In this document: positions 1-64,000 of the stretch, one piece after another
Layout of the letters: the number at the start of each line of letters is the position of its first letter
Position numbering within the stretch: the stretch's first letter is position 1
From: Rhodococcus sp. CH91
GTDB lineage: Bacteria; Actinomycetota; Actinomycetes; Mycobacteriales; Mycobacteriaceae
NCBI RefSeq assembly: GCF_022554085.1
Contig: NZ_JAKFYR010000011.1
Coordinates: forward strand, 36,462 to 100,461
Length of the DNA: 64,000 bases
Direction of reading: 5' to 3'
Notes under the pieces: generated by a model
Databases searched by the model: none
What the model saw: the letters and a program-made list of their open reading frames with translations, nothing else
What the model was told of the DNA's origin: nothing
Made by a program: the position numbers and the translations under genes

Positions 1-30
1 AACGTGGCGCTCGCATTCGGTCGCGCCTGA
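1..30 (+). CDS. 3' end of beta-ketoacyl-ACP synthase (Kas/FabF type), partial
   Basis: Only the last nine codons are present: residues NVALAFGRA followed by TGA. This matches the conserved C-terminal ending of KasA/KasB-type ketoacyl-ACP synthases, which elongate meromycolate chains in fatty acid synthase II. The position directly upstream of accD6 is the gene order known from mycolic-acid bacteria (kasA-kasB-accD6). Whether it is the kasA or the kasB homologue cannot be decided from nine residues. Confidence 0.75.
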   Translation, partial: NVALAFGRA

Positions 31-53
31 CCGTACGCGCCTGTTCGCCCCCT

Positions 54-88
54 CGCGGTGAAGGCTCCCTCACGGAGCCTTCACCGCG
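54..88 (+). terminator. strong hairpin between kas and accD6
   Basis: A perfect 15-bp stem (CGCGGTGAAGGCTCC at 54-68, complement at 74-88) closes a 5-nt loop, 24 nt after the kas stop codon. It has no T-run, as is common for actinobacterial terminators. It ends 35 nt before the accD6 ATG, so it could reduce read-through into accD6 or act as a processing site. Confidence 0.6.
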
Positions 89-123
89 GCCCACCACCAC
101 CGCGTCTGCCCGAGGAGTACCCG

Positions 124-1557
124 ATGACCATCCTGGATCCCGCCACCCTTCGTGAGACGCCGGTGGACCCGAGAGATCCGTCGGCCCGTCTCGAGAATCT
201 GTTCGATCCGGGCAGCCTGGAGTTGCTGCATCCGCGAGACAAGTCCGGTGTACTCGCCGCGATCGGAAGCATCGACGGCATCCGCACCGTCGCCTACTGC
301 TCGGACGCCACCGTCATGGGTGGCGCCATGGGTGTCGAAGGATGCAGGCACATCGTCGCCGCGATCGATCACGCCATCGACTACGGGATTCCGGTGGTGG
401 GCATCTTCCATTCCGGTGGCGCCCGCCTCGCCGAGGGTGTCGAGGCTCTCCACGCGGTCGGCCTGGTCTTCGAGGCCATGGTGCGCGCGTCCGGCCTGAT
501 CCCCCAGATCTCCGTCGTTGTCGGCTTTGCGGCCGGCGGCGCCGCCTACGGTCCCGCGTTGACCGACATCGTCATCATGGCTCCCGAGGGCCGTGTCTTC
601 GTCACCGGTCCCGATGTCGTGCGCAGCGTCACCGGTGAGCAGGTCGACATGGAGTCACTGGGTGGCCCGGAGACGCACACCAAGAAGTCCGGCGTCGCCC
701 ACATCGCCGCGCACGACGAGGCCGACGCCCTGCACCGGGCACGGAAACTGGTCGCGATGCTCACCGAACAAGGCGAATTCGATGTCACGGCCGCAGCACT
801 CGGCGACACGGATCTGCGGGCACTGCTCCCCGAGTCGCCGCGACGCGCGTACGACGTGCGGCCCATCGTCCACGAGTTGCTCGACAACGTCGACGGCGAC
901 TCGACCTTCGAGGAGATCCAGGCCGGCTGGGCACGGAACATCGTCACCGGTTTCGGTCGTCTCGGCGGCCGCACCGTCGGTGTCATCGCCAACAACCCGC
1001 TCCGCCTCGGCGGATGTCTCAATTCCGAAAGTGCCGAGAAGGCAGCCCGTTTCGTGCGGATGTGCGACGCCTTCGGTGTTCCCCTCGTCGTCATCGTCGA
1101 CGTGCCGGGTTATCTGCCGGGCGTGAGCCAGGAATGGGAAGGCGTCGTGCGACGTGGCGCCAAGCTGCTCCACGCCTTCGCCGAGGCGAAGGTTCCGCGC
1201 GTCACGCTCGTCACGCGCAAGATCTACGGCGGGGCGTACATCGCGATGAACTCCCGCGCACTCGGTGCGACCGCCGTCTACGCGTGGCCGGAATCCGAGG
1301 TCGCGGTCATGGGCGCGAAGGCCGCTGTGGGAATCCTCCACAAGAAGGCGCTCGCCGCCGCCCCCGAGGACGAGCGCGAAGCACTGCACGACCGCCTGGC
1401 AGCGGAGCACGAGTCGATCGCCGGTGGAGTCGGGCGGGCGATGGCCATCGGTGTCGTCGACGAGATGATCGATCCCGCCACCACCCGCAGCACCCTCGCT
1501 GCTGCTCTCGCTGCCGCTCCTGCGGTTCGCGGCCGGCACAAGAACATTCCGCTCTGA
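124..1557 (+). CDS. accD6: acyl-CoA carboxylase carboxyltransferase subunit AccD6
   Basis: 477-residue biotin-dependent carboxyltransferase beta subunit. It transfers carboxyl from carboxybiotin (on an AccA subunit) to acetyl- or propionyl-CoA and so makes malonyl-CoA for FAS II and mycolate synthesis. The crotonase-like fold is recognised by the oxyanion-hole glycine motifs SGGA (residues 97-100) and AAGGAAYGPAL (136-146), with the second carboxyltransferase half after about residue 260. The ATG at 124 is preceded by GAGGAG with good spacing; an in-frame upstream extension to 58 lies inside the hairpin and is unlikely. Length is close to M. tuberculosis AccD6 (about 473). It lies directly after the kas gene, as in mycobacteria. 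Confidence 0.93.
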   Translation: MTILDPATLRETPVDPRDPSARLENLFDPGSLELLHPRDKSGVLAAIGSIDGIRTVAYCSDATVMGGAMGVEGCRHIVAAIDHAIDYGIPVVGIFHSGGARLAEGVEALHAVGLVFEAMVRASGLIPQISVVVGFAAGGAAYGPALTDIVIMAPEGRVFVTGPDVVRSVTGEQVDMESLGGPETHTKKSGVAHIAAHDEADALHRARKLVAMLTEQGEFDVTAAALGDTDLRALLPESPRRAYDVRPIVHELLDNVDGDSTFEEIQAGWARNIVTGFGRLGGRTVGVIANNPLRLGGCLNSESAEKAARFVRMCDAFGVPLVVIVDVPGYLPGVSQEWEGVVRRGAKLLHAFAEAKVPRVTLVTRKIYGGAYIAMNSRALGATAVYAWPESEVAVMGAKAAVGILHKKALAAAPEDEREALHDRLAAEHESIAGGVGRAMAIGVVDEMIDPATTRSTLAAALAAAPAVRGRHKNIPL

Positions 1558-1562
1558 CCCAC

Positions 1563-1609
1563 ACGAGAACACCGGCACCGCTCCTTCGGGGCGGTGCCGG
1601 TGTTCTCGT
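1563..1609. terminator. bidirectional terminator, accD6 / DUF3145
   Basis: A perfect 19-bp stem (1563-1581 with 1591-1609) and a 9-nt loop start 6 nt after the accD6 stop codon. It is symmetrical and separates the convergent accD6 and DUF3145 genes, so it probably ends transcription in both directions. Confidence 0.85.
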
Positions 1610-1686
1610 ATCGGCGGGTGGGGCAGCCCGGCCACGGGCCCGCGGAGGCAGCGGACCGGGAAGCGGCAGGCGCAGGAGAGGATCGG

Positions 1687-2193
1687 TCAGCCGACGTTCC
1701 GGCGGAGCCACGTCACCTGGGCACCCTCGTCGCCACTGCGGTACGGCTCGAGTTCCTCGTCCCAGGCGGTCCCGAGAGCCCGGTGCATTTCGCTCGTGAT
1801 GTCGGAGGAGGAGAGCATGGCGCGCAGCCGCATCTCGCCCAGCACGACGTCGCCGTTCGCACTGGTGACTCCTCGCCACAGACCCAGCCGGGGTACGTAG
1901 CTGAAGCGCTCGCCGTCCACGCCTTCGCTGGGATTCTCGGTGATCTCGAAGCGGAGCATCGGCCACGACCGCAGCACCTCTGCGAGCCGGGCGCCCGTGC
2001 CGACGGGACCCACCCAGTCGGCGCAGGTACGAAGCAGACCCGGCGCGGCCGGCTGACCCGTCCAGGCCAGGTCGGGCCGGCAATCGAGAAGGTCCGCCAG
2101 GGCCCACTCGATGTGCGGGCACACCGCAGCCGGGGACGAGTGGACATAGATGACCCCCGCCGTGGCATCCGCGAACTGGTTGGATGCGCGCAT
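1687..2193 (-). CDS. DUF3145 domain-containing protein
   Basis: 168-residue protein that I recognise as the actinobacterial DUF3145 family, usually found next to the FAS II genes; its function is unknown. It is soluble, with no signal peptide or membrane segment. Visible features are a conserved IYVHSSPAAVCPHIEWAL stretch near the N-terminus and an acidic, tryptophan-containing C-terminal region. The start is the ATG at 2193, which has a strong GGAGGTGAATGT ribosome binding site; the frame stays open to 2358 but that extension has no such signal. It converges on accD6 with a terminator between them. Confidence 0.85.
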   Translation of the reverse strand: MRASNQFADATAGVIYVHSSPAAVCPHIEWALADLLDCRPDLAWTGQPAAPGLLRTCADWVGPVGTGARLAEVLRSWPMLRFEITENPSEGVDGERFSYVPRLGLWRGVTSANGDVVLGEMRLRAMLSSSDITSEMHRALGTAWDEELEPYRSGDEGAQVTWLRRNVG

Positions 2194-2315
2194 ACATTCA
2201 CCTCCGATTCGACCAGGACGTCTTCCCCAACGACCTTCGTCGATCAAGGCTTCTTCATGCAGGCTGGTACAAGTGTGCCTGTGGTGTCCGTGTTTCGCCA
2301 GCGAACCAAAGAGGT

Positions 2316-3128
2316 TTATGTGAATTCTGAGATGACCGCATCTCCGAGAGCGGGCCACAACGGTTTCGCCCAGTCACCGAAGGCACGATCAGTAAGTACC
2401 ACACACGCGACGGAAATTTCCGGATCTACCCAAATGAAGGTGCCGGACTGACCGAAATGCCCGAAAGTTCCGGGTGAATTGCGCGATGCGGTCCAGTGCG
2501 GATTCTTCTCGCCCCGGATTTCGAATCCGAGGCCCCAGTCGTTCGGTTTGAACATTCCGTAGCCCGGCACCAGTCCGTTCAGGCCGGGGAACTGCACGCG
2601 GGTCGCCTCGGAGACCGTGTCCTGCGAGAGCAGTTCGGGGGCAAGCAACTCGCGCGCGAACAGGGTCAGGTCGGCCACCGAGGACTGTGCGCCGTGGCCG
2701 GCAGGACCGGGCAGGGAGGACGAGCGCATATCCAGCGGCTCGAAGACGGCCTGTTCCAGGTACTCGGGGAAGGCGATGCCGGTTTCCGCCTCGATCAGTT
2801 CGGCGAGCACCTCGAATCCGGCGCTGGAGTAGATCCGCTTCTTCCCCGGTTCGGTCTGCGCGACACGGTCACCGAAAGCGAGTCCCGAGGCGTGGGCGAG
2901 CAGATGCCGCACCGTCGCCCCGGGAGGACCTGCCGGTTGATCCAGTTCGATCGCACCCTCTTCGATGGCCACGAGTGCCGCACAGGCGACGAGCGGCTTC
3001 GTCACGGATGCGAGGGGGAAGACCTCGTCGAGGTCTCCCCTGGACGCGACCGTGCCGCCGTCGCGGGTCACCACCGCGGCGGCGGCACGGTCGACAGGCC
3101 ATTCACTGATCAGATCGAGGCTGTGCAC
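2316..3128 (-). CDS. serine hydrolase, beta-lactamase/penicillin-binding class C fold
   Basis: 270-residue serine hydrolase of the class C beta-lactamase/esterase superfamily. The nucleophile motif is S41-V-T-K44, the tyrosine motif Y99-S-S, and an HFGQSGT segment near the C-terminus replaces the KTG box. No signal peptide is visible, which argues for a cytoplasmic esterase or peptidase rather than a true beta-lactamase. It ends about 120 bp upstream of the DUF3145 start and is itself downstream of the alcohol dehydrogenase on the same strand. The substrate is unknown. Confidence 0.82.
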   Translation of the reverse strand: MHSLDLISEWPVDRAAAAVVTRDGGTVASRGDLDEVFPLASVTKPLVACAALVAIEEGAIELDQPAGPPGATVRHLLAHASGLAFGDRVAQTEPGKKRIYSSAGFEVLAELIEAETGIAFPEYLEQAVFEPLDMRSSSLPGPAGHGAQSSVADLTLFARELLAPELLSQDTVSEATRVQFPGLNGLVPGYGMFKPNDWGLGFEIRGEKNPHWTASRNSPGTFGHFGQSGTFIWVDPEISVACVVLTDRAFGDWAKPLWPALGDAVISEFT

Positions 3129-3162
3129 CCGACGAGCCTACGAGACGGACCGGAGGCGTGAT

Positions 3163-4290
3163 TCACCAGTCGGCTTCGGTGTACCGGATGACGCCGCGGA
3201 TGTTGCGGCCTTCGAGCATGTCCCGGTAACCGTCGTTGATCTGCTCGAGGGTGTACGTGCGGGTCACCATGTCGGCCAGGTTCAGCTGACCGGACTTGTA
3301 CAGATCGAGCAGGTTCGGAATGTCCACCCGCGCGTTGCATCCGCCGAAGATGTTGCCCTTGAGATCCTTCTGGAGCATCGAGAACAGGAAGGAATTGAGC
3401 TTGACGTCCATGTCCGACATGTAGCCCATGGCGGTCACGACGCACCGGCCGCCCTTCGCCGTGAGCGTCAGCGCCGGATCGACGAGCTCACCCTTCATCT
3501 CCCCCACGGTGATGATCGTCGAGTGGCACATGCGGCCCCAGGTGATCTCCATGATGGGCACGATGGCCTCCTCGATGGAGGCAAAGGTGTGCGTGGCACC
3601 GAACTTGAGCGCCTGCTCGCGCTTCCACGGCTCCGGGTCGATCGCGAACACGTACCGCGCGCCCGAGGCGACGGCTCCCTGCAGGGCGCTCATGCCCACG
3701 CCACCGACACCGATGACGGCGACCGAGTCGCCGGCCTTGACCTCGGCGATGTTGGTCGCCGAGCCCCAGCCCGTGGGAACACCGCAACCGACCAGGGCGG
3801 CGAGTTCGAACGGTACTTCCTTGTCGATCTTGACGACCTGGCTCTGGTTGACCGTCATGTAGGGGGCGAACGTTCCGAGCAGGCACATCGCGATCACGTT
3901 CTGGCCGCGTGCCCGGATGCGGTAGGTGCCGTCGGAGATCGCCTGTCCGCTGAGCAGGCCCGCGCCGAGGTCGCACAGGTTCGAGTGCCCCGATGCACAG
4001 GAGGGACAGCGGCCGCAGGCAGGGATGAAGGACAGCACGACGTGGTCGCCCACCTCGAGTCCCACCACGCCCTCGCCGACCTTCGTGATCACGCCCGCGC
4101 CCTCGTGGCCACCCATGGCAGGGAAGGACGGCATCGGGGTCGCGCCCGTGACGATGTGGTGGTCGGAGTGGCACATGCCGGCGGCTTCCATCCGGATCTG
4201 GACTTCGCCCGCAACCGGATCACCGAGTTCGATCTCCTCGACCGACCACGGTTCGTCGATGCCCCACAGCACTGCACCCTTGGTCTTCAT
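3163..4290 (-). CDS. NDMA-type zinc-dependent alcohol dehydrogenase
   Basis: 375-residue medium-chain dehydrogenase/reductase of the actinobacterial NDMA-dependent class, similar in my memory to M. tuberculosis AdhB (Rv0761c). Catalytic zinc ligands are C40, H62 and E63; structural zinc ligands are C92, C95, C98 and C106; the Rossmann motif GVGGVGM lies near residue 196. Enzymes of this class oxidise primary alcohols with tightly bound NAD and often need a dedicated electron carrier. The start at 4290 is chosen because GGAGGA lies 7 nt upstream; ATGs at 4305 and 4338 lack a ribosome binding site. It is divergent from the DUF35/thiolase pair and has a KstR-like box 62 bp upstream of its start. 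Confidence 0.88.
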   Translation of the reverse strand: MKTKGAVLWGIDEPWSVEEIELGDPVAGEVQIRMEAAGMCHSDHHIVTGATPMPSFPAMGGHEGAGVITKVGEGVVGLEVGDHVVLSFIPACGRCPSCASGHSNLCDLGAGLLSGQAISDGTYRIRARGQNVIAMCLLGTFAPYMTVNQSQVVKIDKEVPFELAALVGCGVPTGWGSATNIAEVKAGDSVAVIGVGGVGMSALQGAVASGARYVFAIDPEPWKREQALKFGATHTFASIEEAIVPIMEITWGRMCHSTIITVGEMKGELVDPALTLTAKGGRCVVTAMGYMSDMDVKLNSFLFSMLQKDLKGNIFGGCNARVDIPNLLDLYKSGQLNLADMVTRTYTLEQINDGYRDMLEGRNIRGVIRYTEADW

Positions 4291-4351
4291 CTGCTCGTCC
4301 TCCATCGCATTGCCGGTTGTGCACGTGACGATAGCCACAATCCCACAGAAT

Positions 4352-4365
4352 TGGAACAGGTTCTA
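4352..4365. promoter_or_regulatory. KstR-type operator (TnnAACnnGTTnnA)
   Basis: The 14-mer TGGAACAGGTTCTA fits the published KstR consensus TnnAACnnGTTnnA at every defined position. KstR is the TetR-family repressor of sterol catabolism in mycobacteria and rhodococci. The site is 62 bp upstream of the alcohol dehydrogenase start and 585 bp upstream of the DUF35 gene. The rest of the 660-bp gap (4291-4950) shows no convincing ORF, only the DUF35-side promoter near 4860-4888. Confidence 0.55.
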
Positions 4366-4859
4366 GGGAAGTTCCCGGCGCGGACGTGCGCGCAGCCTCG
4401 GGACAGCGGAAGGTGCGGTCACGTGAGTTACCACCACCCGATCGTCCGAGAGGATTCGCCGGGCCCGAAAGTCCGGAAATCACTTTTCGCGGGCGGCGAG
4501 GGTCGCCACCGGTTCGCACACGACGATCGCGTTCGGAGATTCCCGCATCCCGGCGGACTGCGAATTGCTCCAGGGCTCACGAAGTCCGAAGAAATCGACC
4601 GGCGCGGAATTCGCATTGTCTCCGAAATCCGTCGACGTCGCGATTCTCACCTGTGCCCGTATCGAGTAATTCGAAACCCGGCGTCGTCGACGGTGCGACC
4701 GCGCGGGCAACGCGCGGCTCGACCGATCCACCGAGACCGACGCCGCCCTCGGCGCCGCCCACGCCCGGCCCGGCTCGCCGGGGAACGACTCGAGTCGGCG
4801 GCGCCGTCTCCGAGGCAGACCTCATTCACCCACGAACTCCCGCGATATTCATCCTCTCA

Positions 4860-4888
4860 TTGTAGAGAATGGCATTTCCGTCTAACGT
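4860..4888 (+). promoter_or_regulatory. putative promoter of the DUF35-thiolase pair
   Basis: TTGTAG (4860-4865) and TAACGT (4883-4888) are separated by exactly 17 nt, a plausible sigma-A-type promoter. Predicted initiation near 4895 leaves a leader of about 55 nt before the ATG at 4951. Confidence 0.4.
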
Positions 4889-4950
4889 GATCCTCATGTT
4901 CGATCGCGGCGAGGGCCGCCGCATCGGCATCGGACAACGGAGGACGAACC

Positions 4951-5370
4951 ATGACGACGAAGGCGCTCGCGCCCGACGTATCCACGTGGCCGGCAGACGA
5001 CCCGCAGCTCATCGGGAGCCGCTGCGACGACTGCTCCGCGACCACCTGGCCGACCCAGCCGCGCTGCCCCCGGTGCAGCGGCGCGAACATCTCGGAACTG
5101 CTGCTGCCCCGCCGCGGCACGCTCGTGGCCTGGACCACCCAGGGCTTCGTCCCGAAGCAGCCCTATGCGGGGAACGAAACGGCCGCGACCTTCACCCCGT
5201 TCGCATTCGGACTGATCCAGCTCGGCGACGTCGTCCGCGTCGAGGCCCGCCTCACCGAGACCGACCCGGACAAGCTCGTGCCCGGTACGGAACTCGAGCT
5301 GACCTTCGTCCCCTTCTACACGGACGACGACGGCACCGACATCGTCACCTGGGCCTTCGCGCCGATCTGA
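4951..5370 (+). CDS. DUF35 OB-fold protein with zinc ribbon
   Basis: 139 residues: an N-terminal rubredoxin-like zinc ribbon (C-x2-C and C-x2-C within residues 25-43) followed by an OB fold, the DUF35/ChsH2-type architecture. Such proteins form complexes with thiolase-fold partners; in steroid side-chain degradation the ChsH2 DUF35 domain binds the Ltp2 aldolase. The gene sits 34 bp upstream of a thiolase-like gene on the same strand, the usual partner arrangement. The ATG at 4951 follows GGAGGACGAACC. It is cytoplasmic. The acyl-CoA substrate is not evident from sequence. Confidence 0.85.
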   Translation: MTTKALAPDVSTWPADDPQLIGSRCDDCSATTWPTQPRCPRCSGANISELLLPRRGTLVAWTTQGFVPKQPYAGNETAATFTPFAFGLIQLGDVVRVEARLTETDPDKLVPGTELELTFVPFYTDDDGTDIVTWAFAPI

Positions 5371-5404
5371 TCCGCACACATCCCATCGAGGAGTTCCCGA
5401 CATC

Positions 5405-6553
5405 ATGAACGACGTTGCCATCATCGGGGTGGGCCTTCACCCGTTCGGTAGATTCGGCGCCAAGTCGGCCATCGACATGGCCGCCGACGCAATTCAGCTC
5501 GCCCTCGAGGACTCGGGTGTCGCCTGGAAGGACATCCAGTTCGGAATCGGCGGTAGCTACGAGGTCGACAACACCGACGCGGTCACCCGCCTGGTGGGCC
5601 TGACCGGCATCCCCTTCACGAACGTGTTCAACGCCTGCGCGACGTCCGCGAGCGCGATCGAGCAGACGGCCGACGGTATCCGCTCCGGCAAGTACGACAT
5701 CGGCATCGCGGTGGGCACCGACAAGCATCCCCGCGGGGCGTTCACCGCCGATCCCGCCATGCTGGGCCTGCCCGCCTGGTACGCCGAGAACGGCCAGTTC
5801 GTCACCACGAAGTTCTTCGGCATGAAAGCCAACCGCTACACGATCGATCACGGCATCTCGCACGAGACACTCGCACGGGTCGCCGCGAAGAACTACCGCA
5901 ACGGCGGCCTCAACCCGAAGGCCTTCCGCCGCACCGAGTTCAGCATCGAGGAGATCCTGTCCTCACCCATGCTCAACTACCCGCTCACCGCGAAGATGTT
6001 CTGCGCTCCGGACGAGGGCGCCGCAGCGGTCATCATGTGCCGCGGCGACCTGGTCTCCAAATACACCGCCAACAAGCCGGTCTACCTGCGCTCCACTGCG
6101 ATTCGCACCCGCACCTACGGCGCCTACGAGGTCCACGCGACGTGGGCCGCGGTCGACGAGGACGTCTCCCCCACCGTCTACGCCGCCAAGGCCGCATACG
6201 AGGCCGCCGGAATCGGGCCCGAGGACGTCGATGTCGCGCAGCTCCAGGACACCGACGCCGGTGCGGAGGTGATCCACATGGCCGAGACGGGTCTGTGCGC
6301 GGACGGCGATCAGGAGAAGCTGATCGCGGAGGGGGCCACCGAGATCGGTGGATCCCTGCCCGTGAACACCGACGGCGGACTCATCGCCAACGGTGAGCCC
6401 ATCGGCGCCTCCGGTATCCGCCAGGTCCACGAGCTGGTCCTGCAATTGCGTGGGCAGGCCGGCGAACGGCAGGTCCCCGGCGAGCCCAAGGTCGGGCTCG
6501 CACAGGTCTACGGCGCACCCGGCACTGCCGCCGCGTCGATCCTGTCACTCTGA
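5405..6553 (+). CDS. thiolase-fold lipid-transfer/aldolase-like protein
   Basis: 382-residue protein of the SCP-x/Ltp thiolase-like family. The N-terminal nucleophile position is kept (C78 in NACATS). The usual GHPxGxTG histidine motif reads GEPIGASG and the C-terminal CGGG cysteine is replaced by a YGAPGT segment (Y369). This differs from true thiolases and resembles the Ltp2-type retro-aldolases that work with a DUF35 partner, which is encoded just upstream. The inferred role is C-C bond cleavage or formation on an acyl-CoA. The ATG at 5405 follows GGAG. An annotation as acetyl-CoA acetyltransferase would overlook the missing residues. Confidence 0.83.
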   Translation: MNDVAIIGVGLHPFGRFGAKSAIDMAADAIQLALEDSGVAWKDIQFGIGGSYEVDNTDAVTRLVGLTGIPFTNVFNACATSASAIEQTADGIRSGKYDIGIAVGTDKHPRGAFTADPAMLGLPAWYAENGQFVTTKFFGMKANRYTIDHGISHETLARVAAKNYRNGGLNPKAFRRTEFSIEEILSSPMLNYPLTAKMFCAPDEGAAAVIMCRGDLVSKYTANKPVYLRSTAIRTRTYGAYEVHATWAAVDEDVSPTVYAAKAAYEAAGIGPEDVDVAQLQDTDAGAEVIHMAETGLCADGDQEKLIAEGATEIGGSLPVNTDGGLIANGEPIGASGIRQVHELVLQLRGQAGERQVPGEPKVGLAQVYGAPGTAAASILSL

Positions 6554-6574
6554 GTATCACTCAACTTCCCGAAA

Positions 6575-6614
6575 GATCGGCCGCCGCACGGTAACTCACG
6601 TGTGGCGGCCGATC
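6575..6614 (+). terminator. terminator after the thiolase-like gene
   Basis: GATCGGCCGCC (6575-6585) pairs perfectly with GGCGGCCGATC (6604-6614), extended by CAC/GTG inside the stem. It begins 22 nt after the thiolase-like stop codon. Confidence 0.7.
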
Positions 6615-6757
6615 CGCATCAGGGGGCGGCCGAGTCCGGTATCACAGCACCCCGGGGTGCCCCTCCCGAAAGCGCGCCGGTAGCCTTCCAACCACAGCGG
6701 GTCGGCTGTCGGGGAACGACTCATCATCATCACCATTTCCAGTCGAGGAGTTCTTCC

Positions 6758-7777
6758 GTGCGTCGATCCGTCGTGCCCCGTCGTGGATTCCGCAGCCTTG
6801 CACTCGCCGTCGCGACAGCCTCGGCGATCCTGTGCGGCAGTGTCACCGCGCAGGCCGCCCCCCGGGAAGGTGCGTACGTCGACAGCGTCGACGAGATCAC
6901 CGACCAGCACTGGGTGGTCGGCGTCTATTCACCCGCGATGGACACCGTCGTACCGCTCGATGTCCTGCGCCCGGCCGATCCGAGTGCGCCGCGCCCGGTC
7001 GTCTACGCCCTGGGAGGTGCGGGAGTCGGCGTCATTCCCGGAACGGGCTGGATGGAGAGCAGCGACATCACCGAGTTCTTCTCGGACAAGGACGTCAACG
7101 TGGTGATCCCGGCGACCGGCAATTTCAGCTATTTCACCGACTGGACCAGCGACGATCCGGTTCTCGGCCGCAACCGGTGGCAGACCTTCCTCACCGAGGA
7201 ACTCCCGTCCGTCGTCGACGCTCTCCTCGAGACGGACGGTGCCCGGTCGATCATCGGGATGTCGATGAGCGCGGGTGCCGCCCTGGATCTCGCGATCCAG
7301 AGCGGAGATCTGTATTCCGGTGTCGCCTCCTTCAGCGGCTGTGTGCGGACCAGCGATCCCGTCGGCCGGCAGTACGTCAAGCTCGTCGTCGAACGGCGCG
7401 GCAAGGGCGACGTCGAGAACATGTGGGGACCGGTGGGCGCTCCGCGCTGGGCCGAGCACGACGTCTACCTCAATGCGGAAGGCTTGCGCGGCAAAGCGCT
7501 GTACCTGTCGAGCCGCAACGGCCTTCCCGGACCGCACGACGTTCCCGGCGAGGCACGCGCGGCCGGCGAGTCGTTCACCACGCAGATCGTGGCGGGCGGG
7601 GCGATCGAGGCCGCGACAAGCATCTGCACCAGGCAGCTGGTGGACCGGCTCGAGGCCCTCGACATCCCTGTCACAGCCGATCTCGGTGCAGCAGGGACGC
7701 ATTCGTGGGGTTACTGGGAAGACGATCTGCGCAAGGCCTGGCCGGTCCTCGCCGCCGCGATGAACATCGAGGACTGA
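6758..7777 (+). CDS. secreted mycolyltransferase / antigen 85-type esterase
   Basis: 339-residue alpha/beta hydrolase of the corynebacterial mycolyltransferase (PS1/antigen 85) family. These enzymes transfer mycoloyl groups to trehalose and arabinogalactan in the outer envelope. A signal peptide covers residues 1-33: an arginine-rich start, then a hydrophobic stretch ending AQA-A. The nucleophile elbow is GMSMSAG with S169; the late GTHSWGYW motif supplies the catalytic histidine. The GTG at 6758 follows GAGGAG; the open frame extends upstream to 6602, but that stretch lacks a ribosome binding site and includes a coincidental histidine run. Confidence 0.88.
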   Translation: MRRSVVPRRGFRSLALAVATASAILCGSVTAQAAPREGAYVDSVDEITDQHWVVGVYSPAMDTVVPLDVLRPADPSAPRPVVYALGGAGVGVIPGTGWMESSDITEFFSDKDVNVVIPATGNFSYFTDWTSDDPVLGRNRWQTFLTEELPSVVDALLETDGARSIIGMSMSAGAALDLAIQSGDLYSGVASFSGCVRTSDPVGRQYVKLVVERRGKGDVENMWGPVGAPRWAEHDVYLNAEGLRGKALYLSSRNGLPGPHDVPGEARAAGESFTTQIVAGGAIEAATSICTRQLVDRLEALDIPVTADLGAAGTHSWGYWEDDLRKAWPVLAAAMNIED

Positions 7778-7790
7778 GCCTACGAGGGCG

Positions 7791-8762
7791 TCATCGATCG
7801 GAACTCAACCGGACGCGGGCCACGACCGCGAGGTGGTCCGCTCCGGGCAGGTCGACCGAGTCGAGGGTCAGCGCCGTCCCGTCCGCGACCAGGATGTGGT
7901 CGATCGCCACGAGCGGCGGACCCGGCCGGTCGGCCGGAAAGGTGCGCACCGTCCCGGCGCCCACCTGTTCGGCGGCGTCCCCGAAACGCCCCGAGAGCAA
8001 CGCGCGGTACTGCGAATGGCCGTAGGTCGCGTTGAAATCACCGCCCACGACGGCGGGAATATCGGCCGGAGAGTTGTCGAGAATGTCCTTCAGGTGCGCC
8101 AGTTCGGTGGCCCACACCTCGGTGCCGAAGACCGGTGGCACGGGATGGAAGGCGTAGACCGCGACCGGTCCCGCACCCGGTATCTCGGCGATCGCCGAGA
8201 TCTGACGGAACACGAACCCGTCGTACTCGACGGTTTCGGACAGCGGGTGACGACTCCAGATTCCCGTTCCCGCCGCCAGGGAGCCGGGAACGACGTAACG
8301 GTGAGGAAGCAGATCGTCGAGTTCTGCCTCGGCGAGCGCGTCGACTGCCACGGGGGTGAGTTCGTTCACCGTGAGCAGATCGACGTCCAGGTCGCGCACC
8401 CGCGCGACCACCGCATCGGGATCGGCGCCCCCGTCGTACAGGATGTTCGCCTGCATCACCGTCACGACGGGCCCGTCCTCCCGCGCCTCGGTCCCGACAT
8501 GCAGGGGCGCCTGCGTCCAGACCGCCGCGGTGGCGACAGCCGCCGCCACCAGCACCCCGATGCCGCGCCGTCGGACCGCGAAGACCACCAGGCCGACGAA
8601 CGCACCGGCCATCAGATACGGAGCACCCGACGCCGCGAGCACGAGCGGCCGAGCCGACGACGTACTGAAATAGAGCGCGATCCCGGCAGCACCGGCCGCG
8701 GTCGCCACCCACCCGAGAACATCTGCACCGAGCCGAAGCCACTTCGCCGTCACCTCCGCCAC
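7791..8762 (-). CDS. membrane-anchored endonuclease/exonuclease/phosphatase family protein
   Basis: 323 residues. Two or three hydrophobic helices (about residues 10-90) precede an EEP domain with the family motifs in order: QANIL, VNE, GGDFNAT and two Asp-His pairs (IDHIL, ADHLAV). EEP enzymes hydrolyse phosphodiester or phosphomonoester bonds with Mg2+; with this topology the catalytic domain is probably outside the membrane. The GTG at 8762 is the best start, preceded by GGGGTGG. It lies 34 bp after the WYL regulator stop on the same strand, so the two may be co-transcribed. The substrate (nucleic acid, phospholipid or other) is unknown. Confidence 0.8.
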   Translation of the reverse strand: MAEVTAKWLRLGADVLGWVATAAGAAGIALYFSTSSARPLVLAASGAPYLMAGAFVGLVVFAVRRRGIGVLVAAAVATAAVWTQAPLHVGTEAREDGPVVTVMQANILYDGGADPDAVVARVRDLDVDLLTVNELTPVAVDALAEAELDDLLPHRYVVPGSLAAGTGIWSRHPLSETVEYDGFVFRQISAIAEIPGAGPVAVYAFHPVPPVFGTEVWATELAHLKDILDNSPADIPAVVGGDFNATYGHSQYRALLSGRFGDAAEQVGAGTVRTFPADRPGPPLVAIDHILVADGTALTLDSVDLPGADHLAVVARVRLSSDR

Positions 8763-8796
8763 ACAACCACCCCGGCGATGCGCGCGCGAGCACTCG

Positions 8797-9762
8797 TCAT
8801 CGGCCGGTCCGCGTGACCATGGCCGCAAGACGCCCGGCCAGCCTCTCCGCGGCCTCCCGCAACTCCGGCGGATCGAGCAACACCGCGTCCACACCCATCC
8901 GCGCGACGTGCGTCAGGACCCAGTCCGGATCCTGCGCACCGACGACGAGCACGCACCACCCGTCGTCGTCCTCTTCGACACGTCCGACCTGCGGCGGCAC
9001 CATGTCCCGCACCTGCTCGGCGTCCGCCCGCAGACGGATACGGGCGATGTACGGATAGGGAGCCTCGGTGACCGATCTCTGCACGTAGGCCACCGGGTCG
9101 GGGTGGCTGCGGGGGCGGAACCGCCAGGTCGTGGGTGCCACCTCCCGCATGCGATCGAGCCGGAACGTGCGCCAGTCGTCGCGGTCGACGTCCCAGGCCA
9201 TGAGATACCAGTGCTGTCCGGTGGCCACCATCCGCACCGGTTCCACCGTGCGCTCGCCGTCCGTCTCGTCCCGCGTGGTGTACCGGAATCGCACGCGGGT
9301 CGCGTCGCGGCAGGCGCGCGCCAGCGCCGTCAATATCTCCGCATCGATCTCGGTACCCGCTCCCACGACGGTCTCGGTGGCGCCGTAGACAGCCCGCACC
9401 TGCTCGCGCAGCCGCGGCGGCATCACCTGATCGAGTTTCGCGAGTGCGCGCAGCGCGGACTCGGCCGCGCCGGCGATCGTGCTGCCCGACGCCAGTCGCA
9501 GCGATACCGCCGTGGCGATCGCTTCGTCGTCGTGCAGCAGCAGAGGCGGCAATCGGGTGCCGGCTCCGAGTTGATAGCCGCCACCGACGCCCGGTGTCGC
9601 GCGTACGGGATAGCCGAGGGCGCGCAACCGGTCCACGTCGCGGCGCACCGAACGATCGGTGACGCCGAGCTCCCCGGCGAGTTCGACAGCAGTCCAGGAC
9701 GGCCGGCTCTGCAGCAGCGCCAGCACCCGCAGGACCCGCTCGGTGGTCGACTCGACGGTCAC
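8797..9762 (-). CDS. WYL-domain HTH transcriptional regulator
   Basis: 321-residue regulator with an N-terminal winged helix (about residues 1-60; EL-x-VTDRSVRRDVDRL recognition region) and a central WYL ligand-binding domain, plus the C-terminal extension typical of PafC/DeoR-like actinobacterial proteins. WYL regulators often respond to nucleic acids or small ligands. The GTG at 9762 is preferred because the upstream ATG at 9825 overlaps the divergent gene. The 61-bp gap to the DinB gene is probably a shared control region. Confidence 0.85.
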   Translation of the reverse strand: MTVESTTERVLRVLALLQSRPSWTAVELAGELGVTDRSVRRDVDRLRALGYPVRATPGVGGGYQLGAGTRLPPLLLHDDEAIATAVSLRLASGSTIAGAAESALRALAKLDQVMPPRLREQVRAVYGATETVVGAGTEIDAEILTALARACRDATRVRFRYTTRDETDGERTVEPVRMVATGQHWYLMAWDVDRDDWRTFRLDRMREVAPTTWRFRPRSHPDPVAYVQRSVTEAPYPYIARIRLRADAEQVRDMVPPQVGRVEEDDDGWCVLVVGAQDPDWVLTHVARMGVDAVLLDPPELREAAERLAGRLAAMVTRTGR

Positions 9763-9823
9763 CCCACGATGGTCGCACGGATCACGGACCGTAACTGTCC
9801 GGAATATGCGCGACCCTGAGTCC

Positions 9824-10402
9824 ATGACCGAGCACAGCTGGAACCGCCTACTGCGAGAACAACTCGCCTATCCGACCCGACGTCGCCTCGACGGCCTCAC
9901 CGACGAGGAGTACTTCTTCGAGCCGGTGCCGGACTGCTGGAGTGTGCGGCCCCGCGGCACGAGCACCGCTCCCGTGCAGGCGGGGGCCGGTGCGATGACG
10001 ATCGATTTCGCCTTCCCCGAACCGGATCCGCCCCCGTTCACGACCATCGCGTGGCGGCTCGGGCACGTCGTCGTCGGCGTGCTGGCGATGCGCAACGCGA
10101 GCCACTTCGGACGTGCGCCCACCGACTACATGTCGTTCGAGTACGCACCGACCGCCGAGGAGGCCCTGGCCCAATTCGATGCCGAATTCGCCACGTGGAC
10201 GGCGGGTGTCGAGTCTCTCGGGGAGGACGGACTCACGCGTCCGTGCGGAGACGCGGAAGGGCCGTACGCGCAGCAACCGATGGCGATGCTGGTACTGCAC
10301 ATCAACCGCGAACTCATCCACCATCTGTCGGAGATCTGCCTGCTGCGGGACCTCCATCTGCATTCCCGTTCACGAACCCGAACCCCACAGGAGGCGAGCT
10401 GA
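9824..10402 (+). CDS. DinB superfamily protein
   Basis: 192 residues with the four-helix DinB/mycothiol-dependent maleylpyruvate isomerase fold. Probable metal-binding histidines are in RLGHVVV and in the C-terminal HINRELIHHLSE helix. Related proteins use mycothiol or bacillithiol or bind a divalent metal; no activity can be assigned. The start ATG at 9824 has no clear ribosome binding site; an in-frame ATG at 9806 is the alternative. It is divergent from the WYL regulator, a common pairing, and 1 nt upstream of a VOC gene. Confidence 0.75.
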   Translation: MTEHSWNRLLREQLAYPTRRRLDGLTDEEYFFEPVPDCWSVRPRGTSTAPVQAGAGAMTIDFAFPEPDPPPFTTIAWRLGHVVVGVLAMRNASHFGRAPTDYMSFEYAPTAEEALAQFDAEFATWTAGVESLGEDGLTRPCGDAEGPYAQQPMAMLVLHINRELIHHLSEICLLRDLHLHSRSRTRTPQEAS

Positions 10403-10403
10403 C

Positions 10404-10841
10404 ATGGCCCGCGACGTTCAGATCACCTTCGACTGCGCAGACCCTGCGATGCTGGCCGAATTCTGGGCCGACGTCCTCGGTTACGAGATCCAGAAACCAC
10501 CCGGCAACTTCGTCTCGTGGGACGACGCGCTCGACGCGATGGGCGTGCCGCTCGACCGGCGCAACGACGCTTCCGCGGTCGTCGATCCGGACGAGGCGGG
10601 ACCCCGGTTGTTCTTCCAGAAGGTGCCCGAGGGTAAGCAGGCCAAGAACCGGGTGCATCTGGACGTGCGTGCTGCTCCCGGACTCGACGGTGCCGCGCGC
10701 ATGGATGCGCTGGAAGCCGAGGCCGAACGGCTCGTCACGCGGGGAGCCACACGCCTGGAGCGACACGAACCCTCTCCCCCTCTCGGGGCCGGCCATATCG
10801 TGATGGCCGACCCCGAGGGCAACGAATTCTGCCTCGACTGA
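10404..10841 (+). CDS. glyoxalase-like (VOC) protein
   Basis: 145-residue vicinal oxygen chelate protein of the Glyoxalase_6 type, built from two beta-alpha-beta-beta-beta modules. Characteristic stretches are LAEFWADVLGY near residue 25 and the final ADPEGNEFCL. The ATG follows CAGGAGGCGAGCTGAC, and the stop codon of the DinB gene lies 1 nt before it, so translation is probably coupled. Metal ligands are not conserved clearly enough to name a reaction. Confidence 0.82.
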   Translation: MARDVQITFDCADPAMLAEFWADVLGYEIQKPPGNFVSWDDALDAMGVPLDRRNDASAVVDPDEAGPRLFFQKVPEGKQAKNRVHLDVRAAPGLDGAARMDALEAEAERLVTRGATRLERHEPSPPLGAGHIVMADPEGNEFCLD

Positions 10842-10862
10842 ACTTCTCTCGGATGTCCCCGG

Positions 10863-11252
10863 TCAGGCGGGGTCGGCGACCCAGTGCACGAGCTGCCAGA
10901 TGATGCCGTTGGGGTCGGCGAACTGGCAGTAGCGTTCCCCCCAGGGCTCGGTCTCCGGCTCGGTCACCACCCTCGCCCCCGACTCGGCGATGCGGGCGAA
11001 CTCCGTGTCGACGTCCTCGACGACGAAGGCGATGAGCATTCCCTGCCCGGCCGGGCCGGCGATGGATGCGGGTTCGAACGTTGCCAATCCGGTGCGCAGG
11101 AACACGATGTTGAAACCCGCGTCCGGATGGGTCAGGGAGACGAATCCGTCCGCCGACATCTCTTCGGTGAAACCGAAATGCCGGCTTGCGAATTCGGCCG
11201 ACGCGGCAGTGTCGGCGACATTGAGGGACAGAGCTGTCGACACGATCTTCAT
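10863..11252 (-). CDS. VOC family protein
   Basis: 129-residue vicinal oxygen chelate protein with paired modules; LNVADTAASAEFASRHFGF opens the first and FADPNGIIWQLVHW closes the second. Such proteins include glyoxalases, antibiotic-binding proteins and dioxygenases. The start at 11252 follows GGGAGG; the upstream extension has none. It is divergent from a TetR gene, with an inverted repeat between them, so it is probably that regulator's target. It is convergent with the preceding VOC gene and unrelated to it in operon terms. Confidence 0.82.
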   Translation of the reverse strand: MKIVSTALSLNVADTAASAEFASRHFGFTEEMSADGFVSLTHPDAGFNIVFLRTGLATFEPASIAGPAGQGMLIAFVVEDVDTEFARIAESGARVVTEPETEPWGERYCQFADPNGIIWQLVHWVADPA

Positions 11253-11276
11253 GCTACCTCCCAGGGACGGAAACCT

Positions 11277-11296
11277 CGTACATCGTATAGAGTACG
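11277..11296. promoter_or_regulatory. candidate TetR operator between VOC and TetR genes
   Basis: CGTAC and GTACG form a perfect inverted repeat around 10 nt containing TATAG. An outer repeat CCTCGT/ACGAGG (11274-11279 and 11303-11308) surrounds it. The site occupies the 71-bp divergent gap. Confidence 0.5.
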
Positions 11297-11323
11297 CCTG
11301 ACACGAGGACGACGGGAGAGAAG

Positions 11324-12091
11324 TTGGCACGCGAACTCATCGACCTGCTCTGGCGCGACCATCCCGAGGCGCCACCCGGCGGCTCACGTGGTCCTCGAGC
11401 GAAGGTCACCACCACCTCCGCAGTGGACGCCGCTGTCGCACTCGCCGATGCGGAAGGACTCGAGGCGCTCACCGTCCGCCGCCTCGCGACCGAACTCGGG
11501 ATCTCCGCCATGGCCCTGTACACCCATGTGGGGTCACGCGACGACCTTCTCGTCCTCATGGTGGACCGAGTTCATGCGCGGCAGACCCTGCCGCCCTTCG
11601 AGTCCCCGTCCTGGCGTGACCGGATACGGCAGGTCGCCGAAGCGGAACTCGAGCACTACGCCGCGCACTGGTGGCTCCTGGACGTCGACGATCAGCGCAC
11701 CGCACTCGGCCCCGGGACGATCGCGAAGTACGACCACGCCCTGCACGCCTTCGACGGAACGTCCCTCGACGACGTCGATCGCGACGCGGCACTGACCTTC
11801 GTCGCCGACTTCGTGCGAGGAGCCGCGCGAGCACGCCGCCCGGATCCCCACGCCGCGGACATGGCCGAGACCTGGGCGCGGTGGAACGACCGGTTGGCCC
11901 ACTATCTCGGCGACGCACATCCGCTCGCTCAGCGGGTCGGCGCTGCTGCCGGGGCCGCGATGAACGCCGCCTACAGTCCGCAGCACGCGTGGGAATTCGG
12001 CCTGCGCCGCGTCCTCGACGGTCTCGAGCCCCTCGTCGCGACTTCGATGGATCGAACCCCGGACACCGGCGTCCGACCCACCGAGAAGTGA
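11324..12091 (+). CDS. TetR family transcriptional regulator
   Basis: 255-residue regulator. The N-terminal leader of about 25 residues precedes the TetR helix-turn-helix (residues about 35-75, with LATELGISAMALYTHVGSRD as recognition region). The C-terminal ligand domain is of the TetR_C tetracycline-repressor-like type. The start is TTG at 11324, following GGGAGAGAAG. It is divergent from a VOC gene and followed on the opposite strand by the damaged oxidoreductase gene. Confidence 0.85.
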   Translation: MARELIDLLWRDHPEAPPGGSRGPRAKVTTTSAVDAAVALADAEGLEALTVRRLATELGISAMALYTHVGSRDDLLVLMVDRVHARQTLPPFESPSWRDRIRQVAEAELEHYAAHWWLLDVDDQRTALGPGTIAKYDHALHAFDGTSLDDVDRDAALTFVADFVRGAARARRPDPHAADMAETWARWNDRLAHYLGDAHPLAQRVGAAAGAAMNAAYSPQHAWEFGLRRVLDGLEPLVATSMDRTPDTGVRPTEK

Positions 12092-12106
12092 CTCTCCCTC
12101 GGGCTC

Positions 12107-12768
12107 CTACACGCGGTAGGCGGATCGTTCTCGCCGCGCCCGGGCGAGATTGGCGATCAGCTCGGGGCGGGTCTGATGCTCATGAGCGTCCCAGGCCGGC
12201 TGGCCGGGTTCGGTGCGCCAGGACTCACCGAGCGGACTGTTGTCGACGGTGTCGAACCCGAACCGGTCGTAGAGTTCGGTTGCGACTGCGACCGCCTCGG
12301 GGAAGTTGCTCGAGACGGACAGTGCGATGCGGCCCGGAGTTCCGGCGGGCCGCCCCGCCGTGGTGATGCGGGGAGCCTCGATATGGGTGAACGCCTTGGC
12401 CACCTTGGAGGTGGGCAGATGATCCTGACGCAGCTCGTGGACCGTCTTCTCCCCCGCGTCGACGAGCGGATAACGTCCGTCGCGCCAGGGCATGTAGTTG
12501 TTGGTGTCGAGCACGATCTTCCCGGCGAGCTCGTCGACCGGCATGTCGTTCACCGGCTTCAGCGGAACCGCGATGACCACGAAGTCGCCGGCCGCAGCCG
12601 CCTCGGCGGCGGTTGCCGCACGCGCCGACGGCCCGAGTTCGTCGATGAGATCACTCAGGGTGTGCGGCCCACGCGAGTTGGCGATGACCACCTCGTAACC
12701 GCTCGAGACTCAGCCCGGGCCACCTGGCTGCCGATTTCACCCGCACCGATGATGCCGATGACTGTCAT
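12107..12768 (-). pseudogene. frameshifted NADPH/F420-dependent oxidoreductase-like gene
   Basis: The minus strand from ATG 12768 reads MTVIGIIGAGEIGSQVARA, a complete Rossmann dinucleotide-binding start. The frame then breaks near 12701-12712. The continuation, GYEVVIANSRGP onward to the stop at 12107, lies in another frame and carries the rest of the family (KAFTHIE, NSPLGESWRTEPGQPAW). One missing base in the CTCGAGACTCAGC area restores the family pattern. Either the gene is recently inactivated or the base is a sequencing error. A shorter product from a GTG near 12691 would lack the cofactor site. The family is NADPH-dependent F420 reductase/NAD(P)-binding. Confidence 0.72.
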
Positions 12769-12848
12769 GGGTCCGTACCTCGATCCGATCGGGGGCGAGA
12801 GAAGAGCGCTGCCGGCCGGGACTCGCCTTCCCGGCCGGCCGAGGAAGC

Positions 12849-13598
12849 TCAGATCTGATTCAGGCCACCGTCGACGTACAGGCTCGAACCCGTGACGAAG
12901 CTGCTCTGGTCGGACGCGAGAAAAGCTACGGCAGAAGCAATTTCCTCCGGCCGCCCGAGCCTGCCGAGCGGCACCTGGGCAGCCAGTTGCTGCCGGAAGT
13001 TCGCTGCCTGGTCCTCGTCCGGCATGAGCCCCGACAAGCCGGGAGTCTCGGTCGGCCCGGGGGTGACGGTGTTGACCCGGATTCCCCGGCCCTTGAGCTC
13101 GTTGGCCCAGGTCCGCGCGAACGAGCGGGTGGCGGCCTTCGTCGCGGCGTAGACGCCGAACGCCTCTGCACCGACGTCGACGTTGGTGGACCCGTTCAGG
13201 ATCACCGAGGCGCCGTCGTTGAGCACGGGCAGCGACTTCTGGATGGTGAACAGCATCCCGCGGACGTTGATGCCGAAGAGCGTGTCGAAGTGCTCTTCGG
13301 TGATGTCCTCGAGCGTGACGAACTCGGCGACCGCGGCGTTCGCGAACAGCACGTCCAGACCGCGTCCCCGCTGACGGATCGTGTCGTAGATCCGGTCGAG
13401 ATCGTCCAGATTCGAGATGTCGCCCACCACCGCGGTGGCCTCCGGACCGATCGCCTCGACGGCCGCGTCGAGCTCCGTCTTACGTCGCCCGGTGATGAAC
13501 ACGTGCGCCCCTTCGGCTGCCAACCGCACGGCACTGGCAAGTCCGATCCCGGTACTGCCGCCGGTGACGAGAGCAGTCTTTCCTTCGAGTAGTCCCAC
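12849..13598 (-). CDS. short-chain dehydrogenase/reductase
   Basis: 249-residue classical SDR. The cofactor motif is TGGSTGIG near residue 12, followed by NAA near residue 84, a catalytic serine in LNGST, YAATK with the catalytic Tyr and Lys, and a C-terminal GSSLYVDGG. An arginine pair after the second strand (TGRRKTEL) suggests NADP(H). The GTG at 13598 follows AAGGAGG; the upstream ATG at 13625 lies inside the palindromic operator and is rejected. It is divergent from a TetR gene that probably represses it. Confidence 0.9.
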   Translation of the reverse strand: MGLLEGKTALVTGGSTGIGLASAVRLAAEGAHVFITGRRKTELDAAVEAIGPEATAVVGDISNLDDLDRIYDTIRQRGRGLDVLFANAAVAEFVTLEDITEEHFDTLFGINVRGMLFTIQKSLPVLNDGASVILNGSTNVDVGAEAFGVYAATKAATRSFARTWANELKGRGIRVNTVTPGPTETPGLSGLMPDEDQAANFRQQLAAQVPLGRLGRPEEIASAVAFLASDQSSFVTGSSLYVDGGLNQI

Positions 13599-13615
13599 GT
13601 GAACAGCCTCCTTGT

Positions 13616-13675
13616 AATTCCGCATCGATCGATGCGGAATTTGAACGCTAGCACTTCTGTATCGATCGCTGCAAA
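13616..13675. promoter_or_regulatory. dual TetR operator and leaderless promoter
   Basis: A perfect 26-bp palindrome occupies 13616-13641; its left half is AATTCCGCATCGA. A second, imperfect copy (TCTGTATCGATCGCTGCAAA) lies at 13656-13675, 37 bp away centre to centre. TAGACT at 13681-13686 is a good -10 element placed 7 nt before the TetR ATG, so the TetR mRNA is probably leaderless. The second site covers the matching -35 and spacer, consistent with autorepression. Confidence 0.7.
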
Positions 13676-13693
13676 ATAGGTAGACTCGCCCTC

Positions 13694-14302
13694 ATGGCAA
13701 CCAGACAGGGCGGTGCGGTCGGCCGACCGCGAGGATTCGACGCCGAGGAAGCACTCGAGCGCGCGATGCGGGTCTTCTGGGAACACGGCTACGAGGGCGC
13801 GAGCCTGTCCTGCCTCACCGAGGCGATGGGCATCTCCACCACGAGCATGTACTCCGCCTTCGGCAACAAGGAGGAACTGTTCCGTAAGGCGCTCGAGCGT
13901 TACACCGACGGCCCCAGGGCATATCTGACCCGCGCTCTCGAGGAACCCACCGCACGCGACGTCGCGGCCGCCATCCTCGAGGGCACCATCCGGACCACCA
14001 CCTGTCCCACCACTCCCGCGGGCTGCATGGGTGTTCAGGGCGCTCTCAGTGCGAGCGATGCCGGCCGGGAAGTCCGTGAACTTCTCGCCGCCTGGCGCAA
14101 CAACGGATGTTCGCGTGTCCGTGAGCGGTTCGAGCAAGCCGTCGACACCGGCGACCTGCCCCCGGACACCGATCCGGCGCTCCTGGCCCGTTACATCACC
14201 ACCCTGTCCTTCGGCATCGCCGTGCAGGCCGCGAGCGGCGTCGATCGCGAAGAACTCCAGGAGATGGCCGACGCAGCCCTCCGTACGTGGCCGATCCGCT
14301 GA
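13694..14302 (+). CDS. TetR family regulator of the adjacent SDR
   Basis: 202 residues. The N-terminal HTH (about residues 12-60) contains TEAMGISTTSMYSAFGNKEELF, the AcrR-like recognition helix; the rest is a helical ligand and dimer domain with CPTTPAGCMG, typical of regulators controlling reductases. The start ATG at 13694 has no ribosome binding site but lies 7 nt after a -10 hexamer, which fits leaderless translation. It shares a duplicated operator with the SDR gene. Confidence 0.88.
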   Translation: MATRQGGAVGRPRGFDAEEALERAMRVFWEHGYEGASLSCLTEAMGISTTSMYSAFGNKEELFRKALERYTDGPRAYLTRALEEPTARDVAAAILEGTIRTTTCPTTPAGCMGVQGALSASDAGREVRELLAAWRNNGCSRVRERFEQAVDTGDLPPDTDPALLARYITTLSFGIAVQAASGVDREELQEMADAALRTWPIR

Positions 14303-14319
14303 CGTTCGGAACCCTTCCC

Positions 14320-16173
14320 CTACCCCTCACGCACCTCTTCGAGCCTCCGGATCAGGGTCGATGCGTCGAACGGCCCGGTGTGCAGGACGAGATCCGAATC
14401 CGTGACACCGAGATAGAAGGTCGGCGTCCCCTGGACATCGCTGCTCTCCGCGTCGAGATCGTCGTCCTCGACCCGATGCCGGTACCGGCCCAGACGTAGA
14501 TCCTCGTCGAACCGGTCCATGTCGAGTCCCAGCTGCATCGCATGGTCGTAGATCTCGTCGCGGGACAGGGCGTCGCTGTGGGCGAACAGGTGGTCGTGCA
14601 TGTCCCAGAAGCGGCCCTGCGCAGCAGCGGCCTCGGCGGCTTCGGCGGCGAAACGTGCGTGCGGGTGCACCTCGTCGAGCGGCAGATGACGGAAGACGTA
14701 ACGCAGGTCGTCACCGAAGTGCTTGTGCACGTCGCGGATGCTGCCGGTCGCCCTGCTGCAGAACGGGCACTCGAAATCTCCGTACTCGACGAGCGTGAGC
14801 GGGGCGTCGATCGGTCCACGCACGTGGTCGCGGTCCGGGTCGATCGGACGCAGCAACACCAGTCCTGCCGGCCCCTGGGGCGGATGACGACGATCGGACA
14901 GCCGGAACAACAGCCAGCCCAGTCCCGTGGCCAGTATTGCTGCCAGGAGCACGCCGATCCGTGCATCGTTGGCCGCCTCCGGAGATTCGATCGCCAGATC
15001 CACGATGAACAACGAGATCGTGAACCCGATCCCGGCCAGCGCGGCGCCGCCGCTGATCTGCGAGAGCGTGAGCCCCGGCGGCAGGCTGCCGGGGCGCAGA
15101 CGCGCGAACACGGCGGTAGCCGCGGTGATACCGACCAGTTTGCCCACCACCAACCCGACGACGATGCCCCACGTGATCGGTGACCGCATCGCCACACCGA
15201 CGGTTTCGACGGAGAGCACCACACCGGCGTTGGCGAGGGCGAAGATCGGCACCACGAGAAAAGCGGTATACGGCTGGTAGAACCGCAACAGCCGCTCGTT
15301 GACGGACACCGCCCGGAGCACACCGAGTTGTGCAGCGCGCGCATAGTCGGAATTGGGTGACTGACGGAACGCCCGTGTGAGTTCGCCGGCGCGTTCCACT
15401 TCGTTGCGTCGCGGCGGATAGACGGGAAGGATCAGCGCGATCAGCACACCGGCGAGAGTCGGGTGCACGCCGGATTCGTAGAAGGCCAGCCAGGTTCCTG
15501 CCGCCACGACGAAATAGACGACCCCACGCCACACTTCGAGCCGGCGGAACTGCACGATCAACAGCAGCCCGATCGCCGCCGGGATCAGGAAGACGGGCCG
15601 CAGGTCGTCGGTGTAGACGAAGGCGATGATGGCGAGGGCACCGATGTCGTCGGCCACCGCGAGCGTGAGGATGAAGACACGCAGCCGGGCCGGGCACCGA
15701 GGACCGACCAGCGCTAGTGCACCGAGCACGAACGCGGTATCGGTGGAGACGACCACTCCCCACGCGCTCGCGGCGTCCCCACTGGGATTGAACAGCAGGA
15801 ACAACGCAGCAGGGACCGCCAGGCCCGCGATCGCAGCCACCAGCGGCACCGCTGCGCGTGTGCGGTCGGTGAGCTCACCGATGGTGAGTTCACGTTTCAC
15901 TTCGAGACCGACGACGAAGAAGAACAGCGTCATCAACCCGTCGTTGACCCAGTGCTTCAGATCGAGGTCGATGCCGTAGTCGCCGATGCGGATGCTCAGC
16001 GGCGTGTGCCAGAACGTCTCGTACGAATCACCCAGATTCGCCCAGACCAGAGCAACCACGGTGGCGGCGAGCACGACGCCTGCCGCGAGCGTGTCGTCGT
16101 CCCTGTCGCTGCGCATCCCGGCGAGGAGTCCGGACACGCGACGGAGCATCGTCGGTTTCTCGTCGATCGTCAT
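14320..16173 (-). CDS. nhaA: NhaA Na+/H+ antiporter fused to a DsbA-like thioredoxin domain
   Basis: 617 residues. Residues 30-425 form an NhaA antiporter with about 11-12 membrane segments and the transport residues D145, D175-D176 and K345. Residues about 440-617 form a DsbA/thioredoxin-fold domain with a C469-P-F-C472 redox motif. NhaA exports Na+ in exchange for protons; the extra domain may give redox sensitivity or carry out thiol chemistry at the membrane. The fusion is known from actinobacteria. The ATG at 16173 follows GAGGGG. No obvious partner gene is adjacent; the TetR gene upstream in the window is convergent. Confidence 0.9.
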
Positions 16174-16336
16174 GTGCCCCTCGTTCCGCAGCCCGCACCG
16201 AATCACCCGTCGCCGGTGGACAGGCGGACATCCGAGGTCACCGACAAATCCTCACAACGACAAGGCCATCGACGATTATTTCCCGAACCGTCCACATCTC
16301 GGGAGCGGACCGGATGCGGATCTCGGGGCGGCCGAG

Positions 16337-16780
16337 CTAGGCCGTCAACACCAACAGAAATCCGCCCCCTGCCGGCTCGATCCGCGTATCGAACCGCACC
16401 TCCGGTTCCAGCCGCGACAGCCTGTCGAGCAACCATTTCGCGGCGTCCTCCGCGTCCGTTCTCTCGGGGCATCGGGCGACGGCGACGCGTCCGCCCTTCC
16501 GCGTGAGTTGCTCGACCACTCCCACGATGGGCGCGGGATCGACGACGAACAGCCGGTCGGGCCACGGCACGACCGGTTTGACAGCACCCTTCTTGGTGTT
16601 GCAGGCGCGGTGCGCGAGGCGTTCGACTCCGCCCTTCCCCTTGGCGCCCTTCTTGGCGGTGTTGATGCTGTCGATACTGGGACCGCGCGGATCGTTGACC
16701 GACATGTCGGGGTCCACCGACTCGTCGCACAGCCAGCAGCGCCACGCTTCACGCTCACCGACTTCTCGAAGGGTGCTCAT
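16337..16780 (-). CDS. HNH-like zinc-binding protein
   Basis: 147 residues. C-W-L-C near residue 15 and LAHRACNTKKG near residue 57 form the paired-cysteine zinc site and closing helix of an HNH/McrA-type module. The usual Asp-His catalytic pair is not evident (the equivalent stretch reads SIDSIN). It may therefore be a DNA-binding remnant rather than an active nuclease. The C-terminal half has no recognised domain. No restriction, toxin or phage gene is adjacent. Confidence 0.6.
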   Translation of the reverse strand: MSTLREVGEREAWRCWLCDESVDPDMSVNDPRGPSIDSINTAKKGAKGKGGVERLAHRACNTKKGAVKPVVPWPDRLFVVDPAPIVGVVEQLTRKGGRVAVARCPERTDAEDAAKWLLDRLSRLEPEVRFDTRIEPAGGGFLLVLTA

Positions 16781-17189
16781 GGGACCGAACGCTACCGTGC
16801 CCGTCGGAGGGGACGCGGCGCGCCTTCAGCGAGGTCTTCGACGTCGGCGAACCGATGGGCCACTCTCGGAGCGGTTCGGCGCGGGCCCGTGCCAGACGTG
16901 CACTGCCGGCGGGTCCTTCGTGTAGTCCGTTCGGACCTTTTGCAGGTCGAGTACGCGTGCAACGCTGGAAACGGCCGGGTTGGCTGCGCCCCGCAGGGGG
17001 AAGCGCAGACGACCCGGACTCCCGGCGCGGGGCAGTCACGCCCCGTTTCCCTCCCCGACCGAGGCGAAACGGAGCGTGCCCCGACCCATAGTCGAACGGA
17101 AGTGGCGAAGATACTGGACGCGTCGCAGCCTCGAACGATGCCGAAGCGGTGGTTCGGTCCGCACGTGCGGCCTAGAACATCCTCTGCTG
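16781..17189. other. 409-bp gap without a supported gene
   Basis: Open frames here are short and overlap in several phases, with no family resemblance. The only clear structure is the CCGCACGTGCGG palindrome at 17159-17170, 20 bp downstream of the CAU tRNA on the minus strand, which could be its terminator. Confidence 0.5.
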
Positions 17190-17263
17190 TGGGGCGGGCG
17201 GGGCTCGAACCCGCGACCAGCGGATTATGAGTCCGCGGCTCTAACCGACTGAGCTACCGCCCC
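17190..17263 (-). tRNA. tRNA with CAU anticodon (elongator Met or Ile2)
   Basis: 74 nt on the minus strand. The acceptor stem GGGGCGG/CCGCCCC, the anticodon stem GCGGA/TCCGC with loop CTCATAA, and the T-arm GCGGG/CCCGC with TTCGAGC all pair. The anticodon is CAU. It is not an initiator, since the anticodon stem lacks the three G-C pairs. The GACTCATAATC context resembles tRNA-Ile2 (lysidine-modified) as well as elongator tRNA-Met, so the amino acid is left open. CCA is not encoded. Confidence 0.92.
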
Positions 17264-17614
17264 GTCGCGACGACACGTTCGTCGCACTGCACCGCACGTC
17301 TCGCACGGCGCGATCGAATGCTACCCGGACACGGCGGCCGACACGCTTCCGGGTGCGAAGTAACGCACGTCACATTCAGAGATCGGCGGGCGCGCGACGC
17401 CCAGCCTCCGGATGCAGCAGACCGTGCCGGCCAAGATCCGAATCCCAATCAGACGGATAGCAGCGCAATCGACGCGCCGGCACGGGTACCGCCTTCGAAA
17501 CGTGCGCCGCTCTCTGCTGCAACCGGTTTCGGGCATCTCCCCACTAAGCCGCAGTAACAGTCGTACCGGTCGGTTCGATATGTCTCCGAAAGCTTTTTGC
17601 CCAAGGAGAATCTC
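17264..17614. other. 351-bp divergent gap, tRNA / DUF4352
   Basis: It must hold promoters for both flanking genes. TAGCAT on the minus strand (17318-17323) is a possible -10 for the tRNA, about 55 nt upstream of its 5' end. No protein-coding frame is convincing and no strong palindrome is visible. Confidence 0.4.
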
Positions 17615-18232
17615 ATGACCATGCCCCCGCAGCCGCCCGCCGGCCAGCAGCCCTACTATCCACCGCCGGCGCAGCCGCAGCCTCAACCCAAGAAGCGCAA
17701 GAAGTGGCCGTGGATCCTCGGCGCAGTACTCCTCATCATCGTCATCGTGTCCGTGTCCGGAGGAGGCGATGAGGGCAGCTCGGACGGCAGCGGATCGGGC
17801 AGCAACGGGTCGGCACTGCAGGATGATGCTCCCGCGGCCGGTATCGGTACCGAAGTACGCGACGGCAAGTTCGCGTTCACGGTCACCAACGTCGAGACGG
17901 GCCAGACCCAGGCCGGCACCAACCCGTATGCGAACAAAGTCCCTCAGGGCCAGTTCGTGTTCGTACATGTGGACGTGAAGAACATCGGCGACCGGCCACA
18001 AAGCTATTTCGGCGGAAACCAGAAGCTGATCGACGCGCAGGGCCGCGAGTTCGCAGACGATACCGAAGCCGAGATCTATGCGAACGAAGGCAATTACACG
18101 ATCGGTGAGATCAATCCGGGCAACGCGGTGTCGGTGATCTTGGTGTTCGACGTACCGGCCGACGCGCAGCCGAAGTCCCTCGAACTGCACGATTCGGCAT
18201 TCTCGAACGGTGTGACTGTCAACATCGGCTGA
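17615..18232 (+). CDS. DUF4352 membrane-anchored extracellular protein
   Basis: 205 residues: a proline/glutamine-rich cytoplasmic tail (1-30), a KKRKK positive patch, one membrane helix (about 33-52, WPWILGAVLLIIVIVSVSG), a Gly/Ser/Asp-rich linker and a C-terminal immunoglobulin-like DUF4352 domain (about 85-205). Topology is N-in, C-out. Such domains are common in actinobacterial envelope proteins of unknown function. The ATG at 17615 follows AAGGAGAATCTC. It is a single gene, with its own terminator 14 nt after the stop. Confidence 0.85.
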   Translation: MTMPPQPPAGQQPYYPPPAQPQPQPKKRKKWPWILGAVLLIIVIVSVSGGGDEGSSDGSGSGSNGSALQDDAPAAGIGTEVRDGKFAFTVTNVETGQTQAGTNPYANKVPQGQFVFVHVDVKNIGDRPQSYFGGNQKLIDAQGREFADDTEAEIYANEGNYTIGEINPGNAVSVILVFDVPADAQPKSLELHDSAFSNGVTVNIG

Positions 18233-18245
18233 AATACCCCTACAG

Positions 18246-18280
18246 AAAGTGGTCCCGAGCGACATTGCCGGGGCCACTTT
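18246..18280 (+). terminator. terminator after the DUF4352 gene
   Basis: AAAGTGGTCCC (18246-18256) pairs with GGGGCCACTTT (18270-18280) apart from one T/G position, with a 13-nt loop. The right arm ends in TTT. Confidence 0.75.
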
Positions 18281-18463
18281 CGTCTTCCTGCGCATGCGAC
18301 CGGGACGGACGCCCCCCGGACAGCAGGGCCCCTCGGATGATCGAAATCACTTTCGCGCGGCAACTCGCCAACCCCGGGCTGGACGCGGTATCGGATGGAG
18401 ATCGACCGAGCGGGACCAACGCGGACGGGCTGCTCACCTCTTCGGCCGGGCCCGACACAAAGA

Positions 18464-18497
18464 AGTGCCCCCACCGTCATATGACGGTGGGGGCACT
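18464..18497. terminator. 34-bp perfect palindrome, tRNA-Asn terminator
   Basis: AGTGCCCCCACCGTCAT is followed immediately by its exact complement, giving a 17-bp stem with no spacer. It lies 8 nt downstream of the tRNA-Asn 3' end on the minus strand. Confidence 0.7.
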
Positions 18498-18505
18498 CCC
18501 TCACG

Positions 18506-18578
18506 CTCCCCCGGCTGGACTCGAACCAGCAACCGTTCGATTAACAGTCGAATGCTCTGCCAATTGAGCTACAGGGGA
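18506..18578 (-). tRNA. tRNA-Asn (GUU)
   Basis: 73 nt on the minus strand. The acceptor stem TCCCCTG/CGGGGGA (one G-T pair), the anticodon stem TTCGA/TCGAA with loop CTGTTAA (anticodon GTT), and the T-arm GCTGG/CCAGC with TTCGAGT all fit. The discriminator base is G and CCA is not encoded. It lies near the Rv2342-like gene and dnaG, as I recall asnT does in M. tuberculosis. Confidence 0.96.
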
Positions 18579-18729
18579 TTGTCCTGCGGTGCTCCGCGGT
18601 TTCCCCCGGTGCGTGAAAAACCATAGCGTCCTACCTGCCGCAGCGCCAAATCGCCTGCTTGTGGGCATGCTGCGGGGCGATCGGGCAGGATGGTGGCGAC
18701 GCAGGCACGGGTGGAAGGACATCACATTG

Positions 18730-18972
18730 ATGGGTTTGTTGGTCGGGGTCGCTGCGGGGTACGTGCTCGGCACCCGAGCGGGGCGCGCGAGGTACGAACA
18801 GATCAGCAAGACGGCCAAGGCGGTGGCTGCGAGCCCCGTCACGAAGAAGGCGATCGAGGTGGGCAGGCAGAAGCTCGCCGACTCGCTCAGTCCTCAACCG
18901 AAGCTCGAACCGATGAAGCCCATCGACGAGACGACGACGATCATGATCCCGCGGGATCAGTTGAAGAAGTAG
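18730..18972 (+). CDS. small glycine-zipper membrane-associated protein (Rv2342-like)
   Basis: 80 residues. The N-terminal MGLLVGVAAGYVLGTRAGRARY is a short hydrophobic glycine-zipper segment of the YtxH/DUF883 type, followed by a charged amphipathic helix and an acidic-to-basic tail. This suggests a membrane-attached protein with a cytoplasmic coil. The ATG at 18730 follows GGAAGG with good spacing; TTG at 18727 is possible. It converges on dnaG with 3 bp between stops, as in mycobacteria. Function unknown. Confidence 0.75.
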   Translation: MGLLVGVAAGYVLGTRAGRARYEQISKTAKAVAASPVTKKAIEVGRQKLADSLSPQPKLEPMKPIDETTTIMIPRDQLKK

Positions 18973-18975
18973 CCG

Positions 18976-20865
18976 TCAGCCGGCCAGGCCGTCGCCGATG
19001 GCCTGGTCGAGCAGACTGCGCCGGTACTGTTCGAGCGCCATCAGGTCGCCGAGCAGCGCGTGGAACTCCTCGGACTCGGTTGCCGGTGAGATCCGCTGCA
19101 GTTTGGACTTCAGCTCGGCCACCTGCTCGCCGACCCAGACCTCCTGCAGTCTGGCCAGAACACCACCGATGTACCGCGGCAGGCGTTCCTCCTCTGCCGG
19201 GACCGGTTCGACGGCGAGTTCCATCACGAGAGACCGGGCGACAGGATCCGTTGTTGCTCGCCCCACGGCGTCGACCCACTCGGCGCCACCGAGACCGGCC
19301 GCCGTTCCGCCGGCGGCGGTGACCGCCTTCCGCACCGCCGCGTAGGCAGGGTCGGTGAAGGTCTCCGGCGGCAGGGAGTCGAAGACTGTCCCGGCGATCC
19401 CCGGGTACTGGAGTGCGGCCTTGAGCGCGTCGCGTTGCGGCCACAGCGCGGGATCGTTGGGGCGGGGCCGCCGCAGGGCGGAGACGGGCTCCGCGGGGGT
19501 GGCACGCGTCTTCGCTTCCGGCGCCCGGACTCCCCTGCGCGCTTCTTCCTGCACGCGCCGGCGGACGGTGGGAATGTCGTCCCACCCCGTCCAGTGCGCG
19601 AGTTGCACCGCGTAGTTGTCACGGATCGTCCGGTCCTTGATCCGCGCGACGACCGGAACACATCGTCGCAACGCCTCGACGCGACCTTCGACCGTGTCCA
19701 GATCGTGTTCGGAAAGAATCGATTTCACGACGAACTCGAACATCGGTGTGCGACGGGCCACGAGGTCGCGCACCGCGCCGTCCCCTGACTCCTGCCGCAA
19801 CTCGCACGGGTCCATGCCCTTGGGTGCGATGGCGACGTACGTCTTCGCCGCGGTCTTCTGGTCCCCCTCGAACGCCTTCATCGCCGCCGCGCGGCCGGCG
19901 TCGTCACCGTCGAAGGTGTAGATGACCTCGCCGCGGAAGTAGCTGTCGTCCATGAGCAGGCGGCGCAGCAGTGCAAGATGCTCGTCGCCGAAGGCCGTAC
20001 CGCACGCAGCGACCGCCGTCTTGACCCCGGCGAGGTGCATGGCCATGACGTCGGTATACCCCTCGACGATCACGGCCTGATGGGACCGGGCGATTTCGCG
20101 TTTGGCGAGATCGAGGCCGAACAGCACCTGAGATTTCTTGTACAGCACCGTTTCCGGTGTGTTCATGTACTTCGCGGTGATCTGGTCGTCGTCGTACAGG
20201 CGCCGGGCACCGAAACCGATGACGTCGCCCGCGAGATTGCGGATGGGCCACAGCAGGCGGCGGTGGAACCGGTCGATCGGTCCACGACGTCCCTGACGTG
20301 ACAGTCCGGCGGCCTCGAGTTCGGAGAATTCGAAGCCGCGGCCGAGGAGATGCTTGGTGAGCGCGTCCCAGCCCGCGGGCGCATAACCGCAGCCGAACGT
20401 CTCTGCGGCCGCCTGGTCGAAGTTGCGTTCGGTCAGATAGTCGCGGGCGGCCTGCGCATCGGGCGTGCGCAGTTGTTCGGCGTAGAACTGCTGGGCGGCC
20501 GCGTTCGCCGCGACCAGCCGGGCACGGGTGCCCCGGTCGCGCTGGACGGACGGGCCCCCGCCCTCGTAGTTGAGTGTGTATCCGACGCGCTCGGCGAGCT
20601 GCTCGACGGCTTCGATGAAGCTGACGTGTTCGATCTTCTGCAGGAAGGAGTAGACGTCGCCACCCTCGCCGCAGCCGAAGCAGTGGAAGTGCCCGTGATT
20701 GGGACGCACGTGGAAGGAGGGGGACTTCTCGTCGTGGAAGGGGCACAGGCCCTTGAGCGAGTCGGCGCCACCGCGCTTGAGCGCGACGTACTCGCCGACG
20801 ATGTCCTCGATGCGCACGCGGTCGCGAATGGCCGCGATGTCTCTGTCTGAAATACGGCCGGCCAC
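18976..20865 (-). CDS. dnaG: DNA primase DnaG
   Basis: 629-residue primase that makes RNA primers at the replication fork with the DnaB helicase. Domains in order: CHC2 zinc finger (C41, H44, C62, C65), RNA polymerase domain with Toprim fold (EGYTD near residue 262 and FDGDDAG near 310), and a C-terminal helicase-binding domain from about residue 450. The GTG at 20865 starts VAGRISDRDIAAIRDRV, the conserved N-terminus; the longer open frame to 20958 has no family match. Length agrees with mycobacterial DnaG (about 639). Confidence 0.97.
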   Translation of the reverse strand: MAGRISDRDIAAIRDRVRIEDIVGEYVALKRGGADSLKGLCPFHDEKSPSFHVRPNHGHFHCFGCGEGGDVYSFLQKIEHVSFIEAVEQLAERVGYTLNYEGGGPSVQRDRGTRARLVAANAAAQQFYAEQLRTPDAQAARDYLTERNFDQAAAETFGCGYAPAGWDALTKHLLGRGFEFSELEAAGLSRQGRRGPIDRFHRRLLWPIRNLAGDVIGFGARRLYDDDQITAKYMNTPETVLYKKSQVLFGLDLAKREIARSHQAVIVEGYTDVMAMHLAGVKTAVAACGTAFGDEHLALLRRLLMDDSYFRGEVIYTFDGDDAGRAAAMKAFEGDQKTAAKTYVAIAPKGMDPCELRQESGDGAVRDLVARRTPMFEFVVKSILSEHDLDTVEGRVEALRRCVPVVARIKDRTIRDNYAVQLAHWTGWDDIPTVRRRVQEEARRGVRAPEAKTRATPAEPVSALRRPRPNDPALWPQRDALKAALQYPGIAGTVFDSLPPETFTDPAYAAVRKAVTAAGGTAAGLGGAEWVDAVGRATTDPVARSLVMELAVEPVPAEEERLPRYIGGVLARLQEVWVGEQVAELKSKLQRISPATESEEFHALLGDLMALEQYRRSLLDQAIGDGLAG

Positions 20866-21060
20866 GGTGACGAGTCTAAGCCGCGGCGCCGACCTGCCGA
20901 CATCATGGTCTGTACGGGATGGCCGAACAGGTTCCGCAGCGCTGCGGCGTGCGGACACTGTCTCCTCGTGCCAGGGCCTGCCGAACCGCAGGTTTGCGCG
21001 GTCCTGTGGACGGATGCCCGATGTCGACCACGAGCATCCGTCCCGGAGAACGCGTCTTCG

Positions 21061-22332
21061 TCAGCCCCAGCTCGCCTGCGCGGCGAGGCTGTCGCGATCG
21101 ATCCGCTCGAGACGCGATTCGGTGCACGAGGCGATCTGATCGACGACCACTCGCACCTTCGCGGCATCGTCGGGCGCCGCCTCCCATGCCGCCACGAAGA
21201 ACGGGTCGAGTCCCACCGGCGCGGTGCGCAGCAGCCATTCGGCGACGCGGTGGATGCGCTCGCGTTGCGACTCCTGGCGTGCACGGTGGGCACGGTCGGA
21301 CATGACGAACTGCAATGCCATCGTCTTGAGCAGCGCGACCTCGGACGCCACGACCGGGGGGACCACCAGGTCCGCCTCGTAGCGTGTGACGGGCCGGCCC
21401 TCGGTCGCGTCGCGGGTCCCGAGGATCGCCGCGGTGGCGAATCGGCCTACGAGTTCGCTCGTCAGCTTCTTGAGCGCAACCGAGCAGGCGAGGGTGCCGT
21501 CGAAGGTCCCGACGTCGAGGACCACCGGCATGGTCGACAACCGCTTGGCCGCCTCGGCCAGCTCGGCCGGGTCGAGACCCGAGAATTCGCGCATGCCCAC
21601 TTCGATCAGCCCTGCGACCTCGTCGGGGTCGCCGAGCACCCGCAGGTCGATCCGCCCGTCGATGACCCCGTCCTCGAGATCGTGCACCGAATAGGCGACG
21701 TCGTCGGACCAGTCCATGATCTGCGCTTCGAGACACTGGCGCCGATCGGGAGCTCCCTCGCGTACCCAGGCGAGGACCTCGGCGTCGTCGTCGTACGCGC
21801 CGAACTTCGCTCCCGGGCGTGGGCGCGTCCACGGGTACTTGAGCGTCGCGTCGAGCGAGGCGCGGGTGAGGTTCAGTCCGGCGCTGGTTCCGTCGGGATA
21901 GAGGACCTTCGGTTCGAGGCACGTGAGGATCCGCAGGTTCTGCGCGTTGCCTTCGAATCCGCCGCAGGACTCCGCGACCGCGTCGAGCGCACGCTCGCCG
22001 TTGTGCCCGTAGGGCGGATGCCCGATGTCGTGGGCGAGGCCGGCGAGGTCGACGAGGTCGGGGTCGGCACCGAGCCCTTCGGCGATGCTGCGCCCGATCT
22101 GCGCGACCTCCATCGAGTGCGTCAGACGGGTCCGCGGGGTGTCACCGTCGCGGGGGCCCACCACCTGGGTCTTGTCGGCGAGTCGTCGCAGGGCGGCGCA
22201 GTGCTGCACGCGGGCACGGTCGCGGGCGAAGGCGGTACGTTCGGACGCCGCGCCCTCCGACCCCGCGAGGGCCGAGGTCTTCCGCGGCTCGGCCACGCGC
22301 CGTTCGAGATCGTGTTCGCTGTACCCCTGCAT
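21061..22332 (-). CDS. dgt: dGTP triphosphohydrolase-like protein
   Basis: 423-residue HD-domain dNTP triphosphohydrolase. Motifs: H in RLTHSMEV, the HD pair in [16 protein letters not shown], and a later D in [13 protein letters not shown]. The family cleaves dNTPs to deoxynucleoside and triphosphate and tunes nucleotide pools. The ATG at 22332 is 7 nt from GGAAGG; GTG at 22335 is equally possible. It lies upstream of dnaG on the same strand, separated by 195 bp in which I see nothing specific. The dgt-dnaG order is conserved in mycobacteria. Confidence 0.95.
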
Positions 22333-22369
22333 CACACTGCCTTCCGTCCCGGAGACCCTACGTTCGGCC

Positions 22370-23056
22370 TCACTGCTCCGCCGTGTACGGGAAATCCGCG
22401 GAGAAATGGGTGATCTGATACCAGATCAGCGCGCCGGTCTCGCGGGCGATCCCGTGGAACTGCGATTCGCGGGTGAACACCGCCGGACCCTGCCGGGTGG
22501 GTGCGGTCCACGCGTCGAGACCCGCATCGCGCGCCATGGTGCGGGTGCGCAGCGAATGCCACGGGTCGCTGACCAGCACGACCGACGACAGTCCCCTGTC
22601 GGACATCTCCCGGCTGACCGCCTCGACGCTGAGCAGCGTGTCCGAGCCTTCCTCGACGGCGACGATCGCGTCCTCCGGAACTCCGCGCGAAACGAGATAG
22701 TTCTTTCCCGCCGCAGCTTCGGTGTACAGGTCGCCTTCCTGCTTGCCGCCCACCGTGACGATCCGCGGGGATGTTCCTGCTTCGTAGAGCTTGAGCGCCT
22801 GTTCGAGGCGGGCCTCGAACACCGACGACGGCGTACCGGAGTACTGGGCGGCACCGAGCACGACGATCGCGTCGGCGGGCGTCCGGTCGTCGATCCGCGC
22901 GACCTGCCAGACCCGCACGGCCGTTCCGGCGACGACGAGGACGGCGGCGAGCAGGATGCCGACCAGCAGGCGCCTGAACCAGCGCGCGATGCGCGCGCCC
23001 ACGCCGAGGTCGTCCCCGGTGGATGCGGTGCCGGTGCGGCGGGATGCAGTGCTCAC
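22370..23056 (-). CDS. YdcF/SanA-like DUF218 membrane protein
   Basis: 228 residues. A cytoplasmic N-terminus and one membrane helix (about 28-48) precede a DUF218 domain (about 60-215) with the [14 protein letters not shown] signature and [12 protein letters not shown]. The family is linked to envelope integrity and vancomycin sensitivity in enterobacteria (SanA); the chemistry is not established. The start is GTG 23056 after AGGGG. It ends 37 bp upstream of dgt and is divergent from the TPM gene. Confidence 0.85.
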
Positions 23057-23129
23057 CCCCTGATTCTGCCAGCGACCGCACGGAGGTCGACCGGACGACG
23101 CGCCGACCCCGCTCGCGCCTCGCAGCCAC

Positions 23130-23142
23130 TAGATTCGATCCC
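23130..23142 (+). promoter_or_regulatory. -10 element for leaderless transcription of the TPM gene
   Basis: TAGATT at 23130-23135 is followed by 7 nt and then the ATG at 23143. This spacing places the transcription start on the A of the ATG. No ribosome binding site precedes the ATG, which supports leaderless translation. Confidence 0.5.
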
Positions 23143-25140
23143 ATGCCACACGTATCGGCCGCACGGTCTCCGCGCCCCGCACGTTCTGTGCTCGCCTTCG
23201 TCCCCGCCCTGCTGGCAGTGGCCGCGTGGCTGCTCTTCCCGGTGGCGGCCTCCGCCGAGCCCCCCTCCCGGCTCGCCCAGCCGATCACCGACTCGGCGGG
23301 AGTGCTCGACCAGGCCGACATCGCGCGTATCCAGGAGGCCACGAACACGCTGTACGACGAGCGTGGTCTGCAGCTGTGGGTGACCTATGTGCCGAGCTTC
23401 GACGGACGCAATTACGACAGCTGGGCGCAGGCCACCGCGCAGGCGAGCAACTTCGGTCGGAATACGGCCTTGCTGGCGATCGCGACGACGGACCGCGAGT
23501 ACGCGTTGTGGACTCCGACGGGATCCGAGATCTCCCGGAGCGAGCGCGACCGGATCAGTTCGTCCGACATCGAACCCGCATTGCGGAACAGAGACTGGAC
23601 GGGTGCCGCGGTGGGCGCCGCCGAGGGCCTGAACAACGCCCTCGCACCGTCGAGCGCGCCGGTGACGACACTGCTCGTCGGCGGGGGCGTGATCGCGGCC
23701 GGCGGTGCCGGCCTGTACGCCTACAACCGTCGATCGAAGAAGAAGCGGGCGGAATCCGGAGCGGCACAGGCGGCCCGGATCGACCCCGCCGACACCTCCG
23801 CGTTGCGGGCTCTGCCGATCGAAGGTCTCGAGCAGTACGCGCAGACCCTGCTGGTCGAGACAGACAACGCGGTCCGTTCCAGCTCCGAGGCCCTCGAACT
23901 CGCACGGGGTGAGTTCGGGGATGCCGCGGTGGCCCCCTTCGACCGGGCCTACCGGCAGGCACAGTCCGCGCTGGCGGGTGCGTTCGAGATCCGTCAGCGG
24001 CTCGACGACGACATTCCCGAGACGCCGGAGCAGCAGCGCGACATGCTCGTGCAGCTGATCTCCTCGTGCGGGCAGGCCGACCGCGAACTCGACTCCCAGG
24101 TCGAGGCCTTCGACACGATGCGCAATCTCCTGCTCGACGCTCCGGCGCGGCTGGACGCTCTCACGCAGCGTGCAATCGCACTGCAGGCGCGGATCCCGGA
24201 GGCCGAGCGGATTCTGGGTGGGCTGCATTCGGAGTTTCCCGCCGGTGCTCTGACGCCGGTCGCCGACAACGTCTCGCTGGCCCGAGAGGAGATCGCGTTC
24301 GCGGAGAACGCGATCGATCAGGGCCGCACCGCCGTGGCCCGGCCGGTCGGCGAACAGGGCGACGCCGTGCGGGCCATCCGCGAAGCGGAGCGGGCCCTGG
24401 GTCACGCAGCGACGCTGCTCGACTCGCTCGACCACGCCGCCGAGGACATCCGGCGCGCGATCGCGACACTTCCCGACGCGATGGAGGACGCCGAGCAGGG
24501 CGTGGCGGATGCGAAGCAACTCGTCGAAGCGGGTGGGCCCGAACTCGTCGAGGCGCTGAAGGCCGTGCAGGAAGCCCTCGAACACGCGCGGGCCGAGCAG
24601 CACACCGACCCGCTGGGCAGCTTCACGCGGGTCGTCGAGGCCGACGCGCGCCTCGACGAACTGCGGGCACGGACCAGGCAGGCGCAGCAGCAGGCCGCGG
24701 AGATGCGTCGCCGTCTCGACCAGGACCTGGCGGCGGCGCAAGCTCAGGTCACGGCCGCGGCCGACTTCATCGGCACGCGCCGGGGCGTCGTCGGTGCGCA
24801 GGCCCGCACGCGGCTGTCCGAGGCGCAGCGGCACCTGCAGGCCGCGCAGCAGGCCGCCGACTCGGATCCGGCCGCAGCCATCCAGTACGCCCGCTCCGCG
24901 GCGTCGCTGGCGGTGCAGGCCCTGCGCAGCGCCCAGAACGACGTGCAGCGCTGGGACTACCAGCAGCGTCCGCCCCGCGGCGGTTCGTCGGGCGGCAACA
25001 TCGCCGGCGCCGTGCTCGGCGGAATCCTCATCAACAGCGTGCTCAACAGCGGGCGCGGCGGGGGCGGTTTCGGCGGAGGTTTCGGTGGCGGCAGCTTCGG
25101 GGGTGGCGGCTTCGGAGGCTCCAGCGGCGGACGCTTCTAG
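23143..25140 (+). CDS. TPM-domain envelope protein with long coiled coil and glycine-rich tail
   Basis: 665 residues, an Rv2345-type protein. A signal peptide (1-39, ending ASA-E) leads to a TPM (TLP18.3/Psb32/MOLO-1) domain at about 45-165. A membrane helix follows near 178-198 with a KKKR stop-transfer patch. A long alanine/glutamate-rich helical region with repeated heptads runs to about 600. The tail has a second hydrophobic stretch (NIAGAVLGGILINSVLN) and ends in Gly/Phe/Ser repeats (GGGFGGGFGGGSFGG). TPM domains have been reported as acid phosphatase-like or photosystem-repair factors; the bacterial role is unknown. Confidence 0.85.
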   Translation: MPHVSAARSPRPARSVLAFVPALLAVAAWLLFPVAASAEPPSRLAQPITDSAGVLDQADIARIQEATNTLYDERGLQLWVTYVPSFDGRNYDSWAQATAQASNFGRNTALLAIATTDREYALWTPTGSEISRSERDRISSSDIEPALRNRDWTGAAVGAAEGLNNALAPSSAPVTTLLVGGGVIAAGGAGLYAYNRRSKKKRAESGAAQAARIDPADTSALRALPIEGLEQYAQTLLVETDNAVRSSSEALELARGEFGDAAVAPFDRAYRQAQSALAGAFEIRQRLDDDIPETPEQQRDMLVQLISSCGQADRELDSQVEAFDTMRNLLLDAPARLDALTQRAIALQARIPEAERILGGLHSEFPAGALTPVADNVSLAREEIAFAENAIDQGRTAVARPVGEQGDAVRAIREAERALGHAATLLDSLDHAAEDIRRAIATLPDAMEDAEQGVADAKQLVEAGGPELVEALKAVQEALEHARAEQHTDPLGSFTRVVEADARLDELRARTRQAQQQAAEMRRRLDQDLAAAQAQVTAAADFIGTRRGVVGAQARTRLSEAQRHLQAAQQAADSDPAAAIQYARSAASLAVQALRSAQNDVQRWDYQQRPPRGGSSGGNIAGAVLGGILINSVLNSGRGGGGFGGGFGGGSFGGGGFGGSSGGRF

Positions 25141-25150
25141 GACCGCGGCC

Positions 25151-26221
25151 GTGCATCCTGGTGCAGCACGCGCGATGCGCGCGGGGCTGGGAACGGCGAT
25201 CCGCCTGTTCGATTCCGCCGAGTCGTCCGACGGCAAGCCGTTCTCCGAGCCCGACATCCTGCGTCCCCACGTCGACTCGCGCCGGTTCGGCTGGGTCCAC
25301 TACGGCGTCATGATCCCGGATCTGCCGGAGCCGCACCGGTTCTTCTCGATGATGTCGCTCATCGGGTCGACGGGATCGCTGGCCTTCGACAACGACGACG
25401 CGCTCGTCGCGCCGCCGCGCCGTAACGCCTCGGTCGTCGCGGGCACGGCTGCCTCCCATCCCGCTCACTTCGGGAACTATGCGGTGGGAGACACATTCGT
25501 CTCGTCCCCCGACGGTTCGCTCGTGAAGTTCGGTGACGACCTCACGTTGACGGGGCGTTATCCCTGTTACGAACTGGTGGGGCGAGTCGGTGATGTGGAT
25601 GTCGCGCTGAAGCTGACCAACACCGGCACGGTGTCGTGGTTCTTCCGCAACCCCCTCTACAAACACTTCGGTCTGCTCACCGACTACGAGGGCACGTTCA
25701 CGCACGAGGGCACGAGCGTCACCGCCTCGGGTCTGTGTTCGTTCGAGTACGGCGCGATGCCGAGTCCGTATCTGGTGCGCACCACTGCCCTGCCGCCTGC
25801 GGCGAAGGCGCCGCTCGACTACTTCGTCTATCAGATCGTCGATCTCGACGCCGACACGCAGATTCTGCTCAGCCGGTATGCGATCGGCGGTGCACCGTTG
25901 ATGACGACCGCGATCCTGCGCACCCGCGCGGGCTACGGCACACGATTCCGCAGGGTGGACTTCGAGGTACTCGAGGTGCGCGACGAACCCGAGCCGACGC
26001 CCTACGGCATCCCGATGCCGGTCCCGCAGCGGACCCGTTTCCTGGTGAAGGACTCCCGCGGTCGCCCCTGGCTGGACCTCGAGGCGGTGATGGACACTCC
26101 GTTCACCTTCGGCCTCGGCACCGGATTCGTCACCGGTTTCGCCTACACGGCGACGTGGCGGGGCGCCGGGATCACCGGTCGCGGGTACTTCGAGTACATC
26201 GATCGTCGTTCCGGGGCCTGA
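25151..26221 (+). CDS. conserved actinobacterial protein of unknown function
   Basis: 356 residues with no motif I can name confidently; it may belong to an uncharacterised lipocalin-like actinobacterial family (DUF6670-like). It is rich in beta-forming, aromatic segments, has no signal peptide and no transmembrane helix, and shows repeated Tyr/Trp/Gly strands toward the C-terminus (GFVTGFAYTATWRG). GTG 25151 is 8 nt after AGGA and is chosen; ATG 25175 lacks a ribosome binding site. It starts 10 bp after the TPM gene stop, so co-transcription with it is likely. Confidence 0.65.
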   Translation: MHPGAARAMRAGLGTAIRLFDSAESSDGKPFSEPDILRPHVDSRRFGWVHYGVMIPDLPEPHRFFSMMSLIGSTGSLAFDNDDALVAPPRRNASVVAGTAASHPAHFGNYAVGDTFVSSPDGSLVKFGDDLTLTGRYPCYELVGRVGDVDVALKLTNTGTVSWFFRNPLYKHFGLLTDYEGTFTHEGTSVTASGLCSFEYGAMPSPYLVRTTALPPAAKAPLDYFVYQIVDLDADTQILLSRYAIGGAPLMTTAILRTRAGYGTRFRRVDFEVLEVRDEPEPTPYGIPMPVPQRTRFLVKDSRGRPWLDLEAVMDTPFTFGLGTGFVTGFAYTATWRGAGITGRGYFEYIDRRSGA

Positions 26222-26233
26222 CCCGGGAAGGCG

Positions 26234-26271
26234 AACGCGCCCTCCGATCCGCCGGGACCGGAGGGCGCGTT
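26234..26271. terminator. bidirectional terminator before glyS
   Basis: AACGCGCCCTCCG (26234-26246) and its exact complement (26259-26271) form a 13-bp stem with a 12-nt loop between convergent genes. Confidence 0.85.
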
Positions 26272-26285
26272 GCCGGACGTGTCTG

Positions 26286-27677
26286 TCAGCAGCCGAGCAG
26301 GCGCTGCGCGAGGTAGCCCTCGACCTGGTCGAGGCTCACGCGCTCCTGCGCCATGGTGTCGCGCTCACGGATCGTGACGGCCTGGTCGTCGAGGGTGTCG
26401 AAGTCGACCGTGATGCAGAACGGCGTGCCGATCTCGTCCTGACGGCGGTAGCGGCGGCCGATGGCGCCGGCGTCGTCGAACTCGATGTTCCAGTTCTGGC
26501 GCAGCTTCGCGGCGAGATCCTTGGCCTTCGGGCTCAGGTCGGCGTTGCGGCTGAGCGGCAGCACGGCCGCCTTGACGGGCGCGAGTCGCCGGTCGAGACG
26601 CAGCACGGTGCGCTTGTCGACACCGCCCTTGGCGTTGGGTGCCTCGTCCTCGGTGTAGGCGTCGACGAGGAAGGCCATGAGCGAGCGGGTCAGGCCGGCC
26701 GCCGGTTCGATGACGTACGGGGTGTAGCGCTCGTTGGTGGCCTGGTCGAAGAAGCTCAGGTCGGTGCCGGAGTGCTTCGAGTGCGTCGAGAGGTCGAAGT
26801 CGGTGCGGTTCGCGACGCCCTCGAGCTCACCCCATTCGCTGCCCTGGAAGTGGAAGCGGTACTCGATGTCGACGGTGCGCTTGGAGTAGTGCGACAGCTT
26901 CTCCTGCGGGTGCTCGTACAGGCGCAGGTTGTCCTTGTTGATGCCCAGATCGGTGTACCAGTTCAGGCGGTAGTCGATCCAGTACTGGTGCCACTGCTCG
27001 TCCTCGCCGGGCTTGACGAAGAACTCCATCTCCATCTGCTCGAACTCGCGAGTGCGGAAGATGAAGTTGCCGGGCGTGATCTCGTTGCGGAAGCTCTTGC
27101 CGATCTGGCCGATGCCGAAGGGCGGCTTCTTACGCGAGGTGGTGAGCACGTTGGCGAAGTTCACGAAGATGCCCTGCGCGGTCTCCGGGCGGAGGTAGTG
27201 CAGGCCTTCCTCGCTCTCGATGGGACCGAGATAGGTCTTGAGCATCATGTTGAAGTCGCGGGGCTCGGTCCACTCGCCCTTGGTGCCGCAGTCCGGGCAC
27301 ACGATCTCGGACATCGGCACGGCGTCGGGGTCGTCGAGCTTGTGCTTCTCGGCGTACGCCTCCTGCAGGTGGTCCTGCCGGTGACGCTTGTGACAGTGCA
27401 GGCACTCGACGAGCGGGTCGTTGAACACGCCGACGTGACCGGAGGCGACCCAGACCTGACGCGGGAGGATCACCGAGGAGTCGAGACCGACGACGTCGTC
27501 GCGGCTGGTGACCATATTGCGCCACCACTGCTTCTTGATGTTGTCCTTGAGCTCCACACCGAGCGGCCCGTAATCCCAGGCCGACCTGGTGCCGCCGTAG
27601 ATCTCACCGCAGGGATAGACCAGACCTCGGCGCTTCGCGAGGTTGGCGACGGTATCGATCTTGGATTTGGGTGCCAC
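26286..27677 (-). CDS. glyS: glycyl-tRNA synthetase (alpha2 type)
   Basis: 463-residue class II synthetase that charges tRNA-Gly. The dimeric eukaryote-like form is recognised by [12 protein letters not shown], the zinc-like insert with [11 protein letters not shown] and [10 protein letters not shown], motif 2 [21 protein letters not shown], and a C-terminal anticodon-binding domain from about residue 355. The start is GTG 27677 preceded by GGAGAAACCGA. It is divergent from the smtB-zur pair, as in M. tuberculosis (Rv2357c-Rv2359). Confidence 0.97.
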
Positions 27678-27767
27678 TCGGTTTCTCCATCTTCGATGCG
27701 GGGTTTTCGCAGCATGCGTCGATGAGTAAGCCTATCGCTCCGCGCCGGGTGCTCGAATTCGTGCCGG

Positions 27768-27796
27768 TTGACATGCACAACCGTGCATATCAAAAT
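27768..27796 (+). promoter_or_regulatory. smtB-zur promoter with embedded inverted repeat
   Basis: TTGACA (27768-27773) and CAAAAT (27791-27796) are 17 nt apart. The spacer contains the perfect repeat ATGCAC-AACC-GTGCAT (27773-27788), well placed for SmtB or Zur autoregulation. An AATCGATT palindrome follows at 27799-27806. Confidence 0.6.
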
Positions 27797-27867
27797 GGAA
27801 TCGATTTGCAATAAGCCTCCGGTGGGCGGCACCGTCCACCGGCCCACCCCGCGCCCCGAGGAGCCCC

Positions 27868-28251
27868 GTGAGTGTCGACGCCGATCCACGCGACTGCAAC
27901 ACGGACGCGCGGGAACGCCGGCGGGCCGTGGCCGGCGACCCGTCGTCCCGGCCGGCCCTCTCCCCCGAGACCCTGATCGCGGCCGGGGAACTGCTGCGCG
28001 CTCTTTCCGCCCCCGTCCGCATCTCGATCGTGCTGGAGCTACGGGAATCGGCGCGCTGCGTCCACGAACTCGTCGGCGCGCTCGGCGTCACCCAACCGCT
28101 CATCAGCCAGCATCTGCGCGTACTCAAGACCGCCGGCGTGGTCCGCGGCGAACGTTCGGGACGCGAAGTGCTCTATCACCTGGCCGACGACCACCTCGCC
28201 CGCATCGTCGTCGACGCCGTCGCTCACGCCCAGGAAGGACAATCGCAGTGA
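27868..28251 (+). CDS. smtB: ArsR/SmtB-family zinc sensor
   Basis: 127-residue winged-helix repressor. The recognition helix is VTQPLISQHLRVLKTAGVV. The alpha-5 metal site is intact: D107-x-H109, then H120-x2-E123 with SmtB spacing, which in this family binds Zn2+ across the dimer and releases DNA. It is encoded 4 nt overlapping zur, so the two are translated together. In M. tuberculosis the same pair (Rv2358-Rv2359) gives zinc-responsive control: SmtB represses zur when zinc is low. The GTG start at 27868 is preceded by GGAG. Confidence 0.92.
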   Translation: MSVDADPRDCNTDARERRRAVAGDPSSRPALSPETLIAAGELLRALSAPVRISIVLELRESARCVHELVGALGVTQPLISQHLRVLKTAGVVRGERSGREVLYHLADDHLARIVVDAVAHAQEGQSQ

Positions 28252-28664
28252 CCTCCACCCGCAAGCCTCTCGTGGGGGTGCGCTCGACCCGGCAACGCAG
28301 CGCCATCGTCGACCTGCTCGACAACACCGAGGAATTCCGGTCCGCCCAGGACCTGCACGACGAGCTGCGCAAGCGCGGCGAAGGCATCGGCCTGACCACC
28401 GTCTACCGCACACTGCAGTCGCTCGCCGAGGCCGGCAGCGTGGACGTGCTCCGCACGGACAGCGGCGAGTCGCTCTTCCGCCGCTGCTCCTCCGGGCATC
28501 ACCACCATCTCGTGTGCCGCCACTGCGGCTTCACGGTCGAGGTGGACGGCCCGGAGGTCGAACGCTGGTCGCACGAGGTGGCGGAGTCGAACGGTTTCGT
28601 CGACGTCAGCCACACCGTCGAGATCTTCGGCAGCTGCCGCGAGTGCGCGCTCGCGCGCGCCTGA
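28248..28664 (+). CDS. zur: zinc uptake regulator Zur (FurB)
   Basis: 138-residue Fur-family repressor. The winged helix (residues 10-80) has LTTVYRTLQSLAEAG as recognition region. The structural zinc site is C90-x2-C93 with C130-x2-C133; a histidine cluster at 84-87 forms part of the regulatory site. With zinc bound, Zur represses zinc uptake and ribosomal-protein paralogue genes. The GTG at 28248 overlaps the smtB stop (GTGA), a sign of coupling. Confidence 0.95.
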   Translation: MTSTRKPLVGVRSTRQRSAIVDLLDNTEEFRSAQDLHDELRKRGEGIGLTTVYRTLQSLAEAGSVDVLRTDSGESLFRRCSSGHHHHLVCRHCGFTVEVDGPEVERWSHEVAESNGFVDVSHTVEIFGSCRECALARA

Positions 28665-28673
28665 GACCTCCGC

Positions 28674-29231
28674 TCAGCCGCAGCTGCAGTCGCCGCATCC
28701 GCAGCCGTCGACGAGCAGGTTCTCCTCGTCGGCGTCGTCCTCACCGTCGAAGACCGACGCTTCGCCCCCGAGACGCTGCGCCAGCACGCGCGCCTGCTCG
28801 ACGACCGGGACCAAGGCGGCGACGGCCCGCACGAGATGGATCGGCACGAGCGGCGACGCCGCGACCCGCAGTTCCGCGGTGACCCGGTCCTTGTCGAGGA
28901 CGAACTTCACCTCCGAGAACTCGACCTGCAGGTCGCCGAGAACCTCCGCTGCCCGGGTCCGGCCCGTGACGTCCTCCACGAGGTAGGTGGTGAGCAGCAC
29001 GAAGCCGCCTTCGGCGTCCACCGTGGCGTAGGTGAGCACGTCGTCGATCCAGATCGGGATCTCGCCGTCCTCGTCGGGCTCGGGGGCTTCCTCGAGGATC
29101 TGCGACAGCGTCTCGACGACGGCCGCGCGCAGGGCATCGTCGTCCTCCGTGGGGATCGCGACGGCGAACGACCCGTCGTCGGCCACCTCCTCGTCGATGG
29201 TGGTCTCGACGTCGATGTCGGTCGTGGTCAC
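28674..29231 (-). CDS. TY-Chap/YbjN-like protein with Cys-rich tail
   Basis: 185 residues. The core (about 30-150) has the alternating alpha/beta pattern of the YbjN/TY-Chap (type III chaperone-like) fold, including EIPIWIDDVLTYATVD. The last residues DGCGCGDCSCG place four cysteines in eight positions, a likely metal- or redox-binding tail. The start ATG overlaps the stop of the upstream TY-Chap-like gene (ATGA), so it is part of the recO-uppS transcription unit. It converges on zur with 9 bp between stops. Function unknown. Confidence 0.68.
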   Translation of the reverse strand: MTTTDIDVETTIDEEVADDGSFAVAIPTEDDDALRAAVVETLSQILEEAPEPDEDGEIPIWIDDVLTYATVDAEGGFVLLTTYLVEDVTGRTRAAEVLGDLQVEFSEVKFVLDKDRVTAELRVAASPLVPIHLVRAVAALVPVVEQARVLAQRLGGEASVFDGEDDADEENLLVDGCGCGDCSCG

Positions 29232-29644
29232 GAATTCTCCTCGATATCAGGGGTGGTGACGGAACCGCGCGCTTCGGCGGCGCCGTCGAGTACGAGCAAC
29301 AGCATGGTGGTCAGCGCGGTGTCGTCCAGACCTGTCGCCGGGAACGAGTACCGCACCACGACGTCGGTGTCGGCGTCGCGTTCGATGAGGTGCACCGACC
29401 CGAACTGGAGGGCGTCGGCGGCTGCGGCGATGCGGGTGCGCACGGTCTCGTCGAGGGGAAGATCCCACGCGAGCACGCCCGTGATCGAGACCACGTCGAG
29501 GCCCTCGGTGAGCGTGACGACCTGCAGCGCGAAGGGCACCGCCCCGTAGTCGAATCCGAACGAACCGTCGGCGGTGGCCAGGGAGGTACGGACGTCGACG
29601 TAGGGCGTCAGGGCGGTGGCGATGCGTTCTCGCAACGAGGTCAC
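29228..29644 (-). CDS. TY-Chap/YbjN-like protein (Rv2360c position)
   Basis: 138 residues. The alternating alpha/beta composition ([21 protein letters not shown], then a long helix and paired strands) suggests the same small chaperone-like fold as its downstream neighbour. GTG 29644 overlaps the uppS stop by 4 nt (GTGA), and its own stop overlaps the next start by 4 nt, so three genes are tightly coupled. No catalytic motif, signal peptide or membrane segment is visible. By position it corresponds to M. tuberculosis Rv2360c. Confidence 0.7.
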
Positions 29645-30447
29645 TTCACACCTCCGAACCGCCGGTCGCGCGAGGCGTACTCCACGCACGCGGCCCACAG
29701 ATCGCGCCGGTCGAAGTCGGGGAACATCTTGTCCTGGAAGACGAGTTCGGCGTAGGCGGACTGCCACAGCAGGAAGTTCGAGGTGCGCTGCTCCCCCGAC
29801 GGCCGGAGGAACAGGTCGACGTCGGGCATCTCGGGCTCGTCGAGATAGCGCGCGAGGGTGGCCTCGGTGACACGCTCGGGATCGAGCTCGCCCGCCGCGA
29901 CACGACGTGCGATCTCCCGTGCCGCGTCGGCGATCTCGGCGCGACCACCGTAGTTCACGCACATCGTGAGGGTCATGACGTCGTTGTCCTTCGTCAGCTC
30001 CTCGGCGATCTCGAGTTCCTTGATCACGCTGCGCCACAAGCGGGGCCGGCGGCCGGCCCAGCGGACCCGCACACCCATCTCGTGCATCTCGTCACGGCGA
30101 CGGCGGATCACGTCGCGGTTGAAGCCCATGAGGAAACGCACCTCTTCGGGGCTGCGCTTCCAGTTCTCGGTGGAGAAGGCATAGGCCGAGAGCCACGTGA
30201 CGCCCATCTCGATGCATCCGCACACGGTGTCCATGAGGACGGCCTCGCCGCGCTCGTGCCCCGCGGTGCGCGGCAGGCCCCGCTCCTGCGCCCAGCGGCC
30301 GTTGCCGTCCATGACCAGAGCCACGTGCCGGGGAATCAACTCGGGCTGCAGCACCGGCGGCCGCGCACCGGAAGGATGCGGATCGGGCGGTCGGATCACG
30401 CGATCAGGCGAGGGGGGCGTGGAGCGTCGTCGAATCACGGCTCCCAT
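29641..30447 (-). CDS. uppS: polyprenyl diphosphate synthase (UppS)
   Basis: 268-residue cis-prenyltransferase making the C50 or C55 carrier lipid for cell wall synthesis. Conserved regions: [13 protein letters not shown] with the catalytic Asp, [18 protein letters not shown], and C-terminal [27 protein letters not shown] proline-rich N-terminal extension of about 35 residues resembles the long Rv2361c N-terminus. The ATG at 30447 overlaps recO by 44 nt; GTG 30399, just after the recO stop, is an alternative without a ribosome binding site. Confidence 0.95.
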
Positions 30448-31264
30448 CCTGCCCGACACCCCCGAGCGCGTCATCGACGCGGGTCGGGACCTCGCCCACC
30501 CGGTGTGCCGGGGCTTCCCGGGCGGAGGGGGCGCTCCCCCGCTCGACGAGAGGCAGCGAGCGCAGTTGCCGTTCGAGATGCCACTGCAGGTGCGCCGCGA
30601 CCAGGCCGCTGGCCTGCCGCCGCACCGCCGCGTCGGCTGTCTCGGTGTCGGCCCACCGTCCGTGGTTGAGCGCGTCGAGCAGCGCGAACACCCCCGGCGC
30701 CGGGGTCGCTGCGCCCGGAGGACGGCAATGGACGCATACCGCGCCACCGGCCGCGACATGGAAGGCCGTGTGCGGACCGGGACGATCGCACCGCGCGCAG
30801 CGGGTGATCGCCGGCGCCCACCCCGCGTAGGCCATGGCCCGGAGGAGATAGGCGTCGAGGACGAGCTCGGGTGGCCTGGTCCGGTCGCAGACGGCGCGAA
30901 GGGCGCCGACGGTCAGCGCGTGCAGGCGCGGGACGGGGGCGCGTTCTTCGCCCGCGAGCCGCTCGGCGGTTTCGAGGACCGCGCAGGCAGTGGTGTATCG
31001 GGAGTAATCGTCGACGATGCCCACCGCGAAGGCGTCGATGGTCTGCACCTGGGTGATGACGTCGAGATTGCGGCCCGGGTGGAGCTGGACGTCGATGTGC
31101 GCGAACGGCTCGAGCCGGGCGCCGAATTTCGATCGCGTCCGGCGCACGCCCTTGGCCACGGCCCTCACGAGACCGTGCCGGCGGGTCAGCAGGGTGACGA
31201 TGCGGTCGGCTTCGCCGAGCTTGTGCTGGCGCAGCACCACCGCGTTGTCCCGATAAAGCCTCAC
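30404..31264 (-). CDS. recO: DNA repair protein RecO
   Basis: 286 residues. The N-terminal OB fold (about 1-80; [24 protein letters not shown]) binds single-stranded DNA, and the central helical domain contains a zinc site C-x2-C...C-x2-C (CARC and CVHC). RecO with RecR loads RecA onto SSB-coated DNA. The C-terminal 45 residues are low-complexity and overlap the uppS 5' end. The GTG start at 31264 has only a weak GGGGA upstream. It is divergent from the amidase operon. Confidence 0.95.
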
Positions 31265-31341
31265 TCCCCGAGTCTGTCACGCCGAGCCGACACCGGACGA
31301 CTCCCCGGGGACCTCGACACACCGAACGAGAACAGGTTACT

Positions 31342-31357
31342 GTTCGTTCGAACGAAC
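31342..31357. promoter_or_regulatory. palindromic operator upstream of the amidase-TetR operon
   Basis: GTTCGTTCGAACGAAC is a perfect 16-bp palindrome ending 9 bp before the amidase ATG. It overlaps or follows a TACTGT -10-like hexamer (31337-31342). It is the natural site for the TetR protein encoded at the end of this operon. Confidence 0.6.
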
Positions 31358-31366
31358 GGGGGACGA

Positions 31367-32776
31367 ATGGACGCTCGAACCGCCCTGCCCGATCTGCGGA
31401 CAGCGCTGGCTGCGCTCGATCGGGGTGAGACCACCTCCGCGGCGCTCGTGCAGGCGAGCCTCGACAGGATCGACAAGTCGCAACCTCACCTGAACGCCTT
31501 CCGGGTCGTGCGCCACACCGCTGCGCTCGAGGAGGCACGCGAGGCAGACCGCCGCCGGGCGAACGGCGAGCGGCGACCGCTTCTCGGTATTCCGATCGCG
31601 GTCAAGGACGACACCGACATCGTGGGCGAGACGACGATGTTCGGGTGCGCCGGCACCTTCGCGGTGAAGGACACCGACGCCGAGGTGGTGTGCCGCCTCC
31701 GTGCCGCCGGAGCGGTGATCGTCGGCAAGACGCACTCCCCGGAACTCGGGCAGTGGCCCCTCACCGGTGGCGACGCCTTCGGACACACCCGCAGTGCCTG
31801 GTCGCGCGAACACACTCCCGGCGGTTCGTCGGGTGGTAGCGCCGCGGCCGTCGCCGCCGGACTCGTTCCCGCGGCACTGGGATCCGACGGCGCCGGATCG
31901 GTCCGCATCCCCGCCTCGTGGTCCAATCTCGTCGGCATCAAACCTCAACGCGGCCGCATCTCGATGTGGCCCGACGCCGAGGCGTTCAACGGATTGACCA
32001 CCCACGGCCCGCTCGCCCGCACGGTCGCCGATGCGGCCCTGCTCCTCGACGTCGTGTCCGGGAATCATCCCGGCGACCGGCACCGATGCGCCCCCCTCAC
32101 CGTCTCGGACGCTGTCGGACGCGATCCGGGAAAACTGAACATCGCACTGTCGCTGAGGATTCCGTTCACCGCGACGCCCACCCGTCTGGATCTCCGGGTC
32201 CGCACCCGTCTCGCCGCGCTCGCCACCGTGCTGCGCGATCTCGGCCACGAGGTGACCCTCGCCGATCCGGACTACGGAATCCTCTTCGGGCTGAGCTTCC
32301 TTCCGCGGTCGATGGCCGGGATCGAGGAGTGGCTGCATCGCCTGCCCGATCCGGCTCTCGCCGACATCCGCACCCGGGCCAATGCGCGCACCGGCCGTCT
32401 GCTGCACGGTCTTCCGTTGCGCGCGGCGCGTGCGGCCGAACCGGGCTTGCAGCGCAGGGTGGGCCGGATCTTCGATCGTGTCGATGTCGTGCTCGCCCCC
32501 ACCACCGCCACACCTCCGCTGCCGGTGACCGCGATCGACGGTATCGGCGGGTGGGCGACCGACAAGGTCATCACCGGCGCCTGTCCTTACGCATGGCCGT
32601 GGAACGTGCTGGGCTGGCCGGCGGTCGCCGTGCCCGCCGGATTCGTCGACGGCGCGCTTCCGGTTGGCGCTCAGCTGCTCGGCCCGGAGAACTCCGAGCC
32701 TCTGCTCGTCTCCCTTGCCTCCCAGCTGGAGTCGGTGTCGAGGTGGCAGGATCACAGCCCGGAGCAATGGTGGTGA
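31367..32776 (+). CDS. amidase (amidase signature family, AmiA2-like)
   Basis: 469-residue amidase signature enzyme that hydrolyses an amide to acid and ammonia. The Ser-cisSer-Lys triad is visible: K80 (IAVKDD), cis-Ser in GGSSGGS (residues 152-158) and nucleophile S178 in GSDGAGSVRIPAS. It has no signal peptide. The ATG at 31367 follows GGGGGACGA. It occupies the position of M. tuberculosis amiA2 (Rv2363) between recO and era. A TetR gene overlaps its 3' end by 4 nt and a palindromic operator precedes the ATG. The substrate is unknown; GatA is unlikely because no gatB/gatC is nearby. Confidence 0.88.
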   Translation: MDARTALPDLRTALAALDRGETTSAALVQASLDRIDKSQPHLNAFRVVRHTAALEEAREADRRRANGERRPLLGIPIAVKDDTDIVGETTMFGCAGTFAVKDTDAEVVCRLRAAGAVIVGKTHSPELGQWPLTGGDAFGHTRSAWSREHTPGGSSGGSAAAVAAGLVPAALGSDGAGSVRIPASWSNLVGIKPQRGRISMWPDAEAFNGLTTHGPLARTVADAALLLDVVSGNHPGDRHRCAPLTVSDAVGRDPGKLNIALSLRIPFTATPTRLDLRVRTRLAALATVLRDLGHEVTLADPDYGILFGLSFLPRSMAGIEEWLHRLPDPALADIRTRANARTGRLLHGLPLRAARAAEPGLQRRVGRIFDRVDVVLAPTTATPPLPVTAIDGIGGWATDKVITGACPYAWPWNVLGWPAVAVPAGFVDGALPVGAQLLGPENSEPLLVSLASQLESVSRWQDHSPEQWW

Positions 32777-33342
32777 CCACGCCGGACGACGCACGCTCGC
32801 GGATCGTCCACGCCACCTTGCATCTCGTCGGCACCGACGGTGTGGCGGGTGTGACGAACCGGCGGATCGCAGCGCGCGCCGGGGTCTCGCTGGGGTCGAT
32901 CACGTACCACTTCCCCACCCAGGCCGATCTGCTGCGCGCCGCCCTCGAATCCTTCGTCGACGAGGAGACCGAGCGGCTGCACGAGCTGGCCGAGCACTAT
33001 CGCTCCCCTGCCTTGTCGCTGTCCGAAGCCGCGGAGCTCACCGAGCGGATCGCGCGTGATCTGACCTTCACCGCCGAGCGCATCGCCCCTTTCGACCTGT
33101 ACGTGCAGGCAGGACGCGACGTCGCGCTCCGCCGGGTGGCCGAGCGCTGCTGGAACGCCTACGACGCGCTGGCCGCCTCCGTCCTCTCCGCGCTCGGTGT
33201 CCGGCACCCCGAAGCCCTCGCGCCGACGATCGTCGCCACCATCACCGGGTTGCAGCTGCGCCGCCTGTCCACGGGGACCGAGACGAATCTGTCGGAATCC
33301 GTTCTGCTGCTTCTGCACGCCGCGGCCGCGGAACAGCCCTGA
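32773..33342 (+). CDS. TetR family regulator in the amidase operon
   Basis: 189 residues. The N-terminal HTH reads TNRRIAARAGVSLGSITYHFPTQADLL, close to the AcrR/YcdC type; the helical C-terminal domain is of the TetR_C_6-like kind. GTG 32773 is preferred because it overlaps the amidase TGA as GTGA and lies 8 nt from GGAG; ATG 32767 and GTG 32770 are alternatives. Co-transcription with the amidase and the operator at 31342-31357 suggest autoregulation of the operon. Confidence 0.85.
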   Translation: MTTPDDARSRIVHATLHLVGTDGVAGVTNRRIAARAGVSLGSITYHFPTQADLLRAALESFVDEETERLHELAEHYRSPALSLSEAAELTERIARDLTFTAERIAPFDLYVQAGRDVALRRVAERCWNAYDALAASVLSALGVRHPEALAPTIVATITGLQLRRLSTGTETNLSESVLLLLHAAAAEQP

Positions 33343-33427
33343 GCCGCTCGCGGACCCCTGCGACCGCGATCGGGGCGTGACCGCACATTCACGTCGAGTA
33401 CACCACGAAACATCTCGGTCACGAACA

Positions 33428-33456
33428 GTGCACTGTGCACAGGCGATGCCGTGCAC
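33428..33456. promoter_or_regulatory. triple GTGCAC motif upstream of the permease
   Basis: GTGCAC occurs at 33428-33433, 33435-33440 and 33451-33456. The first two make a nearly perfect palindrome around one T. They lie in the 270-bp gap before the permease GTG and may bind its unknown regulator. The rest of the gap shows no gene. Confidence 0.35.
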
Positions 33457-33612
33457 GATTGGCTGATCGGCCCATTGCCGGTGCCTGCACGGGACTTCAA
33501 GATCGAACGTGTTCCGGCCCACGACGGTTGCGCCGCCCCATCGATGTTGCGGCGCCGATCGATCCGTCCACGGTCGCCGCCCGCTGCACGTTCTCTCGTC
33601 GAGGAGCTGCTC

Positions 33613-35163
33613 GTGACCGTCGCGCACATCGTGTTCCTGCTCGGCCTGCTCGTCCTGATCGTCGCCATGGCATTGCGTAAGAACGTCCTGATCCCGGCGG
33701 TCCTCGCAACCTTCGCCACCGCGCTGGCCTACGACGGCAACATCGCCTCCGCCGTCATGTCGGTCTTCCGTGCGACCTTGACCGCGGGTGGCGCCCTGTT
33801 CGAGATCTTCGTGGTCATCGCAGCTGTGACATCGATGCTCGCCGCGATGCGTTCCATCGGTGCCGACGAACTCATGGTGCGCCCGTTCGGACGATGGATG
33901 ATCGACGGCCGCATCGCCTACATCGTGCTGTTCGTCGTCACCTACCTGTTGTCGTTGTTCTTCTGGCCGACACCGGCGCTCGCGCTGATCGGCGCGGTGC
34001 TGCTTCCGGCGGCGATCAAGGCGGGACTGCCGCCGCTCGGCGCTGCGCTCGCCCTCGCCATCTCGGGGCAGGGCATGGCGCTCGCTTCCGATTACGTCAT
34101 CGGTCTGGCCCCGTCCATCTCGGCGAGCGGCGCCGGTGTGCCGGCCGACGACATCGCCGACCGCGCGCTGGTGCTGTCCCTGATCGTCGGGCTGACCGCG
34201 GCCACGCTCGCGTGGTTCCTCACCGTCCGACGCGAGATCGCGCGCCGCAACCGGGATTCCGAGACACCGGACGGCGGTTCGGGGGCCGGTGGTCTCACGC
34301 CGGGCGCTGCCGTGGATCTCCCGGCCGGCGAGCGAAATCGTCCGTCACCGGTCGGCACGGTGCCGATCAGCGACACCGTCGCGGTCCCGAGCAGCGACAC
34401 CGTCGCGGTGCCGAGCGTCGACGCCGTCCTTCCCCGGACGAGCACACCCGTTCTCACCCGCCCGGCAGCCGCTCGAGCCTGGGCGATCGGCGTTCCGGCG
34501 ACATTCGGACTCGTGCTCGTCTACATGATGCTGGGGCGTTTCACCGATCTGGTTCCGTGGTCGGACGGAGCAGGAGCGTCACTGGTGGGCGGCAGCGCAC
34601 TTCTCCTCATGGCCGCGGTGACCCTGACGACGCAGCGGTCCGACGCGCTCGAACACTGCGCCACGCACTTCGTGGACGGACTCGTCTACGCGTTCAAGGC
34701 CATGGGAATCATCCTGCCCGTGGCCGGATTCGTCTATCTCGGCATCCCCGACTACTCCGGGTCGATCCTCGGACTCGAGTCGGACACCGGACCGGCGTTC
34801 CTCTTCGACGCCGTCGAGCGGGTCCAGGAGTACACCCCCGACAACGGACTCTTCGCGGCGCTGAGCATGGTGGTGATCGGGATGCTCATCGGCCTCGACG
34901 GATCCGGCTGGGCGGGACTGCCGCTCACCGGCGGCATCGCTGCCTCCCTCGCTCCGCAGGTCGGCATGGACACCGCGACGCTCGCCGCCCTCGCTCAGAA
35001 CGCCGCGACCTGGACCGGAGGCGGCACCCTCGTCATCTGGTCGTCGCTGATCGTGGTCGCGGGATTCTGCCGCGTTCCGGTCGGAGATCTCGTGCGCCGC
35101 CTCGCGATCCCGGTGGTGAGCGGATTGCTCGTCGCCGCCGTCGCCGCTGTGGTGCTCTGGTGA
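33613..35163 (+). CDS. multi-pass permease of unknown substrate
   Basis: 516 residues with about 12 membrane segments in two halves separated by a hydrophilic loop of about 75 residues (about 220-290). Segments such as LSLFFWPTPALALIGAVLLPAAIKAGLPP and the late GLDGSGWAGLPLTGG recall ion/dicarboxylate transporters of the DcuC/GntP-like type, but I cannot assign a family. The GTG at 33613 follows GAGGAG. An isochorismatase-family hydrolase starts 47 bp downstream, so the pair may import and hydrolyse one compound. The central loop contains a duplicated SDTVAVPS unit. Confidence 0.75.
   Translation: MTVAHIVFLLGLLVLIVAMALRKNVLIPAVLATFATALAYDGNIASAVMSVFRATLTAGGALFEIFVVIAAVTSMLAAMRSIGADELMVRPFGRWMIDGRIAYIVLFVVTYLLSLFFWPTPALALIGAVLLPAAIKAGLPPLGAALALAISGQGMALASDYVIGLAPSISASGAGVPADDIADRALVLSLIVGLTAATLAWFLTVRREIARRNRDSETPDGGSGAGGLTPGAAVDLPAGERNRPSPVGTVPISDTVAVPSSDTVAVPSVDAVLPRTSTPVLTRPAAARAWAIGVPATFGLVLVYMMLGRFTDLVPWSDGAGASLVGGSALLLMAAVTLTTQRSDALEHCATHFVDGLVYAFKAMGIILPVAGFVYLGIPDYSGSILGLESDTGPAFLFDAVERVQEYTPDNGLFAALSMVVIGMLIGLDGSGWAGLPLTGGIAASLAPQVGMDTATLAALAQNAATWTGGGTLVIWSSLIVVAGFCRVPVGDLVRRLAIPVVSGLLVAAVAAVVLW
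34369..34416 (+). repeat. 24-bp tandem duplication within the permease gene
   Basis: Two adjacent 24-nt units (34369-34392 and 34393-34416) differ at one base and encode the repeated octapeptide SDTVAVPS in the loop between the two membrane halves. A degenerate third half-unit follows. Confidence 0.8.
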
Positions 35164-35210
35164 CGACCACACACGCAACGAACAACCAACTTCGACGAGA
35201 GGACCCTCGC

Positions 35211-35855
35211 ATGAACGAGTCGGGATTCCGCTACGACCCGCAGCGGTGCGCGCTGGTGGTGATCGACATGCAAAACGACTTCTGCTCGCCGGACGGCGCT
35301 CTCGCCGGGTGCGGCTTCGACGTCTCTGCCGCGGTGACGATGACGCCGCGCCTCGCGGAACTGATCGCCGGTGCCCGCCACGCGGGTGTGCCCGTCGTCT
35401 GGGTCCGCACGGAACACGACGAGACCACCGACTCGCCCCAATGGCTGGGGCGGGTCGGCGACGGGCCCGGAACCGCCCGGACCGGGCTGACCTGCCGGCC
35501 CGGGACCGTGGGCGCCGAGTTCTACGGTGTCCGGCCGGCGCCGGGTGAACCGGTGATCGTCAAACACCGCTTCAGCGCCTTCGTCGGCACCGACCTCGAT
35601 CGGGTCCTGCGCTCACGCGGGATCGAATCGCTGTTGTTCACGGGCGTCGCGACGGAGATCTGCGTCGAATCGAGCCTGCGCAGTGCCCTCTTCCACGAGT
35701 ACTGGGTCTCTCTCGTCGAAGACTGCGCCGCCTCGTACAGTCCGGCCGCGCACGCCGCATCGGTCGCGGTGGTCGCCCAGAATTTCGGGACCGTGGTGAC
35801 GGCGGACGGCCTGCTCCCGAGGTGGGCCACGCGCCCGGCCGTCACTCGCGTCTGA
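35211..35855 (+). CDS. isochorismatase-family cysteine hydrolase
   Basis: 214 residues with the complete cysteine hydrolase triad: D19 (VIDMQND), K118 (VKHRFSAF) and C151 (GVATEICVES), including the cis-peptide before the cysteine. Family members hydrolyse amides such as nicotinamide, N-carbamoylsarcosine, ureidoacrylate or biuret. The substrate here is unknown. The ATG at 35211 follows GAGAGGACCCTCGC. It probably forms an operon with the upstream permease and converges on era. Confidence 0.88.
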   Translation: MNESGFRYDPQRCALVVIDMQNDFCSPDGALAGCGFDVSAAVTMTPRLAELIAGARHAGVPVVWVRTEHDETTDSPQWLGRVGDGPGTARTGLTCRPGTVGAEFYGVRPAPGEPVIVKHRFSAFVGTDLDRVLRSRGIESLLFTGVATEICVESSLRSALFHEYWVSLVEDCAASYSPAAHAASVAVVAQNFGTVVTADGLLPRWATRPAVTRV

Positions 35856-35882
35856 ACGACCACGGCCCGGATCCGGACAGCG

Positions 35883-36800
35883 TCAGAATCCCAGACGTCC
35901 GAGCTGTTTGGGATCGCGCTGCCAGTCCTTGGCGACCTTGACGTGCAGATCGAGGTAGATCTTCACCCCCAGCAGTTTCTCGATCTGGGTGCGAGCCGCG
36001 GTGCCCACCTCGCGCAGTCGCGCACCGCCTTTGCCGATGACGATGCCCTTCTGGCTCGGCCGTTCGACGTAGAGCAGGGCGTGCACGTCGAGCATCGCCC
36101 CCTGCTTCTCCGTACGCCCTTCGCGTTCGGTGACCTCCTCGATCACCACGGCGAGCGAGTGCGGCAGCTCGTCACCGAGCCCCTCGAGCGCGGCCTCGCG
36201 GATGAGCTCGGCCATGAGCGTCTCCTCCGGTTCGTCGGTGAGCTCACCGTCCGGATAGAAGGCCGGCCCCGGCTCCATGTGGGATGCGAGGACGTCGACG
36301 AGAACCTCGACCTGTTCACCCGAGGTGGCCGAGACGGGCACGACCTCGCAGTCGTCCCCGAGCAGCTTCGACACGGCGAGCAGCTGGGCGGCGACCTGCT
36401 GCTTGCCCACCTTGTCGATCTTGGTGACGATGCCGACGATCGGCGTCTTCGGTGCGACGTGCCGCACCTGGTCGAGGATCCAGCGGTCCCCGGGTCCGAT
36501 CTTCTCGTCGGCGGGGAAACACATGCCGATCGCGTCGACCTCGGAGTAGGTGTCCTGCACCAGGTCGTTGAGACGCTGCCCGAGCAGAGTACGCGGGCGG
36601 TGCAGCCCGGGGGTGTCCACCAGGATGAGCTGGGCGTTGTCGCGGTGGACGATGCCACGGATGGTGTGGCGGGTGGTCTGCGGACGTGACGAGGTGATGG
36701 CGATCTTGCTGCCGACGAGTGCGTTCGTCAGCGTCGACTTCCCCGTGTTGGGCCGTCCGACGAAACAGATGAAGCCGGAACGGAAGTCGGGGTCGGTCAT
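35883..36800 (-). CDS. era: GTPase Era
   Basis: 305-residue GTPase for 16S rRNA maturation and 30S assembly. The G1 motif GRPNTGKS lies at residues 15-22, then DTPGLH and TKID; the C-terminal KH domain (about 215-300) contains [14 protein letters not shown], which binds the 3' end of 16S rRNA. The ATG follows GAGGAGCATGC and overlaps the CorC-like stop by 4 nt. It is the last gene of phoH-ybeY-corC-era. Confidence 0.97.
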
Positions 36801-38110
36801 GCATGCTCCTCGGTTGTGGCAGTGTCGATGTCGGTGTGCTCGTCGGAATCGACCCGCTGCACGAAGACGGTGCTCACCCGCACCCGTCCCCGGACGTCCG
36901 GCCCGCCCTCGCCGCGGAGCAGCAATCCGTGGGTCTGCACTTCCGATCCGGGCAACGGAACGCGGCCGAGTTCGTAGCCGAGGAGTCCGCCGACCGTGTC
37001 GACCTCGTCGTCCTCGATGTCGATGCCGAAGAGCTCACCGAGATCCTCGACGGGCAGTCGTGCGGAGACACGGTAGATGTCGTCGCCGAGTTCCTCGACG
37101 TCGGGGATCTCCCCGGTGTCGTATTCGTCGGCGATCTCACCGACGATCTCCTCGATGACGTCCTCGATGGTCACGAGGCCGGCGATGCCACCGTATTCGT
37201 CGACGAGGACCGCCATGTGGTTGCGATCGCGCTGCATGTCGGCGAGCAGATCGCCGAGACGCTTCGAATCCGGCACGAACACCGCCGGACGCATGACGTC
37301 GGCGACGGAGACGCTGCGACCACCGTCGCGGTGGTAGTAGGTCTGCTTGACGAGGTCCTTGAGATAGACGACGCCGCGGATGTCGTCGACGTTCTCGCCG
37401 ATCACCGGGATCCGCGAGTGACCGCTGCGCACCGCGAGCGAGGTGGCCTGGCCGGCGGTCTTGGTCTCCTCGATCCACACCATCTCGGGACGCGGCACCA
37501 TGACCTCGCGGGCGGTGGTGTCACCGAAATCGAAGACGGACTGGATCATCCGGCGCTCGTCGTCGGCGACGACGCCGCTCTCCTGCGCCAGGTCCACCAG
37601 CTCGCGCAGCTCGATCTCGTTGGCGAACGGACCGTTACGGAAGCCGCGACCGGGCGTGACGGCGTTGCCGACGACGATGAGGATGCGGCTGACGGGGCCG
37701 AGCAGGACACCGAGGACCCGGAGCGGGCCGGTGGCCGCGAGCGCGATGGGATAGGCGTGCTGGCGGCCGAGGGTCCTGGGGCCCACGCCGATCACGACGT
37801 AGTCGACGATCACCATCACCGCGGCGCCGACCACGAGCGCCCAGGTCCTGTCGAGGACCGCGAGCAGGGCCCCGACGAGCACCACGGTGGCGGTGATCTC
37901 GCAGAGGATGCGCAGCAGGACGCTCAGGTTGACGTATCGGGGCCGGTCCTCGAGGAGACCGAGGAGCCGCCGCGCGCTGGCACGCCCCTCCTTCGCCAAT
38001 TCCTCGGCCCGGGCCGCGGAGACCGTGTTGAGCGCCGAGTCCAGGGCGGCGAACAATCCGCCGAGCACCACCAGGACGACTGCGAGGACGACGAGGGGCA
38101 CTGTACTCAC
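36797..38110 (-). CDS. CorC/HlyC-family membrane protein with CBS domains
   Basis: 437 residues: a DUF21 (CNNM) transmembrane domain with three to four helices (1-150), two CBS domains (about 200-330, with [10 protein letters not shown] and [17 protein letters not shown]), and a C-terminal CorC_HlyC transporter-associated domain (about 345-425). The family is implicated in Mg2+/Co2+ efflux. GTG 38110 is the start. It corresponds to Rv2366c, lies 58 bp after ybeY and overlaps era by 4 nt. Confidence 0.92.
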
Positions 38111-38168
38111 GCGGTTGTCCCTTCCTCGGTGCGCCCGGAACAGGCGTGACCGTTCGTTCTGCCGCCGT

Positions 38169-38711
38169 TCATGATTCGGGAGTGTCGACGAAACCGGCCT
38201 TGCCCAGCAGGTTCCGGTCGCGAGCGGCGAGGCGCGCTTCGTGTTCGGCGCGACGGAGCTCCTCGTACCACTCGGCGAGGAGCTGGTTCTGCAGCCCGAA
38301 CATCTCCTTCTCTTCGTCCGGTTCGGCGTGGTCGTACCCGAGAAGATGGAGCATCCCGTGCACCGTGAGCAGGGCGAGTTCGTGCGCGACCGAGTGTCCG
38401 GCCTTGGCCGCCTGATCGGCGGCGAACTGCGGGCAGAGCACGATGTCGCCGAGCATCGACGGTCCCGGCTCCGGGGCGTCCGGTCGTCCGCCCGGCTCGA
38501 GTTCGTCCATGGGGAACGACATCACGTCGGTGGGGCCGGGCAGATCCATCCACCGCACGTGCAGGTCGGCCATGGTGTCGAGGTCCACGAGCACCATCGA
38601 CAACTCGGCGGCCGGATGCACGTCCATCCGGGCGATCACGAATCGTGCGACGTCGAGGAGGTCCTCCTCCGAGACGTCCATTCCCGATTCGTTCGAGATC
38701 TCGATACTCAT
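38169..38711 (-). CDS. ybeY: endoribonuclease YbeY
   Basis: 180-residue metalloendoribonuclease for 16S rRNA 3' processing and 70S quality control. The zinc site is H118-x3-H122-x5-H128 ([11 protein letters not shown]); [11 protein letters not shown] is the other family hallmark. The start ATG at 38711 follows AAGGAAC. A 30-residue basic C-terminal extension is longer than in E. coli YbeY, as usual in actinobacteria. It sits between phoH and the CorC-like gene. Confidence 0.96.
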
Positions 38712-38760
38712 GACTGGAGTTCCTTCTGCACGACGGTATTCGGTTGGTCGAGACGGTTGC

Positions 38761-39822
38761 TCATCGGCGCTGCACCCGGTGCGCGGCGCGGCGCTGCGCG
38801 CGGTTGCCGGCGGCGCCGTCCCCGTCGCGGGAAGCCTCGAACCGGCTGTATGCGTCGACGATGTCGGACACGAGGCGGTGCCGCACGACGTCGCTGCTGT
38901 CGAGCCGAGCGATGTGGATGTCGTCGATGCCGTCGAGGATCTCGGTGGCGGCGGCCAGACCCGAGCGGGCACCGCCGGGGAGGTCGATCTGGGTGATGTC
39001 GCCGGTCACCACGATCTTGGAGCCGAAGCCCAGACGGGTGAGGAACATCTTCATCTGCTCGGCGGTGGTGTTCTGTGCCTCGTCGAGGATGATGAACGCG
39101 TCGTTGAGGGTGCGGCCGCGCATGTATGCGAGGGGGGCGACCTCGATGACCCCGGCCTGCATGAGCTTCGGGATGGCTTCGGGATCCATCATGTCGTGCA
39201 GTGCGTCGTGCAGGGGACGCAGATAGGGGTCGATCTTCTCGTGCAGGGTGCCCGGCAGGAATCCGAGACGCTCGCCGGCTTCGACGGCCGGACGCGTGAG
39301 GATGATGCGGTTGACCTGCTTGGTCTGCAGCGCCTGGACCGCCTTCGCCATGGCGAGGTAGGTCTTGCCGGTGCCGGCCGGACCGACACCGAACACGATG
39401 GTGTGCGCGTCGATGGCGTCGACGTAGCGCTTCTGGTTCAGGGTTTTGGGCCGGATCGTCTTGCCGCGCCGGGACAGGATGTCGAGGCTGAGCACGTCCG
39501 CGGGCGATTCGGAGAGTCCCTGGGTGAGCATGCCCACCGTGCGGCGCACGGCGTCCGGCCCCAGAGGCTGTCCGCGACGAACGAGGGTGACGAGTTCGGC
39601 GAGCGCCCGTTCGGCGAGGGCGACGTCGGCGGGGGCGCCGGTCAGTGTGACGGTGTTGCCCCGTACGTGGATGTCCGCGGCCAGGAGGGCCTCGAGGGCG
39701 ATCAGATTCTCGTCCGTGGCCCCGAGCAGGGGCGCTGCGGCCTCCGAAGGGAGGTCGAGACTCGACCTGACCTGGGTCGGTTCGAGTTCGGCGGGCTCGT
39801 TGGGTCGGTCTGGTTCACTCAC
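38761..39822 (-). CDS. phoH: PhoH-like ATPase
   Basis: 353 residues. An N-terminal KH-like segment (about 35-90) precedes the PhoH P-loop domain (about 125-330) with Walker A GPAGTGKT and Walker [10 protein letters not shown]. The protein is cytoplasmic; phoH-ybeY coupling suggests a role in RNA processing. The GTG at 39822 is the start. The C-terminal 25 residues are basic. It is the first gene of the phoH-ybeY-corC-era unit. Confidence 0.95.
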
Positions 39823-39925
39823 GTGGACGGTACGTCCTGCTTTCGGTTCGGCTCCCGCACGACGGTCGTCGTGTTCGTCCCAGTCTAGCGCCGGAGCGAC
39901 CGCCCCCCTCCTGCAACGGCGGCCT

Positions 39926-40576
39926 TCACCGGGGTTCGGCGTTCCCGTCGCGCGACGACGCCTCCTCGAGCCACTGCCGCGCCGCGGCGAGGACGCCGGG
40001 AGCGCGGTCGGGCGAGACGCCGGCGAGGACGAGATTGCCCAGGGCGATGGTGTCGCCCGAATCGTCCACCAGGCCCAGATTGGCCTGCTCGAGCGTGGCC
40101 ATGGTCAACCCCTCCATCATCCCGACCAGCACGGGCACCGGGAGATAGTCGGAGAACTGCCCCCGCGCGCGGCCGCGTTCGACGAGGGCGAGGATGCGCG
40201 AGCGCACCGGCGAGACCAGGTCGGCGATGCGCTGCTCCCCCATCTCCTTGCGCGCGAACGAGAGCAACACGCGATAGCGGTCGCCGACGGGCCAGGTCCG
40301 CAGCGCCTCGACCGCGAGCGCCACCGCGGGATCCTCCGGTTCGGGCTGCTCGAGGACGTCGGCCAGTGCGGTCGCGGCGTCGTCGGCGATTCCCTCGACG
40401 AGGGATTCCCGGTTGGGGAAGTGCGCGTACACCGTGCGACGGACGACACCTGCGGCTTTGGCCACGTCGTCCATGCTCGCGTCGGGATCGGCGGCGAAGC
40501 ACAGCATCGCCGCGTCGAGTATCCGCACACGGTTCGCGTTGAATCGGGTTCGCGGTCGGGTGACCGGGTTCTCCAC
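39926..40576 (-). CDS. TetR family regulator of the MFS transporter
   Basis: 216 residues from GTG 40576; ATG 40615 would add 13 residues and lies against the operator. The HTH (about 15-60) has MDDVAKAAGVVRRTVYAHFPNRESLV. The C-terminal domain is a typical TetR drug-binding bundle. It is divergent from a DHA2-type efflux gene, with two inverted repeats in the gap, the standard repressor/pump arrangement. Confidence 0.87.
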   Translation of the reverse strand: MENPVTRPRTRFNANRVRILDAAMLCFAADPDASMDDVAKAAGVVRRTVYAHFPNRESLVEGIADDAATALADVLEQPEPEDPAVALAVEALRTWPVGDRYRVLLSFARKEMGEQRIADLVSPVRSRILALVERGRARGQFSDYLPVPVLVGMMEGLTMATLEQANLGLVDDSGDTIALGNLVLAGVSPDRAPGVLAAARQWLEEASSRDGNAEPR

Positions 40577-40623
40577 GTTCTCGCCCTCTTCCGCCGAATG
40601 TGATCTGTGTTTCATTTTAGTTG

Positions 40624-40664
40624 CACACGGGTGTGTACCCGCATAGCTTGCACATCACTGTGCA
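40624..40664. promoter_or_regulatory. two inverted repeats between TetR and MFS genes
   Basis: CACAC-GG-GTGTG lies at 40624-40635 and TGCACA-TCAC-TGTGCA at 40649-40664. Both are perfect and sit in the divergent promoter region, so they are candidate operators for the TetR protein. Confidence 0.55.
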
Positions 40665-40720
40665 GTTCCGGGTGCGTCGCCCGGTCCGCATCACCCCGCG
40701 TCGCACTTCGAGGAGAGCCG

Positions 40721-42334
40721 ATGACCACAGCCGTCACCCGGACGAACGGGACCCCGGCGGAGGAACCCTACCGGCTGCGGTGGGCGGGACTTGCGGTGCT
40801 GTGCCTGAGCCTGCTCATCGTCGTCATGGCGAACACCTCGCTGATCGTCGCGGCCCCGGGCATGCTGCGCGATCTGCAACTCACCAGCACCGACATGCAG
40901 TGGGTCATCGACGGATACACCGTCCCCTATGCCGCGCTGATGCTGCTGTTCGGTGTACTCGGTGACCGCTACGGCCGTCGGCGTGCGCTGCTGGTCGGTC
41001 TCGCGGCCTTCGCCGGTGGCGCGGTCTACGGCTCCCTCGCGGACAGCGCGGTCGAGGTGGTCGTCGCACGAATCGTGATGGGAACGGGTGCCGCCGTCAT
41101 CATGCCCGCGACCCTGTCGTTGCTCGTCGCGATGTTCCCCGCACACGAGCGCACTCGCGCGATCTCCGCCTGGGCCGCCACCTCCGGTCTCGCGATCGCG
41201 CTCGGCCCACTGCTCGCCGGATGGCTCCTCGAGTCGCACTCGTGGGGGTCGACCTTCCTCATCAACGTGCCCATCGCCGCGCTGGCTGCAGTGGCCGCGA
41301 TGATCCTCGTCCCGGCATCCAGGGCCGACGACCTCACCCGCATCGATTGGATCGGCGGCGCACTGTCGGTCATCGCGCTCGGCGGCATCGTCTACGCGAT
41401 CATCGAGGGTTCGCATGCCGGCTGGGGCACCGGGGCGATCGCGATCACGGTCGGCTCCGTGGCCGCCGCCGGGGTCTTCGTGCTGTGGGAACTGCGCCAT
41501 CCCCGGCCGCTCCTGAACCTGCGTCGTGTTGCGGACCGAACCGTCGGTGGCGCGTGCGTGGCGGTACTCCTGCTGTTCCTCGTCGCCTTCGGGGCCATCT
41601 ACTTCGTCGCACAGCAGTTCCAGTTCGTCCTCGGCTACGGTCCGCTCGAGACCGGCCTGCGCCTGCTCCCCCTCGCAGCGACCGTCTCGGTCGGGGCCGC
41701 CCTCAGCGGCCGGCTCGCGCCCAGGCTCGGGGCGCGGGTCCTCGTCGGGAGCGGCATGCTCGCCGCCGCGGCAGGAGTGCTCGCTCTCGCGGTGCTGGAC
41801 GTCGGCTCCGGTTACCTGCCCTTCCTGGTCTCGTTGCTGCTGCTGGGTCTGGGAATCGGGCTCGCGACCCCACCGTCCACCGACCTGATCATGGGCGGAT
41901 TCCCCGGGTCCGATCTCGGAGCCGCGGGCGGATTGAACGACACCGCAGTGGAATTCGGCGGGTCGCTGGGTATCGCCGTGCTCGGCTCGGTCCTCGCGAC
42001 CACCTACCATCGCGAGATCGCCGGTTTCCTCGACGGATTGCCGTTGGCCGGTCTGACCGGACCGATGGCCGATCAGGCCGCGACCGCCGTCGAAGCGGCG
42101 GGCGACTCGGTGGGTGGGGCGGCGATCGTCGCGGAGGAACTCGCGAAGAATCCGATCGTGGCGTCGTACGCCGGTCCACTGCTCGACGCATCGTCGACGG
42201 CCTTCGCACAGGCGATCTCGTCCGCGAGCCTGGTCGCCGGCGTCGTGCTGATCGGAGGCGCTGTGACGGTCTCGCTGCTACTGCCCCGCAGGGTCCACGG
42301 ACCGTCGCCCGAGACCGTCCGTATCCCCGGCTGA
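40721..42334 (+). CDS. MFS multidrug efflux transporter, DHA2 (EmrB/QacA) type
   Basis: 537 residues with about 14 membrane segments. Motif A GVLGDRYGRRRALL lies after segment 2; segment 5 carries the antiporter motif region (SGLAIALGPLLAGWLLE). Such pumps export lipophilic drugs and cations with protons. The ATG at 40721 follows AGGAGAG. The gene is divergent from its likely TetR repressor. Its 3' end overlaps the convergent alpha/beta hydrolase gene by 57 bp. Confidence 0.92.
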   Translation: MTTAVTRTNGTPAEEPYRLRWAGLAVLCLSLLIVVMANTSLIVAAPGMLRDLQLTSTDMQWVIDGYTVPYAALMLLFGVLGDRYGRRRALLVGLAAFAGGAVYGSLADSAVEVVVARIVMGTGAAVIMPATLSLLVAMFPAHERTRAISAWAATSGLAIALGPLLAGWLLESHSWGSTFLINVPIAALAAVAAMILVPASRADDLTRIDWIGGALSVIALGGIVYAIIEGSHAGWGTGAIAITVGSVAAAGVFVLWELRHPRPLLNLRRVADRTVGGACVAVLLLFLVAFGAIYFVAQQFQFVLGYGPLETGLRLLPLAATVSVGAALSGRLAPRLGARVLVGSGMLAAAAGVLALAVLDVGSGYLPFLVSLLLLGLGIGLATPPSTDLIMGGFPGSDLGAAGGLNDTAVEFGGSLGIAVLGSVLATTYHREIAGFLDGLPLAGLTGPMADQAATAVEAAGDSVGGAAIVAEELAKNPIVASYAGPLLDASSTAFAQAISSASLVAGVVLIGGAVTVSLLLPRRVHGPSPETVRIPG

Positions 42335-43090
42335 GGGCGCCGTCAGAAGTTCGAGCGAACGCTCCCACGACCGGGTCGTCCGGTCCAGGAAGGCGACATG
42401 GTCCTCGCCCTCGAACAACTCCAGCACGACGGGGTCACCGACGGCACGGGCCCCCTCGGCGTAGCGATGAGCCACGCTCACCGGAACCTGCACGTCCGCC
42501 GTGCCGTGGAGCACCGCGACCGGAATCCCGGTCGGTACCCGGTGTGCCGGCGACGCCGACCGGTAGAGTTCGGGCGCCTCGTCGAAGGGGACACCGAACA
42601 GGGCCTCGAACTGCGGGACCCGACGTCCGTGCTCACCGGCCGTGACGAGGTCGAGCGCACCGGCCTGCGACACCACGAACTCCGGTCGCACCGACGTGTT
42701 CTCACCGGCGAGCCAGACCGCCAGCTGGCCACCCGCCGAATGGCCGACGAGCCGCACACGTGCGGGGTCGACCTCGATACCGGCACTGTGGGCGTGCGGT
42801 ACGACGAGAGTGAAGATCGCCTCGAAGGCCGCCCGGAGATCGGCGGACATCTCGGGCCACGCACCACCGGCCTCGAGCCGGCGGTATTCGATGTTCCACG
42901 CCACCAGTCCCCGGCGGGCGAGTTCGACGGCGAGGGCGGTGCCGAGATTGAGGTGGTACCGGCCGTGCCAGGAACCGCCGTGCACGATCATCACGACAGG
43001 CACCGGGGCCGTCACGGCCTCGGCGGCGGGCAGATAGAGGTGTCCGAACTGCTGGGGCTCGAGACCGTAGGCGAGTCGTGTGCGGAACAT
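42278..43090 (-). CDS. alpha/beta hydrolase (BD-FAE/esterase-lipase type)
   Basis: 270 residues. The oxyanion motif HGGSW (37-41), nucleophile S118 in GHSAGG and a late histidine in GEDHVAF define an HSL/kynurenine-formamidase-like esterase. It has no signal peptide. The ATG at 43090 follows GAGGGCC, 10 bp after the rsmE stop, so it is probably the last gene of hrcA-dnaJ2-rsmE. Its stop lies inside the convergent MFS gene. The substrate is unknown. Confidence 0.85.
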   Translation of the reverse strand: MFRTRLAYGLEPQQFGHLYLPAAEAVTAPVPVVMIVHGGSWHGRYHLNLGTALAVELARRGLVAWNIEYRRLEAGGAWPEMSADLRAAFEAIFTLVVPHAHSAGIEVDPARVRLVGHSAGGQLAVWLAGENTSVRPEFVVSQAGALDLVTAGEHGRRVPQFEALFGVPFDEAPELYRSASPAHRVPTGIPVAVLHGTADVQVPVSVAHRYAEGARAVGDPVVLELFEGEDHVAFLDRTTRSWERSLELLTAPSAGDTDGLGRRSVDPAGQ

Positions 43091-43100
43091 CCGGCGGCCC

Positions 43101-43859
43101 TCAGTGCAGCGGCCGGGCGCGCCACCGGTCGGTGAGCACGCCGATCGCTCCGAGCGCCACGGCCGCCGCCGTCGACGTGCGCAGGACGGTGGGACCGAGG
43201 CAGACCGCAACCGCGCCCGCCTCCACGAGTGCGCGCACCTCCGCGTCGTCGAGCCCTCCTTCGGGGCCGACGACCAGGGTCAGCGAATCAGCATCGTGGA
43301 CGGGCACGTCGGCGAAGGGTGTCGTCGCGGACTCGTGGAGCACCACGACGACGTCGCCCCGTGCGACCGCCTCCCGGACACGAGCGACGACCTCGGGCGT
43401 GCGGTGCAGCGCGGACACCGACGGGATGTACGCGCGCCGCGACTGTTTCGCGGCAGCCGTCGCGACCGCCTGCCACTTGGCGACACCCTTGTCGGCCTTC
43501 GCATCCCACCGCGCGACGCAGCGCGCCGACTGCCACGGCACGAACTCGTCCGCCCCGGCCTCGGTGGCCAGTTCGACCGCGAGTTCGGACCGATCGGACT
43601 TCGGCAGCGCCTGCACGACCGTCACGGTCGGGCGCGGTGGGTCCACGACGCGGCGGCCCAGCACGAGGGCGTCGAGCCGGTCCTTCGCCACCGCGGTGAC
43701 CTCGACGTCGGCGACGGCACCGGCCCCGTCGGACAGGACGAGCCGCTCACCGACGGCGATGCGGCGCACCGTTGCGGCGTGCCTGCCCTCCTTGCCGTCG
43801 AGCACGGCCGTCCGCCCCTCGGCGGGCAGCGGGTCGAGATAGAACAGCGTCGCGGCCAC
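43101..43859 (-). CDS. rsmE: 16S rRNA m3U1498 methyltransferase RsmE
   Basis: 252-residue SPOUT methyltransferase. The N-terminal PUA-like domain (1-70; [19 protein letters not shown]) binds rRNA; the knotted C-terminal domain has [16 protein letters not shown] and [12 protein letters not shown] for S-adenosylmethionine. It methylates U1498 of 16S rRNA. It starts at GTG 43859, 8 bp after the dnaJ2 stop, as in mycobacteria. Confidence 0.95.
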
Positions 43860-43867
43860 CGGCGGAC

Positions 43868-45019
43868 CTAGCGGGCGCTGAACGCGTCGCGCAGGCGCGA
43901 GAACAGGCCACCGGAGTTCTGCGAGCCGGAGGTCACGACCTCCACCCGCTCCCGGTCGCTGTGCCGGCGCAGATCCTCGAGCAGCTTCGTCTGCTTGTTG
44001 TCGAGACGGGTCGGCACCACGACGTCGAGGTGGGCGTGCAGGTCGCCGCGAGTGCCCGAGCGCAGCTTCGGCATGCCGTGACCGCGCAGGACCGCGATCG
44101 AACCCGGCTGTGTGCCGGCATCGACGGTGATCTCGGTGGGTCCGTCGAGGATCGTGTCGACGGTGACGGTGGTGCCGAGCGCCGCGTCGACCATGGGGAT
44201 GCGGATCGTGCAGTGCAGATCGTCGCCGTCGCGCACGAAGACCTCATGGGGTTCTTCGATCACCTCGACGTAGAGGTCACCGGCCGGTCCGCCACCGGGG
44301 CCCACCTCGCCCTGGGCCGCGAGGCGGATGCGCATGCCGTTGCCCACCCCGGCGGGCACCTTGACGGTGATCTCCCGGCGGGCGCGCACACGGCCGTCAC
44401 CGCCGCACTTGCGGCACGGGTCCGGGATCGTCTCGCCGACGCCGCGACAGGTGGGGCACGGACGGGAGGTCATGACCTGGCCGAGGAAGGAACGCTGCAC
44501 GGACTGCACCTCACCGGAGCCGCCGCAGGTCTCGCATCGCACGGGCTTCGAATCGCCGTGGGTACCGGAGCCGGTGCACGAGTCGCACAGGACGGCGGTG
44601 TCGACGGTGACCGTCTTGGTCACGCCACGGGCGCATTCGTCCAGGGTCAGGCGCGTGCGGAGCAGCGAGTCGGCACCGGGCTGGACCCGGCCGCGCGGGC
44701 CTCGCGAACCACCGGCTCCCCCACCGAAGAACGCCTCGAAGACATCACCGAGACCGCCACCGAATCCGGCACCGCCGAACCCGCCTGCGCCGCCGCCACC
44801 GGGCTCGAGCGGATCACCGCCGAGATCGACGATCCTGCGCTTCTCCGGATCGGACAGCACCTCGTAGGCGGCGGAGATCTCCTGGAAGCGCTTCTGTGCC
44901 GATTCGTCGGGGTTGACGTCCGGGTGATGCTCGCGCGCCAACTTCCGGTACGCCCGTTTGATCTCCTGGTCGGTCGCGTTCTTGGACACGCCGAGCGTCC
45001 CGTAGTAGTCCCGTGCCAC
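43868..45019 (-). CDS. dnaJ2: chaperone DnaJ2
   Basis: 383-residue type I J-protein. Domains in order: J domain (1-70) with the HPD motif, a glycine/phenylalanine-rich stretch (about 75-105), four CxxCxGxG zinc repeats (about 150-215) and the client-binding C-terminal domain. It stimulates DnaK ATPase. The start is GTG 45019. It follows hrcA by 49 bp, the order known from actinobacteria where dnaJ2 is separate from the dnaK-grpE-dnaJ1 operon. Confidence 0.96.
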
Positions 45020-45068
45020 GTTGTGTTCTCGTCCTTACTTCGCTCTACACAGAAAAAATGCACGGTGC

Positions 45069-46112
45069 TCAGCGTTCGCCGAGCACCTCACCGATATATC
45101 TCGCAACGGTCGCGACCGATGCGATGGTTCCCGGATAGTCCATCCGGGTGGGGCCGAGCACTCCCAGACCACCGAAGACCGTACCCGCGGCGCCGTAGCC
45201 GGTGGACACGACGGAGGTGGTGCGCATCTCCTCGAACTGGGTCTCCTCACCGATACGGACGGTGACCCGGCCCGCCTCCTGACTGGTCGCGAGCAGTTTG
45301 AGTACCACCACCTGCTCTTCGAGCGCTTCGAGGACCGTACGCAACGATCCCGGCACCATCCCGTGGCCGTCGAAGTCCGCGGCGTTGCGGGTGAGATTGG
45401 CGGTGCCCCCGAGGACGAGACGCTCCTCCGGGTGCTCGACGAGTGTCTCCACGAGAACCGTGGTGCACCGGATCAGCGCGTCGCGCAGATCTTCCGGTGC
45501 GTTGTCGGCGAGTTCGGTGACGGCGACGGACGCGGCCGCGAGCCGTTTGCCGGCGAGCGCGCCGCCGAGCAGCTCACGCAGTCTGGCCAGACCGTCCTCG
45601 TCGATCACGTCGCCGAGTTCGACGATGCGCTGATCCACACGGCCCGAATCGGTGATGAGCACGAGCAGCAGCCGCGCCGGCGTCAGCCCCACCACTTCGA
45701 GATGCCGCACGGACGACGCCGACAGCGTCGGATACTGCACGACCGCCACCTGACGGGTGAGCTGCGCGAGCAGCCGCACCGCGCGCCGCAGGACGTCGTC
45801 GAGGTCGACGCCGGATTCGAGGAACTGCAGGATCGCGCGACGCTCGGCCGACGAGAGCGGCTTGACCTCCGCGATCCGGTCCACGAACTGGCGATATCCC
45901 TTGTCGGTGGGAACACGCCCGGAACTCGTGTGGGTCTGGGTGATGTATCCCTCCGCCTCGAGCACTGCCATGTCGTTGCGGACCGTGGCGCTCGATACAC
46001 CGAGATTGTGCCTGTCGACGAGTGTCTTGGAACCGATCGGTTCCTTGGTGGACACATAGTCCGCCACGATGGCGCGCAAGACCTGAAATCTTCGCTCCTC
46101 GGTACTCGACAA
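45069..46112 (-). CDS. hrcA: heat-inducible transcription repressor HrcA
   Basis: 347 residues: an N-terminal winged helix (about 1-75; [21 protein letters not shown] and HTSSGRVPT), then the GAF-like and inserted domains. It represses heat-shock genes at CIRCE elements. The TTG at 46112 is chosen because GGAGG lies 7 nt upstream and the product begins [16 protein letters not shown], the family N-terminus. I found no CIRCE element in its own upstream region. Confidence 0.95.
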
Positions 46113-46271
46113 CCCGCCACCTCCGTTTCCGCTGCATGCAGGACCAGACCACACCGCTCGGGGCCGTGCCTTTCCAGTCTAATCGGGCGACGACGGTGCA
46201 GGTGCCGGGCACGCGGCCGACACCCCGGTACCCCTCCGGCGCACCGTGCACGATCGCCGTAGTGTGGTCGC

Positions 46272-46658
46272 ATGATCTTCAAGGGCGTCCGGGACGGCAA
46301 GCCGTATCCCGATCACGGACTGTCTCTGCGCGACTGGTCGAGGATTCCTCCCCGGCAGGTGCGTCTCGACGAGATCGTCACGACCACCAAGGTCCTCGAA
46401 CTCGACCGGTTGCTGTCGGAGGATTCGACCTTCTACGGCGATCTGTTCCCGCACGCCGTCCAGTGGCAGGGCGTGCTGTATCTCGAGGACGGACTCCACC
46501 GCGCGCTGCAGTCCGCCCTGCGGAACCGGCCGGTGATACACGTGCGGGTCTTCGAGTACGACGCGCTCGTCCCCGGAACGGCCGCTGCCGACAGCGCCGA
46601 CGCGCTCGCCCGGCCCGCGCTGCCGGATCGCTCGCCGCCGGAGTACCCGCAGCCGTAG
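46272..46658 (+). CDS. conserved actinobacterial protein, Rv2375-like
   Basis: 128 residues, starting MIFKGVRDGKPYPDHGLS, which I recognise as the Rv2375 family encoded beside hrcA. The central GDLFPHAVQWQGVLYLEDGLHRAL is conserved; the C-terminal 30 residues are variable and proline-rich. It is cytoplasmic with no catalytic motif. TAGTGT (46260-46265) lies 6 nt before the ATG and no ribosome binding site is present, so it may be leaderless. Function unknown. Confidence 0.78.
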   Translation: MIFKGVRDGKPYPDHGLSLRDWSRIPPRQVRLDEIVTTTKVLELDRLLSEDSTFYGDLFPHAVQWQGVLYLEDGLHRALQSALRNRPVIHVRVFEYDALVPGTAAADSADALARPALPDRSPPEYPQP

Positions 46659-47921
46659 CTAGTCGTCGGCGCCGAGCAGGATGGTGCGGACCACCGCGTC
46701 CGCGAGCAGACGTCCCCGATCCGTGAGCACGAGGTGCCCGTCCGTCTCCCGCGCGAGGCCGTCGGCCACGACGGTTCGCGCCGCCTCCCGTTCGCCGTCC
46801 CCCAACGCCGACAAGGGAAGCCCGGTCCGCAATCGGGTGGTGAGCATCACCAGTTCGGTGTGCCGGTCCTCCGCAGTGAGGTGCTCGCTGCCGGCCACGG
46901 GCAGCACGCCGTCGGCGAGGGACGCGGAGTACCGGGCCGGATGCTTGACGTTCCACCAGCGGACCCCGCCGACGTGGCTGTGCGCCCCGGGGCCGGCACC
47001 CCACCAGTCGCCCCCGTCCCAGTAACCGAGATTGTGGGCGCACCGGGCCGAAGGATCGTCGGCCCTGGCCCAGTTGGACACCTCGTACCAGGTCAGTCCG
47101 GCAGCGGAGAGCCGCGCATCGATCCGCTCGTAGCGCGCGGCGAGCACATCGTCGTCCGGTGCGGGCAGTTCTCCGCGACGGACGCGGCGGGCCAGAGCGG
47201 TGCCGTCCTCGACGATCAGTGCATACGCCGAGACGTGGTCGACACCCGCCTCGAGCACGGCGTCGAGAGAGGCGTCGAGGTCGGCGTCGCGCTCGCCCGG
47301 GGTGCCGTAGATCAAATCCAGATTGACGTGGTCGAAACCGGCCGCCCGTGCCTCCTCCGCCGCCGCCACCGGCCGGCCGGGAGTGTGGGTGCGGTCGAGC
47401 ACCGCCAGCACGTGCCGGGCCGCCGACTGCATCCCGAGCGAGACCCGCGTGTAGCCCGCCTCCCTGATCCCGGCGAAGAACTGCGGCGAGGTGGATTCGG
47501 GATTCGATTCGGTCGTCACCTCGGCTCCCGGTACCAGGCCGAACGAGTCGCGGATCGTCTCGAGCACCTGAGCAAGACCGTCCGCCCCGAGCAACGACGG
47601 GGTGCCACCGCCGACGAAGACGGTGTCCGCGGCCGGTGCGGTCCGGCCCCCCTCGGACAGCAACCGCGCTCCTGCCGCGAGTTCGCGGCGCAGTCCCTCG
47701 AGCCAGGACTCGGCGGACGCCGCGCTGCCGAGCTCTCCTGCCGTGTAGGTGTTGAAGTCGCAGTAGCCGCAGCGGGTCGCGCAGAACGGGACGTGCACGT
47801 ACACACCGAACGGCCGCGTCCCCACTCCGGCGAGCGCCGAATCGGGAAGTTCGAGCCCCGCCGCGCTGCCGGTGACGGCGACTTCCACTCCGGTGCGACG
47901 ACCGGTTTCCGCGTTGTTCAC
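46659..47921 (-). CDS. hemW: HemW-like radical SAM protein
   Basis: 420-residue radical SAM protein. The iron-sulfur motif is C47-x3-C51-x2-C54 (PFCATRCGYCDF), followed by the SAM-binding FVGGGTPSLL and the C-terminal HemN domain (about 320-410). It has the extra GYCDF/Asn-Thr-Tyr pattern of HemW haem chaperones rather than coproporphyrinogen dehydrogenase. GTG 47921 is used; the longer frame to 48083 crosses the sulfur operon control region. It converges on the Rv2375-like gene and is divergent from the sir leader. Confidence 0.9.
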   Translation of the reverse strand: MNNAETGRRTGVEVAVTGSAAGLELPDSALAGVGTRPFGVYVHVPFCATRCGYCDFNTYTAGELGSAASAESWLEGLRRELAAGARLLSEGGRTAPAADTVFVGGGTPSLLGADGLAQVLETIRDSFGLVPGAEVTTESNPESTSPQFFAGIREAGYTRVSLGMQSAARHVLAVLDRTHTPGRPVAAAEEARAAGFDHVNLDLIYGTPGERDADLDASLDAVLEAGVDHVSAYALIVEDGTALARRVRRGELPAPDDDVLAARYERIDARLSAAGLTWYEVSNWARADDPSARCAHNLGYWDGGDWWGAGPGAHSHVGGVRWWNVKHPARYSASLADGVLPVAGSEHLTAEDRHTELVMLTTRLRTGLPLSALGDGEREAARTVVADGLARETDGHLVLTDRGRLLADAVVRTILLGADD

Positions 47922-47976
47922 GTCGTCCAGTCTTCCAGAGACACGCGAGCGGTCTTTCCGCGCGAGCCCCCTACCT

Positions 47977-48025
47977 CGACATTTCCCGGGATTCGGGTGG
48001 AAATGTCGGTCACAATTCGGAATTG
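47977..48025. promoter_or_regulatory. two inverted repeats upstream of the sir leader ORF
   Basis: CGACATTTCC (47977-47986) and GGAAATGTCG (47999-48008) form a perfect 10-bp repeat with a 12-nt centre. CAATTC-G-GAATTG (48013-48025) is a second perfect repeat 4 nt further on. Both are AT-richer than the surroundings and end 28 nt before the leader ATG, as expected for operators of a sulfur regulator. Confidence 0.55.
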
Positions 48026-48052
48026 CCCCGGTGACGTGGCACAATTGGCCCC

Positions 48053-48157
48053 ATGACAGGACAGGGAGTGCGACTGGTGGCACGACGCCACGTCGACTTC
48101 AAGCGTGTCTGCGCGTCCTGTTGTCTGCCTTGCGCCGCTTGTCTCTGCGCCGACTGA
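48053..48157 (+). CDS. cysteine-rich leader peptide upstream of sir
   Basis: A 34-codon ORF with six cysteines at positions 20, 23, 24, 27, 30 and 32 (CASCCLPCAACLCAD end). It contains VRLVARRHVDFKRV, matching the RLVxRRHVDLxRV pattern of actinobacterial sulfur leader peptides. CACAAT (48040-48045) lies 7 nt before the ATG and no ribosome binding site is present, so the mRNA is probably leaderless. By analogy with polycysteine uORFs of mycobacteria, slow decoding of the Cys codons when cysteine is scarce should open the sir ribosome binding site. It ends 117 nt before sir. Confidence 0.8.
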   Translation: MTGQGVRLVARRHVDFKRVCASCCLPCAACLCAD

Positions 48158-48228
48158 TCCTGGTCGGCACTCCCCGGCACATCCCAGATCCCGCCGGGTC
48201 GAAGCATGCGTGCACGAGGCCCAGCCCC

Positions 48229-48267
48229 CTCCTGCGCTCGTCGATCCGGTCCCCCGAACATCAGGAG
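48229..48267 (+). promoter_or_regulatory. possible SD-sequestering pair for sir
   Basis: CTCCTG (48229-48234) is the exact complement of CAGGAG (48262-48267), the Shine-Dalgarno of sir, with 27 nt between. GGGTC (48196-48200) could pair alternatively with GACCC (48267-48271). These are candidate switching structures for the leader peptide. Confidence 0.45.
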
Positions 48268-48274
48268 ACCCTGC

Positions 48275-49993
48275 ATGTCGTCGACCACCGACGTCACTTC
48301 CGCCGACGAGTCGGCCGCGCCTGCCCGCCGCGCCACCAGGCCCGCGAAGCGACGCGCCGAAGGACAGTGGGCACTCGGCTATCGCGAGCCGCTCAACGCC
48401 AACGAGCAGACGAAGAAGGACGACGATCCGCTCAACGTCCGTCGCCGCATCGAAGACATCTACGCCCACACCGGTTTCGACGGAATCGACAAGGGCGATC
48501 TGCGCGGCCGGTTCCGCTGGTGGGGTCTGTACACCCAGCGCGAGCAGGGTTACGACGGCACCTACACCGGCGACGAGAACATCGACCTGCTCGAGGCGAA
48601 GTACTTCATGATGCGGGTCCGTTGCGACGCCGGCGCCCTGGATCTGGCCCAGCTGCGCACGATCGCCGGTATCTCCACCGAGTTCGCCCGCGACACCGCC
48701 GACCTGTCCGACCGCGAGAACGTCCAGTACCACTGGATCGAGGTCGAGAACGTGCCGGAGATCTGGCGGCGTCTCGAATCGGTGGGACTGAAGACCACCG
48801 AGGCCTGCGGCGACTGCCCCCGCGTCGTGCTCGGTTCGCCGCTCGCCGGTGAGTCCCTCGACGAGATCATCGACGGCACACCGGCGATCGACGAGATCGT
48901 CCGCCGCTACATCGGCGATCCGCAGTACTCGAACCTGCCGCGCAAGTTCAAGACCGCGATCTCCGGCCAGCAGGACGTCGTGCACGAGATCAACGACGTC
49001 GCCTTCGTCGGCGTCGAGCACCCCGAGCACGGCCCCGGCTTCGACCTGTGGGTCGGTGGCGGCCTGTCCACCAACCCGATGCTCGCGCAGCGGGTCGGCG
49101 CGTGGGTGCCGCTGAAGGAGGTCGCCGATGTGTGGGAGGGCGTCGTCGCGATCTTCCGCGACTACGGCTACCGCCGGCTGCGGTCCAAGGCACGTCTGAA
49201 GTTCCTCGTCAAGGACTGGGGGATCGAGAAGTTCCGCGAGGTGCTCGAGACCGAGTACCTGAAGCGTCCGCTGATCGACGGCCCGGCTCCGGCCGCCCCG
49301 GAGCGTCCGATCGATCACGTCGGTGTCCAGAAGCTGCGCAACGGCCTCAACGCCGTGGGTGTCGCGCCGATCGCCGGTCGTGTCTCGGGCACGATCCTGT
49401 CGAAGGTCGCCGACGCCGCCGAGCGGGCGGGGTCCGACCGGATCCGGTTCACCCCGTACCAGAAGCTGATCGTGCTCGACGTGGCCGACGACAAGGTCGA
49501 ACAGCTCGTCACCGAACTCGAGGCGCTGGGTCTGCCCGCCTCGCCGTCGCCGTGGCGCAAGAACCTCATGGCGTGCACGGGAATCGAGTTCTGCAAGCTG
49601 TCCTTCGTCGAGACGCGCAAGCGTTCGCAGGCCCTCGTGCCCGAACTCGAGGAGCGGCTCGCCGACATCAACGCGCAGCTCGACGTCCCGGTGACGATCA
49701 ATATCAACGGCTGCCCCAACTCGTGCGCGCGCTCCCAGATCGCCGACATCGGCTTCAAGGGCCAGCTCGTCGACGACGGTGACGGCAACCAGGTCGAGGG
49801 ATTCCAGGTACATCTGGGTGGAGCGCTGGGCTTCGACGCGCGATTCGGACGCAAGCTCCGCCAGCACAAGGTCACCAGCGCCGAGCTCGGCGACTACATC
49901 GAGCGGGTCGTGCGCACTTTCCTCGAGGAACGCAAGGAGGGCGAGCGCTTCGGCGAATGGGTCCTGCGGGCCGAGGAGGCCGAACTGCGATGA
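48275..49993 (+). CDS. sir: ferredoxin-dependent sulfite reductase
   Basis: 572-residue sirohaem/[4Fe-4S] enzyme reducing sulfite to sulfide with six electrons from ferredoxin. It has two ferrite-like repeats; the cluster and sirohaem cysteines are in CTGIEFC and in NGCPNSCARSQ near the C-terminus. It is homologous to M. tuberculosis SirA (Rv2391). The ATG at 48275 follows CAGGAGACCCTGC. It is the first enzyme gene of sir-cysH-cysD-cysN-chelatase, preceded by the cysteine leader. Confidence 0.95.
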   Translation: MSSTTDVTSADESAAPARRATRPAKRRAEGQWALGYREPLNANEQTKKDDDPLNVRRRIEDIYAHTGFDGIDKGDLRGRFRWWGLYTQREQGYDGTYTGDENIDLLEAKYFMMRVRCDAGALDLAQLRTIAGISTEFARDTADLSDRENVQYHWIEVENVPEIWRRLESVGLKTTEACGDCPRVVLGSPLAGESLDEIIDGTPAIDEIVRRYIGDPQYSNLPRKFKTAISGQQDVVHEINDVAFVGVEHPEHGPGFDLWVGGGLSTNPMLAQRVGAWVPLKEVADVWEGVVAIFRDYGYRRLRSKARLKFLVKDWGIEKFREVLETEYLKRPLIDGPAPAAPERPIDHVGVQKLRNGLNAVGVAPIAGRVSGTILSKVADAAERAGSDRIRFTPYQKLIVLDVADDKVEQLVTELEALGLPASPSPWRKNLMACTGIEFCKLSFVETRKRSQALVPELEERLADINAQLDVPVTININGCPNSCARSQIADIGFKGQLVDDGDGNQVEGFQVHLGGALGFDARFGRKLRQHKVTSAELGDYIERVVRTFLEERKEGERFGEWVLRAEEAELR

Positions 49994-50046
49994 CGGGCAC
50001 TGCAGCAATGGTGGACACGACGAACGAGCGGGGACGGAAACGATGA
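49990..50046 (+). CDS. possible 18-residue coupling ORF between sir and cysH
   Basis: ATG 49990 overlaps the sir stop as ATGA and the stop TGA (50044-50046) overlaps the cysH ATG as ATGA, so the 50-nt gap is bridged by one open frame. The peptide has no cysteine and no family match. It may only carry ribosomes from sir to cysH; it could also be chance. Confidence 0.3.
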   Translation: MTGTAAMVDTTNERGRKR

Positions 50047-50768
50047 GCATCGACCCGAACATCGACGAACTCCGGAGTATTGCCGCGCAGGGGGCGGCAG
50101 ACCTCGAGGGGGCGTCGGCGCAGGAACTCCTGCGGTGGACGGACGAGACGTTCGGTGCGCCCACCGAACACGGACGCAGCGGCTACATCGTCGCGTCGAA
50201 CATGCAGGACGGGGTCCTGGTGCACCTCGCCGCGCAGCAGCGTCCCGGCGTGGACGTGCTGTTCCTCGACACCGGTTACCACTTCGCCGAGACTCTCGGC
50301 ACGCGCGACGCGGTGGCGCAGGTCTACGGCGTGAACATCGTCACCGCGCAGGCCCGGCACTCCGTCGCCGAGCAGGACGACCTGCTCGGCAAGGATCTGT
50401 TCGCCCGTGATCCGAACGAATGCTGCCGCTTGCGCAAGGTGGTGCCACTGAAGGAGAGCCTGCAGGGTTACCGGGCCTGGGTGACGGGAATCCGGCGGGT
50501 CGAGGCACCCACACGTGCGAACGCTCCGCTCGTCTCCTTCGACGAGGCGTTCGGACTGGTGAAGATCAATCCGATCGCGGCATGGTCCGACGAGGACATG
50601 CAGAACTACATCGACGAGCACGGGATCCTCGTCAATCCCCTCGTCGACGAGGGCTACCCGTCGATCGGGTGCGCCCCGTGCACCATCAAACCACTTCCCG
50701 GGTCCGATCCGCGTAGCGGACGCTGGGCCGGCCGAGCCAAGACCGAATGCGGGTTGCACGCCTCATGA
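50043..50768 (+). CDS. cysH: adenylylsulfate (APS) reductase
   Basis: 241 residues. The PP-loop-like fold carries four cluster cysteines: C127-C128 and C210-x2-C213, diagnostic for [4Fe-4S] APS reductases rather than PAPS reductases. The catalytic cysteine is C236 in the C-terminal ECGLH tail. It reduces APS to sulfite with thioredoxin. The cysD ATG overlaps its stop by 4 nt. Confidence 0.95.
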   Translation: MSIDPNIDELRSIAAQGAADLEGASAQELLRWTDETFGAPTEHGRSGYIVASNMQDGVLVHLAAQQRPGVDVLFLDTGYHFAETLGTRDAVAQVYGVNIVTAQARHSVAEQDDLLGKDLFARDPNECCRLRKVVPLKESLQGYRAWVTGIRRVEAPTRANAPLVSFDEAFGLVKINPIAAWSDEDMQNYIDEHGILVNPLVDEGYPSIGCAPCTIKPLPGSDPRSGRWAGRAKTECGLHAS

Positions 50769-51709
50769 CACTCACCGACACGAATCCCACCGGATCCCGG
50801 AAGATCCTGGACGGCAACAGGTTCGACACACTGGACGCGCTCGAGTCCGAGGCGATCCACGTCTTCCGCGAGGTCGCGGGCGAGTTCGAACGACCCGTGA
50901 TCCTGTTCTCCGGAGGCAAGGACTCCACCGTCCTGCTGCACCTGGCGATCAAGGCCTTCTGGCCGGCACCGTTGCCCTTCGCGTTGCTGCACGTCGACAC
51001 CGGCCACAACCTCCCCGAGGTTCTCGAGTTCCGCGACCTCGTGGTCTCGAAGTACAACCTGCGCCTGCACGTCGCGAGCGTCGAGGACTATCTCGCCGAC
51101 GGACGGCTCACCGAGCGTCCCGACGGCATCCGCAATCCGCTGCAGACGGTTCCCCTGCTCGACGCGATCTCGGAGAACCGGTTCGACGCCGTCTTCGGTG
51201 GCGGGCGCCGCGACGAGGAGCGCTCCCGCGCCAAGGAGCGGATCTTCTCCCTGCGCAACGCCTTCGGCCAGTGGGATCCCAAGCGCCAGCGCCCCGAGCT
51301 GTGGAATCTGTACAACGGGCGGCACGCACCCGGTGAGCACGTGCGCGTCTTCCCGCTCAGCAACTTCACCGAACTCGACATCTGGCGGTACATCGCACGC
51401 GAGGACGTGGAGCTGGCGAGCATCTACTACACGCACGAGCGTCCCGTCTACCGCCGTGACGGCATGTGGATGACGTCGGGCGTGTGGGGCGGACCGGCCG
51501 AAGGCGAAGAACTCGAGGTCCGTCCGGTGCGGTACCGCACCGTCGGCGACGGTTCGACCACCGGCGCGATCCTGTCCACGGCCGCCACGAACGAGGAGAT
51601 CCTCGCCGAGGTCGCGGCCTCACGACTGACCGAGCGCGGCGCGACCCGCGGTGACGACCGAGTGTCCGAAGCGGCCATGGAAGACCGCAAACGAGAGGGC
51701 TACTTCTGA
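50765..51709 (+). CDS. cysD: sulfate adenylyltransferase subunit 2
   Basis: 314-residue ATP-sulfurylase small subunit. The PP-loop SGGKDST is at residues 49-55, and GGGRRDEERSRAKERIFSLR binds ATP/APS. With CysN it activates sulfate to APS, using GTP hydrolysis by CysN. Its ATG overlaps the cysH stop and cysN starts 2 bp after its own stop. Confidence 0.97.
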   Translation: MTLTDTNPTGSRKILDGNRFDTLDALESEAIHVFREVAGEFERPVILFSGGKDSTVLLHLAIKAFWPAPLPFALLHVDTGHNLPEVLEFRDLVVSKYNLRLHVASVEDYLADGRLTERPDGIRNPLQTVPLLDAISENRFDAVFGGGRRDEERSRAKERIFSLRNAFGQWDPKRQRPELWNLYNGRHAPGEHVRVFPLSNFTELDIWRYIAREDVELASIYYTHERPVYRRDGMWMTSGVWGGPAEGEELEVRPVRYRTVGDGSTTGAILSTAATNEEILAEVAASRLTERGATRGDDRVSEAAMEDRKREGYF

Positions 51710-51711
51710 TC

Positions 51712-53046
51712 ATGAGCGACGTTCACGAGCGGAGCGTGCAGAGCGACACGCAGCTTCTGCGCCTGGCCACCGCCGGTTCGGTCGACGACGGCAAGTCCAC
51801 CCTGGTGGGACGACTGCTGTACGACACCAAGTCCGTGCTCGCCGACCAGATCGACGCCGTCACCCGGGCATCGGTCGATCGTGGCCTCGATACCCCCGAC
51901 CTGTCCCTGCTCGTCGACGGCCTGCGCGCCGAGCGGGAGCAGGGCATCACCATCGACGTGGCCTACCGCTACTTCGCGACGCCGAAGCGGAGCTTCGTCC
52001 TGGCGGACACCCCGGGACACGTGCAGTACACCCGCAACACCGTCTCGGGCGCGTCCACCGCCCAGCTCGTCGTCCTGCTGGTCGACGCCCGCAAGGGCGT
52101 GGTCTCCCAGACCCGCAAGCACGCCGCGGTGCTGGCCCTGCTCGGTGTGCCGAAGCTGGTCCTCGCCGTCAACAAGATCGATCTCGTCGAGGATCCGGCG
52201 GCGGTGTTCGCACGGATCTCGGCAGAATTCGGTGAGCTCACCGGTTCGCTCGGCTGGGCACCCGAGGACGTGCAGGAGATTCCGGTCTCCGCCCTGCACG
52301 GCGACAACGTGGCCGTGCGCAGCGAGAACACTCCCTATTACGACGGTCCCACTCTCATCGAGTATCTCGAGTCCGTGCCCGTCGACGCGGATGTGCACGG
52401 TCGGCACGAGACGGGACTGCGCTTCCCGGTGCAGTACGTCATCCGTCCCCGCACGGCAGAGTTTCCCGACTACCGCGGCTATGCGGGCCAGATCGCGGCG
52501 GGCTCCGTGCGCCCCGGCGACGAGGTCGTCGTGCTGCCGTCCGGTGTCCGCACGACCGTCGAGCGCATCGACAGTGCCGACGGCTCGTTCGACGTCGCGC
52601 ATGCCGGCCGGTCGGTGACCCTCGTACTCGCCGACGACGTCGACGTCTCCCGCGGCGACGTCATCGCAGCCCCTCAGGAGGCTCCGGAACCGCTGTCCGA
52701 ATTCGAGGCCACCGTGTGCTGGCTGGCCGAGAAGCCGCTGCGTCCCGGCGCCCGGCTTCTGCTCAAGCACGGCACCCGGACCACCCAGGCCATCGTCGGG
52801 ACGATCGTGGAGCGGTTCGACGAACAGAACCTCTCGTCCGTCCCCGACCCGGCGAGCATCGAACTCAACGAGATCGCGCGCATCACGGTGCGGGTGGCCG
52901 AGCCGATCGCCGCGGACGACTATCGGGTCAACCGTCGCAGCGGCAGCTTCCTGCTGATCGATCCGGCGGGTGGCAACACGCTCGCCGCCGGCCTGGTGGG
53001 CGACGGACTCGCCGAGATCGAACTCGGGAACCGCGTCCCGGCATGA
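51712..53046 (+). CDS. cysN: sulfate adenylyltransferase subunit 1 (GTPase), no CysC domain
   Basis: 444 residues, an EF-Tu-like GTPase: G1 GSVDDGKS (22-29), DTPGH, NKID, followed by two beta-barrel domains. It ends after the barrels; the APS kinase (CysC) domain found fused in mycobacterial CysNC is absent. This fits direct reduction of APS by the adjacent CysH. The chelatase gene overlaps its stop by 4 nt. Confidence 0.96.
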   Translation: MSDVHERSVQSDTQLLRLATAGSVDDGKSTLVGRLLYDTKSVLADQIDAVTRASVDRGLDTPDLSLLVDGLRAEREQGITIDVAYRYFATPKRSFVLADTPGHVQYTRNTVSGASTAQLVVLLVDARKGVVSQTRKHAAVLALLGVPKLVLAVNKIDLVEDPAAVFARISAEFGELTGSLGWAPEDVQEIPVSALHGDNVAVRSENTPYYDGPTLIEYLESVPVDADVHGRHETGLRFPVQYVIRPRTAEFPDYRGYAGQIAAGSVRPGDEVVVLPSGVRTTVERIDSADGSFDVAHAGRSVTLVLADDVDVSRGDVIAAPQEAPEPLSEFEATVCWLAEKPLRPGARLLLKHGTRTTQAIVGTIVERFDEQNLSSVPDPASIELNEIARITVRVAEPIAADDYRVNRRSGSFLLIDPAGGNTLAAGLVGDGLAEIELGNRVPA

Positions 53047-53789
53047 CGCCCCTCGTCGCCGTCGCGCACGGCAGTCGCGACCCGCGGTCCGCGCGGGCCG
53101 TGGCTGCCGTACTCGACACCCTGCGCGCCGAGCATCCGGGGCTCGACATCCGGCTGGCCTTCCTGGATCTGAACACCCCTTCGGTCGGCCAGGTGCTCGA
53201 TGCGATTGCGGCGGACGGACATCGGCAGGTCGCGGTGATCCCCCTGCTCCTCGGGAGCGCTTTCCATGCGCGCGTCGACCTCCCCGCCCTGCTGCGCGAG
53301 GCACGTTTCCGCCATCCGTCTCTCGAGGTGCTGTGCTCGCGCATCCTGGGCGACGACGACCTGCTGGTCGACGCGGCGCGCGAACTGATCACGGATACCG
53401 GTGTGTCGGTGGATGATCCGTCCGTGGGGATCGCGGTGTGCGCGGTGGGGTCGCGGCGCCCGGAGGCGAACAGGACCACCGGTCTCCTCGTCCCCCGCAT
53501 CGTCGCCGGCACGGCCTGGACGAAAACCTCGGCGTGCTTCGCCACCTCCGCGGATCCGTCGGTGACCTCGGCACTCGGGTCACTGTCACACAGCGGTGCG
53601 CGCACCCTGGTCCTTGCCCCGTGGATTCTCGCGCCGGGGTTGCTGTGGGATCGTGCGTGCGCGATTGCCGAATCCGCGCCGCACGTACGGATCGCAGCGA
53701 CTCTCACGTCCCACCGCGCCGTCGCCCGGGTGATCGCCGAGCGTTACACCGATGCCGTGCACCGGGTACATGTACTGCGTGTGGCCTGA
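53043..53789 (+). CDS. sirohydrochlorin chelatase (CbiX/Che1-like)
   Basis: 248 residues in two related halves. The N-terminal VAHGSRDP supplies the metal-chelating histidine and LGSAFHARVDLP a second one. Family members insert Fe2+ or Co2+ into sirohydrochlorin; in this operon the role is most likely sirohaem for Sir. Its ATG overlaps the cysN stop. It corresponds to Rv2393 (che1) by position. Confidence 0.85.
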   Translation: MTPLVAVAHGSRDPRSARAVAAVLDTLRAEHPGLDIRLAFLDLNTPSVGQVLDAIAADGHRQVAVIPLLLGSAFHARVDLPALLREARFRHPSLEVLCSRILGDDDLLVDAARELITDTGVSVDDPSVGIAVCAVGSRRPEANRTTGLLVPRIVAGTAWTKTSACFATSADPSVTSALGSLSHSGARTLVLAPWILAPGLLWDRACAIAESAPHVRIAATLTSHRAVARVIAERYTDAVHRVHVLRVA

Positions 53790-53902
53790 CGAAGGTCACA
53801 TCGTCACCTCGGTCGCGGGCTCGGGACTGCGCGCGTTCACCTTCCTCCGCTAGAACGGAACCACAACCGTCGCTCGACATCCGTGATCCGGGAGGACACC
53901 TC

Positions 53903-54793
53903 GTGCAGAACGAACTCCGCCGCTACATCGACCGGCTCCGTACGGAGGGCTATTCGGTTCGCGACGACCACGGGGAGGACCCCGATCTGATCGACATCGA
54001 GGGCCGCGCCGTCGATACCTGGCGGGAGAACTATCCGTACGACGCGCGGATGGACCGGGCGACCTACGAGGTCGAGAAGTATCTGCTGCAGATCGAACTG
54101 CTCAAGTTCCAGTCGTGGGCGAAGGACAACGGTTCCAAGCACATCATCGTGTTCGAGGGGCGCGACGCAGCCGGTAAGGGCGGCACCATCAAGCGATTCC
54201 AGGAGTACATCAACGTCCGGCACGCGCGGACCGTCGCGCTGAGCAAGCCCTCCGACCGCGAGCAGGGCCAGTGGTACATGCAGCGTTACATCCAGCACTT
54301 CCCCACCGCCGGTGAACTCGTGATGTTCGACCGCTCCTGGTACAACCGCGCCGGCGTCGAACGGGTCATGGGCTTCTGCACCGACGACGAGTACGAGCGT
54401 TTCATGACGGACACACCCTTGTTCGAGCAGCTCGTCGTCGAGGCCGGCATCTCCCTCACCAAATTCTGGTTCTCGGTGACACGGAACGAACAACGCACAC
54501 GTTTCGCGATCCGGCAGCTCGATCCGGTTCGGCGGTGGAAGCTCTCGGAGATGGATCTCGAATCCCTCGACAAATGGGATCTGTACACCGAGGCCAAGGA
54601 GGAGATGTTCCGGCGCACGGATACCGAGTACGCGCCCTGGATGACGATCAAATCGAACGACAAGAAGCGGGCACGCATCAACGCGATGCGCTATTTCCTG
54701 AACCGGTTCGACTACGAGGGCAAGGACCCTCAGATCGTCTTCCCGGCCGATCCGAAGATCGTCCAACGGGGCAAGGACGCGGTCGGCGACTGA
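53903..54793 (+). CDS. ppk2: polyphosphate kinase 2
   Basis: 296-residue PPK2-family kinase. Walker A is GRDAAGKG (residues 86-93), Walker B FDRSWYNRAGVERVMGFC, with a following lid module rich in arginines. These enzymes transfer phosphate between polyphosphate and nucleoside diphosphates. The GTG at 53903 follows GGAGGACACC. TAGAAC at 53850-53855 may be its -10. It is transcribed separately from the sulfur operon, which ends 113 bp upstream. Confidence 0.93.
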   Translation: MQNELRRYIDRLRTEGYSVRDDHGEDPDLIDIEGRAVDTWRENYPYDARMDRATYEVEKYLLQIELLKFQSWAKDNGSKHIIVFEGRDAAGKGGTIKRFQEYINVRHARTVALSKPSDREQGQWYMQRYIQHFPTAGELVMFDRSWYNRAGVERVMGFCTDDEYERFMTDTPLFEQLVVEAGISLTKFWFSVTRNEQRTRFAIRQLDPVRRWKLSEMDLESLDKWDLYTEAKEEMFRRTDTEYAPWMTIKSNDKKRARINAMRYFLNRFDYEGKDPQIVFPADPKIVQRGKDAVGD

Positions 54794-54841
54794 CTCCTCC
54801 CTCCCGCCCTCCGGCGAAGATCGCGAGCCGCATGACAAGAG

Positions 54842-54861
54842 AGTGTGGTTCAGACCACACT
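54842..54861. promoter_or_regulatory. inverted repeat between ppk2 and the universal stress gene
   Basis: AGTGTGGT-TCAG-ACCACACT is a perfect 8-4-8 repeat, 24 bp upstream of the USP ATG and 48 bp after ppk2. It may be an operator or a short terminator. Confidence 0.5.
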
Positions 54862-54885
54862 GAGTGGAGGTAGGGAGGAGCGAAT

Positions 54886-55800
54886 ATGGACACACCTTCC
54901 GGAAACGGCATCGTGGTCGGCATCGACGGCTCCGACAGTGCCTTGAACGCGGCCCGCTGGGCCGGTTGTCTCGCACAGCGGATCGGCGAACCGCTCCGGC
55001 TGGTCCACGTGCACGAGCTCAGGCGCGAACACCGGCACGAGCACGAGCGGGACCGCGAACGTGAGCGTGAGCAGGGGGCCGAAGAGTCCGGCGCGATGCT
55101 CGCGGCCGCGACATCCGCCGTCCGGGAGGTCGCCGACGACATCGGCATCGAGCCGATCAGCAGCGACGGCGAACCGGACCGATTGCTGATCGACCTGTCG
55201 GCGTCGGCACGCATGATCGTCCTCGGGCACACCACGACGACCGAGTGGGAGTCGATGGTGCAGCACTCCGATGTCGTCTCCGTCTCCAATCACGCCGTGT
55301 GCCCGGTGGTGACCTGGCGGAGCCTCGACGGATTCCACCCTCCGGACGACCGGCCGATCCTCGTCGGGATGGACGGTACCGACCTCAGTATCGCGGCCGT
55401 CGAGCACGCCTACGCCGTGGCGGCCGCACTCGGCGCGCCGCTGGTCGCGATCCACACCTGGAGTGAGGAATCGACCTTCACCTACGGCGAAGCGTCGCGG
55501 TTCACCGACTGGACGGCCTATATCGACCGTATGAAGGCCCATATGACCGATCGGCTGGGTCGCTTCGCGGAGCGTTACCCCGACGTCGAGGTCTCACAAC
55601 GGATCGAGCACGGCAGGCCCGACATCCATCTGATCGACGAATCACCCACCGCTCAGCTCGTCGTCGTCGGCAGCCACGGACGCAGCGCCGCAGCCGCCGC
55701 GGTGCTCGGTTCCACCAGCCAGGGATTGATGCACCACAGCAGTTGCCCGGTGATGATCTGCCGGGCGCGCTCCCACGGCCACCACCTGACCGGAGCCTAG
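54886..55800 (+). CDS. tandem universal stress protein
   Basis: 304 residues with two UspA domains (about 8-145 and 155-295). The second has the ATP-binding loop VVVGSHGRS followed by GST; the first is degenerate (LGHTTTTE). The first domain carries an unusual insert at residues 44-68, made almost only of Arg, His and Glu ([17 protein letters not shown]). The ATG at 54886 follows GGGAGGAG. Its TAG overlaps the cysA stop on the other strand by 2-3 nt. It is cytoplasmic; its ligand is probably ATP. Confidence 0.88.
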
Positions 55801-56786
55801 AGCCGGTCGGACGCCAGGCCCGCCGGGACCGCGCCCGCCGCGTGCGCGTACACCCGGTCCCCGGCGGACAGTTCCAGATGCTGCGCTTCGCCTCGTGTCA
55901 TCTGGGTGGTGAAATGCTCGCCGTGCTCGTCGCGCAACTCGATCCGAACCTCGAAGCCCAGACGTACCACTCGCTCGACCGTGGCCGGGACAGCTCCTGC
56001 CGTGCCGGTCCCGGCCGCGGGATCGTCGGGTCGGGTGAGACGGATGTCGTGCGGTCGCACGAGTATGTCACCGAGTTTGGAGACCGTGCCGAGGAAGGAC
56101 ATCACGAAGGGGTTCGCGGGGTGGTCGTAGAGCTCCTCCGGGGTCCCCACCTGTTCGATACGGCCCTCGTTCATCACCGCGATCCGGTCCGCGACGTCGA
56201 GGGCTTCCTCCTGGTCGTGCGTGACGAGGACGGTGGTGACGTGAACCTCGTCGTGCAGGCGACGCAGCCAGGTACGCAGATCGGATCGTACTTTCGCGTC
56301 GAGGGCGCCGAAGGGTTCGTCGAGCAGCAGGACCCGGGGATCGACGGCCAGGGCCCGCGCGAGAGCCATTCGCTGTCGCTGACCACCGGACAGCTGCGCC
56401 GGATAGCGGCCCCGGAAACCGGCGAGACCGACGATCTCGAGGAGTTCGTCGACCCGCTTGTCGATCTCGGATTTGGGCCGCTTGCGGATCTTCAGGCCGA
56501 AGGCCACGTTCTCGCGCACGGTCATGTGCTTGAACGCCGCGTAGTGCTGGAAGACGAAGCCGATGTCGCGTTTCTGCGGGGAGACGTCGGTGACGTCCTG
56601 TCCGGCGATGTGCACGGCGCCCCCGTCGAGGCTCTCGAGTCCCGCGATCGACCGCAGCAGCGTCGATTTCCCCGAGCCGGACGGCCCGAGCAGCGCGGTG
56701 AGCGACCCGGAGGGAATCTCGAGGTCGACGTCGTCGAGCGCGGCGAAATCTCCGTAGTTCTTGCGCGCCCCGGTGACGGTGATCAT
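55797..56786 (-). CDS. cysA: sulfate/thiosulfate ABC transporter ATPase
   Basis: 329 residues. Walker [10 protein letters not shown] (34-42), signature LSGGQRQR, Walker B LLLDEP, H-loop VTHD, and a C-terminal TOBE domain from about residue 240. It energises sulfate uptake through CysT and CysW. The ATG overlaps the cysW stop by 4 nt. It is the last gene of sbp-cysT-cysW-cysA. Confidence 0.96.
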
Positions 56787-57589
56787 TCGGTGCTCCTCTT
56801 CCGGTCGAGCAGGGTCATCAGCAGCAGCACGATCACCGCGATGGCCATGAGCAGGGTCGCGGCGCGGGAGGCGCCGAAGGTGTTGTGGTCGTCGATGTAC
56901 CGGGCGTGGACGAGCAGGGTCAGGGTCTGCGAGACACCGGGGAAACCGGAGGACACCATGATCACCGCGCCGAACTCGCCCAGTGCCCGCGCGACGGTCA
57001 GGACGATGCCGTAGGTCAGCCCCCAGCGGATCGCCGGCAAGGTGATGCGCCAGAACGTCTGCCAGTTGTTCGCGCCGAGTGTCGCCGCCGCCTGTTCCTG
57101 CTCCTCCCCGATCTCGCGGAGCACCGGTTCGACCTCCCGTACGACGAACGGAAGCGTGACGAATACGGTCGCGAGGACCATGCCCGGAAGGCCGAAGATC
57201 ACCTTGAAGCCGAGTGATTCGATCGCACCGAACCAGCCGTTCGCCCCCCAGAGCATGATCAGTGCGACACCGACGACGATCGGCGACACCGCGAACGGAA
57301 GGTCGACGACGGCCTGCAACAGACCGCGTCCCGGGAACCGGCCCCGCACGAGCGCGAGCGCCACCACTATGCCGAAGACGACGTTGACGGGCACGACGAT
57401 CGCGACGATCAGCAGCGACAGGTTCAACGCGGAGATGGCGGCGGGAGTGCTGATGGACTCGACGAACGCCATGACCCCGTTCTCGAAGGTGCGGTAGAGG
57501 ATCACCCCGATCGGAACGAGCAGCAGCACGAACAGATAGGCCAGTGCGACCGAACGCAGCGTCCACCGCGAGGCGCGGGACGTCCTCAT
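56783..57589 (-). CDS. cysW: sulfate ABC transporter permease CysW
   Basis: 268 residues with six membrane helices and the EAA loop ([26 protein letters not shown]) that docks CysA. The start overlaps the cysT stop by 4 nt, and its stop overlaps cysA. It pairs with CysT as the membrane channel. Confidence 0.95.
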
Positions 57590-58479
57590 CGGTCCTCCTC
57601 CTGTCTCCGCACTCCCCGATTCGCCACCGCGCGCAGCACGAACAGGACGAGGAAGGCGATCAGCAGCAACACGACGGAGACGGCGGCGGCGTTGGCCGGC
57701 CTGTCGATCTCGATCTGCTGCTGGATGTACTGCGAGGCGACCTGCGTCTCGTAGGGGATGTTGCCTCCGATGAGAACGATCGAACCGTATTCACCGATCG
57801 CCCGGGCGAAGGCCAGACCGGTGCCGCTGAGAATCGCCGGAGCCAGGGCCGGCAGGACCACTCTGCGGAAGATCGTGAAGTTGCCCGCGCCGAGGGAGGC
57901 GGCGGCTTCCTCGACCTCCCGATCGGTCTCGAGGAGGACCGGCTGGACGGCACGTACCACGAAGGGCAACGTGACGAACGCGAGGGCAACCACCAACCCC
58001 GGTTGAGTGGCGTTGAGCTGCAGCCCGATCGGGCTCTGCGGACCGTACAGCGAGAGCAGCACGATGCTCGCGACGATCGTGGGCAAGGCGAACGGCAGAT
58101 CGATGAGGGCGTTGACGAACTTCTTGCCCCGGAACTCGTCGCGAACGAGGACCCAGGCGATGAGAGTGCCCATCACGGCGTTGATCGCGGCCACCACGAG
58201 CGAGACCCCGACGGTGATACGCAGGGTCGCCACCGCGGCGGGGGCCGTGATCGCGCTCCAGAAGGTGCCGAAGCCGTCCGACACGGAATGCACGGCCAGC
58301 GCCGCGAGGGGCAGTAGGACGATCAGACTCAGCCACAGGGTGGCGACACCGATGCCGAGCGGCCCGACGGCACCGGAGAACAGCCGGCGGCGGGGCCGGC
58401 GCGAGGGTGGAGTACCGGCGCCGCGGCCCGGAGCGGGAGACGAATCTCCCGTTCCGGCGGTGTGTTCCGAGATGGTCAC
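57586..58479 (-). CDS. cysT: sulfate ABC transporter permease CysT
   Basis: 297 residues: a 30-residue proline/arginine-rich cytoplasmic start, then six membrane helices and the EAA loop ([26 protein letters not shown]). GTG 58479 is the start, 9 bp after the sbp stop. It belongs to the same unit as sbp, cysW and cysA. Confidence 0.95.
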
Positions 58480-58488
58480 GCTCCTGCC

Positions 58489-59517
58489 CTATTTCGTGGC
58501 GTTGTCGTAGATCACCGCGATGGTGCCGGTACCGTCCGCGAACAGCTCCGCGTCGACCGTCTCCCAGCCGCCGAGATCGTCGATGGTCCACAATTTCTCG
58601 GGCGCGGGGAACTCCGCAGCGAATTCCTCGGCGACCGCCGGATCGACAGGCCGGAAACCCGCCTCGGCCCACAGGCGCTGCGCCTCGGGGGTGTACAGGA
58701 AATCCTCGAACGCCCGGGCGGCGTCGACATCGGCGGCGTTCTTCAGTACCGCAGCGGGATTTTCGATCTTGAAGGTCACCGGAGGAGTGACGTGCTCGAC
58801 CGCCTCACCGTTGCGTTCGGCGAACAACGCCTCGTTCTCGTAACTCAGCAGGACGTCGCCCGTCCCCTGCAGGAAGGTCTCGGTGGCCTCCCGGCCCGAT
58901 TTCGGTTGCACCTTCACATGTTCGGTGACGAGTTCGGTGATGTAGTCGATACCGGCCTGCGGGTCGGCACCGCCGTTGCTCTCGGCGGCATAGGGGGCGA
59001 GCAGGTTCCACTTCGCCGAGCCCGAGCTGAACGGATTCGGTGTCACCACCTCGACGTCCGGGCGCAGCAGATCGTCCCAGTCACGGATGTTCTTCGGGTT
59101 GCCCTCTCGAACGACCATCGTGACGACCGATCCGAACGGAATACCGTTGTAGGCATTGTCGTTCCACGCCTCGTCCACCAATCCGGCGTCGACGAGACGG
59201 GTGATGTCGGGCTCGACCGAGAAGTTCACGAAATCGGCCTCTGCCCCGTCACGCACCTTGCGGGACTGATCCCCGGACGGGCCGTAGGAGGGCAGGAATG
59301 CGACGCCCTCGCCCGCCTCGGTGGCCTGGAAGGCGGGGATGAGCGCATCGAAACCGGCCTTCGGCACGGCGTACGCATACAGGTTCACGGTGCCACCGGA
59401 ACCGTCGACGGCGTTGTCCGCTCCGGCGACGTCGCTCGAGCCGCCCGCGCACGCGGTCAGGGCCGTGAGGGCGGACGCGGCGAGTGCGGCGACGAGAAAT
59501 CGGGAACGTGATGTCAT
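58489..59517 (-). CDS. sbp: sulfate-binding lipoprotein
   Basis: 342 residues. Lipoprotein signal peptide with lipobox L20-T-A-C23; after lipidation the protein is tethered outside the membrane. The rest is a type II periplasmic binding protein that resembles Sbp/SubI (FVNFSVEPDITRLVDAGLVD; LLSYENEAL). It delivers sulfate or thiosulfate to CysTW. The ATG at 59517 follows AGGAGG. A 153-nt stretch separates it from the leader ORF upstream. Confidence 0.95.
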   Translation of the reverse strand: MTSRSRFLVAALAASALTALTACAGGSSDVAGADNAVDGSGGTVNLYAYAVPKAGFDALIPAFQATEAGEGVAFLPSYGPSGDQSRKVRDGAEADFVNFSVEPDITRLVDAGLVDEAWNDNAYNGIPFGSVVTMVVREGNPKNIRDWDDLLRPDVEVVTPNPFSSGSAKWNLLAPYAAESNGGADPQAGIDYITELVTEHVKVQPKSGREATETFLQGTGDVLLSYENEALFAERNGEAVEHVTPPVTFKIENPAAVLKNAADVDAARAFEDFLYTPEAQRLWAEAGFRPVDPAVAEEFAAEFPAPEKLWTIDDLGGWETVDAELFADGTGTIAVIYDNATK

Positions 59518-59525
59518 GACACGAG

Positions 59526-59668
59526 CCTCCTGCGGGGCTGTCAGGGATGGAGACGAACACGGCCCGTGTGGACGCCCAGCGGTGGCGGGGATGCAGGACC
59601 GGAGTTCGCGAGAATGCGGTGTACCGGGCACGACGACGCGTCGTCGCGGGGGACCGCGGTGTCGGAGG
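59526..59668 (-). promoter_or_regulatory. possible SD-sequestering pair for sbp
   Basis: On the minus strand CCTCC (59664-59668) begins 2 nt after the leader stop codon and is complementary to GGAGG in the sbp Shine-Dalgarno (59526-59531). A ribosome paused on the leader's Cys codons would cover the first element and free the second. The rest of 59518-59670 shows no other ORF or strong hairpin. Confidence 0.45.
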
Positions 59669-59670
59669 AT

Positions 59671-59763
59671 TCAGCGACAACAGTCGATATCGGCGACCGA
59701 CGGCATACCCACAGCGATCAGCGCCAGTTCATGGCGGGCTCGGGGCAATGTGGTCGCGGACAC
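59671..59763 (-). CDS. leaderless cysteine leader peptide upstream of sbp
   Basis: 30 codons from GTG 59763, ending DIDCCR before TGA. RARHELALIAV recalls the RRHVDLxRV core of actinobacterial sulfur leaders, and the CC pair lies two codons before the stop. TATTGT (59771-59776 on the minus strand) is an excellent -10 with 7 nt to the GTG, which places the transcription start at the start codon. It probably controls sbp-cysTWA by cysteine-dependent attenuation, like the leader of sir. Confidence 0.65.
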   Translation of the reverse strand: MSATTLPRARHELALIAVGMPSVADIDCCR

Positions 59764-59867
59764 GCGCCAGACAATAGCAGAGGTCACCGGGCGGACTGAA
59801 TCGCGAGATCGGGAGGCGGCAGGTGCATGCCTTCCCCTCCGGACGGGACGGACGGGACCGCCCCCTG

Positions 59868-59945
59868 TCACACGGTGAGGATCCAGGCGACGACGACGAT
59901 GAGCAGCAGCGCGACGAGCGCCAGGGTCACGCGCGAACGCGGCAT
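59868..59945 (-). CDS. 25-residue single-pass membrane microprotein
   Basis: ATG 59945 lies 1 nt after the stop of the 68-residue membrane protein. The product starts MPRSRV, then has one hydrophobic helix (about residues 7-22, TLALVALLLIVVVAWILTV). The positively charged N-terminus predicts N-in topology. It is too short for routine gene finders. It has no ribosome binding site of its own except GGAGGACTGC upstream, so coupled translation is plausible. Confidence 0.5.
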   Translation of the reverse strand: MPRSRVTLALVALLLIVVVAWILTV

Positions 59946-59946
59946 G

Positions 59947-60153
59947 TCAGCAGTCCTCCGTACTCTGGGCGGGGGCATCGGACTCGCCCCGCCCTACCAG
60001 CGCGAATGCGGTGGCCATCGCCCGGTCGAGCAACCACGCGATCCCGGCGCACAGGGGCAACAGCACCACCAGCACCAGCGTCACCTGAGGCACGAAGGAC
60101 AGGCCCGCGAGCCACAGCTCGAAACCGTCCCACCACGACGCAACCCGCTCCAC
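59947..60153 (-). CDS. small membrane protein (Rv2401A-like position)
   Basis: 68 residues from GTG 60153 (VERVASWWDGFELWL). One long hydrophobic region (about 14-42, AGLSFVPQVTLVLVVLLPLCAGIAWLL) makes one or two membrane passes; the tail is acidic. M. tuberculosis has a small membrane protein gene at this position between subI and the Rv2402 glucosidase. It is divergent from the GH15 gene. Function unknown. Confidence 0.6.
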   Translation of the reverse strand: MERVASWWDGFELWLAGLSFVPQVTLVLVVLLPLCAGIAWLLDRAMATAFALVGRGESDAPAQSTEDC

Positions 60154-60219
60154 CGGTCCCAGCCTAACGGCTCGGCGAACCGCGCTGCGATCCGCCCGGG
60201 ACGAGGCGATCATGGAGAG

Positions 60220-62160
60220 ATGGATCATCCGTCATCGCCGCTGCCGAACAATCCGCTCCGGCGGAGTGCGTTCCCGCCCATCGACGACTACGCATTCCTC
60301 TCGGACTGCGAGAGCACCTGCCTGATCGCCCGTGACGGCACCGTCGAATGGATGTGCGTGCCGCGACCGGACTCGCCCAGCGTGTTCGGAGCGCTGCTCG
60401 ACCGCAGTGCGGGGCACTTCCGGCTGGCGCCGCACGATCGCACGGTTCCCGCCGCGCGGCGCTATCTGCCGGGCGGCCTGGTCCTCGAGACCACCTGGCA
60501 GACGGACACCGGATGGATGATCGTGCGCGATGCACTGGTCATGGCGCCCTGGTACGACGTCGACGAACGCTCCGCCACCCATCGGCGCACCCCCTCCGAC
60601 TGGAAGGCCGAGCACATACTGCTGCGGACGGTGCGGTGCGTGAACGGCACGGTGGACCTCTACGTGAGCTGCGAACCCGCCTTCGACTACCACCGGGGCC
60701 GGACGGAGTGGCGGTACACCGGCAAGGTCTACGAGGAGGCCACGGCCTACTGCCGGAACGCGCCGGAGCAGCATCCCGCGTTGCGCATGACGACCGACCT
60801 GCGCCTCGGGATCGAGGACCGGGAGGTCCGCGCTCGGCGGAGGTTGAACAAGGGCGACACGGCGTTCGTCGCGCTGTCGTGGTCGGACCGGCCCATGCCG
60901 CACACCTTCGAGGAGGCGGTCGCCAAGATGACCGCCACCCAGGACTACTGGCGCGAGTGGATCACCACCGGGCGTTTCCCCGATCACCCGTGGCGTACCT
61001 ATCTGCAGAGCAGCGCCCTCACCCTCAAGGGACTGACCTACAGCCCCACCGGGGCGCTGCTGGCGGCGCCGACCACCTCGCTGCCGGAAACTCCCGGCGG
61101 TGAACGGAACTGGGACTACCGCTATGCCTGGGTGCGCGACTCCACCTTCGCCCTGTGGGGTCTGTACACCCTGGGGTTCGATCGCGAGGCCGACGACTTC
61201 TTCTCGTTCATCCTCGACGTCTCGCGCAGCGCCGACGGTGTCAGACATCCGCTGCAGGTCATGTACGGGGTCGGCGGGGAACGTGAGCTACCCGAGCAGA
61301 CTCTCGATCATCTGAGCGGGCACGACGGAGCGACGCCCGTGCGGATCGGGAACGACGCGTACTACCAGCGGCAGCACGATATCTGGGGGACACTGCTCGA
61401 TTCGGTGTATCTGCACGTGAAATCGCGTGGCCATTTCCCCCAGACCTTGCTGCACACGCTGCGCCGGCAGGTGGAGGAGGCGGTGACGCACTGGCGTGAA
61501 CCCGATCGAGGCATCTGGGAGGTACGTGGCGAACCCCAGCATTTCGTGTCGTCGAAGGTCATGTGCTGGGTGGCCATCGATCGCGGCGCGAAGCTGGCGG
61601 CCCTGCAGGGGCGTCCGGACTACGCGCGCCGGTGGGCGGCCGTCGCCGACGAGATCAAGGCCGACATTCTCGAGCACGGTGTCGACGAGCGCGGTGTCTT
61701 CACCCAGCGCTACGGGCATTCCTCACTCGACGCCTCGGCACTGCTGATCCCGCTCCTGCGGTTCCTGCCGGCGGACGATCCCCGCGTACGGGCCACGGTG
61801 CTGGCGATCGCGGACGAGCTGACCGAGGACGGTCTGGTGCTGCGCTACCGCGTCGAGACCACCGACGACGGACTGTCCGGCCGGGAGGGCTCGTTCACCA
61901 TCTGCTCGTTCTGGCTCGTCTCCGCACTCGTCGAGATCGGCGAGGTCGCGCGGGCCACGGCGCTGTGCCAGCGTCTTCTGGACTACGCGAGCCCGCTGAA
62001 ACTGTACGCCGAGGAGATCGATCCCGAGACCGGGCGGCATCTGGGGAACTTCCCGCAGGCCTTCACCCATCTCGCGCTCATCAACGCGGTCGTGCACGTC
62101 ATCCGGGCCGAACGCGACGCGTCGGCGGGAGGATTCCAGCCGGCCCATCACGGACCGTGA
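60220..62160 (+). CDS. glycoside hydrolase family 15 protein (trehalase/glucoamylase-like)
   Basis: 646 residues. The N-terminal beta-sandwich (about 1-250; SDCESTCLIARDGTVEWMCVPRPDSPSVF) is followed by the (alpha/alpha)6 barrel with GGERNWDYRYAWVRDSTF. This is the Rv2402-type architecture; relatives include mycobacterial trehalases that need phosphate and Mg2+. The catalytic glutamates are not assigned here. The ATG at 60220 follows GGAGAG. It is cytoplasmic, with no signal peptide. Confidence 0.9.
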   Translation: MDHPSSPLPNNPLRRSAFPPIDDYAFLSDCESTCLIARDGTVEWMCVPRPDSPSVFGALLDRSAGHFRLAPHDRTVPAARRYLPGGLVLETTWQTDTGWMIVRDALVMAPWYDVDERSATHRRTPSDWKAEHILLRTVRCVNGTVDLYVSCEPAFDYHRGRTEWRYTGKVYEEATAYCRNAPEQHPALRMTTDLRLGIEDREVRARRRLNKGDTAFVALSWSDRPMPHTFEEAVAKMTATQDYWREWITTGRFPDHPWRTYLQSSALTLKGLTYSPTGALLAAPTTSLPETPGGERNWDYRYAWVRDSTFALWGLYTLGFDREADDFFSFILDVSRSADGVRHPLQVMYGVGGERELPEQTLDHLSGHDGATPVRIGNDAYYQRQHDIWGTLLDSVYLHVKSRGHFPQTLLHTLRRQVEEAVTHWREPDRGIWEVRGEPQHFVSSKVMCWVAIDRGAKLAALQGRPDYARRWAAVADEIKADILEHGVDERGVFTQRYGHSSLDASALLIPLLRFLPADDPRVRATVLAIADELTEDGLVLRYRVETTDDGLSGREGSFTICSFWLVSALVEIGEVARATALCQRLLDYASPLKLYAEEIDPETGRHLGNFPQAFTHLALINAVVHVIRAERDASAGGFQPAHHGP

Positions 62161-62176
62161 ACCGGTCCCCGGCTCC

Positions 62177-63115
62177 TCAGCGGAACCGGCCGAGCAGTGC
62201 CTCGGCCTGGACGGCCATCTCGCGGACGATCTCGCCGGCGGGCCGTTCGGCACGCACCAGGCCCGCCGCCTCACCCGCGTAGACGACACCGATGTCCGGG
62301 TCGTCCGCCGTGTAGGCACGGGCGAGGGTGTCCTCGTCGGCATCCCGCCCGTGCCACTCGTCGGTGAACGAGTTCCGCAGGGCGCGCCCACCCCATCGGG
62401 CCGGCCACGGCTGATGCCGCGCCTTGTCGAAGACGTCGGTGTAGACGGTGTCGGCACTCGCGGCTTCCACGAGGCGGGTACGGGCGTACTCGGGCCCCAC
62501 GGTCTCCGGGCTGGCCAGCAGCGCGGTGCCCACGAAGGCACCTTCCGCCCCGGCGGCGAGCACCGCGGCCAGCCCCCGCCCGGACGCGATCCCGCCCGCG
62601 GCCAGAACGGGCAGGGAGGTCGACTCGAGCACCTCCTGCACGAGGGGCAGCGTCCCGATCCGGCCGGTGTGACCGCCCGCCTCGTGTCCCTGCGCAACGA
62701 CGGCGTCGACACCCGCCGCCTCGACGACCCGCAGGTCGTCGATCGTGTTGATCTGTGAGAGCACCAGCGCACCCGCCTCGTGCACCCGGTCGACGTACGG
62801 GGCCGGGTCACCGAACGAGAGCACCACCACCTGCGGGCGGTGTGCCAGCACGGCCGTCAGCAGAGAGTCGTCCTCGGCGAGCGACCAGGTCATCAACCCG
62901 AACCCGAGCGGGCCGCCGCCGATCTCCCGGGCGAGACGGACCTCGCCGTCGATCCACTCCGCGGAGTTGTAGCGGGCCGCACCGATGAGACCGATCCCTC
63001 CGGCCCGGGTCACCTCCCCGGCGAGACGCCCTCCGGCCCGTCCCCCCATGGGCGCACCCACGATCGGAACGGAGATGTCGAGTTCACGGGTGAGCCAGGT
63101 GGCCGGCACTTGCAT
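62177..63115 (-). CDS. nitronate monooxygenase-like FMN oxidoreductase
   Basis: 312 residues, a TIM-barrel flavoprotein of the 2-nitropropane dioxygenase family. FMN contacts are visible in GAPMGG (about 20-25), AQGHEAGGHTGRIGT and LAAGGIASGRGLAAVLAAGA. It oxidises nitronates or acts as an NADH:quinone reductase; the histidine in GHEAGGHTG is present as in class I enzymes. It lies 28 bp downstream of lepA and may be co-transcribed. Confidence 0.87.
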   Translation of the reverse strand: MQVPATWLTRELDISVPIVGAPMGGRAGGRLAGEVTRAGGIGLIGAARYNSAEWIDGEVRLAREIGGGPLGFGLMTWSLAEDDSLLTAVLAHRPQVVVLSFGDPAPYVDRVHEAGALVLSQINTIDDLRVVEAAGVDAVVAQGHEAGGHTGRIGTLPLVQEVLESTSLPVLAAGGIASGRGLAAVLAAGAEGAFVGTALLASPETVGPEYARTRLVEAASADTVYTDVFDKARHQPWPARWGGRALRNSFTDEWHGRDADEDTLARAYTADDPDIGVVYAGEAAGLVRAERPAGEIVREMAVQAEALLGRFR

Positions 63116-63143
63116 CCTTTCCCGGACGACGGCGCGCGAGTCG

Positions 63144-64000
<857 letters not shown>

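Follow-up and report, generated by a model that had tools for sequence, protein, structure and literature searches.

A conserved polycysteine leader ORF and its predicted role in cysteine-responsive control of the sulfite reduction operon in Rhodococcus

Expression of the sir-cysH-cysD-cysN-chelatase operon in Rhodococcus sp. CH91 is most likely set by a cysteine-sensing leaderless short ORF that lies upstream of sir and would act as a translation attenuator. The leader was analysed within a stretch of 64,000 nt (hereafter, the window), its product is MTGQGVRLVARRHVDFKRVCASCCLPCAACLCAD, and the features discussed below are listed in Table 1. By its sequence, the leader corresponds in Rhodococcus to the M. 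smegmatis polycysteine leader Ms4527A, a kind of leader already known from mycobacteria.

Table 1. Features of the leader locus (window coordinates) and related leaders elsewhere in the genome.
Feature	Position	Strand	Basis or context
Inverted repeat CGACATTTCC-N12-GGAAATGTCG, candidate operator	47977..48008	.	Perfect 10-base arms
-10-like element CACAAT in conserved context TGGCACAAT, 7 nt before ATG	48040..48045	+	CANAAT in 135/138 loci
Predicted leaderless polycysteine leader ORF, 34 codons and stop	48053..48157	+	Translation, family profile, conservation
Putative RNA hairpin formed by the GVRLVARRHVDF codons of the leader ORF; its base falls at nt +15 of the presumed transcript	48067..48098	+	Third-position constraint
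Polycysteine tract, Cys codons 20-32 (3 UGU, 3 UGC)	48110..48148	+	Translation; UGU excess in 123 leaders
TGT-CTG hexamer (Cys24-Leu25), conserved at synonymous positions	48122..48127	+	123 loci
Putative stop-codon hairpin GCCGACTG/TGGTCGGC	48149..48168	+	Inner pairs in 15/18 genus sequences; 3 without the columns
Putative hairpin H3, CCCGGC 48173-48178 with GCCGGG 48193-48198	48173..48198	+	97.2% of cells paired, 18 sequences, one compensatory change
Putative alternative helix P4, CCGGGTCGA 48194-48202 with TCGATCCGG 48241-48249	48194..48249	+	95.7% of cells paired, 18 sequences
Possible anti-SD CTCCTG 48229-48234 and sir SD CAGGAG 48262-48267	48229..48267	+	Genus alignment
sir, sulfite/nitrite reductase family, likely start ATG 48275	48275..49993	+	NIR_SIR domains
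ORF holding cysH (phosphoadenylyl/adenylyl-sulfate reductase; true start further in)	49779..50768	+	PAPS_reduct
cysD	50747..51709	+	Profile search
cysN	51712..53046	+	Profile search
ORF holding CbiX-type chelatase (true start further in)	52716..53789	+	PF01903 CbiX, E 3.4e-34
Related leaders L116 and L119, nearby divergent pair	G000:C39:20222-21734	Opposite strands	Before winged-helix regulator and monooxygenase-like gene
Related leader	C22:422273		Before acyl-CoA-dehydrogenase-like gene
Related leader	G000:C35:165922		Before DUF4395-cysA2
Related leader, below cut-off	C22:27697		Before fprA

The Cys residues of the leader occupy positions 20, 23, 24, 27, 30, and 32, and no purine run resembling a Shine-Dalgarno sequence (SD) is visible by eye 5-12 nt upstream of the ATG. 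An earlier sequence-only reading had claimed both the six Cys residues within 13 and the lack of a ribosome-binding site, and both claims hold. The leader thus has the clustered Cys codons in a short ORF that are typical of Canestrari-type polycysteine leaders; in the 2020 account by Canestrari and co-workers, stalling in the Cys tract is said to expose the ribosome-binding site of the next gene.

The leader stands on the same strand (plus) as, and before the first gene of, a cysteine-biosynthesis operon. The gene order that had been proposed, i.e., sir, cysH, cysD, cysN, and a chelatase, was recovered, with the last gene being of the CbiX type. The genes are tightly packed: the cysH ORF overlaps that of cysD, and 2 nt separate the cysD and cysN ORFs, spacing which suggests that all five genes from sir to CbiX form one transcript. 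The ATG of sir has an SD 7 nt before it and lies 117 nt beyond the leader stop. Upstream of the leader is a divergent gene with radical-SAM and HemN_C domains, which we read as a probable hemW. In one relative (L033; G018, C17, minus strand), what follows the leader is no more than the terminal portion of sir, with cysH- and cysD-like genes behind it; most of sir may have been deleted there and the leader retained, or the assembly may be at fault.

The core of the peptide had been assigned to a pattern of actinobacterial sulfur leaders, and a curated family agrees with this assignment. The NCBIfam profile NF042936 (leader_Ms4527A) aligns over its full length with residues 6-26 of the leader at 44.6 bits (E 7.3e-12; 44 bits in the genome search), which is 0.4 bits short of the curated cut-off of 45 bits, a deficit that we count against the attenuator reading. 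The leader upstream of sir in genome G012 (L017), a clear orthologue, scores 38.9 bits and is also under this cut-off. Since the 45-bit cut-off misses clear orthologues, we call the leader an Ms4527A orthologue and not a formal hit; Ms4527A itself we take to be the sirA-cysH leader of M. smegmatis. At E <= 0.01, mostly irrespective of genomic position, the profile matched 271 of 298 genomes of the order, and it exceeded the cut-off in 35 of the 298; none of the 14 control genomes was matched. With the window peptide as the query, 75 of 101 relatives were matched at E 0.1.

The frequency of the leader was measured at named loci retrieved with the Sir protein (best 80 of 571), which come from Rhodococcus, Rhodococcoides, Nocardia, Prescottella, Aldersonia, Antrihabitans, and two metagenome bins; the nearest Sir among these best 80 of 571, from Rhodococcus gordoniae, is 95% identical. 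The leader is found upstream of sir in 78 of these 80 loci (best 80 of 571), and at the other two (L078, L085) the contigs begin at the sir start and carry no upstream DNA. The full set with a sir start comprises 138 loci, i.e., 78 named ones, the window and its copy L001, and 28 and 30 loci from leader-based searches; the window is thus counted twice, some genomes occur twice, and L033, with only a tail fragment of sir, was dropped. The leader is present at all 138 loci, and because 59 of these were fetched by the leader itself, only the 80 named loci measure its frequency. Removal of identical sequences left 123 leaders, namely that of the window, 78 contributed by the Sir search, and 44 by leader searches. 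They were split into 26 of the mycobacterial type, an inferred label for genus g29 with L148 and L156 included, and 97 others, for which "Nocardia-type" and the remaining group names were taken from peptide patterns common with named loci. The reading frame is conserved across these leaders, with residues fixed while unpaired synonymous bases change.

A -10-like element had been claimed 7 nt upstream of the ORF, and CACAAT is indeed found there, its end 7 nt from the A of the ATG. The element reads CACAAT at 107 of the 138 loci, CAGAAT at 23, CATAAT at 5, CAGACT at 2, and CACACT at 1. It is separated from the start codon by 7 nt at 124 loci and by 6 nt at 14. A start codon had to have NANNNT 6-8 nt upstream, and candidates with a fifth-base A and a spacing of 7 were favored. 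Only A2 and T6 were required in this choice, and the C at the first base and the A at the fourth were unselected. The element and its conservation point to a transcript that starts at or next to the leader ATG.

The attenuator would work as follows. The transcript from the TGGCACAAT promoter would begin on or directly beside the ATG, with a 70S ribosome initiating at its 5' end. When Cys-tRNA is short, the ribosome would pause in the UGU/UGC run, and the pause would alter the RNA structures forming between the leader and the sir start, so that sir expression goes up; when cysteine is plentiful, the ribosome would clear the ORF and sir would stay low. Control by Cys-tRNA supply, as proposed by the sequence-only reading, is supported by homology, locus, promoter spacing, position, and conservation, and for this organism it is predicted on these grounds. 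The mycobacterial precedent that had been invoked is in line with three sources: in M. smegmatis, leaderless ORFs containing Cys-codon runs control the genes that follow via cysteine-dependent ribosome speed (PMC9031893), and translation attenuation governs the cysteine genes (PMC13236596); the same regulation is predicted for six conserved M. tuberculosis ORFs (PMC9094748). Translation attenuation was chosen here because PMC13236596 reports it for the M. smegmatis cysteine genes.

While the sensor is well supported, the route from stalling to sir is one that we infer, and 117 nt is a long distance for coupling. Within these 117 nt, the strand GCCGGGTCGA can pair either with the preceding CCCGGC (H3) or with the following TCGATCCGG (P4, whose end is 12 nt short of the sir SD), the two pairings being mutually exclusive, and both helices are kept in the genus. 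Covariation in P4 is not beyond that of shuffles (139/500 at least as high), and for H3 taken with the leader and stop hairpins it is weak (33/500 shuffles for the four helices together). A switch between H3 and P4 is therefore offered as a lead only. A simple lock of CTCCTG on the CAGGAG of sir was rejected: its six pairs hold in 18, 13, 17, 15, 9, and 12 of the 18 genus sequences, and we do not regard it as a conserved lock because the weakest pair is kept in 9/18; occlusion folding, moreover, gave no opening of the SD. Also rejected was a pairing of the 5'-end GGGAGTGC with the post-stop GCACTCCC, in which, of eight pairs, two hold in 8/18 sequences and one in 1/18.

In the occlusion folding, the ribosome was placed at each codon and all RNA upstream of its front edge was removed. 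The sir SD of the window is approximately 0.40 unpaired at every ribosome position, which counts against the attenuator reading. Over the 123 loci, it is unpaired at 0.289 with the ribosome at the first Cys codon vs. 0.323 at the stop, a difference slightly opposite to expectation. Pairing of the sir SD with the Cys tract varies among groups: it is lowest in the mycobacterial type (0.005), followed by this genus (0.11), the Nocardia type (0.21), and the fascians/kyotonense type (0.29). The whole leader folds no better than shuffled sequences (z -1.04; -1.77 for the post-stop part), which we likewise count against the attenuator reading. No intrinsic terminator was found between 48157 and 48275, and one weak site lies inside the ORF, where 0.4 are expected by chance; the G+C-rich hairpin and U tract of trp/ilv-type attenuators are thus lacking. 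At the gathering threshold, Rfam yielded no family for the leader and only two tRNAs in the window.

The main rival keeps the same sensor and changes its output. Leader translation would shield the transcript; when cysteine is ample, Rho would end transcription in the untranslated stretch past the leader stop, a stalled ribosome would prevent this, and control would be exerted on transcription of the whole operon. The lack of an intrinsic terminator and of SD opening upon stalling in the folding leaves room for such an output. In its favor, the leader stop and the sir start are separated by 106-136 nt in the 18 genus-group sequences, and mycobacteria control ilvB1 through transcription attenuation at a leader ORF, there with an intrinsic terminator, according to PMC13236596. 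On the other hand, the post-stop gap is 47 nt in one relative (L064), and that source describes the cysteine genes of M. smegmatis as translation-attenuated. We consider a Rho-type output possible but unlikely, and retain the effect on sir translation as the probable one.

The leader codons themselves also carry a putative RNA hairpin. Its 11 pairs are intact in 18/18 genus sequences, with the paired bases invariant in all 18, and its base is at nt 15 in 93 of 97 leaders; the lowest-energy fold of the window leader retains the outer part and displaces the inner helix by one base. Third codon positions were compared on a sir-based tree for the 97 leaders outside the mycobacterial type, with conserved sir columns as the control, and four of the six paired third positions proved nearly frozen. 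Arg-4 underwent 3 third-base changes vs. a mean of 17.9 for Arg in sir (1/29 columns as low), Val-2 underwent 1 vs. 16.8 (0/22), Arg+1 underwent 4 (2/29), and Val+3 underwent 3 (0/22). The other two, His+2 (4 changes, sir mean 5.8) and Asp+4 (9, mean 7.8), are no more conserved than the sir controls; at both third positions, either pyrimidine (C or U) is able to pair. Unpaired third bases inside or just after the hairpin changed often: 21 times at Leu-3 (sir mean 10.2), 25 at Ala-1 (18.0), 24 at Arg0 (17.9), and 21 at Arg+7 (17.9). The Arg-4 codon, whose terminal A pairs with the U of a Val codon, is CGA in 81/84 leaders, while CGA makes up 4.7% of Arg codons in sir.

The pairs -11:11 and -3:5 are present in 85 and 95 of the 97 leaders, respectively, vs. 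1 and 2 of the 26 mycobacterial-type ones, and since they are broken in the latter, the hairpin belongs to the Rhodococcus-Nocardia side. Covariation was rejected as its proof. Fisher tests, which ignore kinship, gave p of 1e-10 and 5e-6; on the tree, same-branch changes numbered 3 vs. 0.85 expected and 1 vs. 1.08, and some control pairs matched this excess (e.g., 2 vs. 0.32 and 4 vs. 1.57). Because control pairs show such excesses, the hairpin rests on codon choice and not on covariation. Neither is it the sole constraint, since four slow positions lie outside it (Lys6, Val8, Cys13, and Leu14, the sir control for Cys being three columns only).

The peptide core LVARRHVDxKRVC is strongly conserved. 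L, R, R, H, D, and R are identical in 123/123 leaders, and V is kept in 121, A in 116, K in 115, and the first Cys in 121. The mycobacterial-type leaders retain the core despite pairs -11:11 and -3:5 being broken in 25 and 24 of 26; since its residues are kept on both sides of the hairpin split, the peptide is constrained apart from the hairpin. One explanation is that the nascent peptide is part of the sensor, with LVARRHVDxKRV in the exit tunnel strengthening or tuning the stall when the ribosome is at the Cys codons. The invariant residues and their retention where the hairpin is broken speak for it, as do the 21-24 changes at the unpaired third bases of Leu-3, Arg0, and Arg+7, above the sir mean for the same residue, and the presence of related cores before other genes with other codons. 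However, the search pattern itself demanded R0 and D, with four residues allowed at each place between, even though no locus with upstream DNA failed it, and conserved residues could also reflect the speed of leader translation or RNA constraints on codon positions 1 and 2. A sensing role of the peptide is accordingly proposed tentatively, as something we would not expect but take seriously.

Cysteine codons in the leaders are biased towards UGU. They are 63% UGU (TGT 315, TGC 184; 315/499 in the 123 leaders), vs. 1.2% in the sir stretches of the same loci (TGT 9, TGC 744; 9/753), and the TGT share is higher in the leader than in its own sir at 123/123 loci and in each of seven groups, these counts coming from related species and not from independent events. 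The first Cys codon is mixed (TGC 62, TGT 33; 14 changes on the tree) and not fixed as UGU. The Cys that ends the first cluster (Cys24) is TGT in 116/116 of those leaders among the 123 that have Cys there, with 0 third-base changes in 90 leaders on the tree, and the Leu codon after it changed twice in 71 leaders vs. a sir mean of 10.2. This frozen UGUCUG hints at a role in the RNA; no pairing partner for it emerged from base-pair probabilities. The single tRNA-Cys of bacteria reads UGU by wobble, and such reading could slow decoding.

The number of Cys residues per leader (n = 123) is 1 in 1 leader, 2 in 7, 3 in 46, 4 in 28, 5 in 23, 6 in 7, and 7 in 11. The leaders with just two Cys (7/123) or one (1/123) are counted against the attenuator reading. 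Past the first Cys cluster, the leaders differ between loci in both length and sequence. In two relatives (L029, L030), the Cys run is followed by a Met-rich tail (...CMPCGMCRMHMPSMH), which looks as though Cys and Met were both sensed.

The stretch that separates the leader promoter from the divergent hemW-like gene contains a perfect inverted repeat. Repeats with ATTT in the arm, at most 120 nt from the leader start, were found at 86/123 loci, vs. 0-1 of 123 in mononucleotide-shuffled upstream regions. All are outside the mycobacterial type (86/97 vs. 0/26), including 16/18 in this Rhodococcus group, 30/33 among Nocardia-type loci, 9/9 in the fascians/kyotonense type, where symmetry is kept and the arms are altered, and 1/5 in the kroppenstedtii type. 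The exact palindrome form occurs once in the genome, at the leader locus. The repeat is a candidate operator for a transcription factor, possibly a second layer of control apart from the attenuator, and may serve sir, hemW, or both. We treat the hairpin, the UGU bias, and this repeat as additions to a known kind of leader. No paper on the leader hairpin or the UGU bias stood among the titles from literature searches worded in part for the codons; all three additions may already be in print.

These constraints could reflect overlapping codes in Rhodococcus, Nocardia, and their kin. LVARRHVDxKRV would have been selected as a nascent peptide that aids the stall at the Cys codons. The hairpin base at nt +15, approximately at the end of an initiating 70S ribosome on a leaderless message, could gate loading. 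Most Cys codons would be held to wobble-read UGU for a more sensitive stall, and the upstream operator would be added to these. If this were so, the cysteine gauge would rest jointly on peptide, RNA shape, and codon choice, with the operator as a further layer; we regard the full combination as speculative and rather improbable. The leaders do raise a question beyond their Cys codons, namely, why the preceding residues are invariant and why the hairpin is found in one branch only and not in the mycobacterial type.

A functional Cys-rich small protein, e.g., a metal or redox binder, would account for the strong conservation of residues up to the first Cys and for the four to seven Cys in 69/123 leaders. 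Unlike a metal site, however, the leader has a Cys number ranging from 1 to 7 and a variable tail after the first Cys cluster; it stands before sir in all 78 named loci able to show it (best 80 of 571), and the promoter and its spacing fit a cis element. Such a product is very improbable. That the ORF arose by chance in GC-rich DNA, as its shortness and the overlapping open frames might suggest, is already refuted by its conservation (78/80 named sir loci; best 80 of 571) and has practically no chance of being true. Translated in six frames, the window gave 671 ORFs of >= 20 aa, among which the leader alone has 6 Cys in 13 residues, and there was none in 80 resampled windows (40 order-1 and 40 order-2 Markov).

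The attenuator at sir has probable relatives in the same genome, where five further leaders with related cores were found. The profile NF042934 (cis_reg_atten) has four matches above its cut-off elsewhere in the genome; 10/14 control genomes also matched at E up to 10, none of them over the cut-off. L116 and L119 are possibly a sulfur-linked pair. The names of the genes downstream of the five leaders, including cysA2 and fprA, are readings of translations and not profile matches. By eye, four of the five have TANNNT 6-7 nt before an ATG or GTG, and their Cys codons are TGT in 9 cases and TGC in 7. These leaders fit a regulon of leaders, and a regulon of this kind has been reported for mycobacteria.

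Comparison with known systems places the sir leader among several related ones. With the putative leader peptides of NF042934 it has a related RRxxVDLxR-type core in common, whereas its score against that profile is 16 bits vs. a cut-off of 27. The small Cys-rich ORF of mycobacterial cysA2 (Shell et al., 2015, PMC4633059) resembles it in having Cys codons clustered near the end and a sulfur gene downstream, but precedes another operon and has only part of the core; the leader at G000:C35:165922 is its likely counterpart. The ilvB1 leader of M. tuberculosis is also a leader ORF with codons for the end product and, according to PMC13236596, has a Rho-independent terminator, whereas none was seen between the present leader and sir. 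The closest relative is the Ms4527A-type M. smegmatis leader (NF042936), with the same LVARRH[VI]D[FL]KRVC core and Cys run. Loci of the mycobacterial type likewise have the leader before sir and its start 6-7 nt after CANAAT. In this genus, however, the leader has an ATG start, 4-7 Cys spread with Ala, Pro, and Leu, and the hairpin, whereas mycobacterial-type leaders mostly have GTG, a short CxCxCLP end, and a broken hairpin. With an invariant core, CANAAT at a fixed spacing, and UGU-rich Cys codons as a common signature, cysteine-responsive leader control of sulfite reduction would thus extend from mycobacteria to Rhodococcus, Nocardia, and their kin.
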